A stretch of 64,000 bases of DNA from an uncultured Sunxiuqinia sp. (lineage in GTDB: Bacteria > Bacteroidota > Bacteroidia > Bacteroidales > Prolixibacteraceae): contig NZ_CANLZV010000016.1 in NCBI RefSeq assembly GCF_947495665.1, forward strand, positions 1-64,000. The letters are read 5' to 3'. Every line of letters starts with the position of its first letter. The first letter of the stretch is position 1. Under the pieces are notes generated by a model that was not told where the DNA came from, searched no databases, and was given only the letters and a program-made list of their open reading frames with translations. The position numbers and the translations under genes were made by a program. This document shows positions 1 through 64,000 of the stretch, one piece after another.

Positions 1-85
1 TAAATATGAGTACTCAAGTTAAGCCCATTTCCTGCACAATCAAAGCCCAGCCCGCATCGCGGGGTTTAGTTCAACACATGTATAT

Positions 86-168
86 CCACAGTCCTGTGGA
101 TCTATTCGCTTTAGTTGGATGTAGTTTTGTTGGTTAAAATACTGCTGAGGGGTGGTTGATGCATGTAG
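86..168 (+). repeat. 83-bp conserved block, copy 1
   Basis: This block aligns without gaps to 43650-43732, with about 75 of 83 bases identical by eye. It opens with the perfect palindrome CCACAG-tc-CTGTGG and contains AGGGGTGGTTGATGC. Both copies lie about 335 bp before the first unit of a 42-bp palindromic array, while the sequence between block and array is not conserved. It could be a leader, a protein binding site, or the end of a mobile unit. I do not recognise it. Confidence 0.75.
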
Positions 169-420
169 GGTAGTATAGTCATTGGTTTTCGTTTTTTAGT
201 TTTCGCTGATCAATTTACAAAACTTTACAAAAGATATAACTACGTAAACTTATTTTATTTTCGTTCTAAACAACTGATACTGGAGCCGATTGGTAGGTGC
301 CCTGCCTGCCAGCTTTTGCTTCTTGAAAGCAAGATACAGGACACAGGCCGGCACTTGCCCGGAATCAGTGACTTTCAGCACTTAATAGAATTACAAGACG
401 CTGTAACTACCTGATATTTG

Positions 421-779
421 CGTCCCTGCAGCCGTGCGGCAAGCCAGAAAATCTGTTGGCTCGCTTGCCGCAGTATTGCAGCAAGCAAAAAAATGTTCTG
501 GCTAGCTTGCTGCAGCGCTGCAACAGGCTCGCAAACTTCTTGGCTTGCTTCCCGTACGGCTGCGGCAAGCAAAAAATAAATTGGCTCACCTCTCGCACAG
601 CTGCGGCAAGCCAGCAAACTTATTTGCTTGGCTCCTGCAGCGCTGCAACAGGCAAGAAATTTTTGTGGCTGGGCTGTCGCAGCCGTGCAACAAGCGAAAA
701 ATTTTGGTGGCTGGGTTGCCGCACGCTTGCGGCCAGGCCCTTACTCCATTGGCTTGGCTCCTGCAAGCGTGCAGCGGCA
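421..779 (+). repeat. Tandem 42-bp palindromic array A, nine units
   Basis: Nine units each consist of a 24-bp imperfect palindrome and an 18-bp A/T-richer spacer. Palindromes begin near 421, 463, 505, 547, 588, 630, 672, 714 and 756, so the period is 42 bp with one 41-bp step. Typical cores are GCTTGC-CGCA-gtat-TGCA-GCAAGC and a perfect TGCAGCGCTGCA centre in units 3 and 6. Spacers follow a loose nnnAAAnttnttGGCTn pattern. Arms vary but remain largely complementary, which suggests the palindrome itself is selected. The array family is the same as 43982-44214. Unlike that locus, no helical-protein gene follows; guaB does. Confidence 0.85.
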
Positions 780-986
780 AAGTCGCGATTTGGAAACCCT
801 CCCCTCCCGTTGACCGGCAATCCGGCAGGCTTTGAGTGCCCGGCGGGTAGATTCCGGAAAATTGGTTTTTCAGGCACCGCCTTTGCCCGCTATCTCCCGA
901 AAAATCCATATTTTTACCAACCAAACTCACGCATTCAAAAATTAATTGTAGTTTTGCGCAATTTTTCATTTAAAAGCTGACAGATT

Positions 987-2483
987 ATGGCCAAGTACTC
1001 AAACGAAGTTTCCAGAACCTTTAGTGAATATCTGCTGATTCCCGGACTGACCGACAAAAACTGTTTACCTGATAATGTTTCTTTAAGAGCTCCTTTGGTG
1101 AGTTTTAAGAAAGGTGAAAAGCCAAGCATGGAGTTAAACATTCCATTTGTTTCGGCCATTATGCAGTCGGTATCCGATGACAACATGGCCATTGCCCTGG
1201 CTCGAAATGGCGGACTTTCTTTTATTTTCGGTTCACAGCCCATTGACACGCAAGCTGAAATGGTGCGCAAAGTGAAGAAATTTAAAGCCGGTTTTGTGGT
1301 AAGCGACTCCAACCTGACACCGGAGCATACCTTAGCCGATGTCATTGAATTAATTGAAAACACAGGACACTCAACGCTGGGCGTTACAGAAGACGGCTCA
1401 CCCAACGGCAAACTGCTGGGCATTGTTACCGGGCGTGATTTCCGCGTGACCAGAGATCCGCTGGACAAGAAGGTCAAAGAATTTATGACCCCTTTTGACA
1501 AGCTGATTACCGGCCAGCTGGGCATGACACTGAACGATGCCAACGATGTGATCTGGGATCACAAACTGAACAGCCTGCCCATTATTGATCAAAATCAGAA
1601 TCTGCAGTACTTTGTGTTCCGCAAAGACTACGAAAGCCACAAAGAACACCCCAATGAGCTTTCGGACTCGAATAAAAAACTGATGGTAGGTGCCGGAATC
1701 AACAGCCGCGACTACAAAGAGCGTGTTCCTGCGCTGGTTGCTGCCGGTGTTGACGTGCTTTGCGTCGACTCTTCGGACGGTTTCTCGGCCTGGCAGCGCG
1801 AAACCATCGAGTACGTGAAAAAAGAATACAACGGCCAAGTGCGAATCGGCGCCGGAAACGTAGTTGATAAAGATGGCTTTTTATACCTGGCCGAAGCCGG
1901 AGCCGACTTCATTAAAGTGGGTATTGGCGGCGGATCGATTTGTATTACCCGCGAACAAAAAGGCATTGGACGTGGTCAGGCAACTTCCATCATTGAAGTG
2001 GCTGCAGCCCGCGACGAATATTTTGAAAAAACAGGTGTTTACATCCCGATTTGCTCGGATGGTGGTATTGTACAGGACTACCACATGGTACTGGCACTGG
2101 CTATGGGAGCCGACTTTTTGATGATGGGCCGCTATTTTGCCCGTTTTGATGAGAGCCCAACCCGCAAGCTGATGGTCAACAACCGCTATGTGAAAGAATA
2201 CTGGGGCGAAGGTTCGAACCGTGCCCGTAACTGGCAACGTTACGACATGGGTGGCAGCACCGGTCTGAAATTTGAAGAAGGTGTGGACAGCTATGTTCCT
2301 TATGCCGGAAAATTGAAAGACAACCTGGACATTACCCTGGGTAAAATGAAGTCGACCATGTGCAGCTGTGGATCAACATCCATTCAGCAACTGAAGGAAG
2401 AAGCCCGGATTACCCTGGTTTCGGCAACCAGTATTGTTGAAGGTGGCGCACACGACGTTATTCTGAAAGATACCAACATGTAA
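987..2483 (+). CDS. guaB: Inosine-5'-monophosphate dehydrogenase, Tritrichomonas type
   Basis: It converts IMP to XMP with NAD+, the committed step of guanine nucleotide synthesis, in the cytosol. The 498-residue protein has a TIM barrel interrupted by a CBS pair at roughly residues 95-220 ([10 protein letters not shown] lies in the first repeat). The catalytic loop [17 protein letters not shown] places the nucleophile at Cys319, and the flap motif NWQRYD gives the Arg418-Tyr419 dyad. These positions and the surrounding wording ([12 protein letters not shown], GRYFARF) match my memory of the IMPDH of the protist Tritrichomonas foetus rather than the usual bacterial enzyme (GPGSICTTR). The start follows a plausible -7 box, TAGTTTTG at 950-957. 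It is monocistronic, with a strong terminator downstream. Another guaB may exist elsewhere in the genome. Confidence 0.95.
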
Positions 2484-2506
2484 TTGCAACAGGCAACGAT
2501 CATATA

Positions 2507-2540
2507 AAAATGCCGGGCTGATTTTTCAGTCCGGCATTTT
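2507..2540 (+). terminator. Rho-independent terminator after guaB
   Basis: A perfect 10-bp stem AAAATGCCGG/CCGGCATTTT with a 14-nt loop is followed by GTTTTT, 24 bp after the guaB stop. Confidence 0.85.
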
Positions 2541-2891
2541 GTTTTTAAGGCTTTGTGTTTATTCAGAAATCGATGACACATTGCGCCAAATATTGACAAT
2601 TACTTTGCAGTAAAGTCTTATCAGACGGATTTTACTCTTTGTCTTGAAACAAAGAGTAAACAGAAAATTCAAGGCTGATTTTTATCTTCATCCTCCATCT
2701 TTCTAAAAGCTAAGTTCAACGAGTGATTTCCTCCTTCGTCGGAACTTCTCGTTTACACTAAGCTTTCAGTTTGATTCCGGCTTTGATAAAAATAGGCCGA
2801 TCAACTTCACAAAAAAATCAAGCTAAATTAATAGTCTTTCTTTTAGGCAACTGTTATTCCTTATAATGATTCTTGTGCCTCCGGCATGTTT
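2541..2891. other. Gene-free stretch with palindromic element
   Basis: It contains a perfect 12-bp inverted repeat TTTACTCTTTGT (2631-2642) / ACAAAGAGTAAA (2649-2660) with a 6-nt loop. Weaker inverted pairs follow: GCTGATTTTTATC near 2673 against GATAAAAATAGGC near 2785, and AAGCTAAG near 2708 against CTAAGCTT near 2757. Together they suggest a hairpin-rich element of about 170 bp, possibly a small non-autonomous mobile element. No gene was seen. Confidence 0.5.
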
Positions 2892-3638
2892 TTAGACTTC
2901 TTTGAAATAGTCTTTGGTGGCGTTGCAAATCGGGCACCGGTAGTCGTCGGGCAAATCTTCAAAGGGGGTTCCGGGCGGAATTCCGCGGGTAGGATCTCCC
3001 TGCTCCGGGTTATAATGGTAACCACAAATCACACACACATGGGCTGAAGCCTCCTCGGCAGGGGCACTTTCCTCAGGCGCGTCAGGCTCCGGTGTTTTCG
3101 CTTTCGCTTCGGCTTCCTCCTGCTGCAGCGTTTCCTGCTCAATGTAGGTCGGCGAATTTTTGGGTGAGAACATTTTGTATTTCTCGCGGTACACCTGATA
3201 GGTTAAAGGCTCCTCATCCAATACCACTGCACTGTCCACCACCTCGCCAATGATCAGCCAGTGCGATCCCACATCAAGGGTTTGCCGCACCTCGCAATCC
3301 AGCCAGGCCACACACTCATCCAAAACGATTGGCATGCCGGTTTTGGCCGTTTGTGTTTGCACATCCTGAAATTTATCCAAGTCCCGTCCCGACATAAACC
3401 CAAAGTTTCCAATCAGTTTAACATCGAGGTTTTGCTTCAAAACAGACACGGAAAAAGCACCGGCCTGGCGAATAACATCGGTGGTCTGATTCTTTTTGTG
3501 GCACGAAATAGCCACCTGTTCCGGCGAATTGGTTACCTGAAAGGCTGTGTTGGCAATGTAGCCTGATTTTTTGCCATCCAGCTCGGAAGCCACCAGGTAC
3601 ATGCCGTAGGACATCTTATGAAAAGCTTTGTATTTCAT
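2892..3638 (-). CDS. Flavin reductase-like domain fused to rubredoxin
   Basis: Residues 1-160 form a flavin reductase-type FMN-binding split barrel ([28 protein letters not shown]). A charged, proline- and glutamate-rich linker of about 35 residues (about 165-199) leads to a complete rubredoxin domain at about residues 200-248, with the metal ligands in CVICGY and CPICN. This is the layout of the high-molecular-weight rubredoxin (Hrb) of anaerobes, which passes electrons from NAD(P)H through FMN to Fe(Cys)4 and on to oxygen- or NO-reducing flavoproteins. A role in O2/NO stress is therefore likely but inferred. It stands alone on the minus strand, with no flavodiiron partner in the window. Confidence 0.85.
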
Positions 3639-3868
3639 CTTCTTATCGGTTTAACGTTTATTGTTGGGTTAATGAATCGGCCTTCAGCATAAGGCTTTAA
3701 TTACATAAAAATGAAGATATTTTTGCAGAATTCCACAGAAAACCCGATTCAAATTCGCCTTTTATCACTTCCGGCAGACTTCCTTAAGCCCGCAAAAACA
3801 CCCCAGTCGCCCAACGGCTGCGGTGTGCCGTCTCAAACAAATCGTTAAAAATCGGGCGATTTGAGATT

Positions 3869-3893
3869 CCTCATTTTTTAATGAGGCTTTTTT
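3869..3893 (+). terminator. Orphan terminator-like hairpin
   Basis: The stem CCTCATT/AATGAGG with loop TTTT is followed by C and seven T on the plus strand. No plus-strand gene precedes it after guaB, so it may end a short untranslated transcript from the 3.64-3.87 kb gap or act as an attenuator ahead of the peptidase gene. Confidence 0.5.
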
Positions 3894-3951
3894 TCACTTT
3901 TTTAGCTGATTCGAATTCAAACCCTAAAAGGAAAATTTAAATTGATACCAA

Positions 3952-5634
3952 ATGATAAAAAAAAGTAGTTTAATTGCTTTCCTCATTGTTGCAGGCTCGG
4001 CATACAGCTGGGCATGCACCAACTTTCTGATTACCAAAGGGGCATCAACGGACGGGTCTACCATGGTAACCTATGCCGCTGATTCGCACAACCTGTATGG
4101 TGAATTGTACTTTCAACCAGCCACTGATTACCCCGAAGGGGCCACCCGCGAGATTTACGAGTGGGACACAGGCAAGTTCCTGGGAGTTATTCCTCAGGTT
4201 CCGCACACCTACAGTGTGGTGGGAAACATGAATGAATTTCAGGTAGCCATTGCCGAAACAACCTTTGGAGGCCGCAAAGAACTGTCGAGCCAGGATGGCG
4301 CCATTATGGATTACGGCAGCTTGATTTATGTAGCTCTGCAGCGCTCAAAAAGTGCCCGCGAGGCCATTCAGGTAATGACTGACCTGGTGGAAGAACATGG
4401 TTATTACAGCTCCGGCGAGTCGTTTTCAATTGCCGATAAAGATGAAGTGTGGATTCTGGAAATGATTGGTAAAGGGAAGAATGAAAAAGGAGCTGTTTGG
4501 GTAGCACTACGCGTACCTGACGGCTACATCAGCGGACACGCCAACCAGGCCCGCATCACGACCTTCCCTTTGAATGATCCTCAAAACTGCCTGTATTCGA
4601 AAGATGTCATTTCTTTTGCCCGCGAAAAAGGCTGGTTCGACGGTAAAAACAAAGACTTTAGCTTTTCGGATGTGTATGCACCCGTTGACTTCGGCGCAGC
4701 CCGCTTTTGCGAAGCCCGTGTGTGGGCCGGATTCAACAAAGTAGCCGAGGGCATGGAGCAATATACCAACTATGCCAAAGGACTGGTGGAGTACGATACT
4801 TTAACCAACTATGCCACCAACCGGATGCCCTTGTGGATTAAACCCGACCAGAAATTATCGGTAAAAGATGTCATGGAAATGATGCGTGACCACTACGAAG
4901 GCACACCGCTGGATATGACACAGGACATTGGTGCCGGCCCCTATAAACTGCCCTACCGCTGGCGTGGTTTGACCTGGGAAGTAGACTCGGTGGAGTACTG
5001 CAACGAACGGGCCATTTCAACCCAGCAAACGGCTTTCTCGTTTGTTTCGCAAAGCCGCTCGTGGTTGCCCGATGCCATCGGAGGAATCCTGTGGTTTGGC
5101 GTTGACGATACGTACAGCACCTGCTACGCGCCCATGTACTCCAGCATTACTGAAATTCCGGAGACGTTTGCGGTAGGTAACGGCGACATGCTTAACTATT
5201 CTGAAACATCGGCTTTCTGGGTGTTCAATACCGTAACCAACTTTGCTTACCTGCGCTACGACGCCATGATTGAGCACATCCGTGCAAAGCAAGCCGAAAT
5301 TGAAGGCAAGTTTATCGCTTACACGCCTGCCATTGACCAGGCGGCCAAACTGCTTTACGATACACAAGGAGAAACGAAGGCGCGCGAGTTCCTGACACAA
5401 TACGCTGTCAACGAAGCCAACAACATGACCGCTGAATGGAAAGAGTTATCCCACTATCTTATTGTGAAATACATGGATGGAAACGTGAAGAAAGAGAAAG
5501 ATGGTGAATTCCTGCGCAATGAGCATGGAGATCCAGCCTCTCCTGAATTCCCGGGATACCCGGAATGGTGGTACAAAGCGATTATCGAAAGTACCGGCGA
5601 TCACTTGAAAGTAATTGATGGCCCAACCCATTAA
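3952..5634 (+). CDS. Secreted C69-family dipeptidase
   Basis: This 560-residue protein belongs to peptidase family C69 (PepD/dipeptidase A), which are N-terminal nucleophile hydrolases that release dipeptides or deacylate peptides. The first 21 residues are a signal peptide ending in SAYSWA. Cleavage would expose Cys22 in CTNFLITKGAS, the expected N-terminal nucleophile, so export and activation appear coupled. Further family features are DGSTMVTYAADSH and AIAETTFGGR. It probably works in the periplasm in peptide scavenging. It is monocistronic, 107 bp upstream of rplS, which has its own promoter. Confidence 0.88.
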   Translation: MIKKSSLIAFLIVAGSAYSWACTNFLITKGASTDGSTMVTYAADSHNLYGELYFQPATDYPEGATREIYEWDTGKFLGVIPQVPHTYSVVGNMNEFQVAIAETTFGGRKELSSQDGAIMDYGSLIYVALQRSKSAREAIQVMTDLVEEHGYYSSGESFSIADKDEVWILEMIGKGKNEKGAVWVALRVPDGYISGHANQARITTFPLNDPQNCLYSKDVISFAREKGWFDGKNKDFSFSDVYAPVDFGAARFCEARVWAGFNKVAEGMEQYTNYAKGLVEYDTLTNYATNRMPLWIKPDQKLSVKDVMEMMRDHYEGTPLDMTQDIGAGPYKLPYRWRGLTWEVDSVEYCNERAISTQQTAFSFVSQSRSWLPDAIGGILWFGVDDTYSTCYAPMYSSITEIPETFAVGNGDMLNYSETSAFWVFNTVTNFAYLRYDAMIEHIRAKQAEIEGKFIAYTPAIDQAAKLLYDTQGETKAREFLTQYAVNEANNMTAEWKELSHYLIVKYMDGNVKKEKDGEFLRNEHGDPASPEFPGYPEWWYKAIIESTGDHLKVIDGPTH

Positions 5635-5650
5635 AAAAGGCCTGAATTGT

Positions 5651-5680
5651 TTTGTAAGCCAATAAATATTGTTAATTTTG
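5651..5680 (+). promoter_or_regulatory. Bacteroidota-type promoter of rplS
   Basis: TTTG at 5651-5654 and TAATTTTG at 5673-5680 fit the Bacteroidota sigma-ABfr consensus (TTTG, about 19 bp, TAnnTTTG). The gap is 18 bp and the -7 box is about 60 bp before the rplS start. Confidence 0.6.
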
Positions 5681-5741
5681 CGCCAAATTATGCAATCTCT
5701 TACACTCAAGATGTGTAACATTGCTTTAAACTTTAGAAACG

Positions 5742-6089
5742 ATGGATTTAATTAAAGTAGCCGAACAAGCTTTTGAGGTTGAGAACAACCTGCCACAATT
5801 TGGCGCAGGAGATACCATCACTGTAAACTACAAAATTAAAGAGGGAAGTAAAGAGCGTATTCAGGCTTTCCGCGGTGTAGTTATTCAGGTGAAAGGTAGT
5901 GGAACAAACAAAACATTTACTGTTCGTAAAATGTCAGGAAACATTGGTGTTGAGCGTATCTTCCCAATGACTTCACCTTTCATTGAGAGCATTGAAATTA
6001 ACAAAAAAGGTAGCGTACGTCGCGCACGTATTTTTTACCAACGCGAGCGTACTGGTAAGAAAGCGAGAATCAAAGAAAGAAGATTCTAA
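5742..6089 (+). CDS. rplS: 50S ribosomal protein L19
   Basis: The 115-residue protein has the typical L19 length. It shows the hallmarks GDTITVNYKIKEG, ERIQAFRGVVI, KMSGNIGVERIFP and RAKIFYQRERTGKKARIKE-like C-terminal wording. L19 sits at the 30S-50S interface. Here it is monocistronic, with its own promoter and a strong terminator; trmD and rimM, its partners in many bacteria, are absent nearby. Confidence 0.97.
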   Translation: MDLIKVAEQAFEVENNLPQFGAGDTITVNYKIKEGSKERIQAFRGVVIQVKGSGTNKTFTVRKMSGNIGVERIFPMTSPFIESIEINKKGSVRRARIFYQRERTGKKARIKERRF

Positions 6090-6107
6090 GATCTACGTTT
6101 ATAATAT

Positions 6108-6139
6108 AAAAAAAGGCCTTCACTTGAAGGCCTTTTTTT
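6108..6139 (+). terminator. Strong terminator of rplS
   Basis: The near-perfect stem AAAAAGGCCTTC/GAAGGCCTTTTT with a run of seven T follows the rplS stop by about 20 bp. The A-run on the other side lets it also serve the convergent minus-strand unit ending at 6175. Confidence 0.9.
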
Positions 6140-6174
6140 ATGCGCTAAGGTTTACGGATTCCACCAACGGGCTC

Positions 6175-6825
6175 CTATCCAACTTCAGAGTCAAATAGTT
6201 CGCTTTCAATAAGCAGGCAAATGGTATGATAAACAGGCAAGTGATATTCCTGAACCAGGCGTGTTGAAGTGGCAGGAACGCGAATGAGTACATCGCAATA
6301 TGCAGCCATTTGGCCCCCTGTTTCACCAGTCAGTCCAATTGTTTTTAACGACTTGGCACGAGCGACCAGCAAGGCATCAAGCACATTTTGGGAGTTACCG
6401 GAGCTACTGATCGCCAGCAGCACATCGTTGGCTTGTCCGTATCCCATAATTTGTTGGGCAAAGATCAGGTCTCCGGACAGGTCATTGCTAATGGCCGTCA
6501 ACAAAGCCGTGTTGCTGGCTAATGAAATTGCTGACACGCCTTGCTGCAACGTTTTAGCTAAAAATGCCCCCCGCTGCTCATCCATTCTTTTCAATTTATG
6601 CTGAAAGGAAGTCGGAAGCGGCCGTTTTGCCTCAAAACTTTTGACCAATTCACCAACCAGATGATTGGAGTCCGAAGCACTTCCGCCATTCCCACACAAC
6701 AACAGCTTGTTTCCTTGGCGAAAGGAACGGATCAACAAAGAAGCTGCCTCGGAAATAGCAGGGACCTGTGATTCCAACTCCGGATAACGGTTTATCAGCT
6801 CTTTTAAGGCAGGATGATCGTTCAT
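6175..6825 (-). CDS. SIS-domain phosphosugar isomerase, GmhA-like
   Basis: This 216-residue protein has a single SIS fold. LLLCGNGGSASDSNHLVGEL is the phosphosugar-binding loop, and AISSSGNSQNVLDAL is the second binding loop. It resembles sedoheptulose-7-phosphate isomerase (GmhA) and related amino-sugar isomerases. I chose the start at 6825 because its ATG overlaps the TGA of the upstream ROK kinase gene by 4 bp, the normal translational-coupling arrangement; a start at 6864 would overlap by 43 bp. Next to a ROK kinase and an aldolase-family gene, it more likely handles a phosphorylated catabolic sugar than lipopolysaccharide heptose. Confidence 0.8.
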   Translation of the reverse strand: MNDHPALKELINRYPELESQVPAISEAASLLIRSFRQGNKLLLCGNGGSASDSNHLVGELVKSFEAKRPLPTSFQHKLKRMDEQRGAFLAKTLQQGVSAISLASNTALLTAISNDLSGDLIFAQQIMGYGQANDVLLAISSSGNSQNVLDALLVARAKSLKTIGLTGETGGQMAAYCDVLIRVPATSTRLVQEYHLPVYHTICLLIESELFDSEVG

Positions 6826-7811
6826 TCGGCTGACATTTGCTGATTGGAGTAAATAGCCACACACAAAGCCGCAAAATCGCCAATAGCTTCACCCAAAGCG
6901 GCAGGCTTCACTTGGCAAACACGCCAAGCTCCAGGGATGGCCTCTTCCTGCAAAATTCGATCAACAAAGGGCTTGAACAGCGATTCATTTCGCGCATAAA
7001 TGCTGCCAATAACAATACACTCCGGGTTCAGAATATCAACCAATACAGCCAATCCTCTCCCCAGGAATTCTCCTGAAATCCGGATGATTTCCAAAGCCAA
7101 AGCATCTCCGTCAACCGCAGCCAGGGCCACTGTTTTAGCACTTAGACTTTCCCATTCTTCTTCATTCCGACAAAAGGCAATATCCTTGCCTTGTTCCCAG
7201 CTGTCGCGCACCATCTTTTGAGCCAGCTGGGCAATTCCTCCGCCACTGCAAAAACCTTCAAACGATCCAGCCTTTCCAAAGCCAACAGGGCCTTGATCAG
7301 CCAAGCGAATATGTCCAACTTCACCTCCCAAGTCATTGGTTCCGGCGTAAAGCTGCCCATTCAAAATTAAGCCTGCGCCCATTCCTGTCCCAAAAGTCAG
7401 AAACACCATGTTGCGTGTCCCCTGCCCCGCTCCCATCATCCACTCAGCCAGTGCGCCAGCATTCGCGTCATTTTGCAAGGCTGTCGGAATACCATATTGC
7501 TTGCGAAACCAATCGGTAATGGGAACCTCATCCCATCCTGGCAAATTGGGCGGCGATTGAATCACCCCTTGAACCGAGTCTAAAGGGCCACCACAACTGA
7601 TTCCAATGCTCTCAAATTGTTCTTTCGGGAATATCAAGAACAGTTCTGTAATATGACGATGAAACTCCTGCAATACTTCCTCATAACCTCGCTCTTGGGT
7701 TCGCGTTGGAAACTGCACCTTCTTCAACACTTCAAATTTGGCATTGCCAACCACCACCGCACATTTGGTTCCTCCAATATCAATTCCCAGGTAATACGTT
7801 GAATTTTCCAT
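6822..7811 (-). CDS. ROK-family sugar kinase
   Basis: The 329-residue protein has the ATP-binding signature LGIDIGGTKCAVVVG at the N terminus, catalytic Asp in QNDANAGALAEW, and the second phosphate loop FLTFGTGMGAGLI. The ROK zinc motif CxCGxxGCxE is replaced by GHIRLADQGPVGFGKAGSFE, so zinc binding is unlikely. It is probably a glucokinase/N-acetylmannosamine-kinase relative acting on a sugar imported by the neighbouring symporter. It is co-transcribed with the downstream SIS gene (4-bp overlap) and lies 30 bp after the esterase gene. Confidence 0.85.
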   Translation of the reverse strand: MENSTYYLGIDIGGTKCAVVVGNAKFEVLKKVQFPTRTQERGYEEVLQEFHRHITELFLIFPKEQFESIGISCGGPLDSVQGVIQSPPNLPGWDEVPITDWFRKQYGIPTALQNDANAGALAEWMMGAGQGTRNMVFLTFGTGMGAGLILNGQLYAGTNDLGGEVGHIRLADQGPVGFGKAGSFEGFCSGGGIAQLAQKMVRDSWEQGKDIAFCRNEEEWESLSAKTVALAAVDGDALALEIIRISGEFLGRGLAVLVDILNPECIVIGSIYARNESLFKPFVDRILQEEAIPGAWRVCQVKPAALGEAIGDFAALCVAIYSNQQMSAE

Positions 7812-7841
7812 AATCCGTTTAGTTGATTAGCTTTCGATTCA

Positions 7842-9041
7842 TTATTTCGAATCAGCACCCCAAATTCCCAGGTAATCCATCACCGTCTGATTGCCTTTCA
7901 GTGCATTTGCTGGCAGTGGATTTTCATCGGAATAAACCTGTAATTCCTCAGGTTGAAAGACATGAACGAAACGTTCATCAAAACCATTCTTATAGGGTAG
8001 CTTGTTCAAATTCAGCTTAAGGTGGTGCGCAAAGAAGTTATAGGCAGCAGCACGTTTCGAGGGGCCATAGTCGTGTTTCTCGAGCGGCAGGTGTACATGC
8101 TCCACCCGATGAGGAACACCATACGCCTCATAAACACGTTTGACGTAAGGAAATTCAATAGCTGGCGTATTTCGGGTCCAGTCGGCTCCATTGGAGATGA
8201 GCAACAAGGGACGAGGAGCGCACAGAGCAGCAATCTCCACATTGTTGGTCTGATGATCAGCACTTTTGTGTACCGGCATTCCACTTTCGCAGACACAACC
8301 GCCAAAGAAATGGGCTGACACCTGAACCACCGGAGCAGCCACTGTTATGCGATCGTCAATAGCGGTCAACATAAAAGTCTGCGTTCCACCACCAGAGCCT
8401 CCGGTTATCCCTACACGCTCGGCATCCACGTCCGCTCGCGATAAAAGGTAGTCCAACACTCGCTGGCTATTGTATGTTTGCAAAACCAAGGCAATCGGAA
8501 TATCGTGTGTGACCTGTTTCGAATCGGCAAAACCAACCATATCGTAAGCAAACACCACCGCACCCATCCGCGCGAATGCTGTCGCCCGGGTTTGTACATC
8601 CTCTTTTAATCGTTTATCAGGTAAATGTCCATGCGGACAAAGAATAGCTGCACATTTTCCATTCAAGTCAACTGGTCGGTACAAATTACCGGTAATGTAA
8701 AAGCCAGGAAAGCTCTCCAGTACAATATTTTCAACCCAATAGCCATCCATTTTCCGTGCATGGCTTATTCGAACGTTAAACTCCGTACTTCTTGGAGGCA
8801 TTTGATCCAGCTGCATGCCTTCAATAAGTCCTTGCTTAATGCGATTTGCCCGCTTTTCCCACGAAGCCTGATCATGCCACTCCTGCTGAAATACAGCCAT
8901 CATTTCTGCTCCTTCATCTTCGGTCCAATGACGTCCTTGACACAACAAATTGTCCTGCGCTTTCAATTGCTGTCCAGCACCTGTTATTAATGCTAAAAGA
9001 ATGATCATGCCTCTTTGTTTTAACCAGTTCGTTCGATTCAT
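7842..9041 (-). CDS. Secreted alpha/beta hydrolase, acetyl-esterase-like
   Basis: The 399-residue protein begins with a signal peptide (hydrophobic stretch about residues 11-22, cleavage near QLKAQ). The alpha/beta hydrolase core shows CPHGHLP (oxyanion region), nucleophile elbow GITGGSGGG, and a C-terminal catalytic His in EKHDYGPSKR. It resembles the large esterases of Bacteroidota carbohydrate loci (acetyl-xylan-esterase-like). It probably removes ester groups from a glycan in the periplasm. It is the middle gene of the minus-strand catabolic unit, between the DUF1349 and ROK genes. Confidence 0.8.
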   Translation of the reverse strand: MNRTNWLKQRGMIILLALITGAGQQLKAQDNLLCQGRHWTEDEGAEMMAVFQQEWHDQASWEKRANRIKQGLIEGMQLDQMPPRSTEFNVRISHARKMDGYWVENIVLESFPGFYITGNLYRPVDLNGKCAAILCPHGHLPDKRLKEDVQTRATAFARMGAVVFAYDMVGFADSKQVTHDIPIALVLQTYNSQRVLDYLLSRADVDAERVGITGGSGGGTQTFMLTAIDDRITVAAPVVQVSAHFFGGCVCESGMPVHKSADHQTNNVEIAALCAPRPLLLISNGADWTRNTPAIEFPYVKRVYEAYGVPHRVEHVHLPLEKHDYGPSKRAAAYNFFAHHLKLNLNKLPYKNGFDERFVHVFQPEELQVYSDENPLPANALKGNQTVMDYLGIWGADSK

Positions 9042-9069
9042 GGTATTGAAGTTTAGGTATTCGTTTGAT

Positions 9070-9654
9070 CTATTTCAGGTTCCAAGTACATGGGCCGAGC
9101 TCAAATTCTGAAAAGGAAGCTTGAAAACTTCCGGATGTGGGACTGCAAGCATAAACACCAATTCGGGCTTTTGTTGTTTCCAACTTAAAATGGAACAGAC
9201 GCATTTGTTTGAACAACTTTCCATCCTCCGAATTTTCAAGATAAAAATCATTGCCGCGCCGACTCAAGCGGTACCACATCTCCCTCACCGAAGCGGGAAT
9301 ATCAGTACTGCTCCAATCCGAATACCCCTGTTGCGTCAATACGGCTCCCAAATGAGCATGATCCCGGGAAATGAGCTCAACCGAAGCTTTCAGCCATTGC
9401 TCGCTATTTTGATACATCACGATCCCACACTGATCGTACAAAGACTCCGCATTAGGATAAGCTGTTTTTAACTGGAATGAAAAGTCGCCAGTGACCTCCG
9501 TTACAAAAAGCGAAGCACTATCGTGACGAAATCCATAGCCCGTACGTTGCCACAAATCAGTCTGCGGTTTTGTGTGCCAGCAAACCTCTTGCTCCTCAAT
9601 CGAAAACTCATCAGGCGGGTTGATCCAGTAAAAATTTGAGAATAGCTGTTTCAT
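9070..9654 (-). CDS. DUF1349 domain protein
   Basis: This 194-residue protein without a signal peptide matches the DUF1349 family, which has a concanavalin-like jelly-roll fold. Visible family wording includes TKPQTDLWQRTGYGF, YDQCGIVMY, WLKASVEL and a C-terminal FSEFELGPC. Some members bind or process carbohydrate, but activity here is unknown. It lies 28 bp upstream of the esterase gene and 30 bp downstream of the HAD gene, in the same operon. Confidence 0.8.
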   Translation of the reverse strand: MKQLFSNFYWINPPDEFSIEEQEVCWHTKPQTDLWQRTGYGFRHDSASLFVTEVTGDFSFQLKTAYPNAESLYDQCGIVMYQNSEQWLKASVELISRDHAHLGAVLTQQGYSDWSSTDIPASVREMWYRLSRRGNDFYLENSEDGKLFKQMRLFHFKLETTKARIGVYACSPTSGSFQASFSEFELGPCTWNLK

Positions 9655-9684
9655 TTAGTTATGGTTAGGTAGTCAATTCTCCGC

Positions 9685-10356
9685 TTAGGATCCTCCATCG
9701 ATTACAGTCGTCACGAGTTCCTCAAGTTCAGCATAATCGTAAATAATCCGGTCAGCTAAGGAATGATCTTGTCCTTCGCTGCTGGCACCGGCATAAGCCA
9801 CACAATACATGCCTGCGGCTTTTGCGGCTCGAACACCATTTGTTGAATCCTCGATCACCATGCAGTCTTCCGGTGGTGTTTGCAGCAACTGTGCAGCATA
9901 TAAAAATACATCAGGCGCCGGTTTACTTTTTCCAACAACACTGCTACTTACAACATGCTCGAAGAAACTCCGCAAACCGGATTTCTCCATAACAATATCA
10001 ATGGTTCCCACGCTGGATGATGAAGCCACAGCCATCGGTATCCCTTGTTTCTTGATCTGTTTTAGAAGCGATACTAAGCCGGACATCGGTTCCATGTATG
10101 GCAGTCCCGAAAAGTACAAATGGGTCTCCCGGTTTTGCATAGCCACCATTTCCTCCAACTCCAGATCAAGTTGCTTATTCTCAATTATCCTGGACCACAT
10201 CACATCGGTGGCTGTTCCCATAAAAAGAGCATGCTCTTCCTGCGAGATTGGGATTTGCATTTTTTCAAACATCCGTCTTTCCGACCGGATATGATGCGGT
10301 TCACTATCAACCAATACCCCATCCATATCAAAAATTATGGCTTTTGCTGAAATCAT
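9685..10356 (-). CDS. HAD-superfamily phosphatase, beta-phosphoglucomutase-like
   Basis: The 223-residue protein has the HAD nucleophile motif IIFDMDGVLVDSE, the Ser/Thr motif VASSS, the Lys in KPAPDVFLYAA, and acidic motif IEDSTNGVRAAKAAG. The alpha-helical cap after the nucleophile is that of the beta-phosphoglucomutase/phosphatase subclass. I chose the ATG at 10356, seven residues before the nucleophile strand; the upstream ATG at 10416 would add an unlikely hydrophobic tail. It is the first structural gene of the minus catabolic unit, probably a sugar-phosphate phosphatase or mutase. Confidence 0.85.
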   Translation of the reverse strand: MISAKAIIFDMDGVLVDSEPHHIRSERRMFEKMQIPISQEEHALFMGTATDVMWSRIIENKQLDLELEEMVAMQNRETHLYFSGLPYMEPMSGLVSLLKQIKKQGIPMAVASSSSVGTIDIVMEKSGLRSFFEHVVSSSVVGKSKPAPDVFLYAAQLLQTPPEDCMVIEDSTNGVRAAKAAGMYCVAYAGASSEGQDHSLADRIIYDYAELEELVTTVIDGGS

Positions 10357-10646
10357 ATCGATAAAAATTAAGCTGTTTTCTTTTACTTTAAAAAATAGCC
10401 AGCAAATCGGGAACAATCAAAAAAACAAAAGATTACGTTCCTAAACCTCACATTTGTTAGCTGTTTTCAATACAATATTAACTTGAGGAAGTTAAGCCGG
10501 ATTAAGTAGAAAAGCAAACCTGTCACCAACGTGCTCATTAACAGAATAAATTAAGAAATAAATTCAGACAAACGACAAACAACAATTGGTGCAATAACGT
10601 CAAAGCCGTTAAAGAGAGCCAATAACTAAACTGTTGATTTTCTCAA

Positions 10647-11498
10647 CTACTTAAAGTCCTTTCGGTATTCAGAAGGTGTTTTTTGCATAATAACTTTAAA
10701 ATAATGGTTGAAATTTGCCAGGTTATTGTAGCCACATTCATAACAAATCTGGGTAATGGGCTTATCCGTCTCAGCCAAAAGCTTGGCAGCAATACCAATC
10801 CGCACACTTTTCACATACTCCATAAAAGTTTGATTGGTTTTCTTTTTAAAATAACGGCAAAACGAGCTGGGCTCCATGAAAACCAGTTTCGAAGCCTCTT
10901 TCAGGTTTATCCCTTCCTGAATGTTCTGAAAAACATATTCGTAGATCTTATTGATCTGATCCCGATCCTTATCATACGAACTGGGCAACGAAGAAGGTAA
11001 AGCCAGAAATTCACGGTCTTCAATCTTCAGCAAAAGATTAAACACCTTCAACAGCCCGATGTAGCGCTCCAGCCCTTTCAAGTCAACCATTCGCTTTAAG
11101 GTTGCCGCTACCCGTTCTGTTTTGGGGCCTTTGAATAAAATCCCACTATCTGCCTTTTTCAGCAATTCAATGACCTCTTCCAATTCCGGGATATTGAAAA
11201 AATCCGAACTGATGATGTTCTCATAAAAGTGTGTTACAATGCACTCCGGCTCCTTCCCTTTTTCGGTTTCCAATACCTCCCAGCAATGCGAAAGATTGGG
11301 ACCCAGCAAGACTAAATCACCAGGTGTATAACTCGAAATATGATTTCCGATGATCCGTCGGCCTGCCCCTTCTGTAATCAAATTCAGCTCAAAATTTTTA
11401 TGGGAATGCATCTGATCCGAGTTGGGATCCATCTGAAGACGCCGGGTGATGAAGGAGTGTTTGTGGGGAACAAAGATCTTTTCATAGACAAATTCCAT
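10647..11498 (-). CDS. AraC-family regulator with cupin sensor
   Basis: The 283-residue protein has an N-terminal AraC-type cupin (QMHSHKNFELNLITEGAGRR, YTPGDLVLLGPN) and two C-terminal helix-turn-helix motifs at about residues 185-283 (NLKEASKLVFMEPSSFCRYFKKKTNQTFMEYV, then ITQICYECGYNNLANFNHYFK). It lies between two divergent catabolic units and is read away from the aldolase gene. It most likely activates one or both in response to a sugar, which is inferred from position. Its product is separated from the HAD gene by about 290 bp. Confidence 0.88.
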   Translation of the reverse strand: MEFVYEKIFVPHKHSFITRRLQMDPNSDQMHSHKNFELNLITEGAGRRIIGNHISSYTPGDLVLLGPNLSHCWEVLETEKGKEPECIVTHFYENIISSDFFNIPELEEVIELLKKADSGILFKGPKTERVAATLKRMVDLKGLERYIGLLKVFNLLLKIEDREFLALPSSLPSSYDKDRDQINKIYEYVFQNIQEGINLKEASKLVFMEPSSFCRYFKKKTNQTFMEYVKSVRIGIAAKLLAETDKPITQICYECGYNNLANFNHYFKVIMQKTPSEYRKDFK

Positions 11499-11523
11499 AA
11501 TACACTTTTTTAACCGTTCCTAA

Positions 11524-11531
11524 CAAATATA
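11524..11531 (-). promoter_or_regulatory. Possible -7 box of the AraC gene
   Basis: On the minus strand TATATTTG fits the TAnnTTTG consensus exactly, 26 bp upstream of the AraC start. A matching -33 TTTG was not found. Confidence 0.4.
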
Positions 11532-11746
11532 GGCAATTATTGGAAAGGTTCAGGTTAAAATTCAATGCAAAACGAACAAGATACACTAAGCAATTGGTTG
11601 CCGATTGCAGTTCCTTTGTAAAGATGGGACAAGCATCCAATTTAATTGAACGGAAGCATGAACACCTTTTTCAATCAATTTGAAATGAGCATATAAACAC
11701 AAATGCATGCCGAAAAAACAGTACAAGTAAATCCCACCAACAACCT

Positions 11747-12676
11747 ATGAAAACGAACAACTATACTGAGATGAAATTACCATTAACCGGAGTGATCCCT
11801 CCTATTGTAACCCCTTTACTTAGTAATACCAAACTGGATGAAGCAGGATTGGAAAAATTGATTGAACACCTCATTGCTGGTGGTGTTCATGGCGTGTTTC
11901 TTTTGGGCACAACCGGGGAAGCCCCCAACCTGAGCTACGAGCTAAGAAAAACCTTTATCAAAAAGGCCTGTAAGCTAATCAACAACCGAATTCCGGTAGT
12001 TGTAGGAATTACGGATACCTCCATTACCGGATCGCTGGCAATAGCTGCAACAGCGCACGAAGCAGGCGCTGATGCCCTTGTTATTTCTGCTCCTTACTAC
12101 CTCCCCATGTCGCAGGAAGAGATGGCAGCCTACCTGGAATACCTGGTTCCACAACTTCCGCTACCTTTTATGTTATACAATATGCCTTCCTGTACTAAAA
12201 TGCATATGTCGTTAAACACAGTAAGAAAAGCCAAAGAGCTGGGAGCTATAGGAATCAAGGACAGTTCAGGCGATTTGGCCTACCTGTACGCACTCATTGA
12301 AGAGTTTAAAGATTCTCCTGAATTTTCTATCATTGTAGGAACTGAACTATTCATTCCTGAAACAATGATTAATGGCGGACATGGCGCTGTTCCGGGAGGA
12401 GCCAACCTCTTTCCCAAGCTTTTTGTTGATTTATATGATGCCAGCAAAAAGAAGGATCCGAGAGCAATTGCTGCTTTCCGCGAAAAAATCATTCAAATTG
12501 AAGACAAGGTTTACAATGTCGGGCATGAAGGTTCAAAGTACATTAAGAGTATTAAATGTGCCCTTTCCATCATGGGAATCTGCAATGGGTTTGTTGCCAT
12601 GCCTTTCCGGCAATTTGGCCCCGAACAACAAAAGCAGTTGGCAGCCAACCTACAGGAAATGGTCAGTAAAAACTAA
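11747..12676 (+). CDS. DHDPS/N-acetylneuraminate lyase family aldolase
   Basis: The 309-residue TIM-barrel protein belongs to the DapA/NanA Schiff-base aldolase family. It has GTTGEAPNLS (family GTTGE), the Tyr in MLYNMP and the Schiff-base Lys in GIKDSSGD. These enzymes cleave or form 2-keto acids: N-acetylneuraminate, 2-keto-3-deoxy-sugar acids or dihydrodipicolinate. Its place ahead of a sodium symporter and a sialidase-fold protein, and opposite a ROK kinase, favours a catabolic lyase over lysine synthesis. Substrate is not decided by sequence: NanA enzymes usually read GSTGE. The ATG at 11771 (MKLPLTG) is a possible alternative start. Confidence 0.8.
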   Translation: MKTNNYTEMKLPLTGVIPPIVTPLLSNTKLDEAGLEKLIEHLIAGGVHGVFLLGTTGEAPNLSYELRKTFIKKACKLINNRIPVVVGITDTSITGSLAIAATAHEAGADALVISAPYYLPMSQEEMAAYLEYLVPQLPLPFMLYNMPSCTKMHMSLNTVRKAKELGAIGIKDSSGDLAYLYALIEEFKDSPEFSIIVGTELFIPETMINGGHGAVPGGANLFPKLFVDLYDASKKKDPRAIAAFREKIIQIEDKVYNVGHEGSKYIKSIKCALSIMGICNGFVAMPFRQFGPEQQKQLAANLQEMVSKN

Positions 12677-12709
12677 ACGGTACAAACCAACTAAACTAAA
12701 AAACGACTT

Positions 12710-14209
12710 ATGAACTTACCGGTTATCGACCTGATCGTCTTTATCATTATAACCCTTGGAAACGTCATTTTTGGAGCCAGCTTCTTCCTGAGAAACAAAA
12801 CCTCGGATCAGTTTACTTCCGGCGGAGGCAAGTTGCCGGCCTGGGTGGTGGGCATGTCCATATTTGCCACTTTTGTGAGCAGCATCAGTTTTTTGGCACT
12901 GCCCGGCAAAGCTTATATATCCAACTGGAATGCTTTGGTTTTTAGCTTTGCCATCCCGGTGGCTGCGATTCTTGCGTCCCGCTTTTTTGTTCCGCTGTAC
13001 CGCGGTCTTGGGAGCATTTCAGCCTACAACTACCTGGAAGTACGCTTCGGTAGCTGGGCTCGTATTTATGCTTCAACCTGTTACATTTTAACGCAAATGA
13101 TGCGAACCGGGGCCATTCTGCTGCTCCTGGCCCTCCCCCTCAACGCCTTATTTGGCTGGAACATCAAAACCATCATTATTGTCACCGGTATCGCGGTTAC
13201 GGTTTATTCCATGATGGGAGGAATTCAGGCGGTGATCTGGACCGATGCCATTCAGGGAATCATCCTGATTATTGGTGCTTTGGTTTGTGCAGCTGTTTTA
13301 ACCTTTTCCATGCCGGAAGGGCCGGCACAGGTATTTGAAATTGCTGCAGCCAACGATAAATTTAGTCTGGGCAGTTTTGGCTCCAGTCTGGCCGACTCCA
13401 CCTTTTGGGTTGTGCTCATTTACGGGCTGTTTATCAACCTGCAAAACTACGGCATCGACCAAAACTTTGTTCAGCGCTACATGACTACCAGCTCCAATAA
13501 GAAAGCCCAATCATCGGCTTTATTTGGCGCCCTACTGTATGTTCCTGTTTCGCTGGTCTTCTTCTACATCGGAACCGCCTTGTATTCATACTATACTGCC
13601 CAGCCCAACCTGTTACCCGCCGAACTGCAGGATCCCAGTGCCGGCGACAAGGTATTTCCTTATTTCATTGTAAATGGGCTTCCACGCGGGATTACCGGCT
13701 TGCTCATTGCCTCTATTTTTGCGGCTGGAATGAGTACGGTATCAACCAGCTTGAACAGCACCGCCACCATTGTTTTATCCGACTACTACCAACGCTACAT
13801 CAACAAGCAAGCCTCTGAGAAATCATCGATGACTGTGCTTTACATTTCATCGATCGTTTTTGGAAGCCTTGGGGTCATTATCTCCTTGACACTTGTTGGT
13901 GTTGAAAGTGTTCTGGATGCCTGGTGGTCATTGGCCTCCATTTTTAGCGGCGGCATGCTCGGCCTGTTTTTACTGGCATTTATGTCGAAAAAAGTACGCA
14001 ATATTGACGCACTCATTGGGGTTATTCTGGGAGTCCTGATCATCGTTTGGATGAGCCTGTCGCCCCTCTATTTCAATGATGAAGATCTCCTGGCTTTTCG
14101 AAGCCCTTTCCATAGTAACCTGACCATTGTTATTGGAACACTCGTTATTTTTCTTGTTGGCTTTCTGAGTATGAAGCTATTCAACAAGAAACAAACTCAA
14201 CCTGTTTAA
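12710..14209 (+). CDS. Sodium:solute symporter (SSS family)
   Basis: This 499-residue inner-membrane protein has about 13 hydrophobic segments and SSS-family motifs: GGGKLPAWVVGMSIFATFVS near the N terminus, GGIQAVIWTDAIQG, and NYGIDQNFVQRYMTT. It is probably a Na+-coupled importer of a sugar or sugar acid, close in type to sialic acid or glucose/galactose members. It starts 33 bp after the aldolase gene and ends 19 bp before the sialidase-fold gene. Confidence 0.9.
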   Translation: MNLPVIDLIVFIIITLGNVIFGASFFLRNKTSDQFTSGGGKLPAWVVGMSIFATFVSSISFLALPGKAYISNWNALVFSFAIPVAAILASRFFVPLYRGLGSISAYNYLEVRFGSWARIYASTCYILTQMMRTGAILLLLALPLNALFGWNIKTIIIVTGIAVTVYSMMGGIQAVIWTDAIQGIILIIGALVCAAVLTFSMPEGPAQVFEIAAANDKFSLGSFGSSLADSTFWVVLIYGLFINLQNYGIDQNFVQRYMTTSSNKKAQSSALFGALLYVPVSLVFFYIGTALYSYYTAQPNLLPAELQDPSAGDKVFPYFIVNGLPRGITGLLIASIFAAGMSTVSTSLNSTATIVLSDYYQRYINKQASEKSSMTVLYISSIVFGSLGVIISLTLVGVESVLDAWWSLASIFSGGMLGLFLLAFMSKKVRNIDALIGVILGVLIIVWMSLSPLYFNDEDLLAFRSPFHSNLTIVIGTLVIFLVGFLSMKLFNKKQTQPV

Positions 14210-14228
14210 CTGATTAATAAACTGAACA

Positions 14229-15314
14229 ATGAAACACCTGCTAATCCTAGTCCTGTTGCTGACGACATTTTCGGGCATCGCGCAAAACCTGTTCAATAGC
14301 GATCAAGCCATCGTAAAATCAGAATTTATCTACCAGTCCGCTGACGTTCCTTTTCCAAGTTGTCATGCTTCCACCATTGAACAAACCGATGAAGGACTCA
14401 TTGCTGCCTGGTTTGGAGGCACTGCCGAGAAAGATCCCGATGTGGGGATTTGGGTGAGCCGCTGGACGAACGGCAAATGGACTAATCCCAAGGAAGTGGC
14501 CAATGGCATTCAGCACAAAGACCTGCGTTATCCTACCTGGAACCCGGTTTTATTCAATACGGGTAATTCCATCGAGCTTTTTTACAAAGAAGGCCCCAAC
14601 TGTTCTGACTGGTGGGGAGAAGTAATTAGCTCAACGGATAATGGGAAAAGCTGGTCGACACCCGAGCGCCTGCCCGAAGAAATCTGGGGGCCCATCAAAA
14701 ACAAGCCGGTACGCCTGGCCAATGGCGATCTGCTCTGTCCTTCAAGCACTGAGCTTACCGGCTGGCAGGTGCACATGGAAATTACTTCGGATATGGGAAA
14801 AACCTGGGAGCGGACCAAATCCTTAAATGACGGTAAAGATGTTGGTGCTATCCAGCCAACCATCTTGATTCATCCGAATGGCAAACTGCAGGCTTTGTGC
14901 CGCAGTCAAAATAAACAGATATTATCGACCTGGTCGGAAGATAACGGCCGCAGTTGGACCTCCTTAACTCCCATTGAGCTGCCCAACCCCAACTCAGGCA
15001 TTGATGGCGTTACCTTAAACGATGGCACACATGTGTTGATCTACAACCACGTCAAACCTGCTGAATCATGGGGCGATCGCAACATCCTCAACCTGGCTGT
15101 ATCCAAAGATGGCATCAACTGGGAAGCAGCGGTTCTGCTTGAAAACGATTCCGATCCGGATTCTGAATATTCCTATCCAGCCGTCATTCAAACCCGGGAT
15201 GGCATGATTCACATCACCTACACCTGGAACCGAAAGCTAATCAAGCATGTGGTGGTCGATCCCAAAAAATTAAGCACCAAACCCATTAAAAACGGACAAT
15301 GGCCCAATCGTTAA
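14229..15314 (+). CDS. Secreted sialidase-fold (BNR) glycosidase-like protein
   Basis: The 361-residue protein has a signal peptide (cleavage near SGIAQ) and a six-bladed-propeller BNR domain. Four Asp boxes are visible: SSTDNGKSW, TSDMGKTW, SEDNGRSW and VSKDGINW. The N-terminal block PFPSCHASTIEQ and GLIAAWFGGTAEKDPDVGIW is a well-known signature of a widespread subgroup annotated as exo-alpha-sialidase but with few characterised members. True sialidases have an Arg triad and an FRIP motif; FRIP is not visible. It probably cleaves or binds a glycan in the periplasm and feeds the symporter, but sialic acid is only one candidate substrate. Confidence 0.7.
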   Translation: MKHLLILVLLLTTFSGIAQNLFNSDQAIVKSEFIYQSADVPFPSCHASTIEQTDEGLIAAWFGGTAEKDPDVGIWVSRWTNGKWTNPKEVANGIQHKDLRYPTWNPVLFNTGNSIELFYKEGPNCSDWWGEVISSTDNGKSWSTPERLPEEIWGPIKNKPVRLANGDLLCPSSTELTGWQVHMEITSDMGKTWERTKSLNDGKDVGAIQPTILIHPNGKLQALCRSQNKQILSTWSEDNGRSWTSLTPIELPNPNSGIDGVTLNDGTHVLIYNHVKPAESWGDRNILNLAVSKDGINWEAAVLLENDSDPDSEYSYPAVIQTRDGMIHITYTWNRKLIKHVVVDPKKLSTKPIKNGQWPNR

Positions 15315-15335
15315 AATCCGCTTAGAACCGACGCA

Positions 15336-17327
15336 ATGAAAACCAATAAACCGATTATTCTCAAAGGATTTTTTCTCCTAAGCTGTGTTGTGCTGACTCT
15401 CATTTGCGGGGCTCAACTCAATGAGTCCAATCAGCTTACTAGAGTTCAATACAACCATACAGGCCTGCATGCCGACCTTGGAGTCGGGCTGTGGGCCTGG
15501 CCTTTTCCGGTTGATTTTGACAACGACGGAGACCTCGACTTACTGGTCAATTGCCCCGATAAGCCTTTCAACGGGCTTTGGTATTTTGAGAACAATGGGA
15601 ACGCCCCAAACGAGCTGTTGTTTAAAGCCCCTGTTTGGTTGGCTGAGAGCAAACGAAACCTGCAACTATCGGTGATCGACAATGAAATCATGGCCATGAC
15701 TCCCGGGGTTGTTTACCGCGATTTTAAGCATTCCTTCTTTCAAAAGCCGGATACCATCATTTCGGAAAGCTTTTACAAGCACCTTGTCAAGAAGGCCCGT
15801 TTTAACCTCTGGCGTCAGGTTGATTATGACCTGGATGGCGACCTGGATTTAATCCTTGCTATTGACGATTGGACGGACTATGGCTGGGACAATGCCTTCA
15901 ACGAAGCAGGTGTTTGGACCAACGGCCCGCTGCATGGAACCGTTTACCTCATCGAGCAGGAAGCCGCCAATACGTATAAAAAGCCCGTTCCGGTTTTAGC
16001 GGGAGGCCAGCCGATTGACAATTACAGCATTTCAGGGGCGCTTTTCGAAGACTTTGATGGTGATGGTGATCTGGACCTGATTCTTGGGGAATTTGTCGAT
16101 CGATTAAGCTGGATTGAAAATACGGGAACACGCAAGCATCCGAACTATGCCACGCCTGAGTTTCTGAAAATCGAGGGAGAAGTGCTTCACCTGGATTTGG
16201 AAATGATCGTGCCCACTGCTGCTGATATGGATCAAGACGGACACATGGATTTGATTGTAGGCATTGAGGACGGGCGCGTGGTCTATCTTCGAAATACCGG
16301 AAAAACCAATTCCGATGGCCCGATCTTTCAAAAGCCGAAATACCTGCGCCAGGAAGCGCAACACCTGAAATTCGGCGCACTGGTTACGCCCTATAGCGTA
16401 GATTGGGATCAGGATGGCGATGAGGACTTAATTTGCGGGAACACTGCCGGCCACATTGGCTTCATCGAAAACCTCGATGGCGGAAATCCGCCGCAATGGG
16501 CCGAGCCCAAATACCTTCAGGCCGATGGCAAAACCATTCTTATTCAAGCCGGAGAAAACGGCTCCATCCAAGGGCCTGCCGAAAAGAAATGGGGCTATAC
16601 AACACTGTCCGTGGTGGACTGGGACAACGATGGGCTGCTTGATATTCTTTACAACTCCATTTGGGGGAAAGTTGGCTGGTTCAAAAACATTGGCGTTCCC
16701 GGCAAACCGGTTTTGGCGGCTTCTCAACCGCTGGAAGTTGCCTGGCCAGGCGACAATCCCAAACCGGCTTGGAACTGGTGGAGTCCGGAAGGAAACACCC
16801 TGGCAACGCAATGGCGAACGACACCGCTTGGCTACGATTGGAACCAGGACGGACTGATGGATCTCATCATGTTGGATCACGAAGGTTACCTTTGCTTTTG
16901 GGAGCGTTTTGAAGAAAACGGCCAGCTTCACCTGAAACCCGGGCAACGCCTGTTCACCGCTGCTGAAGGACAAGCTTTCAATGATAAATTCACCAATGAC
17001 AAAGACGGTTTACTACGCCTCAACACCAGGGAGGCCGGAGGCTCGGGACGCAGGAAATTCTGCATCACCGACTGGGATAGCGATGGTTTGCCCGACCTTT
17101 TGGTCAATAGCATAAACGTTAATTTCCTGCGGAACAAAGGCACTCACAATGGCCGGACAGTTCTAGAAGATATGGGCTCGGTCTCCAAGCACCGGCTAGC
17201 CGGACACACCACTTCGCCGACCCTTGTTGATTGGGACAAGAATGGCATCCCCGATCTTTTAATTGGAGCGGAAGACGGGCATTTTTACTACCTCGAAAAT
17301 CCACATCAAAACAACCAACAAAAATAA
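15336..17327 (+). CDS. Secreted FG-GAP/VCBS repeat protein
   Basis: The 663-residue protein has a signal peptide (hydrophobic residues about 9-25) and nine Asp-rich calcium-binding repeats, such as DFDNDGDLDLLV, DYDLDGDLDLIL, DFDGDGDLDLIL, DMDQDGHMDLIV, DWDQDGDEDLIC, DWDNDGLLDILY, DWNQDGLMDLIM, DWDSDGLPDLLV and DWDKNGIPDLLIG. These predict a seven-bladed-type beta-propeller. No catalytic domain is evident. It may bind carbohydrate or be an unrecognised propeller lyase. It lies in the catabolic operon, 21 bp after the sialidase-fold gene and 8 bp before the deacetylase. Confidence 0.8.
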   Translation: MKTNKPIILKGFFLLSCVVLTLICGAQLNESNQLTRVQYNHTGLHADLGVGLWAWPFPVDFDNDGDLDLLVNCPDKPFNGLWYFENNGNAPNELLFKAPVWLAESKRNLQLSVIDNEIMAMTPGVVYRDFKHSFFQKPDTIISESFYKHLVKKARFNLWRQVDYDLDGDLDLILAIDDWTDYGWDNAFNEAGVWTNGPLHGTVYLIEQEAANTYKKPVPVLAGGQPIDNYSISGALFEDFDGDGDLDLILGEFVDRLSWIENTGTRKHPNYATPEFLKIEGEVLHLDLEMIVPTAADMDQDGHMDLIVGIEDGRVVYLRNTGKTNSDGPIFQKPKYLRQEAQHLKFGALVTPYSVDWDQDGDEDLICGNTAGHIGFIENLDGGNPPQWAEPKYLQADGKTILIQAGENGSIQGPAEKKWGYTTLSVVDWDNDGLLDILYNSIWGKVGWFKNIGVPGKPVLAASQPLEVAWPGDNPKPAWNWWSPEGNTLATQWRTTPLGYDWNQDGLMDLIMLDHEGYLCFWERFEENGQLHLKPGQRLFTAAEGQAFNDKFTNDKDGLLRLNTREAGGSGRRKFCITDWDSDGLPDLLVNSINVNFLRNKGTHNGRTVLEDMGSVSKHRLAGHTTSPTLVDWDKNGIPDLLIGAEDGHFYYLENPHQNNQQK

Positions 17328-17334
17328 GCGCATC

Positions 17335-18333
17335 ATGAAACGAGCCAACTCCTTACAACAAACGGGTCGAATGCTTTTAGCTGGTGTATTCCTGTTGGGT
17401 ACAGTTGCTACAGGCAAAACCTCGACCGCCCAAAATTCAGCCCCAACCAATGCCGAAAAGCTGGGGTTCCCCAAGGGCCAAAAGATCCTGCTGCTGCACT
17501 CCGACGATGCCGGGATGTGTGAAGAAGCCAACCTTTCGGTGATGGCCTATTCCCTGAAGAACCACGTTCAATCGGCGGCCGTGATGATGCCCTGCCCCAA
17601 CGCAGAAGAAATGGTGGCCTGGGCCAAGAAACATCCGCAAGCCGACATCGGTGTTCACCTGACGCTGACCAGTGAGTGGAAAAGCTATCGCTGGCCCCCC
17701 TTGGCTCCGGCTGCTGATGTTCCCGGATTGATTGATCCCCAGGGAAAACTTTGGCCCGAAGTCATTGATGTGGTTCGCCATGCCAGCCCCGAAGAAGTAG
17801 AACAAGAGATTCGCGCCCAGATTGACCGCATGCTTGAGCTTGGGTACCAACCAACGCATATCGATACGCATATGGGAACGCTCTATGGCTCGGCCGAATT
17901 TTTAACCGTATTCTTGAAAGTGGCGCAGGAATACCAGATTCCGGCAAATGCCATCGACCTCTCCAACCCCAAGGTAGCCGCCTACTACAAGCAAGCCGGC
18001 TATCCCATTTCAGCGGAAACCATTGCCCAGCTGGCCGCCTACCAACTTCCGAAGCTCGACAACTTTACCAGTGTCCCCAAAGGCTCAAGCTACGAAGAAA
18101 AGAAGGCCAACTTCTTTCAACTGGTCAACGCGCTCGATCCCGGGCTTACCGAGATCATCTTTCATCCGTCCATTGAAACCGACCACCTTAAAAGCATTAC
18201 CGGCTCGTGGCAACAGCGGGTTTGGGAAGCCAAGATGTTTTCCGATCCGGAGGTCATCCGGTTTTTTAAAGATCACGGCATTGTGCTTACCACCTGGCGA
18301 GAAATCATGAAGCGTCATCAATCCAACAACTAA
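17335..18333 (+). CDS. Secreted ChbG/HpnK-type carbohydrate deacetylase
   Basis: The 332-residue protein has a signal peptide and a YdjC/ChbG-fold domain. HSDDAGMCEEAN carries the metal-binding Asp pair, ADIGVHLTLTSEW a metal-ligand His, and THIDTHMGTLY the second His pair. Family members remove N-acetyl groups from chito-oligosaccharides or related amino sugars. I chose the ATG at 17335, eight bases after the previous stop; an upstream start would overlap the FG-GAP gene. Its presence suggests the substrate contains an N-acetylated sugar. Confidence 0.82.
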   Translation: MKRANSLQQTGRMLLAGVFLLGTVATGKTSTAQNSAPTNAEKLGFPKGQKILLLHSDDAGMCEEANLSVMAYSLKNHVQSAAVMMPCPNAEEMVAWAKKHPQADIGVHLTLTSEWKSYRWPPLAPAADVPGLIDPQGKLWPEVIDVVRHASPEEVEQEIRAQIDRMLELGYQPTHIDTHMGTLYGSAEFLTVFLKVAQEYQIPANAIDLSNPKVAAYYKQAGYPISAETIAQLAAYQLPKLDNFTSVPKGSSYEEKKANFFQLVNALDPGLTEIIFHPSIETDHLKSITGSWQQRVWEAKMFSDPEVIRFFKDHGIVLTTWREIMKRHQSNN

Positions 18334-18672
18334 AAAAATATGCGCCCTTTTCTAAAAAGTTCCGTTCTCCGCCTCGCAGTCCAGTGCTGGAAGCCATTGG
18401 CAGACAAGCTTCCGGCAAGCAATAGACCATAGGAAAAAAACGACTCAGGGCTGAGTTTAGTTAACCCGAAACAAGCTCGCTCCCCTTCTACCCGCCTCAG
18501 AACCGGCGAAAGGTTTAACTTGTATTTTCAAATCATTTCTATTGATAAACATATTTTATATATTCGGAGTGGTAAATTTGTTTAAATGAAATATAACAGG
18601 CATAGTTGATGCTCATTAGTTAAGGGTCATTATAATTGGATTAAAAATGAAATAAACTAAAACCAAATAAAC
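18334..18672. other. Gene-free boundary of the accessory island
   Basis: The first half keeps the composition of the catabolic operon and holds a small inverted repeat, CTCAGGGCTGAG near 18444-18455. From about 18520 the sequence becomes strongly AT-rich, as in the next three genes. No gene, tRNA or integrase site was recognised. The composition shift marks a likely insertion boundary. Confidence 0.45.
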
Positions 18673-19971
18673 ATGGATAAAGAACATATTTTTATACATC
18701 ACTCCATTTACCCCAATGCAGCAGATATTTTCAATATCGAATTGTTGCCTTTTGAAAACATAAAGGATGATTGCATTTATGTTTTGGATACCAATGCACT
18801 ATTAATTCCATATTCGACAAGTTCTGCTGGATTTGATGAAATCAAAAAAACGTTTACTAAGCTTATAAAAAATAATAAACTCCTAATTCCGGGGCAAGTA
18901 GCACGAGAATTTGCGAAAAATAGACCTGAGAAAATAAAAACGTTATTTCAGCAACTAAGCAGAATTCGCAATAAAGTAGAAAAACCTACAACTGGACAAT
19001 ATCCTTTACTTGAAAAGCTTGATGAATATAATGAAGCTGTAACTCTGGAAGAAGAAGTTACAGAAGTGCAGAAAAAGTATTCTAAAAAAATTGGGGAAAT
19101 ATTGGATAAAATAAAAGAATGGCGGTGGAATGACCCTATTTCTCAAGTTTATAATCAATTATTTAGTCCAGATACAATTTTCGAGCTAGAAATAGACAAA
19201 GAAGCAATTGCTAAAGAACTTGAAAGAAGAAACAAATACTCAATACCACCAGGGTTTCAAGACAAAAATAAACCAGATGAGGGCATTGGAGACTTATTAA
19301 TTTGGCTATCAATTTTAGAAATATCCATTGAAAAAAATAAACACATTGTATTTGTTTCAGGAGATGAAAAAAACGATTGGTTTCACCGAAGTGAGAATCA
19401 ATCTTTATATCCAAGATTTGAATTGCTAACTGAATTCAAAACCAAGACTGATAATAAATCATTTCATATAATTAAACTGTCACAATTATTGACAAGTTTT
19501 GAAGCTGATGAATCTGCAGTTAAGGAAGTAGAAATAAAAGAACGAACGTCAACTGTATTTTGGGGAGATTATCGTGTCTTTATCCGAAAAGCAGAGGAAT
19601 TAGTAACCAAATGGCTTGTTGATACTGAACCGCAAAGTGAAATTATTAGGAATAATGGATATCCCAACTTGATACTCAAAGATAATGAGAAAACAGAAGG
19701 GATTAAAATCTTAGTAGTCAGAAGCGGTAGAAGTTTTCAACTTTTACCAAGATTTACCGAGCAATTTCACAAAGCATATTATGATGTTTCAAGTGGGCGC
19801 TTTAACTGCTTTAGATTAATTATTGTTGGAATGTCCTCAGACTTTTCATCAGAATATATAGACGACATAATCACAAGACAGTCTAATAAATACAAAAATG
19901 AGTTCATAAGAATTACCATCGGCCTAATAAATGACATTGGAGAATTTGAAATGTTAAATAGCTACCCATAA
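18673..19971 (+). CDS. PIN-like domain protein (DUF4935 type)
   Basis: In this 432-residue protein, residues 33-250 look like a PIN-like nuclease domain. It has YVLDTNALLIPY (first acidic residue Asp39), LIPGQVAREFAKN, GIGDLLIWLSILE with further acidic residues, and VFVSGDEKNDW. A long charged helical insert sits between them. The remaining 180 residues are not recognised. PIN domains cut RNA, and large stand-alone versions of this kind are common in accessory and defence islands. The gene is AT-rich compared with the flanking operons. It is followed at its stop codon by a hairpin sequence shared with another island gene. Confidence 0.7.
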   Translation: MDKEHIFIHHSIYPNAADIFNIELLPFENIKDDCIYVLDTNALLIPYSTSSAGFDEIKKTFTKLIKNNKLLIPGQVAREFAKNRPEKIKTLFQQLSRIRNKVEKPTTGQYPLLEKLDEYNEAVTLEEEVTEVQKKYSKKIGEILDKIKEWRWNDPISQVYNQLFSPDTIFELEIDKEAIAKELERRNKYSIPPGFQDKNKPDEGIGDLLIWLSILEISIEKNKHIVFVSGDEKNDWFHRSENQSLYPRFELLTEFKTKTDNKSFHIIKLSQLLTSFEADESAVKEVEIKERTSTVFWGDYRVFIRKAEELVTKWLVDTEPQSEIIRNNGYPNLILKDNEKTEGIKILVVRSGRSFQLLPRFTEQFHKAYYDVSSGRFNCFRLIIVGMSSDFSSEYIDDIITRQSNKYKNEFIRITIGLINDIGEFEMLNSYP

Positions 19972-20040
19972 CAAATTGTTTATGGCAGGCGGGGGTTTTA
20001 GCGGTCTGACAAGTCAGACCTTTTGCCCACTCTCCAGCGG
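19967..20040 (+). repeat. Cassette-site-like hairpin 1
   Basis: It begins inside the last codons of the PIN gene with CATAACAAATTGTTTATGGC, then GCGGGG. It contains the perfect helix GGTCTGAC (20002-20009)/GTCAGACC (20012-20019) and an outer GGG/CCC pair. The opening motif CATAACAAATTGTnnAt-nGC-nnGCGGGG recurs downstream of the DUF4062 gene on the opposite strand (42396-42425). The layout resembles integron attC sites or related Bacteroidota intergenic repeats. Confidence 0.5.
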
Positions 20041-20122
20041 CTCTGACTGGATTTCTTTTCGAAATTCCGCACGAACACATAAAAATGACCATTAGCAATG
20101 AGTTAAAAACGAACAGCAAATA

Positions 20123-21511
20123 ATGAAAGATTACTTTCGAGACGATATAACTATTAGTTTAGACATAGAACCCCATAAAGATGTCCTAAGAGAAACTTTT
20201 GGAGAGGCTTTGTCAAATAGTAACTATGATTCCAGATTGATCTATAACCAACGAAATCCAGAATATTTACAATTAACCATATACTACAATCAATCAGATT
20301 ATTTATTTGAAAAGTTTGAACTATTAAAGAAAAATGGGATTTCCATACTCAGCCTCATTAAGCCAAAAATAACCACTCGCCAATGGGAGTATCCAGATAT
20401 TTTAGATTTTTCGCAAAGTACTATAATTGATATTCAGGAAAGCCACTATTGGGAGCACAACAAAAAACCTGTTATTATCACAGTTGACAATGCAACAATA
20501 TTAGTTAATGGAAGCTACGTGGGAGACGGAAGATTTCAACTAACAAAAAACGTATTCCAACATCTTGACGAATACATTACTTATGGTGGTTTAGGAAGAC
20601 ATAGATGGGATGACAAATTTATTGAGAAAGATGTGAATCGAAAAACAACCTTCGGACCAATAAATTTTATTTTATCATTTGAACATTTTTACGAGCAAAC
20701 ATATTCGAAACAAAATATTAATATTCTTAGAGATGCTTATTTGACTCTTTCAGATGGTACGAAAAGACTAACAGATAATGAACTTATTCAAATTGGAAAA
20801 TCTCTTTGTTTATTAATGTCATTTTATTGGAATAAGCCCATTGATTTCTTTATTGCCAATATACGTGTTAATAATATTAAAAATTATAAAACCAGAAAAA
20901 TTCTAAAATATTCCGACCATTTCATAGATGATTCCCAAGACTTTCTCTTGAAGAAAAAATTTAAAACATTTTATGACTTTGCAGAAAGTGTTGATTATGG
21001 AAAATTTTCAGCAAACTCTGACATATTATCCGAAATAATACCTCGAATTTTAAAAACGAAGAATGTTGATGAGATCTCTTCATTTATGGTATTATATAAC
21101 ATTATTGAAAAAATCAGGAATTATTTCCTTACAACTCCATTTGACGGAAAACAATTTACAATTAAGGAGGAATTCGATTTTAAAGTGAGTAAGAAAAAGA
21201 CAAATCAATTCATTAAAAATAAAATCAAGGAAATAAGAGAAATTGTAGCTGATGCCGATGTCGAAGGATTTGAGAACAAGGCTAGTGACAAAGTAACATT
21301 CATAAGAAAAACAGGATTAAAAGACCAATTTGATAGTCTTTTAACCTACCTCGAGTTAGAACCGAAATCATATGATATAGACTTTGTAAGTCTTATAAGA
21401 ATCAGGAATAATATATATCATGGAAAATTACCTGAAGAAAATATAGAACCACTCATAACGCAAATGATAAATCTAGTGAATGATATGATATTAAAAATGA
21501 CAATTAATTAA
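20123..21511 (+). CDS. HEPN-domain protein, candidate toxin or defence RNase
   Basis: I do not recognise the whole 462-residue protein, but its C-terminal helical part carries IRIRNNIYHGK, with Arg428-Asn429 and His433 forming the RNxxxH motif of HEPN RNases. The arrangement of about 200 residues of beta-rich N-terminal sequence followed by a C-terminal HEPN resembles ApeA-type abortive-infection proteins. It would cut cellular RNA when triggered. The gene is AT-rich, lies between two hairpin elements and follows a PIN-domain gene, as expected of a defence cassette. Activity and trigger are inferred. Confidence 0.6.
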   Translation: MKDYFRDDITISLDIEPHKDVLRETFGEALSNSNYDSRLIYNQRNPEYLQLTIYYNQSDYLFEKFELLKKNGISILSLIKPKITTRQWEYPDILDFSQSTIIDIQESHYWEHNKKPVIITVDNATILVNGSYVGDGRFQLTKNVFQHLDEYITYGGLGRHRWDDKFIEKDVNRKTTFGPINFILSFEHFYEQTYSKQNINILRDAYLTLSDGTKRLTDNELIQIGKSLCLLMSFYWNKPIDFFIANIRVNNIKNYKTRKILKYSDHFIDDSQDFLLKKKFKTFYDFAESVDYGKFSANSDILSEIIPRILKTKNVDEISSFMVLYNIIEKIRNYFLTTPFDGKQFTIKEEFDFKVSKKKTNQFIKNKIKEIREIVADADVEGFENKASDKVTFIRKTGLKDQFDSLLTYLELEPKSYDIDFVSLIRIRNNIYHGKLPEENIEPLITQMINLVNDMILKMTIN

Positions 21512-21519
21512 GCCCCAAT

Positions 21520-21647
21520 GCTAAAACTATGTATAAGTAATGGCTGGCAAGTGCTAAATATCAATGTCAGTTACCCGCTAAAACTACTCAACGATTTATC
21601 AGCAAAATGGCACGCAACCAGCTACTATTCTTATACTCTCCGTTAGC
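21520..21647. repeat. 128-bp nested imperfect palindrome
   Basis: Four nested helices occur in register: GCTAA (21520-21524)/TTAGC (21643-21647), TATAAG (21532-21537)/CTTATA (21630-21635), GCTGG (21543-21547)/CCAGC (21618-21622) and GTGC (21551-21554)/GCAC (21610-21613). Unequal gaps between arms create bulges. It lies 8 bp after the HEPN gene. Length and bulged geometry resemble large attC sites of sedentary integrons. Confidence 0.6.
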
Positions 21648-21689
21648 AGTAATATTGCCAAACAGGGTGTAAAGTAATATTACAATATT

Positions 21690-22589
21690 TTGAAATTTAT
21701 CTTAAAAAATATTTCAGCCTTTGACTTTTTTGAATTTCTAAATTCAGAGGTTAAGGATGTTTGTACATTTCATAAATCTATGGATGATGTTTCAACTATA
21801 GATATTAGAGAATTTATAAATAAAAAAGCAACCGACATCAAGGCTTTTATCTCGAATAGTATTACAAATAACGCCGAACTTATCACAAGACGTATAGATG
21901 ACGATAGTTATTCATATTATCTTGACAAAGTGTATGGAATAACCAAACATAGAAATGAAGCAGAGAAAGAATTGGATAGAATGGATAGATTCTTCGAAAG
22001 CCTTAATAATACTGTTTCATACTTGAAAATAATCGACTCTTTGTATGATTCTACTGTCAATATCGAAATCAATGACTTAGATGAAAAAACCGATTTCATT
22101 TTAAGCAAACTAAATGATTTATTTGGAGATGAGTTTTTTTCAATTGAAACAATATTAGATTTAAATGATTTGCCATTTAGACAGGATGAATCAAAAGAAA
22201 TAGCAAGCAACCTAAGCAAAAGAGGTTATGTAATCTTACAAAATAGCAATTTTTATAATTCAACAGATTTTTGTAAAATATCAGTAAAAGGTTCATTGTA
22301 TATATCAAGAAAAGTTAAGCAAAAACAAAAAACCTACACAAAAACCCAATTAGACAAGCGCTTAGATAATATCGTCGAGCATTTAGAAAAGATAGGATTA
22401 GGACAAGAAGTAATTTTTGATGAAATAGAAGAACTTCGAAAATTACAACATAAACTCTCAAAAAAATCTTGGTCTCAATTGCTTAAAGGTAAACTTGTTG
22501 ACTTGGCCCTAAATAAAATAATAAATATTGAGACGGTAAGTTCAATTTATACATACTTAACCAACAATGATTTTAAAATGTTAAAATAA
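21690..22589 (+). CDS. Unknown accessory-island protein
   Basis: I do not recognise this 299-residue protein. It is rich in charged helices in the first half (residues about 40-150). The segment DLNDLPFRQDESKEIASNLSKRGYVILQ with the following KISVKGSLYISRK looks like a winged-helix module near residues 160-210. The C terminus is again helical (EEIEELRKLQHKL). The open frame begins with TTG at 21690, so the true start may be an ATG about 30 residues in (MDDVSTID). Strong AT bias matches the two preceding genes. It may be a regulator or sensor in the same cassette group. Confidence 0.55.
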   Translation: MKFILKNISAFDFFEFLNSEVKDVCTFHKSMDDVSTIDIREFINKKATDIKAFISNSITNNAELITRRIDDDSYSYYLDKVYGITKHRNEAEKELDRMDRFFESLNNTVSYLKIIDSLYDSTVNIEINDLDEKTDFILSKLNDLFGDEFFSIETILDLNDLPFRQDESKEIASNLSKRGYVILQNSNFYNSTDFCKISVKGSLYISRKVKQKQKTYTKTQLDKRLDNIVEHLEKIGLGQEVIFDEIEELRKLQHKLSKKSWSQLLKGKLVDLALNKIINIETVSSIYTYLTNNDFKMLK

Positions 22590-22733
22590 AACACTACCGC
22601 CAATATAGTAGACGATCCCGACTAAAATAGCCGGGGATGCGCTTCTCGATATTCACTCCACAATAAGCAACCTCCAAAAATACAACTGACCCAGTTTATT
22701 GAACACTACCTTCATTATTCGAGCATCAAAACC

Positions 22734-22922
22734 CCTTGGTTAGGGCATCAACTTTGTTGGTTGGCTTGTCAACTTCTTCGGTTGGGTCATCTACCGCTCT
22801 GGTAAACACGTTTACCTCTCTGGTAGCCTCATTTACTTCTCTGGTAAGGTCATTTACCTCTCTGGTAGACTCATTTACCTCTCTGGTAAGGTCATTTACC
22901 TGTCTGGTAGAGTCATTTACCA
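22734..22922. repeat. Tandem 21-bp palindromic array C1, nine units
   Basis: GGT starts each unit at 22738, 22759, 22780, 22801, 22822, 22843, 22864, 22885 and 22906, an exact 21-bp period. Units carry an inverted repeat such as GGTAA-ggtcat-TTACC. The first three are degenerate (GGTT...AAC). From 22843 on, units alternate between GGTAAGGTCATTTACC and GGTAGACTCATTTACC-type forms, so there is a 42-bp higher-order period equal to the unit of arrays A and B. The array reads open as seven-residue repeats on both strands but has no start signal, so I do not call a protein. Confidence 0.88.
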
Positions 22923-22990
22923 ACTAAACTTGTCAGAAAAGGAGGTTTTTGACTAAAAAAGAGCAAAAAAGCTGTTTTATAGGTTATTTT

Positions 22991-23074
22991 GGGGGTCTAC
23001 CCCCTTCAAATGGGCTTCTACCCCATCAAAATTGCTTCCTACAAGCTCTAAACGGCAGTCTATCAATACGGCTA
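22991..23074. repeat. Degenerate 21-bp array C2, four units
   Basis: The motif TCTAC or a close variant recurs at 22996, 23017, 23038 and 23059, again exactly 21 bp apart. The first two units form hairpins (GGGGG-tcta-CCCCC and GGG-cttcta-CCC). It differs in sequence from C1 but keeps the same period and lies between C1 and the helical-protein gene. Confidence 0.65.
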
Positions 23075-23196
23075 CCTCGCCACAAAATATGTTCGATAAC
23101 AGGCTCAGGGATTGAATCATGCCTTTTAATTTTAAGTGAAGAGCCGTAATTTGTATCATAATTATCAACCTGATTAAACAATTAAAACGTACAACG

Positions 23197-23886
23197 ATGA
23201 CCACCAAATTTAATTTTAGCTTTGGCACACTGACACAACGTGCCGACCGCATTGACAGCCTGCTGCTGCGCGATGCCGCCGAATTTGCCGCGCTGGGCTA
23301 CGAGGATAGCTACCGTGCCGATCTGAAGGCCAATGTAGACGTCTTTCGCCAGTTGCCTTCGGACGACTACTGGCTGGGGCAGCAAATGCTGCAAACCGAG
23401 GCCAAGAAGAAAGCCCTGGAAAGCCTGACCGACCAGTTGATTAACCTGCGTTTCCGGGCCAAACTGGCTTTGGGAGAGCAATCGGTGGATTACCGGGCGC
23501 TGCGCTTTGGCAAAATCCAAACCATGAAGGAGCAAGACCTGATTATTTTTGCACACCATGTAAGTACTACCTGCCGCCAGATGCTGGATAAACTGGACCG
23601 CCCAAACATTACCGAAGAGATGCTAACCAACCTGGATACGACCACCCGGCAGCTGGACGATGCCATTGATGAGCAAAAGAAAATGATTTCGAACCGGGAA
23701 GCCAAGACGTTTGAGCGCGAAGAGAAAGCCAATGCCATTTACACGCAGATAGCCGAGATTTGCGAGGTGGGCAAAAAGATTTGGGAAGAAAGAAACGAGG
23801 CCTATTACAACGACTACGTGATCTACGGCTCGAAGGAAGCCATTGAAGAAGATGAAGAAACCGAGGCCGAAGAATCGGCAGAGTAA
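23197..23886 (+). CDS. Small all-helical array-associated protein
   Basis: This 229-residue soluble protein is almost entirely predicted helix (long heptad-like stretches, for example residues 60-100 and 140-200) with an acidic tail, EEDEETEAEE. N-terminal FNFSFGTLTQRADRID and C-terminal KKIWEERNEAYYNDYVIYGS resemble a Bacteroidota-only family of hypothetical proteins I have seen, but I cannot name a Pfam entry with certainty. It starts 275 bp after 21-bp array C1 and is followed by a terminator, so it is monocistronic. Its placement parallels the DUF6261-like gene at 44410 behind array B. Composition is normal for the chromosome, unlike the AT-rich genes just upstream. Confidence 0.75.
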   Translation: MTTKFNFSFGTLTQRADRIDSLLLRDAAEFAALGYEDSYRADLKANVDVFRQLPSDDYWLGQQMLQTEAKKKALESLTDQLINLRFRAKLALGEQSVDYRALRFGKIQTMKEQDLIIFAHHVSTTCRQMLDKLDRPNITEEMLTNLDTTTRQLDDAIDEQKKMISNREAKTFEREEKANAIYTQIAEICEVGKKIWEERNEAYYNDYVIYGSKEAIEEDEETEAEESAE

Positions 23887-23910
23887 CTCGGATTGAGATA
23901 ACTCATGGTA

Positions 23911-23938
23911 AAAAGCTCCGGAAACGGGGCTTTTTTTT
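23911..23938 (+). terminator. Terminator of the helical-protein gene
   Basis: AAAAGCTCC/GGGGCTTTT stem with a mismatch, followed by a run of T, 25 bp after the stop at 23886. Confidence 0.75.
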
Positions 23939-24003
23939 GGCCCGAAAAGTCAGGAGCCCCTTCCCGCTCCGATGAACGGGCTGTCAACAAGCGACAACAA
24001 AAA

Positions 24004-24040
24004 TCCCCTTAAGATGAAAGCTGAGTCCATCTTAAGGGGA
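24004..24040. terminator. Bidirectional terminator between convergent genes
   Basis: A perfect 13-bp inverted repeat TCCCCTTAAGATG (24004-24016)/CATCTTAAGGGGA (24028-24040) has an 11-nt loop. T-runs follow on both strands. It sits 77 bp after the luciferase-like gene end on the minus strand and after the helical-protein gene on the plus strand. Confidence 0.75.
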
Positions 24041-24116
24041 AGTTTTTGCAATGCCTATTGCCAAAAGCGCAAAAAGTACCGGGCTAGCGAATCCTTAGCA
24101 ATCAGCAATACCTAAG

Positions 24117-25139
24117 CTACTTAAGCTTAAAGGCATCTGCCAGCAATTGGTAGGAACGCAGCCTTGCTTCGTGGTTCGAGCTTAAGGTGTGTATCATTAG
24201 CTCGTCTGTTTCATACGCTTCACCGATCTGCATCAACCAATCGTGCACTTGATCCGGCGTTCCAATTAAAACACGCGGCGGCTGTTGTGGATTAGTCAGC
24301 ATTTCCGGTTCGCGAAGTCCGCCAAGCAGGCGAATGGCCGTATCTTCATCCTCCAGCAAGCTCTGAATATCGCCCGTACTGCGCAGGCGATGCTCAAACA
24401 GCTGAAAAGGTGCCGACAAGCGGTTGGCTTCTTCTTCCGTTTCCGCCACAAACACATTGAGCGCCAACATTAATTCCGGCTTTTGCAAGCCCGAAGCCTG
24501 TTTTGCCGGAGTAAACTGCTGGTGGTAGATTTGTGAAATACCATACGACTGCATGGGATTGATGAAGCCCGAGAAGGCATAGCGTAAGCCCAGCTTAGCG
24601 GCAGCCATGGCACTCCACGAACTCGAGCCCAGCAGCCAAAAGTTCGGGCTGCTCCCATTGTTGTACGACTGAATTTGGGAAAACGGGCTATCCCCCTCAA
24701 AACTGTTGTTCATCCATTGCACTAATTCCTGAAGCTGCTCTGCCGAGTCATCGGCACTGGGCCGGTAAGCTGACCGATGTCGCTGCAAAGCCAAATCGCT
24801 CACGGGACCGGTGGTTGCCCGGCCAATTCCCATGTCAATACGCCCGGGAAATAAATCCTCCAGGGTATTGAACACTTCAGCCACTTTAAAAGGACTGTAA
24901 TGGTTCAACAGCACCGCTCCCGAGCCAACTTTAAGCTGGCTGGTTTGTGACGCAACAAGTGGAATCAGCACTTCCGGGCTTCTTCCGGCTGCTGTCCCTG
25001 TCGCATGATGTTCGGCCATCCAAAAACGGGTGTACCCCCATTCATCCACCTTCTTTGCCGTATCCAGGGTGTTCATTAAAGCCTGATGCCGATCACCCGA
25101 TGGTGGAACAACGGATAAATCCAATGCGGAGAGTTTCAT
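24117..25139 (-). CDS. Luciferase-like flavin monooxygenase (LLM class)
   Basis: The 340-residue protein has the TIM-barrel LLM fold: KLSALDLSVVPPS at the N terminus, GYTRFWMAEHHATG, VGSGAVLLNHYSP, PGRIDMGIGRATG-like PGRIDMGIGRATTG, and a C-terminal GTPDQVHDWLMQIGE. It matches the MsnO8 subgroup of FMN-dependent oxidoreductases. I chose the ATG at 25139 because AAGGAG lies 8 bp upstream on the minus strand and the alternative at 25157 overlaps the previous gene. It follows the nitroreductase by 10 bp, so both are likely co-expressed and share reduced flavin chemistry. Confidence 0.88.
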   Translation of the reverse strand: MKLSALDLSVVPPSGDRHQALMNTLDTAKKVDEWGYTRFWMAEHHATGTAAGRSPEVLIPLVASQTSQLKVGSGAVLLNHYSPFKVAEVFNTLEDLFPGRIDMGIGRATTGPVSDLALQRHRSAYRPSADDSAEQLQELVQWMNNSFEGDSPFSQIQSYNNGSSPNFWLLGSSSWSAMAAAKLGLRYAFSGFINPMQSYGISQIYHQQFTPAKQASGLQKPELMLALNVFVAETEEEANRLSAPFQLFEHRLRSTGDIQSLLEDEDTAIRLLGGLREPEMLTNPQQPPRVLIGTPDQVHDWLMQIGEAYETDELMIHTLSSNHEARLRSYQLLADAFKLK

Positions 25140-25149
25140 GCTTAGCTCC

Positions 25150-25791
25150 TTAATCAATAACTGTTACCAATTCCGTTAGCGGTTTTCTGACTTTCACCAG
25201 GTTAACCAGCCAATCCTTTTCTACATCGCGATAGCCAAGCGGCAGCATAAGCGTGCTTCGCAAGCCTTTTTCGCGCAGCCCAAGCAATTCATCCAAGGCC
25301 GCCGGATCAAAACCTTCCATCGGCGTGTGGTCCACCTGCTCGTAGCTGGCCTGGGTAATGGCCGCCATAAAGGCAATGTACGTTTGACGAGCCGTATGCG
25401 TAAAATGCTGCTCCTCGGTTTGTTGGCCATACATGTTTAGCAAGAACTGGCGGTAATTTTCCCAACCTTCGTTGCGTGTACCACGAACTTCATTCGTCAG
25501 GTCAAACATACGATTGATGCGTTCGGGTGTGTAGCTGTCCCAGGCGGCAAAAACCAGCAGGTGTGAGCCCGAAGTAACTTGAGGCTGATCAAAGGCTATC
25601 GCCCGAATCTTCTGCTTCATCTCCTCATTGGTGATCACCAATATCTCAAAGGGTTGTAATCCGCTGGAAGTTGGAGCCAATCGGGCGGCTTCCAAAATGC
25701 GTTCGATTTTGTCTTCTGCTACTTTCTCCCCGTTCATCGCTTTGGTAGCATAACGCGTACTTAATTGGTCTAAAAAATCTGTATTCTTCAT
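25150..25791 (-). CDS. NAD(P)H-dependent nitroreductase family protein
   Basis: The 213-residue protein is an FMN-dependent nitroreductase of the NfsB/YdgI kind. RYATKAMNGEK carries the phosphate-contacting Arg, ARLAPTSSGLQPFEILVI is the FMN-binding block, and MLPLGYRD the C-terminal flavin contact. It may reduce nitro-aromatics, quinones or supply reduced flavin to the adjacent LLM enzyme. It is first in a two-gene unit. Its own promoter must lie in the 90-bp gap to the HchA-like gene. Confidence 0.88.
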   Translation of the reverse strand: MKNTDFLDQLSTRYATKAMNGEKVAEDKIERILEAARLAPTSSGLQPFEILVITNEEMKQKIRAIAFDQPQVTSGSHLLVFAAWDSYTPERINRMFDLTNEVRGTRNEGWENYRQFLLNMYGQQTEEQHFTHTARQTYIAFMAAITQASYEQVDHTPMEGFDPAALDELLGLREKGLRSTLMLPLGYRDVEKDWLVNLVKVRKPLTELVTVID

Positions 25792-25882
25792 CGTTTTATT
25801 TATTGCTATTGTTCTATCTATTTTGGTGCTTCAGCAAGAGATTAACGCGCTATCAGCACACTATTTTGTATCTTAAAATGAA

Positions 25883-26758
25883 TTACTTCGAATGATTTTC
25901 CTGAAGGAATACTTCAGCTGTTAATTGCCCCAATTTATTCGCAGCCATCGGGCTATCGCCAGTCAGCAACTTGCGATCCTGACAGACCTTTCCGCTGGCC
26001 GTGCGATTGACTATCTTCATTCCTCGTTCCTTTAACTTTTCGCCAAACAACCAGGGCATTTTTCCCGGCAAATAACCTAAAGCGGGCAACAGTTTATCCA
26101 TCGAATCCGGGAAAGCAGCCAATTGGTATCCCTTTAAGACAAAGTTTCCCTGAGGCTCCTGCATGCCGGCTGCCAACAAAGCTGCCGGACCATGGCAAAT
26201 GGAGATCAGGTATTTATCTTCCGCCAAGGCCCACTCAATGACCCGTTTGACATCGGTATTTTGCGGCAATCCCAAAACAGCTCCATGTCCTCCGGGAATA
26301 AATACGCCCAGGTAAGGCGAATCTTCGAACAAGCCAGACTCCACAACATCGCGCAGGTCAAGCGGACGGACCAATTGGGCCTTGTTTTGCCGATAGATAC
26401 GCATCACATGCTCATCCTCTTCGGGCATGGCCCAGTGTTCCAGCTGCAACGGCTTCCCCGTTGGCGTCGCCAAGTCGAAACCAAAGCCAGCCTGCTCCCA
26501 GTGCAACAAAGGAACAAATAATTCAACCGGATGATTTCCGGTTTCAAACTGCTTCCCGTTCTGCATGGGCAGAAGCCCCTCTTCTGTTCCGATTACCAGT
26601 ATCTTCCGATTCTGATCCTCATTCCGGTTTTTATACCTCACCGGTTGATAATCCGTCGTACGCTTAACCGACAGCCTACTGGCTAATCTGGATGGCGTAT
26701 ACCGGTTGTCTCCACTACGTGTTGGAGCCGTTCCTAATAGGTTTTGAATTGTTTTCAT
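25883..26758 (-). CDS. hchA: DJ-1/PfpI family protein, Hsp31/HchA-like
   Basis: In the 291-residue protein the class-I amidotransferase-like fold has FIPGGHGAVLGLPQ, the nucleophile Cys in ISICHGPAALLAAG, and MPWLFGEKLKERG near the C terminus. These are characteristic of Hsp31/HchA, a chaperone and glyoxalase/deglycase acting on methylglyoxal-type damage. The N-terminal 45 residues (KTIQNLLGTAPTRSGDNRYTPS) match the HchA extension. Together with the nitroreductase and monooxygenase it suggests an electrophile-response group, perhaps controlled by the AraC gene upstream. Confidence 0.85.
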   Translation of the reverse strand: MKTIQNLLGTAPTRSGDNRYTPSRLASRLSVKRTTDYQPVRYKNRNEDQNRKILVIGTEEGLLPMQNGKQFETGNHPVELFVPLLHWEQAGFGFDLATPTGKPLQLEHWAMPEEDEHVMRIYRQNKAQLVRPLDLRDVVESGLFEDSPYLGVFIPGGHGAVLGLPQNTDVKRVIEWALAEDKYLISICHGPAALLAAGMQEPQGNFVLKGYQLAAFPDSMDKLLPALGYLPGKMPWLFGEKLKERGMKIVNRTASGKVCQDRKLLTGDSPMAANKLGQLTAEVFLQENHSK

Positions 26759-26988
26759 TGCTTAACGAATTAACTGAACTTTCATCGACCCAACAAAAGT
26801 ACCTCATTGGTCATGCATCTTGTTACTCCTGAAAGACCACTTGCTACTCCTAAAAGCTCAAATGGAGCCAATACTTCATGGCATAGACTAACGTATTCCT
26901 CGTCGTTCAAAGGGATCAAATCATCGAATACCCCTTGTTTAAAAAGAAGATTAACAACGATGTCCCGCTAAAGTTGATCAAGTTTGTG

Positions 26989-27948
26989 CTAAGGCTCAAC
27001 CTGGCTTGGGAGGATGCCAAAATGATTTTTAAACGCTTTGGAAAACTGACTTAAATTAGCATAGCCTAAGATGAACCCGGTCTCGGAAACCGTGTAAGTT
27101 CCCTTGGTCAAAATTTCCATCGCCTTGGCCATTTTGTTTTGCAGGTAGTATTGATACGGAGACGTGCCAAACACCTCTTTAAAAAGTCGTTTGAACTTTG
27201 TCAGGCTCATGCCGGCCTGCTCCGAAAGTTGCTCCAGCGACACTTCCGTAATCGGGTTGGCATCGATCGACTCACGCACTTTCATCAATTGCTCCAAATC
27301 TTTGTGATGAATGTTTGCCTTCGGCGGTGTATTTAAACGTCTCCGCTTTAACTTCACAAACAGGTAATCCAAAATCTGCAGGATGACCGAAATTGAAGTT
27401 AAGCGATCAGAATGCCGCAAGTCAATTGATTTAATCAGGTCTGAAAAACGGTAATCCAGGTTTTCGGAGATGTAAATGGGGCTGTTACATTCAAAGAAAT
27501 TGCACATCCCTGTTTCATCGACCAAAACATTCTCGTTCAACCATTTATGGGTGAACAGCAAATTGAAAATCCGAACCGGCTCATGCGCTTTGACCAGAAT
27601 TTGCGATTCTGTTGTTGCCGAAGTCAGCAACACATTCATGTTATCAAAGCCTAAAGTAAAGTTGTGCTCTTTCGATTTATGCTGAATTTGTGAGTTCGAC
27701 AGGTAAAAATCAACCAGAAACAATTCGTTTTTCTGATGAGGAATTCGGTTCAACTGCAGGTCTTCATTCAACTTAAAATCCATTTGTTGCGCCCACAAGC
27801 CCTCCTGAACCTTAAAATAAATTGACCGGCCATCGCCCATCTTCGGATCCAAGGTTATCTGATTTTCCTCGATAACCGAAGGAAGTTTCTGGGCCAAAAG
27901 CTCATACCACTCTTTGGGATCTGATAACTGATAATATATATTTCTCAT
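26989..27948 (-). CDS. AraC-family regulator
   Basis: The 319-residue protein ends in an AraC DNA-binding domain at about residues 215-319 (EVSLEQLSEQAGMSLTKFKRLFKEVFG and VSETGFILGYANLSQFSKAFKNHFG). The N-terminal 200 residues have no clear cupin match and are probably a divergent sensor domain. It is encoded upstream of, and in the same direction as, the HchA-nitroreductase-LLM genes, which are plausible targets. Confidence 0.88.
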   Translation of the reverse strand: MRNIYYQLSDPKEWYELLAQKLPSVIEENQITLDPKMGDGRSIYFKVQEGLWAQQMDFKLNEDLQLNRIPHQKNELFLVDFYLSNSQIQHKSKEHNFTLGFDNMNVLLTSATTESQILVKAHEPVRIFNLLFTHKWLNENVLVDETGMCNFFECNSPIYISENLDYRFSDLIKSIDLRHSDRLTSISVILQILDYLFVKLKRRRLNTPPKANIHHKDLEQLMKVRESIDANPITEVSLEQLSEQAGMSLTKFKRLFKEVFGTSPYQYYLQNKMAKAMEILTKGTYTVSETGFILGYANLSQFSKAFKNHFGILPSQVEP

Positions 27949-28210
27949 TAATCGCTTCTTTCAAACTAATCGTACACGCCCTTTCCGGCTTCACCCAAAA
28001 CTATACCAGTAAAATCAAACCACAGGGTATGTCCAAAAGGGCATTTGTATTTTTTATCTGACTATAACAACACGTGAGCCGTTCGGGTTCTCCAATTCTA
28101 TACCTGCGGAGCATTCCCCCTTTCCGGGAAGCTTGAATAAAGAGGTGTTTTTTATATATTTGGCGAACATAAAAAGCAAGTTTCTGTTATTAGAGGCTAA
28201 AAGCGATTGC

Positions 28211-28597
28211 ATGAAAAAACTGGTATCCATCGTATTCTCCATCTTCTATTTGACGCTGACCATAGGGCTGGCGGTCAATATGCATTATTGCCAGGGAGCG
28301 TTGGAATCAGTCGATTTATATGCCGCCAACGATTCGTGCTGCTGTGGCGATACCGGCCCCGATCAATCGTGCTGCCAGGACGAGGCCCAATTTTTAAAGC
28401 TCGACAATGAGCTCCGGCTTGTTTCCAGCCCGCGATTAGACATGCAGCCGCTGGTATTGAGCCTGTTGCCTGCGGAAGAGACCGATCAGGCATTGACGAC
28501 CGCACCAGCCCCAACCCACAGTCGGGCACTCACGCCCACTCCCCCTTTGGAGCAACCAGCCTGGCTGCTCTTTTGCTCACTCATTTACTACGGGTAG
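28211..28597 (+). CDS. HYC_CC_PP family metal-locus protein
   Basis: The 128-residue protein has a signal/transmembrane stretch (LVSIVFSIFYLTLTIGLAV) followed by NMHYCQG, then the double-cysteine segments DSCCCGDTG and QSCCQDE, and a proline-containing C terminus. This HYC...CC...PP pattern defines a Bacteroidota family always seen beside copper/heavy-metal genes. I chose the ATG at 28211, directly before the hydrophobic segment. It is probably a periplasmic Cu(I)-binding accessory. It is followed by an HMA protein and a TonB receptor. Confidence 0.8.
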   Translation: MKKLVSIVFSIFYLTLTIGLAVNMHYCQGALESVDLYAANDSCCCGDTGPDQSCCQDEAQFLKLDNELRLVSSPRLDMQPLVLSLLPAEETDQALTTAPAPTHSRALTPTPPLEQPAWLLFCSLIYYG

Positions 28598-28671
28598 TTC
28601 GAAACTGAACCCTTCAACGCGCTGTCATCCGGAAGGATTGACAGCGGATTCAAATTAATCGTATTACAAAC

Positions 28672-28818
28672 AACCAAGGCATCGAACATCCAATTATTGG
28701 GTATTTTTTCAGGCAGAACTGACTGTTACCAAGTAGCCGAGCCGGCGCTTTTAAACGGGTAACACCCCTGCTGAAAAGCCCCCAGATATCGGATAAATTG
28801 ATGGTCTATACCTTGGTT
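28672..28818 (+). promoter_or_regulatory. Candidate structured RNA leader of the HMA gene
   Basis: Five nested helices close on each other: AACCAAGG (28672-28679)/CCTTGGTT (28811-28818); CATC-c-AATT near 28687/AATTGATG near 28796; TTGGG near 28697/CCCAG near 28781; TTTTCAG-g-CAG (28706-28716)/CTGCTGAAAA (28768-28777); and TGTTACC (28724-28730)/GGTAACA (28758-28764). The outer helix ends 13 bp before the HMA start. I could not match it to a known riboswitch. A bulged DNA palindrome of mobile origin is the alternative. Confidence 0.5.
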
Positions 28819-28831
28819 CAAATTCAACTAA

Positions 28832-29194
28832 ATGAAACAGATCATAAAAACATCCTTATTCGTTGTTGCCGTTTTGTGCACCCTCAGCTTATCCGCCAAC
28901 GAAACCGCCAAAAAGAAGGTAACCACCCTGGAATTTAAGGTTTCCGGCGTATGCCAGATGTGCGAAAAGCGCATTGAAGAAGCCGCCTTAATCAAAGGGG
29001 TAAAGCTAGCCCAGTGGGACAAGAAAAAGCAAAAAATTAAAGTCATTTATCGTCCGGATAAAACCGATGAGTTAAGCATTCATAAAGCCATTGCCAAAGC
29101 GGGACACGACACCCAAAAGGTAAAGGCAACTGACGAAGCTTACCAAAAGCTGCATGATTGCTGTAAATATCGTGAAGGACAAGCAATTCACTAA
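28832..29194 (+). CDS. Periplasmic heavy-metal-associated (HMA) domain protein
   Basis: This 120-residue protein has a signal peptide (about residues 1-22, cleavage near LSANE). One HMA fold follows with the metal-binding motif VCQMCEKRIEEAAL (CxxC), continuing to YRPDKTDELSIHKAIAKAGHDT. Two further cysteines occur in HDCCKY near the C terminus. It likely binds Cu(I) or a similar soft metal in the periplasm and hands it to or from the TonB receptor encoded 11 bp downstream. Confidence 0.88.
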   Translation: MKQIIKTSLFVVAVLCTLSLSANETAKKKVTTLEFKVSGVCQMCEKRIEEAALIKGVKLAQWDKKKQKIKVIYRPDKTDELSIHKAIAKAGHDTQKVKATDEAYQKLHDCCKYREGQAIH

Positions 29195-29205
29195 CAACGA
29201 AGGAC

Positions 29206-31449
29206 ATGAAGCAGAGAAAATGGTTGCTTTTTCTGCTACTTTTCGCTCCTTACTGGGGATGGGCACAAGCGGCCCCCAACCAGGTAAGCGGGCAGGTAGT
29301 GGAAAACAGTGAAGACGGAAAAAAAGAACCGCTTGTTGGTGTGAATGTATACTGGGCCGGAACCACGATGGGCACCAGTTCGAATGCAGCGGGACGCTTT
29401 CAGCTCGAACGCACCGCGCAAACCAACCAATTGGTGTTTAGCTATGTGGGTTACCAAAACGATACCCTGACCATTGTGCCGGGAGAAGAGCCGGTGGTTG
29501 TTTTGAGCGCCTCGGTGGAGCTGGCTGGTGTGGATGTGGTGAAACGCCAAAAGACCACCACAGTTAGCATGCTTAACTCCATAAAAGTAGAGCAAGTTGG
29601 CGAAAAAGAGTTGCTGAAAGCGGCTTGCTGCAACCTCAGCGAGAGCTTTGAAACCAGCCCAAGCATTGATGTTTCGTTTACCGATGCGGTAACCGGCACC
29701 CGTCAAATTCAAATGTTGGGTCTGGCAGGCCCTTACGTGCAAATGACCCGCGAGAACATCCCCGATATGCGGGGTTTGTCATCCTTGTATGGTTTGCAGT
29801 TCATTCCGGGAACCTGGATTGAAAGCATTCAGCTGAATAAGGGAACCGGATCGGTGGTGAATGGTTATGAAAGCATTGCCGGACAAATTAACGTAGAGTT
29901 GCGCAAGCCGGAAGAGGCCGAGCGCCTGTACCTAAACTTGTTTGCCAACACCGAAAGCCGGCTGGAAGCCAACCTGAACCTGGCGCACCGGTTTAAAAAC
30001 GAGAAATGGTCAACGGCCTTGCTCTTGCATGGCAAAGACAATTCCAGCAAGCTGGATCATAACCACGATGGGTTTATGGATATGCCCATTAGCGACACCT
30101 ACACCCTTTTGAACCGGTGGAAATATTTCGGGGATGACGGATTGCGCTTTCAGGCCGGGGTAAAAGGAACCACGATGAACAACCAGGGCGGTCAGATGGA
30201 GTTTCGTCCGGAAGATGCCCTGACCACCAACGCCTGGGGCATGGACATGAAAATACGTCGGCTGGAAGGCTGGGCCAAACTGGGAAAGGTTTTTGAAGCC
30301 TATCCCTGGCGGTCAGTGGGCTTGCAGCTGGCGGGAAGCACGCACAAGCAAGACAGCTACTTTGGCTTAAACCGCTACGATGCCAGACAGCAATCAGGCT
30401 ATGCGAATTTCGTGTATCAAAGCATTCTGGGAAACACCAGGCATGAGTTTAAAACCGGCCTATCCTTTCAGTACGATCACTTTGATGAGCAGCTGAATGA
30501 TACCACCTTCAATCGTGAAGAAACGGTGCCCGGAGCCTATTTTGAATACAGCTACCTTCCTTCGGAACAACTTACGGTGGTGGCCGGACTGCGCGCCGAT
30601 TACCACAACCTGTTCGGCGTTTTTGTCACCCCTCGCCTGCACATTCGCTATGCTCCGTTTGAGCAAACGGTTATTCGTTTGGCTGCAGGGCGCGGGCAAC
30701 GCACCGCAAGCATCCTGGCTGAAAATACCGGGGTTTTAGCCAGCTCACGTCAGTTGATTTTCCAAGGGCAAAACAACGGAAACCCTTACGGTTTTGGACC
30801 AGAGGTAGCCTGGAATTTGGGGCTTAATCTTACCCAAAAATTTATGCTGGATTACCGCGAAGGCGCCGTCAGCATTGACTTTTACCGGACTGACTTTAGC
30901 AAGCAGGTGATTCTTGACCTGGAGCAAAGCCCCCAACAAGCCTTGTTTTACGAGCTGAATGGGGAGTCCTACTCCAACAGTTTTCAGGCACAACTGGACT
31001 ATGAAGTGCTCAGGCGCCTCGATATGCGACTGGCTTACCGCTGGTTCGATGTGAAAACCACCTATGGCGATCAGTTGCTTCAGAAGCCTTTGCAAGCCAC
31101 ACACCGGGCTTTTCTGAATTTTGGCTATGAAACCCAAAACCACTGGAAGCTGGATTACACGCTGAATTGGCAAGGGGAAAAGCGGATTCCCTACACCGGT
31201 TCAAATCCTGAAAACTACCGGCTGGCGGGCCATTCGCCTGATTTCTTCCTGATGAATGCTCAGATAAGCAAAACCTGGAATGAGCGATTCGAGCTTTATG
31301 TGGGTATGGAAAATCTGGCGGGCTACAAACAGCCCAACCCGATTCTGGCAAGCGATCAACCCTTCAGTCCGTACTTTGACAGCTCACTGGTCTGGGGGCC
31401 CATCTTTGGCCGGAAAACCTATTTCGGACTACGATTCAAACTTCATTAA
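29206..31449 (+). CDS. TonB-dependent receptor of a metal locus
   Basis: The 747-residue outer-membrane receptor has a signal peptide (to about residue 21), a carboxypeptidase-regulatory-like domain at residues 26-110 (VSGQVVEN, LVGVNVYWAGTTMGTSS), then a plug and beta-barrel ending in YFGLRFKLH. The plug contains KAACCNLSESFET, whose vicinal cysteines are typical of Bacteroidota receptors paired with HMA proteins and could contact copper. It is in an operon with the HMA gene (11-bp gap) and closed by a terminator. Confidence 0.9.
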   Translation: MKQRKWLLFLLLFAPYWGWAQAAPNQVSGQVVENSEDGKKEPLVGVNVYWAGTTMGTSSNAAGRFQLERTAQTNQLVFSYVGYQNDTLTIVPGEEPVVVLSASVELAGVDVVKRQKTTTVSMLNSIKVEQVGEKELLKAACCNLSESFETSPSIDVSFTDAVTGTRQIQMLGLAGPYVQMTRENIPDMRGLSSLYGLQFIPGTWIESIQLNKGTGSVVNGYESIAGQINVELRKPEEAERLYLNLFANTESRLEANLNLAHRFKNEKWSTALLLHGKDNSSKLDHNHDGFMDMPISDTYTLLNRWKYFGDDGLRFQAGVKGTTMNNQGGQMEFRPEDALTTNAWGMDMKIRRLEGWAKLGKVFEAYPWRSVGLQLAGSTHKQDSYFGLNRYDARQQSGYANFVYQSILGNTRHEFKTGLSFQYDHFDEQLNDTTFNREETVPGAYFEYSYLPSEQLTVVAGLRADYHNLFGVFVTPRLHIRYAPFEQTVIRLAAGRGQRTASILAENTGVLASSRQLIFQGQNNGNPYGFGPEVAWNLGLNLTQKFMLDYREGAVSIDFYRTDFSKQVILDLEQSPQQALFYELNGESYSNSFQAQLDYEVLRRLDMRLAYRWFDVKTTYGDQLLQKPLQATHRAFLNFGYETQNHWKLDYTLNWQGEKRIPYTGSNPENYRLAGHSPDFFLMNAQISKTWNERFELYVGMENLAGYKQPNPILASDQPFSPYFDSSLVWGPIFGRKTYFGLRFKLH

Positions 31450-31457
31450 ATAACAAC

Positions 31458-31490
31458 AAAGGCCGGAATTCCGAAAGGAGCCGGCCTTTT
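31458..31490 (+). terminator. Terminator of the metal-receptor operon
   Basis: AAAGGCCGG/CCGGCCTTTT stem with a 14-nt loop and T-rich tail, directly after the receptor stop. Confidence 0.85.
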
Positions 31491-31581
31491 TGTTTCTTCC
31501 ACTTTCGGAATTGAAAACTTATTTCCATTCTATTCCTTTTTAATGCATTTTTGCGGCCGAATAGTCATTGAAACACTCAAC

Positions 31582-31779
31582 ATGAACAATAAGTACGAAA
31601 AACACGCATGTGCCAACTGTGGGCAGCTGATTGAATGCACCCGAAGCATCTCGTGCCAGTGTCAGCAAATAACGATTCCGGAGCCTGCGCAGGACTTTAT
31701 TGCAGCCAGCTTTGACGGTTGCTTGTGCCTGGCTTGCATCAACAAGATTATTCGCCAGCTGGAAAAGGCATCTTCCTAA
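31582..31779 (+). CDS. Cysteine-rich CWC family protein
   Basis: The 65-residue protein has eight cysteines in the pattern HACANCGQLIECTRSISCQCQ and CLCLACINKI, matching the cysteine-rich CWC family, probably a small zinc-ribbon-like protein. I chose the ATG at 31582; an earlier in-frame start lacks the family N terminus. It follows the metal receptor but after a terminator, so it has its own promoter. Confidence 0.8.
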   Translation: MNNKYEKHACANCGQLIECTRSISCQCQQITIPEPAQDFIAASFDGCLCLACINKIIRQLEKASS

Positions 31780-31849
31780 TCGAATGATAAAGCTTCACTT
31801 AGATCAGACGCAAAGCCTGAAGCGCTGGGTCAAACCTGCTAAAAACACA

Positions 31850-31874
31850 AAAGCACCTCGTTGTGAGGTGCTTT
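31850..31874 (-). terminator. Terminator of the minus-strand membrane gene
   Basis: A perfect AAAGCACCTC/GAGGTGCTTT stem with a 5-nt loop. On the minus strand it is followed by a T-rich tail (TTTTGTGTTTTT), 47 bp after the end of the gene at 31921. Confidence 0.8.
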
Positions 31875-31920
31875 CGCATGATATAGTATTGTAAGGATGC
31901 TTACACATTCCTGACTATTC

Positions 31921-32589
31921 TTAGTCTTCTTTCACTTTATACGGATTCAGGAAAATCAGGAAAAATACAAAAGCGAACGACAATTCATGCAACTCACTTT
32001 CCTTCTTCAGCGCAATTAAAAGAACCATTACCGTTGATACAGCCATCAAAACAAGGTGCTGTGTTTTAGGTAGCGGTACACGAAACTGGTTGACCAGTCT
32101 TCTGACAAAGGCCACTTTTTTGACCAACAAGTGCGAGAAAACAAAGTAAACGATCAGCACCACAAACATCAAGCGCGAGAAAATCAGGATGTTAATATTT
32201 TGTCCGCCAACAATCAGGTTGTGCAAGTTGGTTTCTGCCTGTTTGTTGTGCTCTAAAAAGAACTCGCTGCTTTCAATGCCGAAAATACGCTGTCCCCAGC
32301 TAATCTCTTCACCCGCTGCAAAGAAAAATAAGAAAGCCATTGCTCCCCAGGTTAACAGCCAAAGTGGTTTTTTCAGCGTGCGGTACTGATAAACGCGGTA
32401 AATGCCAATGAAGCTGCAGAAAAGCAAAAATATTGCCGTAGGATACTCTACCGGGCCATCTTCCCGAACAAAGTCCCAGAAAGCTTCATGACTAACAAAG
32501 TGCCCCAGGTAATACCCATAAGCAATAAAAATAAGCAGTAGACTGCCCACCGCAATCTCAACACTTGTAATAAGTTTTCTTGTTTCCAT
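31921..32589 (-). CDS. Multi-pass membrane protein of unknown function
   Basis: This 222-residue protein has six to seven hydrophobic segments. A conserved-looking acidic/histidine block, FFFAAGEEISWGQRIFG followed by FLEHNKQAETNLHNL, lies between the third and fourth segments and could be a metal-binding active site like those of CREST-type membrane hydrolases. That relation is only a guess from motif style. It is monocistronic, between the CWC gene and the arsenic cluster. Confidence 0.6.
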   Translation of the reverse strand: METRKLITSVEIAVGSLLLIFIAYGYYLGHFVSHEAFWDFVREDGPVEYPTAIFLLFCSFIGIYRVYQYRTLKKPLWLLTWGAMAFLFFFAAGEEISWGQRIFGIESSEFFLEHNKQAETNLHNLIVGGQNINILIFSRLMFVVLIVYFVFSHLLVKKVAFVRRLVNQFRVPLPKTQHLVLMAVSTVMVLLIALKKESELHELSFAFVFFLIFLNPYKVKED

Positions 32590-32944
32590 TTTAATTATCT
32601 GCTAAAAATTAGAGTTCTTTTTGGTTTTCAGGCTTTAATCGCGTTCAAAATTCCCAGCGTCCAATTCTCTTGAACAGAATTTTAATCCGAGAAAAGCCAT
32701 CGACAAAAATATTACAATTATTCAGAGTAAAAAAGAAAGAGCTATTCTTTAGGGTCCGGTTAAAGTCATAGCCTGTTGCCAGCTATCGCTCCTGCGCCTG
32801 GCAAACCCATAATCACTTGTTTCCTCGTTCCCTTTGTGGGACAAAACATCAAACGCTAGCTACCTGACAAATAACAAAAAAGTTGATGCGACAATGATTT
32901 TTTTGGTCTAACGGTTTTCCGTTTCAAGCAAACACATTACCTTT
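32590..32944. other. Gene-free stretch before the arsenic cluster
   Basis: It separates two divergent genes. It must hold the promoter of the minus-strand membrane gene and that of the first arsR; TACCTTTG at 32938-32945 fits the TAnnTTTG -7 box directly abutting the operator. Nothing else was seen. Confidence 0.5.
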
Positions 32945-32962
32945 GTTCGTCAATCTACGAAC
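32945..32962. promoter_or_regulatory. ArsR operator 1, GTTCGT-N6-ACGAAC
   Basis: A perfect 6+6 bp inverted repeat overlaps the end of the -7 box and ends 8 bp before the arsR start, as in autoregulated ArsR/SmtB genes. Two further copies lie at 33287-33304 and 34762-34779. Confidence 0.8.
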
Positions 32963-32970
32963 ATGAAATC

Positions 32971-33270
32971 ATGAAAGAGAACCAGGTATTTACCGATGAG
33001 CAAGTGCAACTTGCCCGCTTTGCCAAAGCCATGGGGCATCCGGTAAGACTTTATGTACTGGAATTGCTGAACAGCCAAGCCTGTTGTTACAGTGGCGATT
33101 TATCCGAAGTGTTGCCCATTGCCAAATCAACCCTTTCGCAACATTTGAAAGAGCTGAAAGAGGCCGGCCTCATTCAAGGCGAAACCGAAGCACCCAAGGT
33201 GAAGTATTGCATCAACCGGGAAAACTGGCTCAAAGCGCAGGATTTGTTTCAAAAATTAATGAATCGATAA
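32971..33270 (+). CDS. arsR: ArsR/SmtB-family repressor 1
   Basis: This 99-residue winged-helix repressor has a recognition region VLPIAKSTLSQHLKELKEAGLIQG. A vicinal cysteine pair (Cys38-Cys39 in SQACCYSG) lies at the start of the alpha-3 region and could bind As(III), organoarsenicals or another soft ligand, though it differs from the classical ELCVCDL. It begins the arsEFG operon and should repress it through the three GTTCGT-N6-(A/G)CGAAC sites. It differs from the second repressor at 36732 in operator type. Confidence 0.88.
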   Translation: MKENQVFTDEQVQLARFAKAMGHPVRLYVLELLNSQACCYSGDLSEVLPIAKSTLSQHLKELKEAGLIQGETEAPKVKYCINRENWLKAQDLFQKLMNR

Positions 33271-33286
33271 AAAATTTAGTCTGATC

Positions 33287-33304
33287 GTTCGTATTTCCAC
33301 GAAC
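33287..33304. promoter_or_regulatory. ArsR operator 2, GTTCGT-N6-ACGAAC
   Basis: A perfect copy of operator 1 with the same 6-bp spacing, in the gap between arsR and arsE. It implies a second promoter that lets arsEFG be expressed apart from arsR. Confidence 0.8.
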
Positions 33305-33328
33305 ACCAGACATTAACAATTAGAACAA

Positions 33329-33607
33329 ATGGATTTTCAAAGTTTAAAACCAGTTCAACTGGAAATTAAAGTGCTGGGAACAGGTTGCGCTAAGTGCAGA
33401 GCCCTGGAAAAAGCAACCCGCGAAGCCGTTGCTGAAAGCGGCATCAACGCTACGGTAACCAAAGTAGAAGATATTGTAGAGATCATGAATCTGGGTGTCA
33501 TGAGAACCCCTGCTCTAATGATTAATGGTATCGTCAAAATCAAAGGAAAGGTGCCCGGTGTTTCTGAACTAAAAACCTTATTGGAACAACAAATACAAAC
33601 AAAATGA
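33329..33607 (+). CDS. arsE: Small thioredoxin-fold protein, ArsE-like
   Basis: The 92-residue thioredoxin-fold protein has the CxxC motif in LGTGCAKCRALEKAT and the cis-Pro strand MRTPALMINGIVKIKG. It matches the MTH895/redox-active-disulfide-2 family, of which ArsE is a member. With ArsF it was reported to support reduction of nitro-phenylarsenicals. It is cytosolic (no signal). Its stop overlaps the arsF start by 4 bp. Confidence 0.8.
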   Translation: MDFQSLKPVQLEIKVLGTGCAKCRALEKATREAVAESGINATVTKVEDIVEIMNLGVMRTPALMINGIVKIKGKVPGVSELKTLLEQQIQTK

Positions 33608-34038
33608 AACAACTAGCCCTTATTTTACTTATCACCCTGGGAGGCGGACTGCTGGTCGCCAATGCGCAATGTTGCAAACCTCAACTGGCTGAAAAAGCCA
33701 ATCAGCAAACGGCAGTGACACCACAAGCCGACAAAAGCGAAGTGAAAGCCTATTACTTTCATGCTACCCGGCGATGCGCCACCTGCGAAGCGGTTGAAAA
33801 AGTTACCCGGGAAGCATTGAAAGCCTATTATGGCGACCAGGTGAAACTTCAATCCATCGATCGCGAGAAAGACAGCAAAAACCCCTTACTCAAAAAATAC
33901 AAGATAAGCGGACAAACCTTGCTGATCGTGAAAGGCGACCAGGTAGAAAACCTGACCAACACGGCTTTTCTGAATGCGCGCACCAAGCCGGAGAAACTGA
34001 AAGCCAAACTCAAGGAGACCATCGACTCAATGAATTAA
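33604..34038 (+). CDS. arsF: Nitrophenyl-arsenical reductase subunit ArsF
   Basis: The 144-residue exported protein has a signal peptide (to about LVANAQ) followed directly by CCKPQ. A thioredoxin-like domain carries ATRRCATCEAVEKVTREALKAYY, and LLKKYKISGQTLLIVKGDQ forms the cis-Pro region. This is the ArsF family layout. ArsE-ArsF is thought to reduce aromatic nitro-arsenicals to amino forms for export by ArsG. It overlaps arsE by 4 bp and is 4 bp before arsG. Confidence 0.82.
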   Translation: MKQLALILLITLGGGLLVANAQCCKPQLAEKANQQTAVTPQADKSEVKAYYFHATRRCATCEAVEKVTREALKAYYGDQVKLQSIDREKDSKNPLLKKYKISGQTLLIVKGDQVENLTNTAFLNARTKPEKLKAKLKETIDSMN

Positions 34039-34042
34039 GCTC

Positions 34043-34744
34043 ATGGAATTATTGCAAAATCTGCTGGAAAACGCACAATTCCCCTTGCTGTCGGCCTTTC
34101 TGTTGGGACTGATGACAGCCATCAGCCCCTGCCCTTTGGCGACAAACATTACAGCCATTGGGTATATCAGCAAGGATTTGGAGAACCGGAAAACCGTTTT
34201 TTACAACGGGCTCATCTACACCCTTGGACGAGCCATCTCCTACTCCGCCCTTGGACTGCTTTTATTCATTGGTGCCGAACAGTTTCAGCTGGAAGGCTTC
34301 TTTCAGAGCTGGGGCGAAAAGCTACTGGGGCCCCTGCTCGTTCTTATTGGCTTAGTGATGCTTGGTGTGTTCAACTTTATCCGCATTCCGGGGCTTGGAG
34401 CACTTTCTGACCGTATGGAAGCCAAGGTGCACAAAAGTTTTTGGAGCGTTTTACTACTCGGAATGGTCTTTGCCTTGGCTTTTTGTCCTTACAGTGGCGT
34501 GCTTTATTTCGGCATGCTTATTCCCATGACCATCAGCAGTGCCTCCGGGCTGTATCTGCCATTAATATTTGCTCTGGGCACAGGGATTCCGGTCATTATC
34601 TTTGCCTGGCTCATTGCCTTTTCCATAGGCTCGCTCGGAAGTGTTTACAACAGAATGAAGATCGTTGAGACCTGGTTTCGCCGCTTGGTAGCCGTCTTAT
34701 TCATTGGCGTGGGTAGCTACTATACCTGGGCACTGTTTCTATAA
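34043..34744 (+). CDS. arsG: Aromatic arsenical efflux permease ArsG
   Basis: This 233-residue membrane protein has six hydrophobic segments and the DsbD/LysE-like paired motifs AISPCPLATNITAIGYIS and FALAFCPYSGVLYFG. These proline-flanked cysteines are characteristic of the ArsG family, which exports trivalent aromatic arsenicals. It completes the arsEFG module. A third operator separates it from the next permease. Confidence 0.82.
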   Translation: MELLQNLLENAQFPLLSAFLLGLMTAISPCPLATNITAIGYISKDLENRKTVFYNGLIYTLGRAISYSALGLLLFIGAEQFQLEGFFQSWGEKLLGPLLVLIGLVMLGVFNFIRIPGLGALSDRMEAKVHKSFWSVLLLGMVFALAFCPYSGVLYFGMLIPMTISSASGLYLPLIFALGTGIPVIIFAWLIAFSIGSLGSVYNRMKIVETWFRRLVAVLFIGVGSYYTWALFL

Positions 34745-34761
34745 AAAAATTTGAATCTATT

Positions 34762-34779
34762 GTTCGTAGATCGGCGAAC
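34762..34779. promoter_or_regulatory. ArsR operator 3, GTTCGT-N6-GCGAAC
   Basis: Same geometry as operators 1 and 2, with one base change in the right arm. It lies 20 bp upstream of the ArsP-like gene and shows that an in-frame ATG at 34751 is not the real start of that gene. Confidence 0.75.
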
Positions 34780-34798
34780 TACTTATACGTTAATTTCA

Positions 34799-35842
34799 AT
34801 GCAAACAAATAAAAAAATAAAGCTGATTGCTGCTATCGTACTCATCCTGCCGTTGCTGGGAGGGCTGTATTACTTTCTTCAACCCCTTGTCAATTACCTG
34901 ACTTACGATTTATTCGGCTTGCAGGCTGAAACGCACCTTGGGGCAGCCATCAACTTTTTCATTTACGACACCATCAAAATACTGATCCTCCTATTTCTGA
35001 TCAGTTCCCTTATGGGCTTAGTCAATGCCTATTTCCCCATCGAACGCCTGCGCGATTATTTGACGACCAAAAAGCTATATGGGCTTCAATACCTGCTGGC
35101 CTCTGTTTTTGGAGCCATCACGCCCTTTTGCTCCTGCTCTTCCATCCCGCTGTTCATCGGATTTGTAAAGGGAGGTATTCCGCTGGGCGTTACCCTGGCC
35201 TTTTTAATTACTTCACCGTTGGTTAATGAAGTTGCTGTAGCGATGTTTTTGGGGCTGTTCGGCATTAAAGCCACCCTGATTTATGCCATCAGTGGGATTC
35301 TGTTGGGAACGGTTGGCGGTTTTATCCTGGGCAAACTGAAGCTGGATGCTTACCTCAGCGACTGGGTGAAAGAGATTCAAGCCACTTCGGAGCAGGAAGC
35401 AGCCCAGTGGGAAGAAGACCAAACACCTTTCATCGACAGGCTGCCAAGCATTATCCGCGAAGGCTGGGACATTGTGCGCAAGGTGCTGGTGTATGTCCTG
35501 ATTGGTATTGCCATTGGAGCCGGCATGCATGGTTATGTGCCGGAGAATTTCTTCACCGAATTTCTGTCGGCCGACAAGTGGTATGCGGTGCCCTTAGCCG
35601 TTATATTTGCGGTGCCCATGTATGCCAATGCGGCTGGCATTGTTCCGGTCATTCAGGTGTTTGTGGCCAAAGGTGTTCCGCTGGGAACCGGCATTGCCTT
35701 TATGATGGCTGTGGTTGGCCTGTCGCTGCCCGAAGCCACCTTGCTCAAAAAAGTCATGAAGTGGAAGCTTATTGGCATCTTCTTCGGAACAATTACCGTA
35801 TTCATTATTGCACTTGGCTATCTGTTTAACTGGATTTTGTAA
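34799..35842 (+). CDS. ArsP-like permease (SO_0444/DUF318 family)
   Basis: This 347-residue permease has about ten hydrophobic segments. It carries the signature FCSCSSIPLFIGFVKGG, then LAFLITSPLVNEVAVAM, and a repeat-like second half with VPMYANAAGIVPVIQVF and LSLPEATLLKKV. ArsP exports trivalent organoarsenicals; the SO_0444 branch has been linked to Cu/Zn efflux. The operator and neighbours favour an arsenical role. I chose the ATG at 34799, after the operator. A hydrophilic loop of about 40 residues (TSEQEAAQWEEDQTP) divides the halves. Confidence 0.83.
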   Translation: MQTNKKIKLIAAIVLILPLLGGLYYFLQPLVNYLTYDLFGLQAETHLGAAINFFIYDTIKILILLFLISSLMGLVNAYFPIERLRDYLTTKKLYGLQYLLASVFGAITPFCSCSSIPLFIGFVKGGIPLGVTLAFLITSPLVNEVAVAMFLGLFGIKATLIYAISGILLGTVGGFILGKLKLDAYLSDWVKEIQATSEQEAAQWEEDQTPFIDRLPSIIREGWDIVRKVLVYVLIGIAIGAGMHGYVPENFFTEFLSADKWYAVPLAVIFAVPMYANAAGIVPVIQVFVAKGVPLGTGIAFMMAVVGLSLPEATLLKKVMKWKLIGIFFGTITVFIIALGYLFNWIL

Positions 35843-35872
35843 GTTATTTAAAAACCATAAAATCAATTCATC

Positions 35873-36643
35873 ATGAAAACGAAGTCATTGGGTTTTATCG
35901 GTGGTGGCCGGATCACCAACATTATCCTGAAAGCCTTTACCAATTTCGACGAAGTTTTTGACGAGGTGGTCGTTTATGACACCCAACCGGAAGCGGTCGA
36001 GAAATTGAGAGAACAATTTCACTTTGTTCATGACGGCGATTTACTGCAGGCGGCAAGCCAGCCCATTGTTTTTATCGCCCTTCATCCCCCGGCAATTATG
36101 GAAACCCTGGAGCAAATCAAAGAAGTTGTTGGCAAGAACACGGTAGTCATTTCGCTGGCTCCCAAAATCACCCTTGCCCAACTGGCTTCAAAGCTGAATA
36201 CCCGGCTGCTGGCGCGGATGATTCCCAATGCCACCTCCTACAACAACGATGGGTTTAACCCCATCGCCTTTGAGGAAACCCTTGAAAAAGCAGACCGCAA
36301 AAAGATCAAGCGGTTTCTGAATATCCTCGGAAAAACCTTTATAACCGAAGAAAGCAAGCTCGAAAGTTATGCCGTAGTTTCGGCCATGCTGCCCACCTAC
36401 TTCTGGTTTCAATGGCAAACCATGCAGGACATCGCCGAACAAACCGGCCTGTCGAAAGAGGAAGCCAACCGGGCTATTCGCGCTTCGTTGAAAAAGGCGC
36501 TCCGCTTGTATTTCGATGCCGGATTGACGCCCGAAGAAGTGATGGATCTGATTCCGGTGAAACCGCTTGGCGAGCACGAAGCCGCAATCAAATCGATGTA
36601 TCAAACCAAACTCATGGGGTTGTTTGAAAAGATCAAATCCTGA
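35873..36643 (+). CDS. Pyrroline-5-carboxylate reductase-like oxidoreductase
   Basis: The 256-residue protein begins with a Rossmann motif LGFIGGGRITNIILKAF. It has the ProC-type helical dimerisation domain with SAMLPTYFWFQWQTMQDIAEQTGL. It is shorter in sequence conservation than true ProC, so its substrate may differ. It is 30 bp after the ArsP-like gene and ends the first arsenic operon, before the second operator. Related NAD(P)-binding genes near ArsP permeases suggest a redox role in organoarsenical or metal detoxification, which is inference. Confidence 0.75.
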   Translation: MKTKSLGFIGGGRITNIILKAFTNFDEVFDEVVVYDTQPEAVEKLREQFHFVHDGDLLQAASQPIVFIALHPPAIMETLEQIKEVVGKNTVVISLAPKITLAQLASKLNTRLLARMIPNATSYNNDGFNPIAFEETLEKADRKKIKRFLNILGKTFITEESKLESYAVVSAMLPTYFWFQWQTMQDIAEQTGLSKEEANRAIRASLKKALRLYFDAGLTPEEVMDLIPVKPLGEHEAAIKSMYQTKLMGLFEKIKS

Positions 36644-36667
36644 AGCCAAAAAGTTTAATCGAAACTT

Positions 36668-36717
36668 AATGACGTAAAAATACGACCAACTTCATTACGT
36701 CGTATATTTGCGTCATT
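36668..36717. promoter_or_regulatory. Operator/promoter of the second arsenic operon
   Basis: Two 19-bp arms, AATGACGTAAAAATACGAC (36668-36686) and GTCGTATATTTGCGTCATT (36699-36717), are inverted repeats matching at 17 of 19 positions with a 12-bp spacer. The right arm contains TATATTTG (36703-36710), a perfect -7 box, 21 bp before arsR2. The sequence is unrelated to operators 1-3, so the two repressors should be insulated from each other. Confidence 0.8.
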
Positions 36718-36731
36718 AAAATCATGCAGCA

Positions 36732-37127
36732 ATGACAAAAGTTACTTTGTTTGATCAGGAACTTCAGGAAACAGCAGCCATCTATAAGGCGCTGGGACAC
36801 CCTGCCCGCTTGGCCATTTTAAACTATCTGGCCGAAACGAGGCAATGCATCTCCGGCGATATTTCGGATGAACTGCCCCTAAGCCGCACCACCGTTCATC
36901 AGCATTTAAAGGAGCTGAAAAAGCTGGGGCTCATTCAAGGTGAAATTCACGGCGTAAAAACCAGTTACTGCCTGAATACCAAAAAAATTCAACATGTACG
37001 AGAAAAGCTCAATGGCTTTCTTGACGAACTTGGCAGTTGCTCGGCTCCCAATTGCCAACCAAAGGAACCGACACCAATGGAAGGGCCAAAAACAAAAAAC
37101 ATACAACAAGTAAACGAACATCAATAA
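36732..37127 (+). CDS. arsR: ArsR/SmtB-family repressor 2
   Basis: The 131-residue winged-helix repressor has recognition helix region ELPLSRTTVHQHLKELKKLGLIQG. A single Cys39 sits at the alpha-3 position (TRQCISGD), and two more cysteines occur in the C-terminal extension SCSAPNCQPKE, which could complete an arsenite site. The extension of about 25 residues is absent in ArsR1. It leads the arsC-arsM-acr3 operon. Confidence 0.88.
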   Translation: MTKVTLFDQELQETAAIYKALGHPARLAILNYLAETRQCISGDISDELPLSRTTVHQHLKELKKLGLIQGEIHGVKTSYCLNTKKIQHVREKLNGFLDELGSCSAPNCQPKEPTPMEGPKTKNIQQVNEHQ

Positions 37128-37217
37128 AGATAAATAGTAGAATACCCGGACAAAAGCGTAGCCGATAAACCCCAATGCAAGGTCTGACGCATAAATCCAG
37201 GGTCCAATTTTAAAGGT

Positions 37218-37643
37218 ATGAAAGTATTAATTCTGTGCACAGGCAATAGCTGCCGGAGCCAAATGGCTCATGGCTTTTTACAATCGTTTAACCCCGAACT
37301 GACAGTATGTTCTGCAGGAACTGAAGCTTCCGGAAAACTGAACCAGCAGGCCGTAGCCGCCATGAAAGAGATCGGACTGGACATCAGTCACCACACGTCC
37401 GATTCGGTTGAAAAATACCTGAATGATGAGTGGGACTATGTCATTACCGTTTGCGGTGGCGCCAACGAAAGCTGCCCGGCCTTTACCGGCAAAGTCAAGC
37501 ATCGTTTGCACATTGGCTTCGACGACCCTTCGCACGCGGTGGGCACCGACGAATTTATTTGGAGCGAATTTATCCGGGTGCGGGATGAGATCAAAGAACG
37601 TTTTTGGAAATTTTATACCGAAGAAGTTAAACCTCAGTTATGA
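37218..37643 (+). CDS. arsC: Thioredoxin-coupled arsenate reductase
   Basis: The 141-residue protein is of the low-molecular-weight phosphatase type. P-loop CTGNSCRSQ gives nucleophile Cys7 (and Cys12), and VCGGANESCPAF supplies the redox pair Cys79/Cys86. It reduces As(V) to As(III) through a disulfide cascade regenerated by thioredoxin. Its stop overlaps the arsM start (ATGA). Confidence 0.92.
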   Translation: MKVLILCTGNSCRSQMAHGFLQSFNPELTVCSAGTEASGKLNQQAVAAMKEIGLDISHHTSDSVEKYLNDEWDYVITVCGGANESCPAFTGKVKHRLHIGFDDPSHAVGTDEFIWSEFIRVRDEIKERFWKFYTEEVKPQL

Positions 37644-38443
37644 AAGCCGAAGATTTAAAACGCGTGGTGAAGGAAAAGTATGGCAGCATTGCCAACCAAA
37701 GCCTTCTGACCACTCAAACGGGTTGCTGTAGCGGAACAAGCTGCTGTGGCGAACTCGAATTTAGCATGATTGGCGATGAATACCAAAACGTTTCCGGCTA
37801 CAACCAGGAGGCAGACCTGGGCCTGGGATGTGGTCTTCCAACGGAATTTGCCGGTATCGAAAAAGGCAACCGGGTGCTCGACCTGGGTTCCGGAGCAGGA
37901 AACGACTGCTTTGTTGCCCGCAGCCTGGTGGGCGAAGAAGGTACGGTTACCGGAATCGACTTCACGGAAGCCATGATCCAAAAGGCCCGTCAGAACCTGG
38001 CCAAAACCGGATTTAAAAACATTGACTTCATCCTGGGCGATATCGAAAACATGCCACTGGAAGCCAATACCTTCGATGTGGTCATCAGCAACTGTGTGCT
38101 GAACCTGGTGCCGGACAAGTTTAAAGCCTTCTCCGAAATTTACCGGGTTTTAAAGCCCGGAGGTCATTTTTGCATTTCAGATGTGGTGATCACCGGCACG
38201 CTGCCCGACAAGTTAAAGGAAGCCGCTGAGCTTTATGCCGGCTGCGTTGCTGGCGCTTTGCCATTCGACGATTACCTGACCATCATCCGCCAGCAAGGTT
38301 TTAGCCAGCCGGAGGTGAAAAAACAAAAGAAAATTGAAATTCCGGAAGACGTCCTGTTGAAATACCTCAGCAAGGAGGAGTTGGAAGACTACCAATCGGA
38401 CAACCATGGAATATTCAGCATTACCCTAAACGCTTCAAAATAA
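37640..38443 (+). CDS. arsM: Arsenite S-adenosylmethionine methyltransferase
   Basis: This 267-residue protein has a class-I methyltransferase core (VLDLGSGAGNDCFVA, motif I). The conserved cysteines of ArsM are visible: Cys64 (GLGCGLP), Cys152 (ISNCVLNL) and Cys202 (YAGCVAGAL). N-terminal vicinal pairs Cys29-30 and Cys35-36 may help to capture As(III). It makes mono- and dimethylated arsenic from arsenite. Translationally coupled to arsC by a 4-bp overlap and followed 18 bp later by acr3. Confidence 0.92.
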   Translation: MKAEDLKRVVKEKYGSIANQSLLTTQTGCCSGTSCCGELEFSMIGDEYQNVSGYNQEADLGLGCGLPTEFAGIEKGNRVLDLGSGAGNDCFVARSLVGEEGTVTGIDFTEAMIQKARQNLAKTGFKNIDFILGDIENMPLEANTFDVVISNCVLNLVPDKFKAFSEIYRVLKPGGHFCISDVVITGTLPDKLKEAAELYAGCVAGALPFDDYLTIIRQQGFSQPEVKKQKKIEIPEDVLLKYLSKEELEDYQSDNHGIFSITLNASK

Positions 38444-38461
38444 AGCACAAGATCAACATTC

Positions 38462-39493
38462 ATGACGCAAACGAAAAAACAAATCGGCTTCTTCGAAAAA
38501 TACCTCACCATCTGGGTGGCCTTATGCATCGGAGCCGGCATTCTTATTGGAAATTTTGCAGGCGAAAGTGTGGCTGTTTTAAGCCGGTGGGAAGTGTTTA
38601 AAGTGAATATTCCGGTAGCTATCCTGGTTTGGCTGATGATTTACCCCATGATGCTGCAGGTGGACTTTTCGAGTATCAAAAATGTGGGGAGACGCCCCAA
38701 AGGCCTGCTGCTGACATTGGTGATCAACTGGCTGATTAAGCCTTTTACTATGGCCTTTTTTGCCTGGATTTTCTTTTCCAAAATCTATGCAGCCTTTATC
38801 AGTCCCGAGCTGGCCGGCGAGTACATTGCCGGAGCCATTTTGCTGGGTGCTGCACCATGTACCGCCATGGTTTTTGTGTGGAGCTACCTCACCGATGGCG
38901 ATCCCAACTACACCCTGGTACAGGTATCGGTCAACGACCTGATTATTTTGGTGGCCTTTGTCCCGATTGTGGGCTTTTTGCTGGGCATTACCAATGTGCA
39001 GGTTCCCTACGACACATTGGTGGCCAGTGTCCTCATCTTTGTGGTTATTCCACTGCTTGCCGGTTATCTTACGCACAAGGTTCTCATCCGCCGGAAAGGA
39101 GAAGCCTGGTTTAAATCGGTGCTTCTGCCTCAGTTCAAACCGGTTTCCATTGTGGCCTTACTGCTCACCTTGATTTTGCTTTTTGCTTTTCAGGGAGAAA
39201 CCATTACGGCTAACCCGCTAATCATTTTGCTGGTCGCCATTCCGCTGATCATTCAAACGTACTTTATCTTTTTTGTGGCCTGGCTTGGCGGACGCAAGTT
39301 AAAGCTGCCTCACGCCATCTGTTCGCCGGCTGCCATGATTGGTGCCAGCAACTTTTTCGAGCTGGCCGTGGCGGTAGCCATTGCGCTGTTTGGGCTGCAG
39401 TCGCCAGCAGCTTTAGTTACCGTGGTCGGTGTTTTGGTCGAAGTTCCGGTAATGCTTTCCCTGGTGGCTCTGGCCAACAAATGGCGTTACTAA
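38462..39493 (+). CDS. acr3: Arsenite efflux pump, ACR3 family
   Basis: The 343-residue protein has about ten transmembrane segments. The transport motif [20 protein letters not shown] holds the essential Cys (about residue 133), and the symmetric motif [18 protein letters not shown] lies near the C terminus. It exports As(III) driven by the proton gradient. It completes a standard arsR-arsC-arsM-acr3 detoxification set. Confidence 0.93.
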
Positions 39494-39535
39494 ACTTTTG
39501 CGCTCCTCCCCTGTTTGAATAGCCAAAACAAGCGT

Positions 39536-40129
39536 ATGAGTAATTTTTGGAACGAACGTTTTGCAACCAAGGAATATGTTTACGGCACTGCGCCCAATCA
39601 ATTTTTCAGTGAGGAACTGAAAAAGCTTTCACCCGGGAAATTGGTACTCCCGGGTGAGGGCGAAGGCCGAAACGCTGTTTTTGCCGCGCAAATGGGCTGG
39701 CAGGTAACCGCCTTTGATTCGAGCAGTGAAGGCCAAAAGAAGGCGGAACAGCTGGCGGCCCGCCAACAGGTTGAACTGGATTACCGGATTGATTCGTATG
39801 ACAGCATTGAGCTGCAGACCGAATCCTTCGATTGCCTGGCCCTGATTTATACCCACATGCCTCCGGCTAACCGGCAGGCCTACCACCACAAGCTAAGCTC
39901 GTATCTCAAAAAAGGTGGCACCCTGATTCTGGAAGGCTTCTCCAAGGCCCAAATTCAGAACAACACCGGCGGCCCTAAAAATGTGGATATGCTCTTCTCG
40001 AAAGAAGAACTGCAAGCCGATTTTGCCGGGTTTTCAAGCCTGAAAATCAGCGAAGCCGAAGTGGAGCTGGACGAAGGCGAATTTCACCAGGGAACAGCTC
40101 ATGTCATTCGCCTGGTAGCCGTAAAATAA
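39536..40129 (+). CDS. TehB-like class I SAM methyltransferase
   Basis: The 197-residue protein has FWNERFATKEYVYGTAPNQFF, the TehB/tellurite-resistance-like N terminus, glycine-rich motif I as VLPGEGEGRNAVFAAQ, then GWQVTAFDSSSEGQKKA. It may methylate tellurite, selenite or a thiol. The ATG at 39536 was chosen over a TTG seven codons upstream. It is 42 bp after acr3 and in the same direction, so likely the last gene of the arsenic operon. Confidence 0.78.
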   Translation: MSNFWNERFATKEYVYGTAPNQFFSEELKKLSPGKLVLPGEGEGRNAVFAAQMGWQVTAFDSSSEGQKKAEQLAARQQVELDYRIDSYDSIELQTESFDCLALIYTHMPPANRQAYHHKLSSYLKKGGTLILEGFSKAQIQNNTGGPKNVDMLFSKEELQADFAGFSSLKISEAEVELDEGEFHQGTAHVIRLVAVK

Positions 40130-40525
40130 GGCTTGCTTTTAAGCCCCGTTCCATCCGTCAATCCTTCAATCCCGCCACTATGCAGGATAAAACTGCTTCG
40201 GGTTTAGTCCTTATCTCCGCTAACACCCAGGAGCGAGCTAGACAGGCCGGGGCACTGAAGAGTCCTTATTCTCGAAGTCATAAACAAACTATTCCATCCA
40301 ATAGCAGCAATATCTCTTTTTTGTTCTGATACGATCAGGATCTAATCTTATGTGCTCTCTAAGTAAATCCACCAATTTGGGCTTGAATTAAAAAAATAGG
40401 CACTGATACTGTTTTAATTGATTAGCATTTGTGCTAAATTACATAGGAAAAGCAACCAACAGAGTCTTAGTAGTCAACACCTTGTAGTTTGCTATACTTT
40501 AACTAAACGATTAAGGAGGTCACAC
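40130..40525. other. Gene-free stretch with short conserved-loop hairpin
   Basis: It holds CTCC-gctaacaccca-GGAG (40215-40233), the weakest of three hairpins that share a TAAC-containing loop (the others are at 41786-41821 and 43863-43886). The rest shows no gene. A purine-rich Shine-Dalgarno AAGGAGGT lies at its right end, before the lipoprotein gene. Confidence 0.45.
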
Positions 40526-41569
40526 ATGAAGAAGTTTATCCATGCATTTGCGGTTCTCGCCGGCATCATCATCCTGATTACTCAATCTTGTTCAAAAGAC
40601 GATTCAAAGGACCATTGGGCCCGACTCCACCAGGAGCGACTCGAGATTGGACGTGCCCTGCTTGAAGTACAGGCGCCTAACGTAGCCGAAATTCTGCCCT
40701 ACTATACCGACGACATTGAATACCATGATCCGATCGTTGACATCAACGGAATTCAGGATATGACTGCCTTCCTCAATCAGCTTATCATCGGTGCCTCACC
40801 CAATCTTGTCACAACTGTTGAAGACGAGACCCTCATTGACGACATCTATTCGGCAACCTGGATCATGGCCGGGGATTTCCTCGGCGTTCCGTATCAGGCC
40901 AAGGGCATCTCGATTCTCAAGTTCCTGCCCAACTCTTCCCAGGTGTACTACCAGCGGGACTATTACTCCGAGGGCGACATCATGGCCACCATCCCCGGCT
41001 TGGATCAGGCAATCGGGGGCTTCAGAACGTACTACAGGTGCTCTGTGGATCCAACCTTCGAATGTCCATTCCCCCCTGCCCCTCAAAACTCAGAAAATTC
41101 CCAACTGCGTTCGCAAAGTAAGCTAAGCAGTGATCAGCTGGTCGTCGGTCGTCAACTGGTCGAGATCAATGCGGAAAACTGGACAAGCGTGCTCCCCTTC
41201 CTGGCAAGCAACTACGAGTATCACGACCCCATTGTCGACATCTTTGGTCCCGAAACCATGGCCGAGTTTCTGGGTCGTCTGTTTGCCGGATCGTCGGACT
41301 TGTACACCACGGTTGAGGACGAGACCATCGTAGACGATATTTATATGGCGACATGGACCATGTCCGGTGAATTTAACGGAGCTCCTTTTAGCGCTCCAGG
41401 TATGTCAATCGTGAAGTTTGTTGAAGGTACGACACAAACTTATTACTCCCGGGACTACTATACTGAGGGTGATGTCATGCTTGGCGTTCCAGAGCTAGCC
41501 GGTGCGGTGCAGGGGTTTCGTGACTACTACCGTAGCGCCGTAGATCCAACCTACGTCAGCCCAGAGTAG
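40526..41569 (+). CDS. Lipoprotein with duplicated SnoaL-like domain
   Basis: This 347-residue lipoprotein (lipobox ITQSC) has two tandem SnoaL/NTF2-like domains, about residues 36-165 and 205-345. Each repeats EYHDPIVDI, TTVEDET-IDDIY-ATW, and YY-RDYY-EGD blocks. NTF2-like cone folds bind hydrophobic ligands or act as cyclases/isomerases; activity here is unknown. I chose the ATG at 40526, preceded by the strong ribosome site AAGGAGGT 6 bp upstream. Such a site is unusual for Bacteroidota, and the codon choice looks more GC-rich (ATC, CTC) than neighbours, which suggests recent transfer. Confidence 0.75.
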   Translation: MKKFIHAFAVLAGIIILITQSCSKDDSKDHWARLHQERLEIGRALLEVQAPNVAEILPYYTDDIEYHDPIVDINGIQDMTAFLNQLIIGASPNLVTTVEDETLIDDIYSATWIMAGDFLGVPYQAKGISILKFLPNSSQVYYQRDYYSEGDIMATIPGLDQAIGGFRTYYRCSVDPTFECPFPPAPQNSENSQLRSQSKLSSDQLVVGRQLVEINAENWTSVLPFLASNYEYHDPIVDIFGPETMAEFLGRLFAGSSDLYTTVEDETIVDDIYMATWTMSGEFNGAPFSAPGMSIVKFVEGTTQTYYSRDYYTEGDVMLGVPELAGAVQGFRDYYRSAVDPTYVSPE

Positions 41570-41876
41570 AATTGAATTTTCTCTTTGACCTACTGATCAG
41601 ATGACTCGAAGTCATCCGATCAATAGGCCCCCTTGCAGCCCTATCACCCCCTATAACTCCGAAAAGCAGGGCTTTACTCGGTGATGAATGAATTACCGGC
41701 AGCTATTTTTTTAATGGAGAAGACATTCAGAATTCTTGTTCAATGCCATACCCTGGAGTATTGTCGTTTAAAACGACTGCCAGCTTATCCCTCGCCACCG
41801 TTAACGCTCAGACGAGGGATAGGTGGGGTTACGTCAACACCGCGTTCAGCCACTATGCTGCGCACTGGCCGAACAC
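41570..41876. other. Gene-free stretch with a conserved-loop hairpin
   Basis: It contains a perfect 9-bp stem TATCCCTCG (41786-41794)/CGAGGGATA (41813-41821) whose 18-nt loop includes GTTAACGCTCAGA. The loop matches the one at 43863-43886. No protein gene is supported here. Confidence 0.5.
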
Positions 41877-42284
41877 TTAATTATTCTGTGGCGTATTTTT
41901 AATTTTTCGAATTATTCTGCTGTCAATTACAAACAATGGAGTAAGAATCGAGATATAGGCCAGTAAATCCCAAAAGTCAAAGGTTGAATCATATATCTTA
42001 AAATACTGCAAGGTTTCAATTCCAAAACATACGATAAAAAAAATTATCAAAGTTCTATTTGGTGTGAAAAAACGTGTCCATATGTTATCTACTGTTGTTG
42101 TATATAAACCCCTAAATAAAACATATGCCCAAGCAGGGCCTACCATATCCAGTACATATCCTTTCCAAAAAGCACCAAGGTCAAACCAAATTGTTGATAG
42201 ACCAGTTCCCAACAAAAGAATTAGGGCTATTGCCCAATATGGCGCGTATTTATCATGCATTATGCTTAGATTATTTTGTCTCAC
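41877..42284 (-). CDS. Small membrane protein, DUF2809-like
   Basis: The 135-residue protein has four hydrophobic segments. WKGYVLDMVGPAWAYVLFRGL, then FIVCFGIETLQYF and FDFWDLLAYIS resemble the DUF2809 family of small membrane proteins, seen from memory. The start may instead be the internal ATG at 42260 (MHDKYAPYW). AT-rich, in the second accessory zone. Function unknown. Confidence 0.55.
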   Translation of the reverse strand: MRQNNLSIMHDKYAPYWAIALILLLGTGLSTIWFDLGAFWKGYVLDMVGPAWAYVLFRGLYTTTVDNIWTRFFTPNRTLIIFFIVCFGIETLQYFKIYDSTFDFWDLLAYISILTPLFVIDSRIIRKIKNTPQNN

Positions 42285-42340
42285 ATTTTTTTGGGAAATT
42301 GCTTGAATTATTATGATTTGCAGTTATTCCATATGCCACA

Positions 42341-42425
42341 CAACGGTCACTTGTAAGTTGTCGTTGCGAGAATCCAGCGAACGACACCGCACGAACCCCG
42401 CAATGCAATTTACAATTTGTTATGC
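42341..42425 (-). repeat. Cassette-site-like hairpin 2
   Basis: Read on the minus strand it begins GCATAACAAATTGTAAATTG then CATTGCGGGG, sharing the opening of hairpin 1 at 19967. Nested helices are TTGTAA (42351-42356)/TTACAA (42410-42415) and TGTCGTT (42359-42365)/AACGACA (42380-42386). It abuts the stop of the DUF4062 gene by 9 bp. Confidence 0.5.
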
Positions 42426-42433
42426 AAAGTATT

Positions 42434-43597
42434 TTAATTGTATTTTCTTGTTAGTTTGTCCATTTCTCTATGAAAGATTTCCATCGAATCATCATCTATT
42501 TCCAATTTTAATATTGACTCAACATTTACAGATTCTTCTCCATTTTTAATTCTTTCAAGTCCATTATGAATGTCATCTTTTATTTTTTTTGGATATTTCC
42601 ATATTTGTTCGGCAGCCTTTATTGTATATTGAGCAAAACTGTCTCGTAGTATTTTATATTCGTCTTCAACTGAGGTTGATTTTATGTCATTGTACCAGTT
42701 TATCATCTCGCCGTATAGTCTGGCTAAAGCTCCTGCAACATAAAATAGTCCTTTTAAATCTGATGGTACACCAGGTTCTCCATAATATGTTTTAAATGCT
42801 TTATTAAAAAGATTATTCCCAGAATCAATAATGTTGTCTAGGGACTGTAAGTTTTGAGTTAACCACTTCTGAAGTTCAATGTCATTATCAATTCTAGTTT
42901 TAGATTTAAATAGAATGTGATATTCTAGGTCATATTTTAATTCTTCAAATTTTGTAAGTTCATCCTCCAATGCTTGTGCAAAGAATAAAACTTCAAACAT
43001 ATCTTCACGATTTAGAAGAATATTTATAGCATCTGTGGATAGCTTTTTATAAAAATCAGGAAGATTAGATTTAAATTGAGTCTTTAGATTAAGAGCTTCT
43101 TTAAAAAGATAAGAGAACTGTGTTTTGAGGACTTTAATAATATCTTGGGCTTTTTCAAACTCAAAGCACCAATTATTATCTGTTTCCCTTAAGTCTTGAA
43201 CAAATTCAAATATTTTGGTTGAATCTACACTATCAGAAAAATCTCCATTTTGATTCTTTTTCCAAATTGGTAAGATTGAAATTATTTGTCTGTAAATGAA
43301 AATATAGATTGGTATTCCAAGTTTTTTGGCATATAAATATTCAGTATTTGTTATGGATTTCCCATTTTCAATTTGATAGCCATAACGATTACCGACTACT
43401 AAAACGAAAATATCTGTATTCTTTTTAACATTTTCAATACAATTCTCAATAGTATCTTTTTGTGGATTGATTGGAAAATCGTGATTTTCTGACAAATAAG
43501 GTGTGTATCCTTGGTTATAGAAATAATCAAACAAATCTGCCCTAATCTGTTTTAAATCATAACAAGTAGAACTAAGAAAGATTTTTAATTGACTCAT
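42434..43597 (-). CDS. DUF4062 (TIR-like) domain protein
   Basis: This 387-residue protein has an N-terminal DUF4062 domain at about residues 1-100: LKIFLSSTCYDLKQIRADLFDYF and TDIFVLVVGNRYGYQIENG with SITNTEYLYAKKLGIPIYIF. DUF4062 is a TIR/flavodoxin-like fold found in many NTPase and defence proteins. The remaining 280 residues are helical and unrecognised, with no NTPase motif seen. AT-rich and bounded by cassette-like sequences, so likely an acquired defence or stress gene. Confidence 0.75.
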   Translation of the reverse strand: MSQLKIFLSSTCYDLKQIRADLFDYFYNQGYTPYLSENHDFPINPQKDTIENCIENVKKNTDIFVLVVGNRYGYQIENGKSITNTEYLYAKKLGIPIYIFIYRQIISILPIWKKNQNGDFSDSVDSTKIFEFVQDLRETDNNWCFEFEKAQDIIKVLKTQFSYLFKEALNLKTQFKSNLPDFYKKLSTDAINILLNREDMFEVLFFAQALEDELTKFEELKYDLEYHILFKSKTRIDNDIELQKWLTQNLQSLDNIIDSGNNLFNKAFKTYYGEPGVPSDLKGLFYVAGALARLYGEMINWYNDIKSTSVEDEYKILRDSFAQYTIKAAEQIWKYPKKIKDDIHNGLERIKNGEESVNVESILKLEIDDDSMEIFHREMDKLTRKYN

Positions 43598-43649
43598 ATG
43601 TTTTAGCTAATTCTTGGTTTGTTTAATATTTTGCATAACACTTATATCC

Positions 43650-43732
43650 CCACAGTCTTGTGGATCTATTCGCATTAGCTGGATGTATTTTTGTTGGTTA
43701 ATAGACTGCTTAGGGGTGGTTGATGCGTGTAG
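43650..43732 (+). repeat. 83-bp conserved block, copy 2
   Basis: Gap-free match to 86-168, about 75 of 83 bases. It begins with the palindrome CCACAG-tc-TTGTGG, where one arm base differs from copy 1. Array B starts 332 bp further on. A GCATAACAC-type motif directly precedes it, so it may mark the left boundary of the array unit. Confidence 0.75.
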
Positions 43733-43862
43733 ACCGGTTCTTTCATTTTTCCTTGGTTTGTCGGTTTATAAATACATTTTGTTTAAATGTAGGAATTTAT
43801 TGTTTTAAAGCAGGCATTTGATCCGCTGAATTTCGGATTGGATTGAATCGTGCTACTCCTGG

Positions 43863-43886
43863 TCTCCGCTAACGCTTAAACGGAGA
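43863..43886. repeat. Conserved-loop hairpin
   Basis: The stem TCTCCG (43863-43868)/CGGAGA (43881-43886) encloses loop CTAACGCTTAAA. The stem differs from that at 41786-41821, but the loop is nearly the same, which points to a real element. Confidence 0.5.
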
Positions 43887-43981
43887 GAATCCAATCGAGG
43901 GCTTTCGCCTGCAAGCCTCGTAAACAGCGGCTTGTCGCAGCCAGCTCCATGGGCAAATACTCATAACTGACTAATTTGAAC

Positions 43982-44214
43982 GCCTCCCACAGCTGTGCGA
44001 CAACCTCTCAAACCTGTTGGCTGGCTTGCCGCAGCCGTGCGACAAGGGAACAAATGTTGTGGATGGCTTGGTGCAGCCCTGCGACAGCCTTTCAAACTTG
44101 TTGGATAGCTTCCCGCAGTACTGCGACAAGGAAAGAATGTTGTGGCTGGCCTGCCGCAGCCGTGTAACACCCTTTCAAACTTGTTGGATTGCCTCCCGCA
44201 GTGCTACTGCGTGT
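43982..44214 (+). repeat. Tandem 42-bp palindromic array B, six units
   Basis: Palindromic 24-bp cores begin near 43982, 44024, 44066, 44108, 44149 and 44191, for example GCTTGCCGCA-gccg-TGCGACAAGG. Five 17-18-bp spacers alternate between two forms, one like TTTCAAACTTGTTGGAT and the other like GAACAAATGTTGTGGATG, giving an 84-bp higher-order period. Array A has the same core and spacer family but less regular alternation. It ends 195 bp before the DUF6261-like gene. Confidence 0.87.
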
Positions 44215-44409
44215 AAATCGTACAGCATGCCAAATAGCGCCTAAAAGGAGTCGTAAAGCAAAATGCTGTGTAGCATAATTTTAGGTATTGACTCAGGTAG
44301 CCATTTGCCGTAATTTTATTTAACAAAACCGGAATTAGCAAAACGCTTTCCAACACCAAAATTTAAACAACCTTTTAAAACCCATCTATTCATCCTTTAA
44401 TTAAACCAC

Positions 44410-45159
44410 ATGGCTAAAATTCTAACACTTTTATTGTACAAACTCCGCAACGGAGAATACTTTCAATTTATGAGCGACTTTAAAAAGTTGCTCCTGAAAC
44501 TTAGCCCCGCAGCCATCCATTCGGAGGCCGAATTTACTGACTTTAACACGGCCTTTACCAAACTCGACGAAGAATTGCGGGTGGACCAGGGCAGCGTTTT
44601 AACCAAAGAATTACAAAACATAGATCAGGACCGCGACAATATCTGGCGGGCCATCGATATGCGCATCAATGCGACCTTGTTGTGCACCATTGCTGAGGAA
44701 GTGGAGGCTGCCAAGCGCCTAAGGCGCCTGTTTGATCTGTATGGCGACCTTCGCCGCATTTCGTATAACGAAGAAACAGCAGGTTTAACCAATTTGCTGG
44801 GCGATTTGGCCAAGCCGGGAAATGCCGGTTTTGTGACCACCTGTGGGCTCGACACTTGGGTGACACGCTTAAACGAATTAAATGGAGCTTTTAAGGCGAA
44901 ACAAAATGAACGCGATACGGAGCTGGCCTATAAAAGCAGTGGAAGCGCCAAGTTAATTCGTCTCGAAATTGATCCGCTGTATAAACTGATGGTTGAACGG
45001 GTAAACGCCTTGGTAAGCTTGAACATGCAAACGCCTGAAATTGAGAATTTCATTAAAGAGCTTAACCAAAAAATTAAAACCATGGAGCATACTTTGGCTA
45101 CCCGTGAAGGTAGAGCCGATAGCGAAAAAGAAGAACCGATCTCATCAGAAGTGGATTGA
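44410..45159 (+). CDS. All-helical DUF6261-like array-associated protein
   Basis: This 249-residue soluble protein is predicted to be nearly all helix. N-terminal LYKLRNGEYFQFMSDFKKLL matches my memory of the Bacteroidota-only DUF6261 family, followed by DQDRDNIWRAI and TIAEEVEAAKRL. No catalytic motif, signal peptide or membrane segment is seen. The C terminus is charged (EGRADSEKEEP). The gene stands alone behind the 83-bp block and array B, with a terminator after it. A possible promoter TTGAC near 44289 and TAATTTTA near 44313 would place array B upstream of, not inside, the mRNA. Confidence 0.7.
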   Translation: MAKILTLLLYKLRNGEYFQFMSDFKKLLLKLSPAAIHSEAEFTDFNTAFTKLDEELRVDQGSVLTKELQNIDQDRDNIWRAIDMRINATLLCTIAEEVEAAKRLRRLFDLYGDLRRISYNEETAGLTNLLGDLAKPGNAGFVTTCGLDTWVTRLNELNGAFKAKQNERDTELAYKSSGSAKLIRLEIDPLYKLMVERVNALVSLNMQTPEIENFIKELNQKIKTMEHTLATREGRADSEKEEPISSEVD

Positions 45160-45200
45160 AAATGATTTCATTTCTAAATTTTGTTTTAAAAGGTTAACAG

Positions 45201-45231
45201 AAGCATCCTTCCTTCGGGCTGGGTGCTTTTG
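45201..45231 (+). terminator. Terminator of the DUF6261-like gene
   Basis: AAGCATCC/GGGTGCTT stem (one G-T wobble) and TTGTTGTTTG tail, 42 bp after the stop. Confidence 0.65.
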
Positions 45232-45355
45232 TTGTTTGTGCCTGTGCCGATAAAAATCAGCCCCCGGCCTACCTTTTGTTTAGGCGCAGCGGAAACGAGG
45301 AGAAGGCTGTGGTAATTTCAACACGAAAATTGGAAGAGGTTAACAGCCGTATTTT

Positions 45356-45395
45356 CCATCCATCCATCCATCCATCCATCCATCCATCCATCCAT
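45356..45395. repeat. Tetranucleotide microsatellite (CCAT)10
   Basis: Ten perfect CCAT units followed by CCAC, in the gap between convergent genes. No reading frame crosses it, so it is not a translational phase switch. It could still change length by slippage and alter 3' ends. Confidence 0.95.
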
Positions 45396-45465
45396 CCACT
45401 GATGGCATAATCTAAAGTCATTCAAACAGCTGGACTGGAGGCTCAATAGCCAGATCATTAACTTT

Positions 45466-46440
45466 TCAAAGCAAGTATTTCTCAAAGAAGGTGTCCATTT
45501 TTAGTTGCGCATAGTCATTCACGCGTTGGACCACATCCATGGCGTGCGGCCAAAGCGGAAAGCGGTAGTACTCGCAAGGCACCCCCAAGCGATCAAGCTC
45601 TTCTTTCAGCATGTCTGACTGGCTGGGTGGTAACAACTGATCAGAGGTTCCTTGCAAAATTAGCGTTGGCGGGTCGTCGGCACTCAGGTAGCGTGCTGGC
45701 GATGCCTCCCAATACAGTTCGGGCTTGTCGGCATAAGCGTGCCCGATAAAACCGGTTACTAAGGGCTGCGTTTGGGCATACTCAATCCGGAAGTCGACAG
45801 GCCCATAGATGTCAACCACTGCTTTGATCGGAAATTTAGCCGGCTTGTCCCCTTCCCGATGCCAGCCATAAGCCGCCAGCATAGCCAGGTGGGCACCAGC
45901 CGATCCGCCAATCAAGGCCACCCGCGAAGTATCGTACCCGTAGCTTTCCCCATTCTGAAAAACCCACTGCATGGCATCCTGAATATCTTCAACGCAGGCC
46001 GGATAAATGCTGTCTTTCACCAAGCGGTAAGAAACGCTTGCCGTGGCGTAACCTTTCTCGGCGAAGTCGATCAGGTAAGGCAAATAATCGGCTCGTTTTC
46101 CGGTGCGCCATCCCCCGCCATGAATAAACACCAAGAGCGGAGCTTGCTCGTTCAGCTGTTTGGGCAAGTACAGGTCGAGTTGCAATGAGCGCTCTCCCAC
46201 CCGCTTGTATTCAATGTTTTTGATTTCGTGAACGGCATGGGGCACCGTCGGTTTTCGTTCAACCAAACTTTCCAAACCAACTCCTACGGCCAGGTAGTCG
46301 AGTCGTTCAAAATGATAACCAACCGGCGCTCTATCAGGATACAGCCAGCCCAACAAACGCGGTGAACTCATCATGAAAACAAACAGCAGCACCAGCGTAA
46401 GTACCACCTTAAACATCCGTTTTACCCAAAAATTCTTCAT
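45466..46440 (-). CDS. Alpha/beta hydrolase, BD-FAE/lipase-like esterase
   Basis: This 324-residue protein has an N-terminal membrane anchor or signal ([16 protein letters not shown]). Motifs are the oxyanion HGGGWRTG, nucleophile elbow [10 protein letters not shown], Asp in [11 protein letters not shown] and His in PLWPHAMD. It fits the hormone-sensitive-lipase/BD-FAE group of esterases. At the end of the polysaccharide locus, it may remove acyl groups from a glycan. It lies about 110 bp beyond the preceding membrane gene. Confidence 0.83.
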
Positions 46441-46551
46441 GCCAAAAAAGGAGTCGATTAAACACCAATTCGATATACGAATAATAAAAAGCGAGGGTTA
46501 ACCCCTGTTTTTGGCGTAATCATTAAAGAAGAATTAAAAGCAAAGTCATCG

Positions 46552-47973
46552 CTAGGAATAGCTCGCTACCTTGGCGTGCTCAGGCTTGGTATCACGAAAC
46601 CACCTTTTCAATAAAAGGGTCAGAATCACGGCCTCCGAAAAGAAAATCAGGTCAACGGCAAATCGCCCAAATACAACCTGCATAAAGGATAATCCGTCAA
46701 TATTTAAGCGTTCAGGATGAAGTGCCCACCGTCCAAATGAAATCAGCATACACGCCCAGATCAACAGCAGCAACAGGTTGCGAACAAGCCGTTCGTTTTG
46801 CTTGTAATAGCTCACCAACAAACCAACATTGGCAGTCAGTAAAAATACAAACAAGAAGTACATGGTGAATGGCGTCCACCTATTGGTATCCGGGTAAAAG
46901 TCCCGTATCAAGTCGATTGCGGCATGGCAAAAGGTCAAGGTAATTCCGAGTTGCCAAGCTGCCCACGGGAACTTTAAAGCAATAAGAATCAGAATCAATC
47001 CAAAGAAAGCATAGTTGACCAAAATCGTGGCGATGGTTCTCAAACCAACCATCACAAAAGAATCTGTGCTGGAAGCTCCATCTGCAAAAGGTTCCAGGGA
47101 ATAAGGCACCAGCCAATAAATTAGCAAACCAGCCCCCAAGCCAATCAACAGCTCCTGGTAAACCCGTCCATGTTGGTTTTCAAAGGTTGACTTTCCCTGG
47201 GCAAGCTCCTGAATCGTCGTGCGGCTTAGCCAAGCTGCAAAGCCCAAAGCTGCCCCAAGCAAAGCGCCAAACGAAAACTCCATGGCTTTCCACCAATCGC
47301 GGTAAATCACAGCGTCTCCCAATTTGCCACCAACAACAAACCAGAAACCTCCAAGGCCAAAACCTAAACCACCACCCAGGAGTCCCCACAAACTAAAGCG
47401 GGTCACTAACTGACGGCTTACCGTTGGTAACTTGAAACGCAGGTAGGTAAGCATGGCGATTCCACCCACCAACAGGGCAGCCCACGACTCGGGGCGTGGT
47501 TTCTCCGGATAAGAGAAATACAAAACCATGGGATCGTTAATCAGTTTAAAGCCAATTACCATTCCGACAAACAGCCACAGGTAGGCATAAAGCAGAGTTT
47601 TCAAGGGAATTTGCCGGTGTAAAAACCCCAAGGAAAGGATCATACCGCCAAGGAATCCCCAGGTAGCCCCTTTCACCGTGGTGCCGAAGGTCCCCCACCA
47701 AACCGTGTCCATGTTTCGCAAAAAACCGAGTGTTTGACCATAAGTCATCTCGCCACCAATCCCCACGCCAGCCACGCCAAACACGACCACCAACGCCGAA
47801 AAGGTTCTGGGCAGTTCAAGCAGCAAACAAATGCTGAGGGCTACCATAGCCCCGGGAATCATTGCTCCATAAGGGCCACCACCAATATGTCCGCGCAGGC
47901 CCCATCCCAGCGACATGGCCAAGGCCGGCAATAGAATAAACATCCACTTTTTATACGCTCTATTTTGTTCCAT
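46552..47973 (-). CDS. Multi-pass membrane protein of a PUL
   Basis: This 473-residue protein has about 12-13 hydrophobic segments. The N terminus carries glycine-rich LGWGLRGHIGGGPYGAMIPGA and GVGIGGEMTYGQTLGFLRN. I recognise this kind from Bacteroidota polysaccharide loci, where it is annotated only as hypothetical. It could be a transporter of the released sugar. It follows the GH2 gene on the same strand after 112 bp. Confidence 0.65.
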   Translation of the reverse strand: MEQNRAYKKWMFILLPALAMSLGWGLRGHIGGGPYGAMIPGAMVALSICLLLELPRTFSALVVVFGVAGVGIGGEMTYGQTLGFLRNMDTVWWGTFGTTVKGATWGFLGGMILSLGFLHRQIPLKTLLYAYLWLFVGMVIGFKLINDPMVLYFSYPEKPRPESWAALLVGGIAMLTYLRFKLPTVSRQLVTRFSLWGLLGGGLGFGLGGFWFVVGGKLGDAVIYRDWWKAMEFSFGALLGAALGFAAWLSRTTIQELAQGKSTFENQHGRVYQELLIGLGAGLLIYWLVPYSLEPFADGASSTDSFVMVGLRTIATILVNYAFFGLILILIALKFPWAAWQLGITLTFCHAAIDLIRDFYPDTNRWTPFTMYFLFVFLLTANVGLLVSYYKQNERLVRNLLLLLIWACMLISFGRWALHPERLNIDGLSFMQVVFGRFAVDLIFFSEAVILTLLLKRWFRDTKPEHAKVASYS

Positions 47974-48085
47974 GATCTTTCAATATTTGGGTTTTACCAT
48001 TTATTATTGGATTGTTAGAATTTCAGCTATCAGCTTGTCGAACATTCGATTTTCATCCATTTACATTCTTTCCAGACCGAAGGCG

Positions 48086-50782
48086 TTAGAGACTTACTTC
48101 ATCGACATTCCACGCCTTCACCTTTAAATTGGGCTTGCCCGCATTGGAATTGCTCAGTGAATAGCGAGCCGTGTAGGTACGTTCTTCTCCCGGAAGCAAG
48201 GTGCAATAATTGTCGCTCCAGTACACAGGCAATATTGGTTGCTCCGACTGCGGATCCAACAGATCGAAATAAGTAAAGAAAGCAATTGTGTTGCCCGGAT
48301 TTTTAAGGGTTAGCTTCACCACACCGTTTTCACCCTCTTTAGTGTACAGGTAATCGTACTTCAGCTGCACCTTTCCCAGCTGGTCAAGCGCAGTGAAGTC
48401 GGCGTAGCCTTTGGGAGGCGTGTAGTAAGGCCATTCCAACTTTTTGGCCGCCTCATAATCCAGCTCATCTTCTTTGAGCGACAACCAATACAAGTTGTTA
48501 TCCACTTCCTCCTGATCCTTGTTGTAAACTCGCAGATCAAGGAACCAAACGTCCGTCCGGCTTTTAATTTCCGGCAACTGGTAAATCTGCTTCGACGTAT
48601 TGGTCGCAATGGATCCGGTCCAGCTATCGGAGAAAATCTCCTTCGACTGAATATCAAAGGCGCGTATTTTTACGGTCACCTCTTCAGCGGCATTCAGCTG
48701 CTCGTTTGCCAGGTAAATATCGTCGAAACCATAGCGGTAAATGGCATGCAGCGGATTACAAGCTTTCCGCACACCATAAAACGAACCATTTGGCTGCAAA
48801 TAGGTATCATACAATTGCCAGTACAGCTCCGGCCAGGCCGAATTCAACATCCACTGTACCAAGCCGGTACTTTTAGGTTTGTGCGCAATAAAAGCTTCAA
48901 ACATCGGCCGCATCAATTCATAGTTACTTACCTGCGATTTAAATGCGAATTCCTCAACACTGTGCGACTCGCCATAGCGCTCGTTCATGGCCTTGCGGAA
49001 ACGATCCAGCGTTTTAAACGCATTTCGTCCGGTATGGTATTCCCAATACGTTGTGTCAATGGGCCACAAACTTTCCTCTGGCAACATTCTTTTTAAAGAA
49101 GACAAAGGCGGAATACTTGGCCCGGGGCAGGTTTCGGTATTGAACCCGTAACCACCACCCAGCAAGCTATCGGTAAACCAGTAAACAGGAGGCGTATACG
49201 CATAGGGGCCCAACATCTTCATGCCTGTGGGACCGCTGATGTCACTCACCAAGGGGACTTCAGCAACAATGTTGTTGTCCTCGGTTCCGGCCCCTCCAGC
49301 CGAAGTGACATACGTCCGCGAAGGATCATATTTCTTGAATAACTCAATGTATTTATGCTCCAGTTTAGGCGCTGGTAGCTTGTCGCTTCCCAACATCCAC
49401 ACGTATATACTTGGATGATTGCGCAACCACAGTAGTTGATCTTTCCACATGGCCGCCATCAATTCAATATCCTCATCCGACACTGCTCCGCCATACTTCT
49501 CGTGTGTTGGTTTAAGCAAGTACTCCTCCCACTCCCAATGGCAATTCCAGCCAATCATCACCAAAATACCATACTCATCACATAGGTCATAAAGCCCTTC
49601 GGTCTTTCCCCAGAAACCTTCGCAACGAATGCTGTTCAGGTTCATATGGTGAACATACTTAAGCTGAGCTTCCACCGACTCTTTCGTATCTTGCAGCAGA
49701 AGGTCATCGACCCAACCGCCCCCTTTGGGCAACACAAACTTTCCGTTCACCTCAAACACCCGGTTCTGATCATCATTCAAATAGCTCTCAATTTCCCGAA
49801 TGCCGTAACGGCTGCTCACTTGATCCATCAAGGACTTGTCGGAGATAAAATCAACTTTCAACCGATACAAATTGGGATCGCCCATGCCATTGGGCCACCA
49901 CAACTTTACATCTTGAACAGCCAGCTGCTGAAAGTCTCCCGGGCTAAAACGACACGAACGACTTTCACCCGCCTTAACCGTGACCGCCTGCTCAACGACT
50001 CCCAGCTCATAATCAACCCGCAAAACGCCTTGCTGATCCTTCTCCGAGCCATTTTCCAGCTCCACTTGGATGAAAAGATCGGCTGCATCCAAGCTTTTCT
50101 TATCAACCTTGGCATACACAAAAGGACTGCGAATTTTCACGCCTTCATTTACTTCCAGAAAAACCTCGCGAAAAATTCCCAGGTTCCGATCGCGTGGCAA
50201 AGGATTCCAATCAACAAAGCCAATTGAATATTCACCATCAGCATGTTGCCACATTTTCAAGGCAAGCGTATTTTTTCCCGGCTGCACATAGTCATTTATG
50301 TTGAAAGTAAACATGCGGTAAGTGCCAGCAAATTCATCCTTCCCAGCCACCTTCTGCCCGTTCACCCAAAGATCAGCCCGGTAATTGATTCCGTTAAACC
50401 GAAGTGAAACCTGCTTTTCCAAATCATCGCCGTTCAGTTCAAAGGAAGTTCGAAACCACCACGGTTTTTGAAACTGCGCCGGATCAACCTGTTGCATATT
50501 AATTCCAAAATAAGGATCTTTAATTTTCCCGATTGTGGCCATGCTTCCTAAAACCGTTCCTGGCACAATAGCTTCCAGCCAATTGTCGTCATCGTAGTTG
50601 TTTTGAGAAATCAGGCTTTCATCTGCTTCTGTCAACTTTTCGCTAGACTGCATGGTCCAGTTAGCATTGAGGTTTTCAACTTTGGAAGTAAGGGGATGGT
50701 CCGGACTGGAACAAGAAAACAATCCCCAAGTTATAAGTCCGGCAATAAGAAGATGCCCAAAAAAAGAGTTAAGCCTTTTCAT
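48086..50782 (-). CDS. GH2 exo-beta-D-glucosaminidase-like lipoprotein
   Basis: The 898-residue lipoprotein (lipobox GLFSC) has a GH2 jelly-roll sugar-binding domain (residues about 40-210), an immunoglobulin-like domain and TIM barrel (about 330-620), and C-terminal beta domains. In most GH2 enzymes the acid/base lies in an NE pair; here the site reads WMLGSDKLP with Asp467, and the nucleophile is Glu550 in YGFNTETCPG. That Asp variant is the hallmark of exo-beta-D-glucosaminidases (CsxA type). It would cut GlcN from chitosan-like or deacetylated glycans. It starts a separate transcript with a 16-bp palindrome upstream. Confidence 0.82.
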   Translation of the reverse strand: MKRLNSFFGHLLIAGLITWGLFSCSSPDHPLTSKVENLNANWTMQSSEKLTEADESLISQNNYDDDNWLEAIVPGTVLGSMATIGKIKDPYFGINMQQVDPAQFQKPWWFRTSFELNGDDLEKQVSLRFNGINYRADLWVNGQKVAGKDEFAGTYRMFTFNINDYVQPGKNTLALKMWQHADGEYSIGFVDWNPLPRDRNLGIFREVFLEVNEGVKIRSPFVYAKVDKKSLDAADLFIQVELENGSEKDQQGVLRVDYELGVVEQAVTVKAGESRSCRFSPGDFQQLAVQDVKLWWPNGMGDPNLYRLKVDFISDKSLMDQVSSRYGIREIESYLNDDQNRVFEVNGKFVLPKGGGWVDDLLLQDTKESVEAQLKYVHHMNLNSIRCEGFWGKTEGLYDLCDEYGILVMIGWNCHWEWEEYLLKPTHEKYGGAVSDEDIELMAAMWKDQLLWLRNHPSIYVWMLGSDKLPAPKLEHKYIELFKKYDPSRTYVTSAGGAGTEDNNIVAEVPLVSDISGPTGMKMLGPYAYTPPVYWFTDSLLGGGYGFNTETCPGPSIPPLSSLKRMLPEESLWPIDTTYWEYHTGRNAFKTLDRFRKAMNERYGESHSVEEFAFKSQVSNYELMRPMFEAFIAHKPKSTGLVQWMLNSAWPELYWQLYDTYLQPNGSFYGVRKACNPLHAIYRYGFDDIYLANEQLNAAEEVTVKIRAFDIQSKEIFSDSWTGSIATNTSKQIYQLPEIKSRTDVWFLDLRVYNKDQEEVDNNLYWLSLKEDELDYEAAKKLEWPYYTPPKGYADFTALDQLGKVQLKYDYLYTKEGENGVVKLTLKNPGNTIAFFTYFDLLDPQSEQPILPVYWSDNYCTLLPGEERTYTARYSLSNSNAGKPNLKVKAWNVDEVSL

Positions 50783-50891
50783 AGATGGTGTCGTTAGTTT
50801 TTAATCGTGTCAAATGTCTTTATCACTCATACTAACAAAACAAGGATATACGACCCAAAAAAACTCCATGTATTTTACTCATTTTAAAACA

Positions 50892-50948
50892 AATATTAAC
50901 CGAATATGACTTCTCCTCGCCAGCAACTAATTATATTCGGTTAATATT
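50892..50948. promoter_or_regulatory. 16-bp perfect inverted repeat upstream of GH2
   Basis: AATATTAACCGAATAT (50892-50907) and ATATTCGGTTAATATT (50933-50948) are exact reverse complements, separated by 25 bp. They lie 110-166 bp before the GH2 start. This is a good candidate for a pair of binding sites of a dimeric regulator, spaced about four helical turns centre to centre. Confidence 0.65.
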
Positions 50949-51031
50949 CCAATACCAACTTCCTGGATCCAAAAGCCTGGCCTAACCGACTCCTGGATGG
51001 TTCCGGAATAGCAGGAAGGCATAAAATGTAA

Positions 51032-51056
51032 AAAGACCGCGAAAGGCGGTCTCTTT
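51032..51056 (-). terminator. Terminator after GH92
   Basis: AGACCGC/GCGGTCT stem with flanking A and T runs, about 70 bp beyond the GH92 stop on the minus strand. It separates the SusC-to-GH92 transcript from the GH2 transcript. Confidence 0.75.
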
Positions 51057-51123
51057 AAAATTTAAAGCATGCCACTTTAAAAAGCATTATCATTTAAAAC
51101 ACTTCAGAAGGACATAAAATCGT

Positions 51124-53358
51124 TTATTCAACTCTCCACGAACGGTTCGCTTTGGGGCCCATTTCAAAGACCAACTTCCCTCCATTCAAAATAGCCTCGT
51201 GTAAAATTTCGGGCTTCACCAAGGGCTGTCCGTCCAAACTGGCTGACTGAATATACTTATTCTCCGATGATGCTTGAGGAGCACTTATCTCAAATGTTTT
51301 TCCATTTCCTAAATCAATTGTCACCTGCTCAAACACCGGGCTGCCAATCGAGTAAGTAGTCAATCCGGGGGTTACCGGATAAAAGCCCATGGCTGAGAAT
51401 ACAACAAAGGCCGACATGCCTCCCCCATCTTCATCGCCCGGAACGCCCATTAGGTCGTTGCGAAACCACTCGTGCAACAGCTTACGCAAGCGCTTTTGGG
51501 TTTTCCAAGGTTGACCGGCATAGTTGTACAGGTAAGGAACATGCAGCGAAGGCTCATTCGCCATCGAAAACTGTCCAACATTCCCGGTATGATCGGGCAA
51601 TTGCGCATAAAATGCATACTTACTTCGTCCTAAAGGCTCAGTAAACATTTCATCCAAACGATTGATGAAATTCGTCTTTCCGCCCATCAACTCAATCAAG
51701 TCGGGGATATTGTGCTGAACATCCCAGCGATAAACCCAGGCATTATTCTCGCCATAATACTTCCGGGCTCCCATACCCCCCGAAAATTTATAATCAAATG
51801 GCTCAATAAACTTCCCATCCTTGTCTTTCGGGTGAAAGAAGTCAGTTTGAGAATTGAACAGGTTACGGTAGTTGAAGGAAGCTGCTTTAAACTTTTGGGC
51901 ATCTTCTTCTTTTCCCAGGATCCGGGCGATCTCAGACAAACACCATTCATCATACGAAGTTCCCAGGGTAACCGCAACCGGCTGACGACTCTCAAAGTCA
52001 TGTACCTCCGGAATTGTTTCCTCCTCCCCTTCGTACAAGGCTGGAATATAGCCATGATCTTTATAAAATTGGTCGAGTTCTCCGCCCGGCATGCCCGACC
52101 ACGGAGCCAAGGTCTTCTCGGTTATTGCTCCTTTGCAGGCCTGGTAAGCTTTCTCTAAATCGAAGTTCCGCAATCCCTTTTGATAGGCATCAATTACCGA
52201 AGCAACGCCATGATTTGAATTCATCCGACGGCTATCACCCGTAATCTCAGGGAAAGTAGGCCACCAAAAATTATCCATCTGCTCCGACATCAACACAAAA
52301 GAATGCAAAATATCTTCTTCCACTTTCGGATCAAGCAAGATCCGCAAAGGATGGTGTGCCCGATACGAGTCCCAAATCCAGTCGTCAGTATAAAATGGCC
52401 GACCGGCATCAGCATGCACCTCTCCATCAAAAGCACTGTAGTAACGGCCATCTTCTGAAATACACACCGGACGCTCGTAGCAACGATACAACGACGTGTA
52501 AAAGACAGTCCGGTCATCTTCTGTGCCTCCGGAAACCTGTATTTTACCTAGAGCTTTGTTCCAAACGTCGCGTCCTTGCTCCTGCAATTGAGCAACCGTT
52601 TTGCCGGCCACCTCACGGGTTAAATTGGCCTTAGCCTGCGCTTCATCAATAAACGAAATTCCATAATGCATTCGAAGCTGCTTGGTTCCTCGAGGGTACT
52701 TCAGCACCAAACAAGCATCCCGGCCTTCCACCTCTTTCCCGGCATGCAAGCTGCCATCAACCAACGATCCCACTATTTGAGGCATAACCTCCGGCTCTAA
52801 ATAGAGATACACTTTTGTATTATTCTCGATAAGCTGATAGCCGCTTAAAGCTTTTCCATCCCAGCTCATGACTCCATTGCCCGAGTTCAGAATCAGGTAA
52901 GCCGGTGCATCCTGCATAAACTTGAACTCGTAGGCCGCCGACTGATGTGACAAGCCAAAGTCAACTTGTACTTGCTGTTCATCCAAAAAAACTGAATAAG
53001 AATAAGGAGTCAGCTTTTCCTGATCGTAACTAAAGTTGATCACCGGAGCTAAATCCTTCTCCTCTCCCTGAAAAGGGCTCAGGTTAAACGCCGAACTGCC
53101 CCGATGGCTGGTCACCACCAAAGGCAATCCCTTCAGCCTGATTTCGGTGTAATCACGACGTTCAGGATACACACACAGCATACTGTTGGGCAAATGAATG
53201 GTTGGGAAGGTAGGCACCAACAGGTGACTGATATTCCCCATGTACGGATTGACATAGTCAACGGGGGAATTTTCTGACTCATCCCCATTGTTCGGAATTG
53301 AACACGACACTCCAAGGGCCAAAACGGCCAAGGCTATAAGGTTAAAAATTTTTCTCAT
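51124..53358 (-). CDS. GH92 family alpha-mannosidase, lipoprotein
   Basis: The 744-residue lipoprotein (lipobox LGVSC) has an N-terminal beta-sandwich and a C-terminal (alpha/alpha)6 barrel. It carries the GH92 signatures WDSYRAHHPL, FTDDWIWD-like TDDWIWDSYR, SMANEPSLHVPYLYNYAGQP and PGDEDGGGMSAFVVFSAMGFYPVTPG. These calcium-dependent enzymes remove alpha-1,2/1,3/1,4/1,6-mannose from N-glycans or mannan. As the last gene of the SusCD transcript it points to a mannose-containing target. Confidence 0.93.
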   Translation of the reverse strand: MRKIFNLIALAVLALGVSCSIPNNGDESENSPVDYVNPYMGNISHLLVPTFPTIHLPNSMLCVYPERRDYTEIRLKGLPLVVTSHRGSSAFNLSPFQGEEKDLAPVINFSYDQEKLTPYSYSVFLDEQQVQVDFGLSHQSAAYEFKFMQDAPAYLILNSGNGVMSWDGKALSGYQLIENNTKVYLYLEPEVMPQIVGSLVDGSLHAGKEVEGRDACLVLKYPRGTKQLRMHYGISFIDEAQAKANLTREVAGKTVAQLQEQGRDVWNKALGKIQVSGGTEDDRTVFYTSLYRCYERPVCISEDGRYYSAFDGEVHADAGRPFYTDDWIWDSYRAHHPLRILLDPKVEEDILHSFVLMSEQMDNFWWPTFPEITGDSRRMNSNHGVASVIDAYQKGLRNFDLEKAYQACKGAITEKTLAPWSGMPGGELDQFYKDHGYIPALYEGEEETIPEVHDFESRQPVAVTLGTSYDEWCLSEIARILGKEEDAQKFKAASFNYRNLFNSQTDFFHPKDKDGKFIEPFDYKFSGGMGARKYYGENNAWVYRWDVQHNIPDLIELMGGKTNFINRLDEMFTEPLGRSKYAFYAQLPDHTGNVGQFSMANEPSLHVPYLYNYAGQPWKTQKRLRKLLHEWFRNDLMGVPGDEDGGGMSAFVVFSAMGFYPVTPGLTTYSIGSPVFEQVTIDLGNGKTFEISAPQASSENKYIQSASLDGQPLVKPEILHEAILNGGKLVFEMGPKANRSWRVE

Positions 53359-53375
53359 CGGTTTAATTTTTTGGC

Positions 53376-54605
53376 TTAGTTATTCCAGACTTGCTTGATT
53401 GAAGCTTCCAAATTAGCACCTTTTGGGCAAAACTCCCGATCATTTGCTTTAAAAATTCGTCGGGAACCATCTCCTGGCGTCAACACTCGAACGCCGGGCA
53501 TCTGTAAATAACCATTGGGAGCATTCTCCTGAAGCCACTGATAAGCATAAGCCATCCACGCTGACTGATCTTCAGGCGGCAGCATGCTAAACCAGGTAAT
53601 TTCGTCGTAGCCCCACACAAAGTGCGACGTGGTATCGGCAATTCCGGGCGCCTGGCTAATTCCAAAATTATCGAACTCAACCAGGTAAGGCAAGCTCTCA
53701 GAGTGCCAACCACTGGGCGCTATTCCCCCTTTGCTTTTGGTGTACAAAGCATCTAAATGCCCTACTTCCAAAATGCCTTCCATGGGCTTTCCTGCAAGCT
53801 CCTTCACCCGTAACGGAAAAGAATGGAAGTCCAATAACAAATGACCATCAACCACTACCCCCTTATTGGGAGTGTGCGCATCAAACAACAGGTATTTTCT
53901 TCGGGCATGGGTCGACGCATAGGTTCGAACCTGATCCAACAATTGCTGAAACTGAGCATGATTCGTATCATTCATTCCAATCAAGGCAATCTGCCCCCAA
54001 TGAATCGCTTCAAATCCGGCATCGATATACATGGTTGCTAAAAAGTAAAACCAATATTGAGTTTCCAATTTGGTTAAATCAGGGACACTGCAGCCTGCTC
54101 CCCATAAATCGACATAACGTCCGGAATCGTCCAACATTGCACCATAGTTGAAATTTCGATGCACAACTTCATGCCCAAAAGCTTCAAACACACGGGCTGG
54201 AATTGGCACCTGGTTCACTTGCCTGGATACAGCCTCAAAAATAGCTGCCTGAAAAATGACATCACCATCCTTCTCGTGAACCCGCTCAATCGTCTCCTTC
54301 ATGTAATTCTGAAACTCGGACTTGTTTAGTTGATCCTCGTTTCCCCAGCGAAAAGCAGCCCGTCCGACGAACTTCGCGCCAATACTCTCCAAAAACCGGA
54401 CATCATCGTTTTTACAGGGATTGTAACCATCTTGTGCCAGTTCTGCTTTTACACAAAATTCAGACATGGTTACTGCTTTGGCTAAGTAGTTTCGCAGAAC
54501 AGGTTCAGAAATACTTCCTTCAAAAAAATAGGGATCAGCCTGTTTTTCAGCTCCTGCGCAGCCCATCAACAGCAAAATCGCCAGCAATCCTACCAACTTA
54601 TTCAT
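53376..54605 (-). CDS. PUL lipoprotein of unknown function, paralogue 1
   Basis: This 409-residue lipoprotein (lipobox LLMGC) is closely related to the upstream 432-residue gene product. Shared blocks are VLRNYLAKAVTMSEF, GAKFVGRAAFRWGNED, WFYFLA-MYIDAGFEAIHWGQ, VVDGHLLLDFHSFPLR and FVWGYDEITWFS. The distribution of Glu, Asp, His and Trp suggests a TIM-barrel glycosidase-like protein, but I cannot assign a family. I chose the ATG at 54605; it overlaps the preceding gene by 8 bp. Earlier starts would encode an unlikely 59-residue tail before the lipoprotein signal. Confidence 0.7.
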   Translation of the reverse strand: MNKLVGLLAILLLMGCAGAEKQADPYFFEGSISEPVLRNYLAKAVTMSEFCVKAELAQDGYNPCKNDDVRFLESIGAKFVGRAAFRWGNEDQLNKSEFQNYMKETIERVHEKDGDVIFQAAIFEAVSRQVNQVPIPARVFEAFGHEVVHRNFNYGAMLDDSGRYVDLWGAGCSVPDLTKLETQYWFYFLATMYIDAGFEAIHWGQIALIGMNDTNHAQFQQLLDQVRTYASTHARRKYLLFDAHTPNKGVVVDGHLLLDFHSFPLRVKELAGKPMEGILEVGHLDALYTKSKGGIAPSGWHSESLPYLVEFDNFGISQAPGIADTTSHFVWGYDEITWFSMLPPEDQSAWMAYAYQWLQENAPNGYLQMPGVRVLTPGDGSRRIFKANDREFCPKGANLEASIKQVWNN

Positions 54606-55896
54606 CGTCACTCCAAATTTGTTTGATTGTTTCCTCCTGACTGTAACCATGCTCAAAACCGGCCGTCTTCCTATTGGCACGATAACGTTCATTCCATGAA
54701 CCGGCATAAGGAACCACCTTTCGGTTTCCAGGCATTTGCAGGTTGCCGATGGGATCATATTCTTCAATCCAATCCCAGGCATACTTTAAGAATTCATTTC
54801 GGTAATCTTCTGGCTGGAGGCTAAACCAGGTAATTTCATCGTAGCCCCACACCCAGGTAGAACTTAACTTTGCCTCTCCCGGAAAGCTGGAAATTCCAAA
54901 ATTATCGAACTCCACCAAATAGGGCAAGTTTTCACTCTCCCAACCACTTGGAGTTGTTCCTCCTTTGCTTCGGCGATAAAAAGCATCTTCGTAGTAAAGC
55001 ACCAGCTCGGCCTCCTGCGGCTTTCCGTAGATCTCCCGCATCCGAAGTGGGAAACTGTGAAAGTCCAACAGCAAGTTTCCATCTACAACAAGCCCACCAC
55101 TCGGCACATGCCCATCAGAAAGAATAAACTTTCGACGTGCATTTTCCGATGCGTAATCACGCACTCGGGTCAGCACATCGTTCCAACCTTCATAGTTGTT
55201 ATTTTTGTCAGCCATGGCATCCAGTTCAACTTGCCCCCAGTGAATGGCTTCTATTCCGATATCGATGTAATTTTTCGCTAAAAAATAGAACCACATCCGG
55301 GTTTCCAACCGACTCACATCCGGGACGCTAGCCCCATCAGCCCATTGATTCACAAACTTGCCCGATGTGTTGATCATCTTTGAATAATCAAACATGCGAT
55401 CCTCAACATCCAAATTGAAGGCTTCAAAAACCCACGCCGGAATGGCAATTTCATTCACCTTTGTGGTAATAATTTCGAAGATACAAGCCTGGAAAATCAA
55501 ATCACCATCCAATGCATGCATCTGCTCCAAACGCTGTTTGGCTTTCGCAAAAAAATCCGGATTGGCTGCTTTATCCTCCGAGCCCCACATAAATATTGAC
55601 CGCCCAACAAACTTAGCGCCCATGTCAATAAGCATGCGTTCATCGTCTTCCCGCTGGGGAATTGCAGAGTCGTAGATAAACTCATCAGCTGTGAGGAACT
55701 CCGCCATGGTGATCGAACGACTTAAATAACTTCGAAGCACATTCTCGGGCATACTTTCGGAAAAGGCATAGCTTCGTTCAAAAGTTGTTGGATTTTCATC
55801 ATCCGGATCATCGGGCAGCGGACTTGGATCGTCACCACAAGCCAGGAATCCAGGAACCAATAACAGCAACAGTAAATATTTCCAATGTTTTTTCAT
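54598..55896 (-). CDS. PUL lipoprotein of unknown function, paralogue 2
   Basis: This 432-residue lipoprotein (lipobox GFLAC) has a short acidic linker (GDDPSPLPDDPDDENP). Its domain is the same as in the next gene: VLRSYLSRSITMAEFL, GAKFVGRSIFMWGSED, FYFLAKNYIDIGIEAIHWGQ, VVDGNLLLDFHSFPLR, WVWGYDEITWFS. The linker is typical of surface-exposed Bacteroidota lipoproteins. Retention of Glu and His in the EAIHWGQ block in both copies suggests an active site. A novel glycoside hydrolase or lyase is plausible but unproved. Confidence 0.7.
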   Translation of the reverse strand: MKKHWKYLLLLLLVPGFLACGDDPSPLPDDPDDENPTTFERSYAFSESMPENVLRSYLSRSITMAEFLTADEFIYDSAIPQREDDERMLIDMGAKFVGRSIFMWGSEDKAANPDFFAKAKQRLEQMHALDGDLIFQACIFEIITTKVNEIAIPAWVFEAFNLDVEDRMFDYSKMINTSGKFVNQWADGASVPDVSRLETRMWFYFLAKNYIDIGIEAIHWGQVELDAMADKNNNYEGWNDVLTRVRDYASENARRKFILSDGHVPSGGLVVDGNLLLDFHSFPLRMREIYGKPQEAELVLYYEDAFYRRSKGGTTPSGWESENLPYLVEFDNFGISSFPGEAKLSSTWVWGYDEITWFSLQPEDYRNEFLKYAWDWIEEYDPIGNLQMPGNRKVVPYAGSWNERYRANRKTAGFEHGYSQEETIKQIWSDDE

Positions 55897-56022
55897 AAAT
55901 ACCTTTCATTTGAGACTTGCTTCTGCCACAAGTCTTTGTTAAAGATTATGCACCAAACCAGATGTGTTGGTGCATAATCGACTACGCTACTCTTTCATTA
56001 AAATCGAAAGAAAATGACTTCA

Positions 56023-58197
56023 TCAGTTACAACGAACTAAGCTTTCGAAATCAACGGCATCTTCGTTGCTTCGTTTTAATACAATTACCACTTCGTCATT
56101 CTGAATTACGCCATCATCATAGTATTCTCTTATTCTACACATTCCAGGCCCATTGCCATTTGTTTCATTGGCAATCCATCCATTCTCTACAATCTCAATC
56201 CGGTCGCCTCCAATAAAGCTCAGCTGATCCAATCCTCCAAGGCTATTGACAAACGGATTGTACTTGATTATCAAGTTTCCTCCAATGTAATCCAGTCCCG
56301 GATTCATTGTCGTAAAATTCCACAGCTTATTGCCTTCACTTCCGCTGTTTTCAACATGAAAATCACCACCGACATAAACCAGGCTTTGCAAACCAATTCC
56401 CCCGTCAATAAACTGAGGACAGTCCTTGACAACGACACTTCCGTAAACGGAATCAATTTTAGTCAAGGCATCAGGTGCCCAGTTGAAAGGCATTTGTGGT
56501 AAATTTTCAAGAACCAGGTCACCATGGATCACTTCCATGTGTTTAAAACCATTGGGATTATTCATACTTGCATTGTTACGCAATTTAATATTCCCTTTAA
56601 ATTCTATTAACTCAAAGAAATTTTCAGTGGTTGTGAGTGCGGTATTCTCAATCCGAACATCCCCCATCACCACTTTTACTTTCTCGGCGATTGAGCCAAT
56701 GTAGTCAATGCTTCCTCCCTGGATGAACAAATCCTGAATGGTATCGTTGGCTGGCTGAAACAGATCAACTTCTCCCTGACTACTCAAACTATACGAAGTA
56801 AACTGAGGCACATCACTCCCATCACACATTTGCAAGGCATTAAAATCGATGTAATTCTCTTCACCCGAGCGTTTCAGTTGAATAACCGAAGCCGCAATCT
56901 TGCCTTCAGCCCACTTTTCTCGCAACAGGCAGAAACCGGGGCCATCATCACCGGAGTAATTAGGAATACCGCCATTGTCCACAATGGTAATGCTATCACC
57001 GCCCAAATACTCCAGATTTTGGAATCCATCAAGGCTATTCACCACTTGGTTTCCTGAGAAAGTCAGGTCGCCACCAATGTATTTAATTCCAGGATTCATG
57101 GAGCCTAAGTTCCAAAGATCACCCCCACTGCCAGAAATTTCAAAATCGCCAGCCACATAAACCAAGCTTTGCAAACCAATAGCTCCGGAAATAAACTGAG
57201 GACAGTCGCGGATAATCAGGTCTCCGTAAACTGAATCGATTTTTGTAAAGGCATCAGGAGCCCATGCAAACGGCAGTTTAGGACAATTATCCACCACCAA
57301 ATCTCCATTAATTCGCGTGGTATTTTTAAAGCCATTCGGGTTGTTCAGTTCCGGGTTGTCCAACAGGTAAACACTACTATCTGCCCGAACAACATCAAAG
57401 AAGCCTTCTGTTGTTGGTACCGAAGTATTTTGAATGGTAATTGTTCCCTTAACCACCTTCACTTTTTGTGCAATCGAGCCGATGTAACCAATATCAATTC
57501 CTCGGATGGTCAGGTTACCAATGGTATCCTTGGCGGGTGTAAATTGATCAATCGCAGCCTGCGAAGTCAAAACATAATCGATGTAACCGCTCTGACGAGC
57601 AATGGAACCAATCATGCTGACATCAGAAACTGAACTCGGATGGTTGTTACTCAACGTAACCTTTCCTTCGAGCACTCCCGCATTGTATAGATTCAACAAT
57701 CCGCAGAAGCTTCCTTCCTCAATGGCACAATCTTTATCCTCTCCAAGCTTGTCATTATTGCGAATGATCAGTTCTCCCTTCACAAACTCAAACGAGTCAA
57801 ACCCTGAGATATCTTCCAGATTGTCGTTGTTGTCAAACTCAACACTTCCTCCTAAAAATTTCAAGGACGGAACTTCGTTAAACCGAGTCAATGCAGGGTT
57901 ATCCTTAACCACTAAAGCCACCCGCACTGCACTTAAATTCGGCAAATCAACATTGGTTATTCCTGTATTTTCAACAATTAACGTGTTCACAACCTGAACA
58001 GAGACCGCAGAAAGATCGGTAATTCCTTCTCCTGATATTTTCAGCACATCAATCTCCCGAGGATAATTAAAGCTATTCACCTCTTCCTGGCTGGTTAAGG
58101 AAACCTGAGTTCCTTGCGAAAACTCATCTTCTTTACAACTGTATTGCCCCACCACAAATGCCAAAAGCAGCAGGCCACTTATTATCTTGTTTTTCAT
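56023..58197 (-). CDS. Surface lipoprotein with duplicated beta-solenoid domain
   Basis: This 724-residue lipoprotein (lipobox GQYSC) is built of short repeats such as GDLVVDNCPKL, GDLIIRDCPQF and GGDLTFSGNQVVNSLDGF, resembling receptor-L/leucine-rich-repeat solenoids. Residues about 220-470 and 480-724 are near copies of each other: both contain IGSIA-KVKVV, NNPNGF, FAWAPDAFTKIDSVYGD or a variant, GLQSLVYV-GDF and NPG--YIGG. It sits directly after SusD, where the surface glycan-binding protein of a PUL normally is, so glycan binding is likely. Confidence 0.72.
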   Translation of the reverse strand: MKNKIISGLLLLAFVVGQYSCKEDEFSQGTQVSLTSQEEVNSFNYPREIDVLKISGEGITDLSAVSVQVVNTLIVENTGITNVDLPNLSAVRVALVVKDNPALTRFNEVPSLKFLGGSVEFDNNDNLEDISGFDSFEFVKGELIIRNNDKLGEDKDCAIEEGSFCGLLNLYNAGVLEGKVTLSNNHPSSVSDVSMIGSIARQSGYIDYVLTSQAAIDQFTPAKDTIGNLTIRGIDIGYIGSIAQKVKVVKGTITIQNTSVPTTEGFFDVVRADSSVYLLDNPELNNPNGFKNTTRINGDLVVDNCPKLPFAWAPDAFTKIDSVYGDLIIRDCPQFISGAIGLQSLVYVAGDFEISGSGGDLWNLGSMNPGIKYIGGDLTFSGNQVVNSLDGFQNLEYLGGDSITIVDNGGIPNYSGDDGPGFCLLREKWAEGKIAASVIQLKRSGEENYIDFNALQMCDGSDVPQFTSYSLSSQGEVDLFQPANDTIQDLFIQGGSIDYIGSIAEKVKVVMGDVRIENTALTTTENFFELIEFKGNIKLRNNASMNNPNGFKHMEVIHGDLVLENLPQMPFNWAPDALTKIDSVYGSVVVKDCPQFIDGGIGLQSLVYVGGDFHVENSGSEGNKLWNFTTMNPGLDYIGGNLIIKYNPFVNSLGGLDQLSFIGGDRIEIVENGWIANETNGNGPGMCRIREYYDDGVIQNDEVVIVLKRSNEDAVDFESLVRCN

Positions 58198-58208
58198 TGG
58201 TTCTGGTG

Positions 58209-59738
58209 TTATTGGTTTAAATCAGTTTCTCTTTGTGGTATCGGGAAGAAGTTGGCATAGTTAGCGTCAACAGTCTTATTCGTGATTTCTTCAACCACGC
58301 GGTTGGTCCGTCTCAAATCGTACAAACGGTGTCCCTCAAAAGCCAACTCATACTTCCGTTCATTCCACACTGCTTTCCTAAAATCATCCAACGACAAACC
58401 CGTATCCAGCTCGTCGAGTCCGGCCCGCGAGCGCACCTGGTTAACCCAATGGTAGCCCTCTTCGGTATTGCCACAAGCCTCGGCATACAATAAGGCCACA
58501 TCAGCAAAACGAATGAAGTAAGGATTGGCACTGGTTTTTGTTCCGTCTGATTCAGGATCGGAGTATTTCCGGCAAAACGGATAATAGAAAGCGCTCAATA
58601 TCTGATCTTCGCTATCGATGTTCGAGGGATGATATTCAGCCAATAACGAACCATTGGCATCGTATATTTTTGATACGAACAAATCCTGACGTTTATCGTT
58701 TTCAGCATAACTTTTATAAAAAGTTGAATCGGTCCGGAAAACGGCCCAGCTTTGATTGTTGACCATGGGGTACACATTCCCCACCATATCCAGCTCGCTG
58801 CTTACATACACTTTGGGCAAACTAATGACAAACATTTGAGGCATCTGCGAAAAGTTGCCTTCTTCACCACTTAAAAACCGTTTTTGCGAAAGCATAAAAA
58901 TATGCTCCGGACTCGTTTCATGGTTATCAACTTCGTACAGTCCCAATAAATCCGGATCAAGTCGATAATCACCCTGCCCTTCAACAACCAGCTGTCCGTA
59001 TTTCTTTGCTTCGGCATACATGGTTTCATAGTCCGTAACCCAGTCATAGCCTTCTGCTCCAGTCATTTTAGACGAAGCCAAAGTAGCATATACCTTTGTC
59101 AGCAAAGCCTGAGCAGCCACCCGATCGGCCCGCCCCTGTTGCTTGCGCACACTCATCAAATCAGCGGCTTTCTCCAAGTCTTCAATAATGAGAGCATACA
59201 CCTCTTCAATCGAAGAAAAATCAACTTTAACGTCATTGATGTCAGCCACAACTTTAGTTCTCACCGGCACTTCGCCATAAGTTCGAACGAGATAGAAGTA
59301 GTTAAAAGCTCTCAAGAAATAAGCTTCTCCCATGTATTGATCCCTTACACCATCCTGGATGGACTCAATTTTCGGAATATTCTCCAAGACAGAGTTGGAC
59401 CGGGCAATAGACAAATAGCAATATTTAAAGAAGCCTGAGATAACCGTATTCGAAGAGGTAAACGTCCAGTTGAACATCTCAATACGATAAGCCTGCTCTC
59501 CTTTTCCATAAGTAATCATCTGGTCGGTAGTCGCATCGGCAATATCAAAAATGAACCGCGATCCATATTCAATGTAGTTCAGTGGATCATACGCATAAAG
59601 CAAAGCGGAAAGCGCATCATCTGCCGATTCGAAAAAATTGTCGTTGGAGTAAACTCCGTAGGGATTCTCTTCCACCCAGCTTTCGCAAGATGAAAAAAGT
59701 ACGATTCCCAGAATTAGAATGACTATTTTATTTCTCAT
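58209..59738 (-). CDS. susD: SusD/RagB-family outer-membrane lipoprotein
   Basis: In the 509-residue protein, lipobox VLFSSC is followed by WVEENPYGVYSNDNFF, the typical SusD N terminus. TPR-like helices follow (GEAYFLRAFNYFYLVRTYGEVP), and the C-terminal part ends WNERKYELAFEGHRLYDLRRTN and FFPIPQRETDLNQ. It is the surface lid that binds glycan and closes over SusC. It is 12 bp after the susC gene. Confidence 0.95.
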   Translation of the reverse strand: MRNKIVILILGIVLFSSCESWVEENPYGVYSNDNFFESADDALSALLYAYDPLNYIEYGSRFIFDIADATTDQMITYGKGEQAYRIEMFNWTFTSSNTVISGFFKYCYLSIARSNSVLENIPKIESIQDGVRDQYMGEAYFLRAFNYFYLVRTYGEVPVRTKVVADINDVKVDFSSIEEVYALIIEDLEKAADLMSVRKQQGRADRVAAQALLTKVYATLASSKMTGAEGYDWVTDYETMYAEAKKYGQLVVEGQGDYRLDPDLLGLYEVDNHETSPEHIFMLSQKRFLSGEEGNFSQMPQMFVISLPKVYVSSELDMVGNVYPMVNNQSWAVFRTDSTFYKSYAENDKRQDLFVSKIYDANGSLLAEYHPSNIDSEDQILSAFYYPFCRKYSDPESDGTKTSANPYFIRFADVALLYAEACGNTEEGYHWVNQVRSRAGLDELDTGLSLDDFRKAVWNERKYELAFEGHRLYDLRRTNRVVEEITNKTVDANYANFFPIPQRETDLNQ

Positions 59739-59750
59739 TGTTTCGTTGTT

Positions 59751-62700
59751 TTAGAATTTAGCATTGATTCCTAAAGTAAAAGCACTTACCCTTGGATAAG
59801 GATTTCCGCCAATACCATTTTCGCCCACCTCGGGATCATATTCACTCGTATTTGAAATGGTAAACAAGTTGGTTGCATTGGTATAGATTTTAGCTTCCTT
59901 GAAGAAACCCAGGAAGTTCCGTTTAAAATCATAGCCCAGCGTCACATTTTGAAGACGCAGGAAAGAACCGTCTTCAACAAACCAGTCCGAAATTTTATAT
60001 TGTCTTCCGGAGCGCAAGCTTGGACGATCGTTATTGGGGTTAGTAGGAGTCCAGCGCCCTTCCACTAATCTTGGAGTGGTTAATTTACGAAGTGAAAAGA
60101 TATCATTGCCATACACGCCGTAGAACATCATACTTAACGAAAGTCCCGACTTATGACTTAAATTCAGGTTTACACTCCCTGTAAAATCCGGATTCGGGTC
60201 ACCAATAATCGTCCGGTCGGCAGAAGTAATCTCACCATCGTTATTCAAATCCACATAGTTGTATTCACCGGGTTGAAGCAACTCACTTTCTTTAGTGCCA
60301 TCCTGAATAATGCCATCAACCTTGTAGCCATAAAACACGTTGATGGGTTTGCCAATCGCCAGCACATTCACCACCTGGTCGGTTCCGAGCACTCTTCGTG
60401 AGCCGTAGAATGTATATTGATTACCATACTCGTCAACATTGTAGCCGGCACCTTCTTTGGTACCAATGTTAACCACCTTATTCTTGTTCTTGTAGAAAAT
60501 CAGGTCGGCTGAAAAGTTGAAATCTTTCCCACGAATAATGTCGCCGGACAATGACAATTCAATCCCTTTGTTTTGAACCTCTCCATCATTTATCCAGATT
60601 TCATCAAACCCAGTGTTTGGTGGTAAAAACTTCTTCCGCAAAAGGTCGGTTGTTTTCTTGCTGTACACATCCATCACCACATTCAAACGTTGATCGAAAA
60701 AGGACATGTCCACCCCAAGGTTTGCCTGAGCTGTTTGCTCCCAACCTAAACTTTTATTGGCAATTCCGCCCCACTCGGCAAAACGCCCGCGCGATGCAAT
60801 GTAACCGATTCCGTTGATGATCTTTTCTTCACCATCGGTGTAGTAATAACTCTCTCCAAAACGCTCATAAGTTAAGCCTGAAGGAATTCCCTGGTTTCCG
60901 GAAATACCATAGCTTGCACGAAACTTCAGGTTATCAAAAACGCCCAATGCTTTAATCATGCCCTCCTCTGAAGCTCTCCAACTAAAAGCCCCCGATGGGA
61001 AATACGCCCAGCGATGGTTTTCGCCAAACTTTGAAGAACCATCTAATCGAGAAGTAAATGTAAACAGGTATTTGTTGTTGTAGGAATAGTTGATCCGGTT
61101 GATTCCAGACAATAGTTTAGGTGAACCGTAGCCATTGCCCAGGTATTTGATTGACCCGGCCGACAAGTTTTCTTCACGCAAGATATCGTTGGTAAATTCG
61201 CGGCTCTCTAAAAATGAACTTCGATAGGTATCATTTTCGTACGACACTCCGGCCATTACCGAAAAGTTGTGCTTTCCAATAGCATCTTCGTAAGTCAGGT
61301 AAGTATCACCAACCACGGCATCATTTGTCGTCATAGTCAAAGTTCCCCGCCCATGATTCTGATCTCCTTCTTCGGTATAAATAATCGGGTAAAAAGATGT
61401 TGCCATATAACTCACATGACGGTAATTAAGCTGAGTGGTATGCCGGAATTTTCGACTGATCTCCCAATCAAACTTAAGCTGAGCAAACTGCTCTTTGGTC
61501 TTATTGTAACTAGTGCGCTCATTGAGCAAAGCCACTACATTGCCATAATCTTTGGAATAGCTTTTAAAATAAGAACCATCCCCTGTATAAACCGGGAAGA
61601 TTGGATTTCGGCCATAATTCAGACCGCCATTTCGGTTCCGATTGCCTGACACCATTCCAAACTTCGTTTGAACCTTTAGATTGTCAAGCAACTGATGCTC
61701 GACCACCACATCGGCGCTGAATTTATTGTAGTCATCTTTTACCTGCATCCCTTCTCCCTGGTAGTACCCAACATTCAGGAAAAAGCTGGTTTTATCGTTT
61801 GAGCTTTCCACGCCAACATTGTATTCCTGGTTCAAAGGCGTACGGAAAACGTAATCGGTCCAATCGGTGTAATAAGGCCAGGCACCACTTTCCAACTGCT
61901 CAACAGACGGATAATAAATCCCCAGCGTGTTTCTCGCACCACGATAAAGTGGCTCAAGCCCTTGGTTGATGAACGCTTCATTCTCAAGCTTCGCCATTTT
62001 CACCGGGTCCTTCCAATAATCGAGCTCATCGCTGAATTGCGAAATACTTGTTTTTGTATTGAAAAAGACATTCGTTCCTCCAACACGCCCTCTTTTTGTT
62101 GAAACCAAAATGACTCCATTTGCCCCTTTTGAACCATAGATCGCTGTTGCCGAAGCATCTTTCAAAACTTCAATGCTGGCAATATTGTTTGGGTTGATCA
62201 TATTCAGGCTTCCTGCATCGCCCATCGGAAAACCGTCAACCACCACTAATGGCGCTTTCGAACCATTGATTGAACTGGCTCCACGTACACGAACCGTTGC
62301 TCCCCCTTGCGGATTATCATCCGATGGGTTGATAATTTGAACCCCGGCAATTTTCCCCTGCAAAAGTTTTTCAACAGAACCGGAAGGTGTCACCTTAATA
62401 TCATCGGCCTTAATGGAAGCAACACTTCCCGTCAGGTCACTTTTTTTCATGGTTCCGTACCCCACGGCAATCACCTCTTCAATTCCAATGGCTTCTTCTT
62501 CCAACACCACATTGATCGATGTTTTCCCTGAAACAGCAACACGCTGGCTTTCCATCCCCACGAACGAGAACAACAGGTGAGCTTTAGATGGAACGTCATT
62601 CAAAGAAAAATTCCCTTCGGTGTCCGTTATGGCCCCCTTGGTTGTTCCTTCAATAACGATGGTCACTCCCGGCAGTGGCTGTCCCGAGGCATCGGTTACC

Positions 62701-63113
62701 TGACCCGAGACCCTTCTGACCTGCTGAATGGCATCTGCATTCTGGTCGTCCGAAAGGATTACGATTGCCTTCCCTTTTACCGTGTAAGTTAATCCCTCAT
62801 TGTAAAGAACTTTCCCTAGAATCTCGGTAACCAGCTCCTCTTTAAAACTTCCCGAGATCCGACTTTTCGTACTCACCAATTTATCCTGGTAAATAAATGA
62901 AAACTCACTCTGTTCTTCCAAAGTTTGGAGTACTTCTTTCAAGGTTTTATCTTCAAATTGAAAGTTTAATCGCTTCGTTTGCGCATGAGAAACGGAGGCA
63001 TAGGAGTTCATTAAAAGCCCCAAAATAAGAACCAGTTGGAATTTCATAATCAGAAAAATTTTCCATCGCAGGAAAGGCATTCCTCTCCCATTGATGCATC
63101 TGTTTTTTTTCAT
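59751..63113 (-). CDS. susC: SusC/RagA-family TonB-dependent transporter with STN domain
   Basis: The 1120-residue outer-membrane transporter has a signal peptide to about SHAQ (residue 45). An STN domain follows at about residues 47-120 (LNFQFEDKTLKEVLQTLEEQ), then a carboxypeptidase-regulatory-like domain at about 135-210 (VSGQVTDASGQPLPGVTIVIEG), plug (VIAVGYGTMKKSDLTGSVAS, LVVVDGFPMG) and barrel. The STN domain signals to the FecR anti-sigma factor encoded just upstream, so the locus should be controlled by trans-envelope signalling. With SusD it imports oligosaccharides. Confidence 0.96.
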   Translation of the reverse strand: MKKNRCINGRGMPFLRWKIFLIMKFQLVLILGLLMNSYASVSHAQTKRLNFQFEDKTLKEVLQTLEEQSEFSFIYQDKLVSTKSRISGSFKEELVTEILGKVLYNEGLTYTVKGKAIVILSDDQNADAIQQVRRVSGQVTDASGQPLPGVTIVIEGTTKGAITDTEGNFSLNDVPSKAHLLFSFVGMESQRVAVSGKTSINVVLEEEAIGIEEVIAVGYGTMKKSDLTGSVASIKADDIKVTPSGSVEKLLQGKIAGVQIINPSDDNPQGGATVRVRGASSINGSKAPLVVVDGFPMGDAGSLNMINPNNIASIEVLKDASATAIYGSKGANGVILVSTKRGRVGGTNVFFNTKTSISQFSDELDYWKDPVKMAKLENEAFINQGLEPLYRGARNTLGIYYPSVEQLESGAWPYYTDWTDYVFRTPLNQEYNVGVESSNDKTSFFLNVGYYQGEGMQVKDDYNKFSADVVVEHQLLDNLKVQTKFGMVSGNRNRNGGLNYGRNPIFPVYTGDGSYFKSYSKDYGNVVALLNERTSYNKTKEQFAQLKFDWEISRKFRHTTQLNYRHVSYMATSFYPIIYTEEGDQNHGRGTLTMTTNDAVVGDTYLTYEDAIGKHNFSVMAGVSYENDTYRSSFLESREFTNDILREENLSAGSIKYLGNGYGSPKLLSGINRINYSYNNKYLFTFTSRLDGSSKFGENHRWAYFPSGAFSWRASEEGMIKALGVFDNLKFRASYGISGNQGIPSGLTYERFGESYYYTDGEEKIINGIGYIASRGRFAEWGGIANKSLGWEQTAQANLGVDMSFFDQRLNVVMDVYSKKTTDLLRKKFLPPNTGFDEIWINDGEVQNKGIELSLSGDIIRGKDFNFSADLIFYKNKNKVVNIGTKEGAGYNVDEYGNQYTFYGSRRVLGTDQVVNVLAIGKPINVFYGYKVDGIIQDGTKESELLQPGEYNYVDLNNDGEITSADRTIIGDPNPDFTGSVNLNLSHKSGLSLSMMFYGVYGNDIFSLRKLTTPRLVEGRWTPTNPNNDRPSLRSGRQYKISDWFVEDGSFLRLQNVTLGYDFKRNFLGFFKEAKIYTNATNLFTISNTSEYDPEVGENGIGGNPYPRVSAFTLGINAKF

Positions 63114-63163
63114 ACTTTTGTTTTAAGTTTTGTCATTAATATTGCGTTAATACAAACTGTTTT

Positions 63164-63190
63164 AATGGGGAATGGTGGGCATTCCCCATT
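63164..63190 (-). promoter_or_regulatory. Hairpin between fecR and susC
   Basis: A perfect 11-bp stem AATGGGGAATG (63164-63174)/CATTCCCCATT (63180-63190) with a 5-nt loop lies in the 90-bp gap. On the minus strand it is followed by AAAACAG, not a T run, so it is more likely an mRNA-stability or processing element than a terminator. Confidence 0.55.
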
Positions 63191-63203
63191 ATTTGTTTAT
63201 CTC

Positions 63204-64000
63204 TTATTTTTTCAAATCAATACTGAATTTTCTGAAATCCTCCCGCTCGAAACGAACAGGCATACTCAGTTCAAAAGTGGTTAACACCTCCTCCAGAGTT
63301 TCTTCATTTTTAAATGCTCCGGAATAGGTGGTACTTTTCAACTGCTCACTTTTAATTTCAATATCAACATCGTACCAACGCTCCAAACGGCGAACCAGTT
63401 CTTCGAATGTAATCTGATCAAAATCAAACACATCATCTTTCCACATGGCCGATTGTGCGGCATTGGTCTTCTTCAACTGATACTTATTGTTTTTGTATAC
63501 AAAGCTCTCTCCCGGGGCAACATCAATGACTTGGTTGGCATATTGAATCTCAATCTTACCTTCAATCAAGGTGGTTTCTGTCCGGTCAAAATCGGCATAA
63601 GCCATAACATTAAACTGAGTTCCAAGCACCCGTATCGCATAACTTGGTGTTTGTACAATAAATGGCGCATGAGAAGGTAACTTGGCCACATCAAAATAAG
63701 CTTCTCCGGTCAATTTAATGATCCTGTTTCCTTTCATGAAATCAGCAGGATATGAAATACTGGATTCGGAGTTAAGCCATACTAACGAGCCATCGGGTAA
63801 CAATACCCGGGATTTTTCGCCGCGTGGTGTTTGAGACTCAAACCAAACAATCTCTTCTTTCTGAAATTGTGTATTGGTAAGCAGATAAGCCAAGGAAAAG
63901 CCCAAAGCAATAGCCAGTACCAACATTGCCGCAACTCGGGGCAGGGAAATTCTTAGATGGCGGAAGCCACTGGAGACCGAACGTTTAAATTCATTGTTGA
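63204..64000 (-). CDS. FecR-family anti-sigma factor, N terminus beyond window
   Basis: The frame stays open to the window edge (upstream residues read SGFRHLRISLPRVAA), so the gene continues past 64000 and the ATG at 63926 is probably internal. Visible parts are the transmembrane helix (AMLVLAIALGFSLAYLL), the periplasmic FecR domain (RGEKSRVLLPDGSLVWLNSES, IKLTGEAYFDV, YAIRVLGTQFNVMAY) and a C-terminal DUF4974/STN-like part (FDFDQITFEELVRRLERWY). It should hold an ECF sigma factor, encoded next beyond the window, until SusC-bound glycan releases it. Confidence 0.92.
   Translation of the reverse strand, partial: NNEFKRSVSSGFRHLRISLPRVAAMLVLAIALGFSLAYLLTNTQFQKEEIVWFESQTPRGEKSRVLLPDGSLVWLNSESSISYPADFMKGNRIIKLTGEAYFDVAKLPSHAPFIVQTPSYAIRVLGTQFNVMAYADFDRTETTLIEGKIEIQYANQVIDVAPGESFVYKNNKYQLKKTNAAQSAMWKDDVFDFDQITFEELVRRLERWYDVDIEIKSEQLKSTTYSGAFKNEETLEEVLTTFELSMPVRFEREDFRKFSIDLKK

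Follow-up and report, generated by a model that had tools for sequence, protein, structure and literature searches.

The window, the whole 64,000-nucleotide stretch of DNA that was analysed, is part of a 4.7-Mb draft genome (G000:C16:1-64000). We identified in it a gene whose product passes the gathering cut-off of the Pfam family DUF6261 (PF19775; E 7e-41, 140.2 bits against a cut-off of 27) and, upstream of this gene, a tandem array of 221 bp for which TRF gives periods of 42 and 83 bp, corresponding to about 5.3 units of 42 bp (Table 1). Direct reading shows CGCAG..CTGCG inverted repeats in the units. The preliminary description of this DNA had placed a 42-bp palindromic array before a DUF6261-like gene, and both are present; the order of array and gene also stands, whereas the gap of 195 bp becomes 208 bp when measured from the end of the TRF array. 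The gene is flanked by a DUF4062 gene and a BD-FAE esterase gene (Pfam), and eleven perfect copies of TCCA (45355-45398; TRF) lie downstream of it. Relatives of the protein found in one scan came from Maribellus luteus, three Draconibacterium records and, far more distantly, Parabacteroides; Draconibacterium orientale FH5T has such a relative, and the Parabacteroides locus (n = 1) has no TRF array. In the AlphaFold2 monomer model (alignment of 23 sequences; mean pLDDT 86.6, pTM 0.54) residues 1-8 are extended and long helices follow from residue 14 on, the first two spanning residues 14-31 and 39-56.

Table 1. Arrays, genes and candidate promoter of the array-protein loci in the window (positions in the window).
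Feature	Position	Strand	Basis and remarks
Orphan array, unit family of the window DUF6261 array	421..770	.	TRF; upstream of IMPDH (guaB) gene; possible trans target
21-bp array, TTTACC-5-GGTAAA inverted repeats	22785..22921	.	TRF; upstream of second-family gene
Second array-linked helical protein, family F2a, 229 aa	23197..23886	+	Homolog comparison, structure model
Palindromic-unit array, ~42 bp period, protein-linked	43982..44202	.	TRF; related arrays at orthologous loci
Promoter-like site, Bacteroidota type: TTG, 20 nt, TAATTTTA	44288..44318	+	Score 8/9; candidate, between array and gene
DUF6261 protein, 249 aa	44410..45159	+	Pfam match; AlphaFold2 model all helical after extended N-terminal segment

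The second array of the window, with TRF periods of 21, 42 and 63 bp and, on direct reading, the inverted repeat TTTACC-tctct-GGTAAA, precedes gene 23197-23886. The product of this gene has no Pfam match at E ≤ 1. Against the NCBIfam family PQLLE (NF052641) it scores 22 bits (E 1.1e-4), below the cut-off of 80, and judged by sequence the two would be distantly related at most. Its model (pLDDT 87.0, pTM 0.70) has no helix in residues 1-8, followed by helices at 9-25 and 37-52 and long helices at 56-92 and 140-196. The best PDB comparisons of both models are generic helical bundles, and neither Pfam nor PDB structure comparison recognised a known DNA-binding domain in the array-linked window proteins. 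No Pfam ribbon-helix-helix family matched the window proteins at E ≤ 1; the modelled arrangement of an extended segment and two helices invites comparison with ribbon-helix-helix proteins.

A conserved 83-bp block upstream of the 42-bp array had been proposed as a further part of the system. The block is real, with eight clear copies in its own genome (window positions 43640-43745 and 61-167, and L009, L012, L013, L014, L015 and L017), yet only one of the seven DUF6261 loci of this genome carries it, and we therefore left it out of the pair. Its left edge is sharp, at CAACACTTGTAT..CCACAGTCTTGTGGAT, and its left neighbours vary, some copies adjoining a gene start that points away and others an identical flank at contig starts. 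The block looks like the end of a cassette or an insertion site and, given its copy number, its varying left neighbours and its presence at one DUF6261 locus, it is a dispersed repeat unrelated to the array-protein pair. Directly left of it lies the DUF4062 gene (42434-43597, minus strand), possibly cargo of the insertion site.

TRF detected a tandem array within 650 bp upstream in 92 of 135 DUF6261 loci, and the period of these arrays is 41/42 bp or double that, save for one of 22 bp. Arrays of 21/42-type period lie downstream in 5/135 loci, and 1/135 has only an array of another period upstream. As control, mechanical ORFs of at least 100 aa were taken from an unselected 1.2 Mb of two genomes; an upstream array of 21/42-type period was present at 15 of 830, giving an odds ratio of 116 for the DUF6261 loci. 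The 135 loci are a non-random sample (seven from the window's own genome, 28 of 29 further returned loci, 20 phylum-wide and 80 hand-picked, mostly from multi-copy genomes); L116 (below the Pfam cut-off) and L043 (less than 300 bp upstream) are not among them. L307, L309 and L310, whose contigs have the lengths of those of L265, L230 and L205, appear to be identical to these three, so that they are not independent loci. At the threshold used, 43 of the 135 loci have no TRF array. Among the 20 TRF-negative loci of a 76-locus set (650 bp upstream), eight exceed the 99th percentile of the controls in autocorrelation at lag 41 or 42; one of these, L113, exceeds the controls at many other lags too. 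The pairing of array and protein is real and recurs across genera. The enrichment comparison proposed in the preliminary description (92/135 against 15/830) strongly supports its claim of a recurring pair of array and helical protein, with differing array sequences and differing protein families.

The window's own genome has seven DUF6261 genes, six of them with an upstream TRF array of 41/42-bp period; at the seventh, spaced TGGATAAAC/GTTTATCCA palindromes were seen by eye only. At one of these loci (L005:1435-2148, minus strand) the DUF6261 gene has an array of eight units and, farther upstream, another one of 21 bp; downstream of it there is a RAYT-like gene. The family is patchily distributed, since it is found in 75 of 140 genomes of the same taxonomic family, with up to 14 copies each, and in 12 of 395 genomes drawn evenly across the phylum.

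The layout also recurs in the second family. Upstream 21/42-bp arrays, mostly of 21 bp, are present at 11 of 12 intact close homologs of gene 23197-23886 (F2a), the farthest 722-862 bp away, and a paralog of this gene also has one; L080, L085 and L098, in which the open frame was broken or mislocated, were left out. This bears out the earlier observation of a second array before a small helical-protein gene. PQLLE-like genes have upstream arrays of the 21/42-bp type at 15 of the 21 loci examined out of 30, the frame being short or misplaced in some (L143, L145). The F2a and PQLLE counts were read by hand at looser TRF settings (score 50, 1,100 bp), with no control set of their own. In the related subfamily F2b the array lies downstream in 16/24 loci and upstream in 4/26, counts in which one gene is broken (L296) and three are distant relatives (L303-L305). 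A profile-profile comparison of DUF6261 with F2 (hhalign) gave a probability of 0.45 percent and an E-value of 0.13, that is, no detectable sequence homology. DUF6261, F2 and PQLLE-like genes have in common that their product is small and helical and that the array units are spaced by two or four B-DNA turns. A small gene in L015 (2158-2655, minus strand), found also in L013, encodes a helical-looking protein with an LPKMSDG motif and has a 42-bp array (L015:1778-1937) beyond its 3' end; it possibly represents another array-linked family.

Autocorrelation of the upstream regions of 76 DUF6261 loci and 300 control regions over lags 15-60 was clearly raised at lags 41 and 42 only (means 0.52 and 0.55, against 0.33 and 0.35 in controls); lag 21 did not stand out. 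The best period is 41, 82 or 83 bp in 46 of the 92 upstream arrays. These numbers are not multiples of three, and coding repeats were therefore ruled out. Inverted repeats are commoner in the consensus units than in shuffled units (mean z 1.65), with 18 of 54 arrays at p ≤ 0.05 and 36 of 54 with no inverted repeat beyond shuffles, and several units have the form TTTC/TTCC-N-GGAA/GAAA.

The unit sequence is mostly private to a gene. Across 20 genomes with at least two arrays, only 5 of the 132 same-genome pairs of DUF6261 paralogs have matching arrays, and arrays are unmatched even at 75-80 percent protein identity (L198, L199 and L203, one genome). Arrays that lie apart from such genes, here called orphan arrays, reuse the unit of a protein-linked array in 4 of the 12 compared in the window's own genome. 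The orphan at window 421-770 and the orphan L183 (C2) both match the window DUF6261 array and also match each other; a 41-bp orphan array upstream of an ECF sigma factor gene (L061, G000:C1) matches the DUF6261 array of L004; and the orphan L017 (C14) carries the unit of the array upstream of gene 23197-23886. By eye, a second, degenerate repeat stretch of about 21 bp lies upstream of the same ECF sigma factor gene (both stretches at L061:10520-11184). Orphans also match one another (L012-L194 and L013-L015), and no other pair in this genome scored 40 or more. L012:880-1170 and L194:18835-19122 share a GCCAGACGA unit, and no protein partner was found for it. The seven orphan arrays of G114 have no match among the 11 protein-linked arrays compared, which are a partial set for that genome.

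Among related proteins, array identity goes with the N-terminus. Among 118 pairs of DUF6261 proteins of at least 60 percent identity, arrays match in 53 and do not match in 50; 15 ambiguous pairs were left out. For the 73 pairs with an overall identity of 0.70-0.92, residues 1-20 predict an array match with an AUC of 0.948, against 0.783 for residues 26-60 and 0.646 for residues 61-249, and the best single columns (window numbering) are 7, 10, 22, 11 and 8, followed by 189. The partial correlation of N-terminus and array is 0.739, a value reached in 0 of 2000 within-group permutations of the arrays; that of the rest of the protein given the N-terminus is 0.281. Within individual protein groups, the N-terminal effect exceeds that of the rest of the protein in five of nine only. 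By a crude rule, proteins with RN or RD within residues 9-22 have 42-bp arrays in 35/42 cases and those without have 41-bp arrays in 36/44 (p 1.5e-9, which ignores relatedness; the two types are largely two clades). Exceptions exist in both directions. Arrays are unmatched at N25 of at least 0.84 in L050-L230, L205-L265, L058-L247, L247-L266, L209-L241 and L209-L242, and matched at N25 of at most 0.80 in L042-L047, L208-L235, L213-L216, L107-L122 and L052-L258. The match of L213-L216 probably stems from a separate 21-bp repeat further upstream. N25 values for L203 rest on fewer aligned residues because its automatic start is probably 11 codons too early. F2b, considered as a linkage-free test, offered too few close pairs, one of them with matching arrays.

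The reading that we favour, at a probability of roughly 0.64, is that each DUF6261-type protein binds its own double-stranded DNA array as a series of sites in helical phase and, in trans, also reaches orphan arrays. It is built on features computed from sequence: the association, the period, the excess of inverted repeats, the diversity of units among paralogs, some shared orphan units, the covariation with the N-terminus, and promoter-like sites. Each locus would match a small helical protein to a tandem array of the sites that this protein binds. Dimers may bind the palindromic core of each unit, and the N-terminal ~20 residues, which comprise the extended segment and the start of the first long helix, may read the array sequence. 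With one unit per 21 bp in F2 and per 41/42 bp in DUF6261, which corresponds to two or four helical turns, all bound copies would lie on one face of the DNA, where they could pack into a nucleoprotein cluster. The DUF6261 promoter is probably located between array and start codon, so that such a cluster would be able to regulate its own gene. Orphan arrays with the same unit would be trans targets, regulated or bridged by the same protein, and paralogs would be insulated from one another because each has its own unit sequence. As far as sequence allows a judgement, the loci appear to form a hitherto undescribed system in which DNA-binding proteins are matched to DNA address tags.

A narrower form of this best explanation is a plain transcription factor with multiple operators, whose array would only tune expression of the protein's gene and of a small regulon (guaB, ECF sigma); we regard it as possible, though doubtful. 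The position of the arrays fits it. Promoter-like sites (TTG, 18-21 nt, TANNTTTG) with a score of at least 8 occur in 36 percent of 83 array-gene spacers, against 11 percent of shuffled spacers and 5 percent inside arrays, and orphan arrays precede the IMPDH gene and the ECF sigma gene. Against it, the upstream DUF6261 arrays are long for simple control (median 195 bp), a single genome may have up to 14 DUF6261 paralogs, and some orphans (L164, L167, L173 and L183) are 400-600 bp away from the nearest start or sit where two ORFs converge. The downstream arrays of F2b are likewise a poor fit to simple promoter autoregulation.

It is also conceivable, and in our view unlikely, that arrays and 5' gene ends only hitch-hike together by recombination, with no mutual recognition. 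In codons 1-25 the synonymous sites likewise follow the array, which suggests that the early codons are in part transferred together with spacer and array as one cassette, and at a syntenic locus (L203/L219 against L215) array and spacer have been exchanged en bloc, with differing early codons. Linkage or cassette-like recombination is therefore part of the explanation for the covariation of N-terminus and array. Hitch-hiking, however, leaves the presence and the helical period of the arrays unexplained, and it is at odds with L042, L047 and L048. In these three loci there is hardly any difference in codons 1-7 or in the near spacer (L048 diverges more in the far half of the spacer), whereas codons 8-11 read SRGR in L042, TLRY in L047 and TLRP in L048, and the arrays differ in step: L047-L048 match (score 114), L042-L047 are weakly related (49) and L042-L048 are unmatched (27). 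This is the best case for recognition.

Quite unlikely, too, is that the arrays are selfish or neutral minisatellites, or MITE/REP-type repeats such as BrickBuilt or RAYT-linked REP, which happen to accumulate beside these genes. In the unselected 1.2 Mb of G000 and G114, TRF gives 25 arrays, of which 17 have a best period of 20-22, 41-42, 63 or 82-84 bp (8/15 in G000, 9/10 in G114), most of them with no known array-linked gene nearby; such periods are thus the rule for tandem arrays in these two genomes. Either they are a general property of minisatellites, which weakens the argument from period, or most such arrays belong to the system. The 23-nt repeats held by the BrickBuilt elements of Porphyromonas gingivalis, as described in part of PMC4596501, would also fit an origin as selfish repeats. 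The RAYT-like gene of L005 had raised a link to RAYT, which we rejected: in a motif scan, the RAYT signature was present in 4 of 136 loci of about 3 kb only. An origin as minisatellites or REP-type repeats is further opposed by the strong upstream enrichment at DUF6261 genes, by the enrichment at the second family and by unit sequences that are mostly private to each paralog and go with the N-terminus of its protein.

The preliminary description had also suggested transcription of the array into hairpin RNA, for which we found little support. In the 24 of 54 arrays that passed the filters, mismatches between the arms of the inverted repeats are balanced (30 G-T, 26 A-C; 40 other single changes), and as G-T is not favoured, nothing points to selection acting on one RNA strand. 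Ten double arm changes were seen; six keep the pairing where 1.5 are expected, an excess that hairpins could also explain. Across 40 arrays the sense strand does not fold more strongly (mean z -1.1) than the antisense strand (-1.8). Of the two protein-linked window arrays, that of 21 bp exceeds its shuffles in folding (z -4.0), and that of 42 bp gives -0.55 and -1.1. Terminators were found in 0/89 array-gene spacers, by a rule so strict that shuffles also gave 0, and none was found in window 43600-44420 against 1.1 in shuffles; both are weak tests. Neither window array matches Rfam. Since the promoter-like sites follow the array, the array is more likely DNA upstream of a promoter than leader RNA. 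A type III toxin-antitoxin-like system, in which repeat RNA made from the array would bind the protein and hold it in check, is the least likely reading and an improbable one: the repeats upstream of a small gene resemble ToxIN (as outlined in part of PMC8860590), and the folding of the 21-bp array and the pairing-keeping changes would suit it, but the periods follow the DNA helix, F2b arrays lie downstream, and the balanced mismatches, strand-neutral folding, promoter-like sites and Rfam result given above speak against it, the terminator counts only weakly.

Binding of the arrays as double-stranded DNA, the favoured reading, can be extended to a class. We propose, tentatively, that DUF6261, F2 and PQLLE-like loci form a Bacteroidota class of addressable DNA-tag systems, in which insulated clusters on phased and orphan arrays would organise or mark the chromosome and specificity would change by exchange or mutation of the array together with the first ~20 codons. 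Of the three roles suggested earlier (DNA organisation, hairpin RNA and defence), a putative role in DNA organisation or regulation is the best; defence has no direct support, as neither the DUF4062 neighbour nor either of the array-linked proteins of the window has a PADLOC match at E ≤ 1. The pairing of arrays with these proteins was not found described in the literature on DUF6261, PQLLE and tandem repeats (preprints outside the scope), where DUF6261 is mentioned incidentally only and PQLLE not at all. The pairing places functionally uncharacterised protein families of Bacteroidota, and intergenic minisatellites that usually receive no attention, in a function-bearing context. If the favoured reading is true, a single genome would contain many protein/DNA-array pairs that are orthogonal to one another; these could serve as natural tools for visible tagging of chromosomes and as a system for testing how specificity in DNA binding diversifies. 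The predicted match of N-terminal residues to array sequence is directly testable with purified proteins.

Several known systems share parts of this organization. REP/BIME elements are clustered short palindromic extragenic repeats linked to RAYT transposases. The arrays described here are likewise clusters of short, often palindromic extragenic repeats, and differ in their helical period, in having a mostly private unit per protein gene and in the rarity of the RAYT signature. The BrickBuilt elements of P. gingivalis, in the portion of PMC4596501 that describes them, carry their 23-nt repeats within one MITE family with leader and tail; they too are tandem repeats of about 20 bp between the genes of a member of the Bacteroidota, and that portion reports no dedicated neighbouring protein family. 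In the type III toxin-antitoxin system ToxIN, tandem repeats also lie upstream of a small protein gene; there, according to the part of PMC8860590 concerned, the promoter lies ahead of the repeats and a terminator stands between them and the gene, whereas here the promoter-like sites come after the array, the search for a terminator gave none (a weak test) and the period is helical. The closest working analogy is omega/parS of plasmid pSM19035, in which, as set out in part of PMC9499535, the ribbon-helix-helix ParB protein omega has contiguous 7-bp non-palindromic heptads at its own and other promoters, and contiguity matters. Unlike those described there, the units here measure 21, 41 or 42 bp and are often palindromic, the proteins are of ~250 aa and chromosomal, with many paralogs and mostly private units, and the genes flanking the window DUF6261 gene encode a DUF4062 protein and an esterase and no ATPase, whereas omega/parS partition involves a ParA ATPase. 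Common to both are contiguous arrays of short sites, a small and here putative DNA-binding protein, and the same type of array at the protein's own gene and elsewhere.
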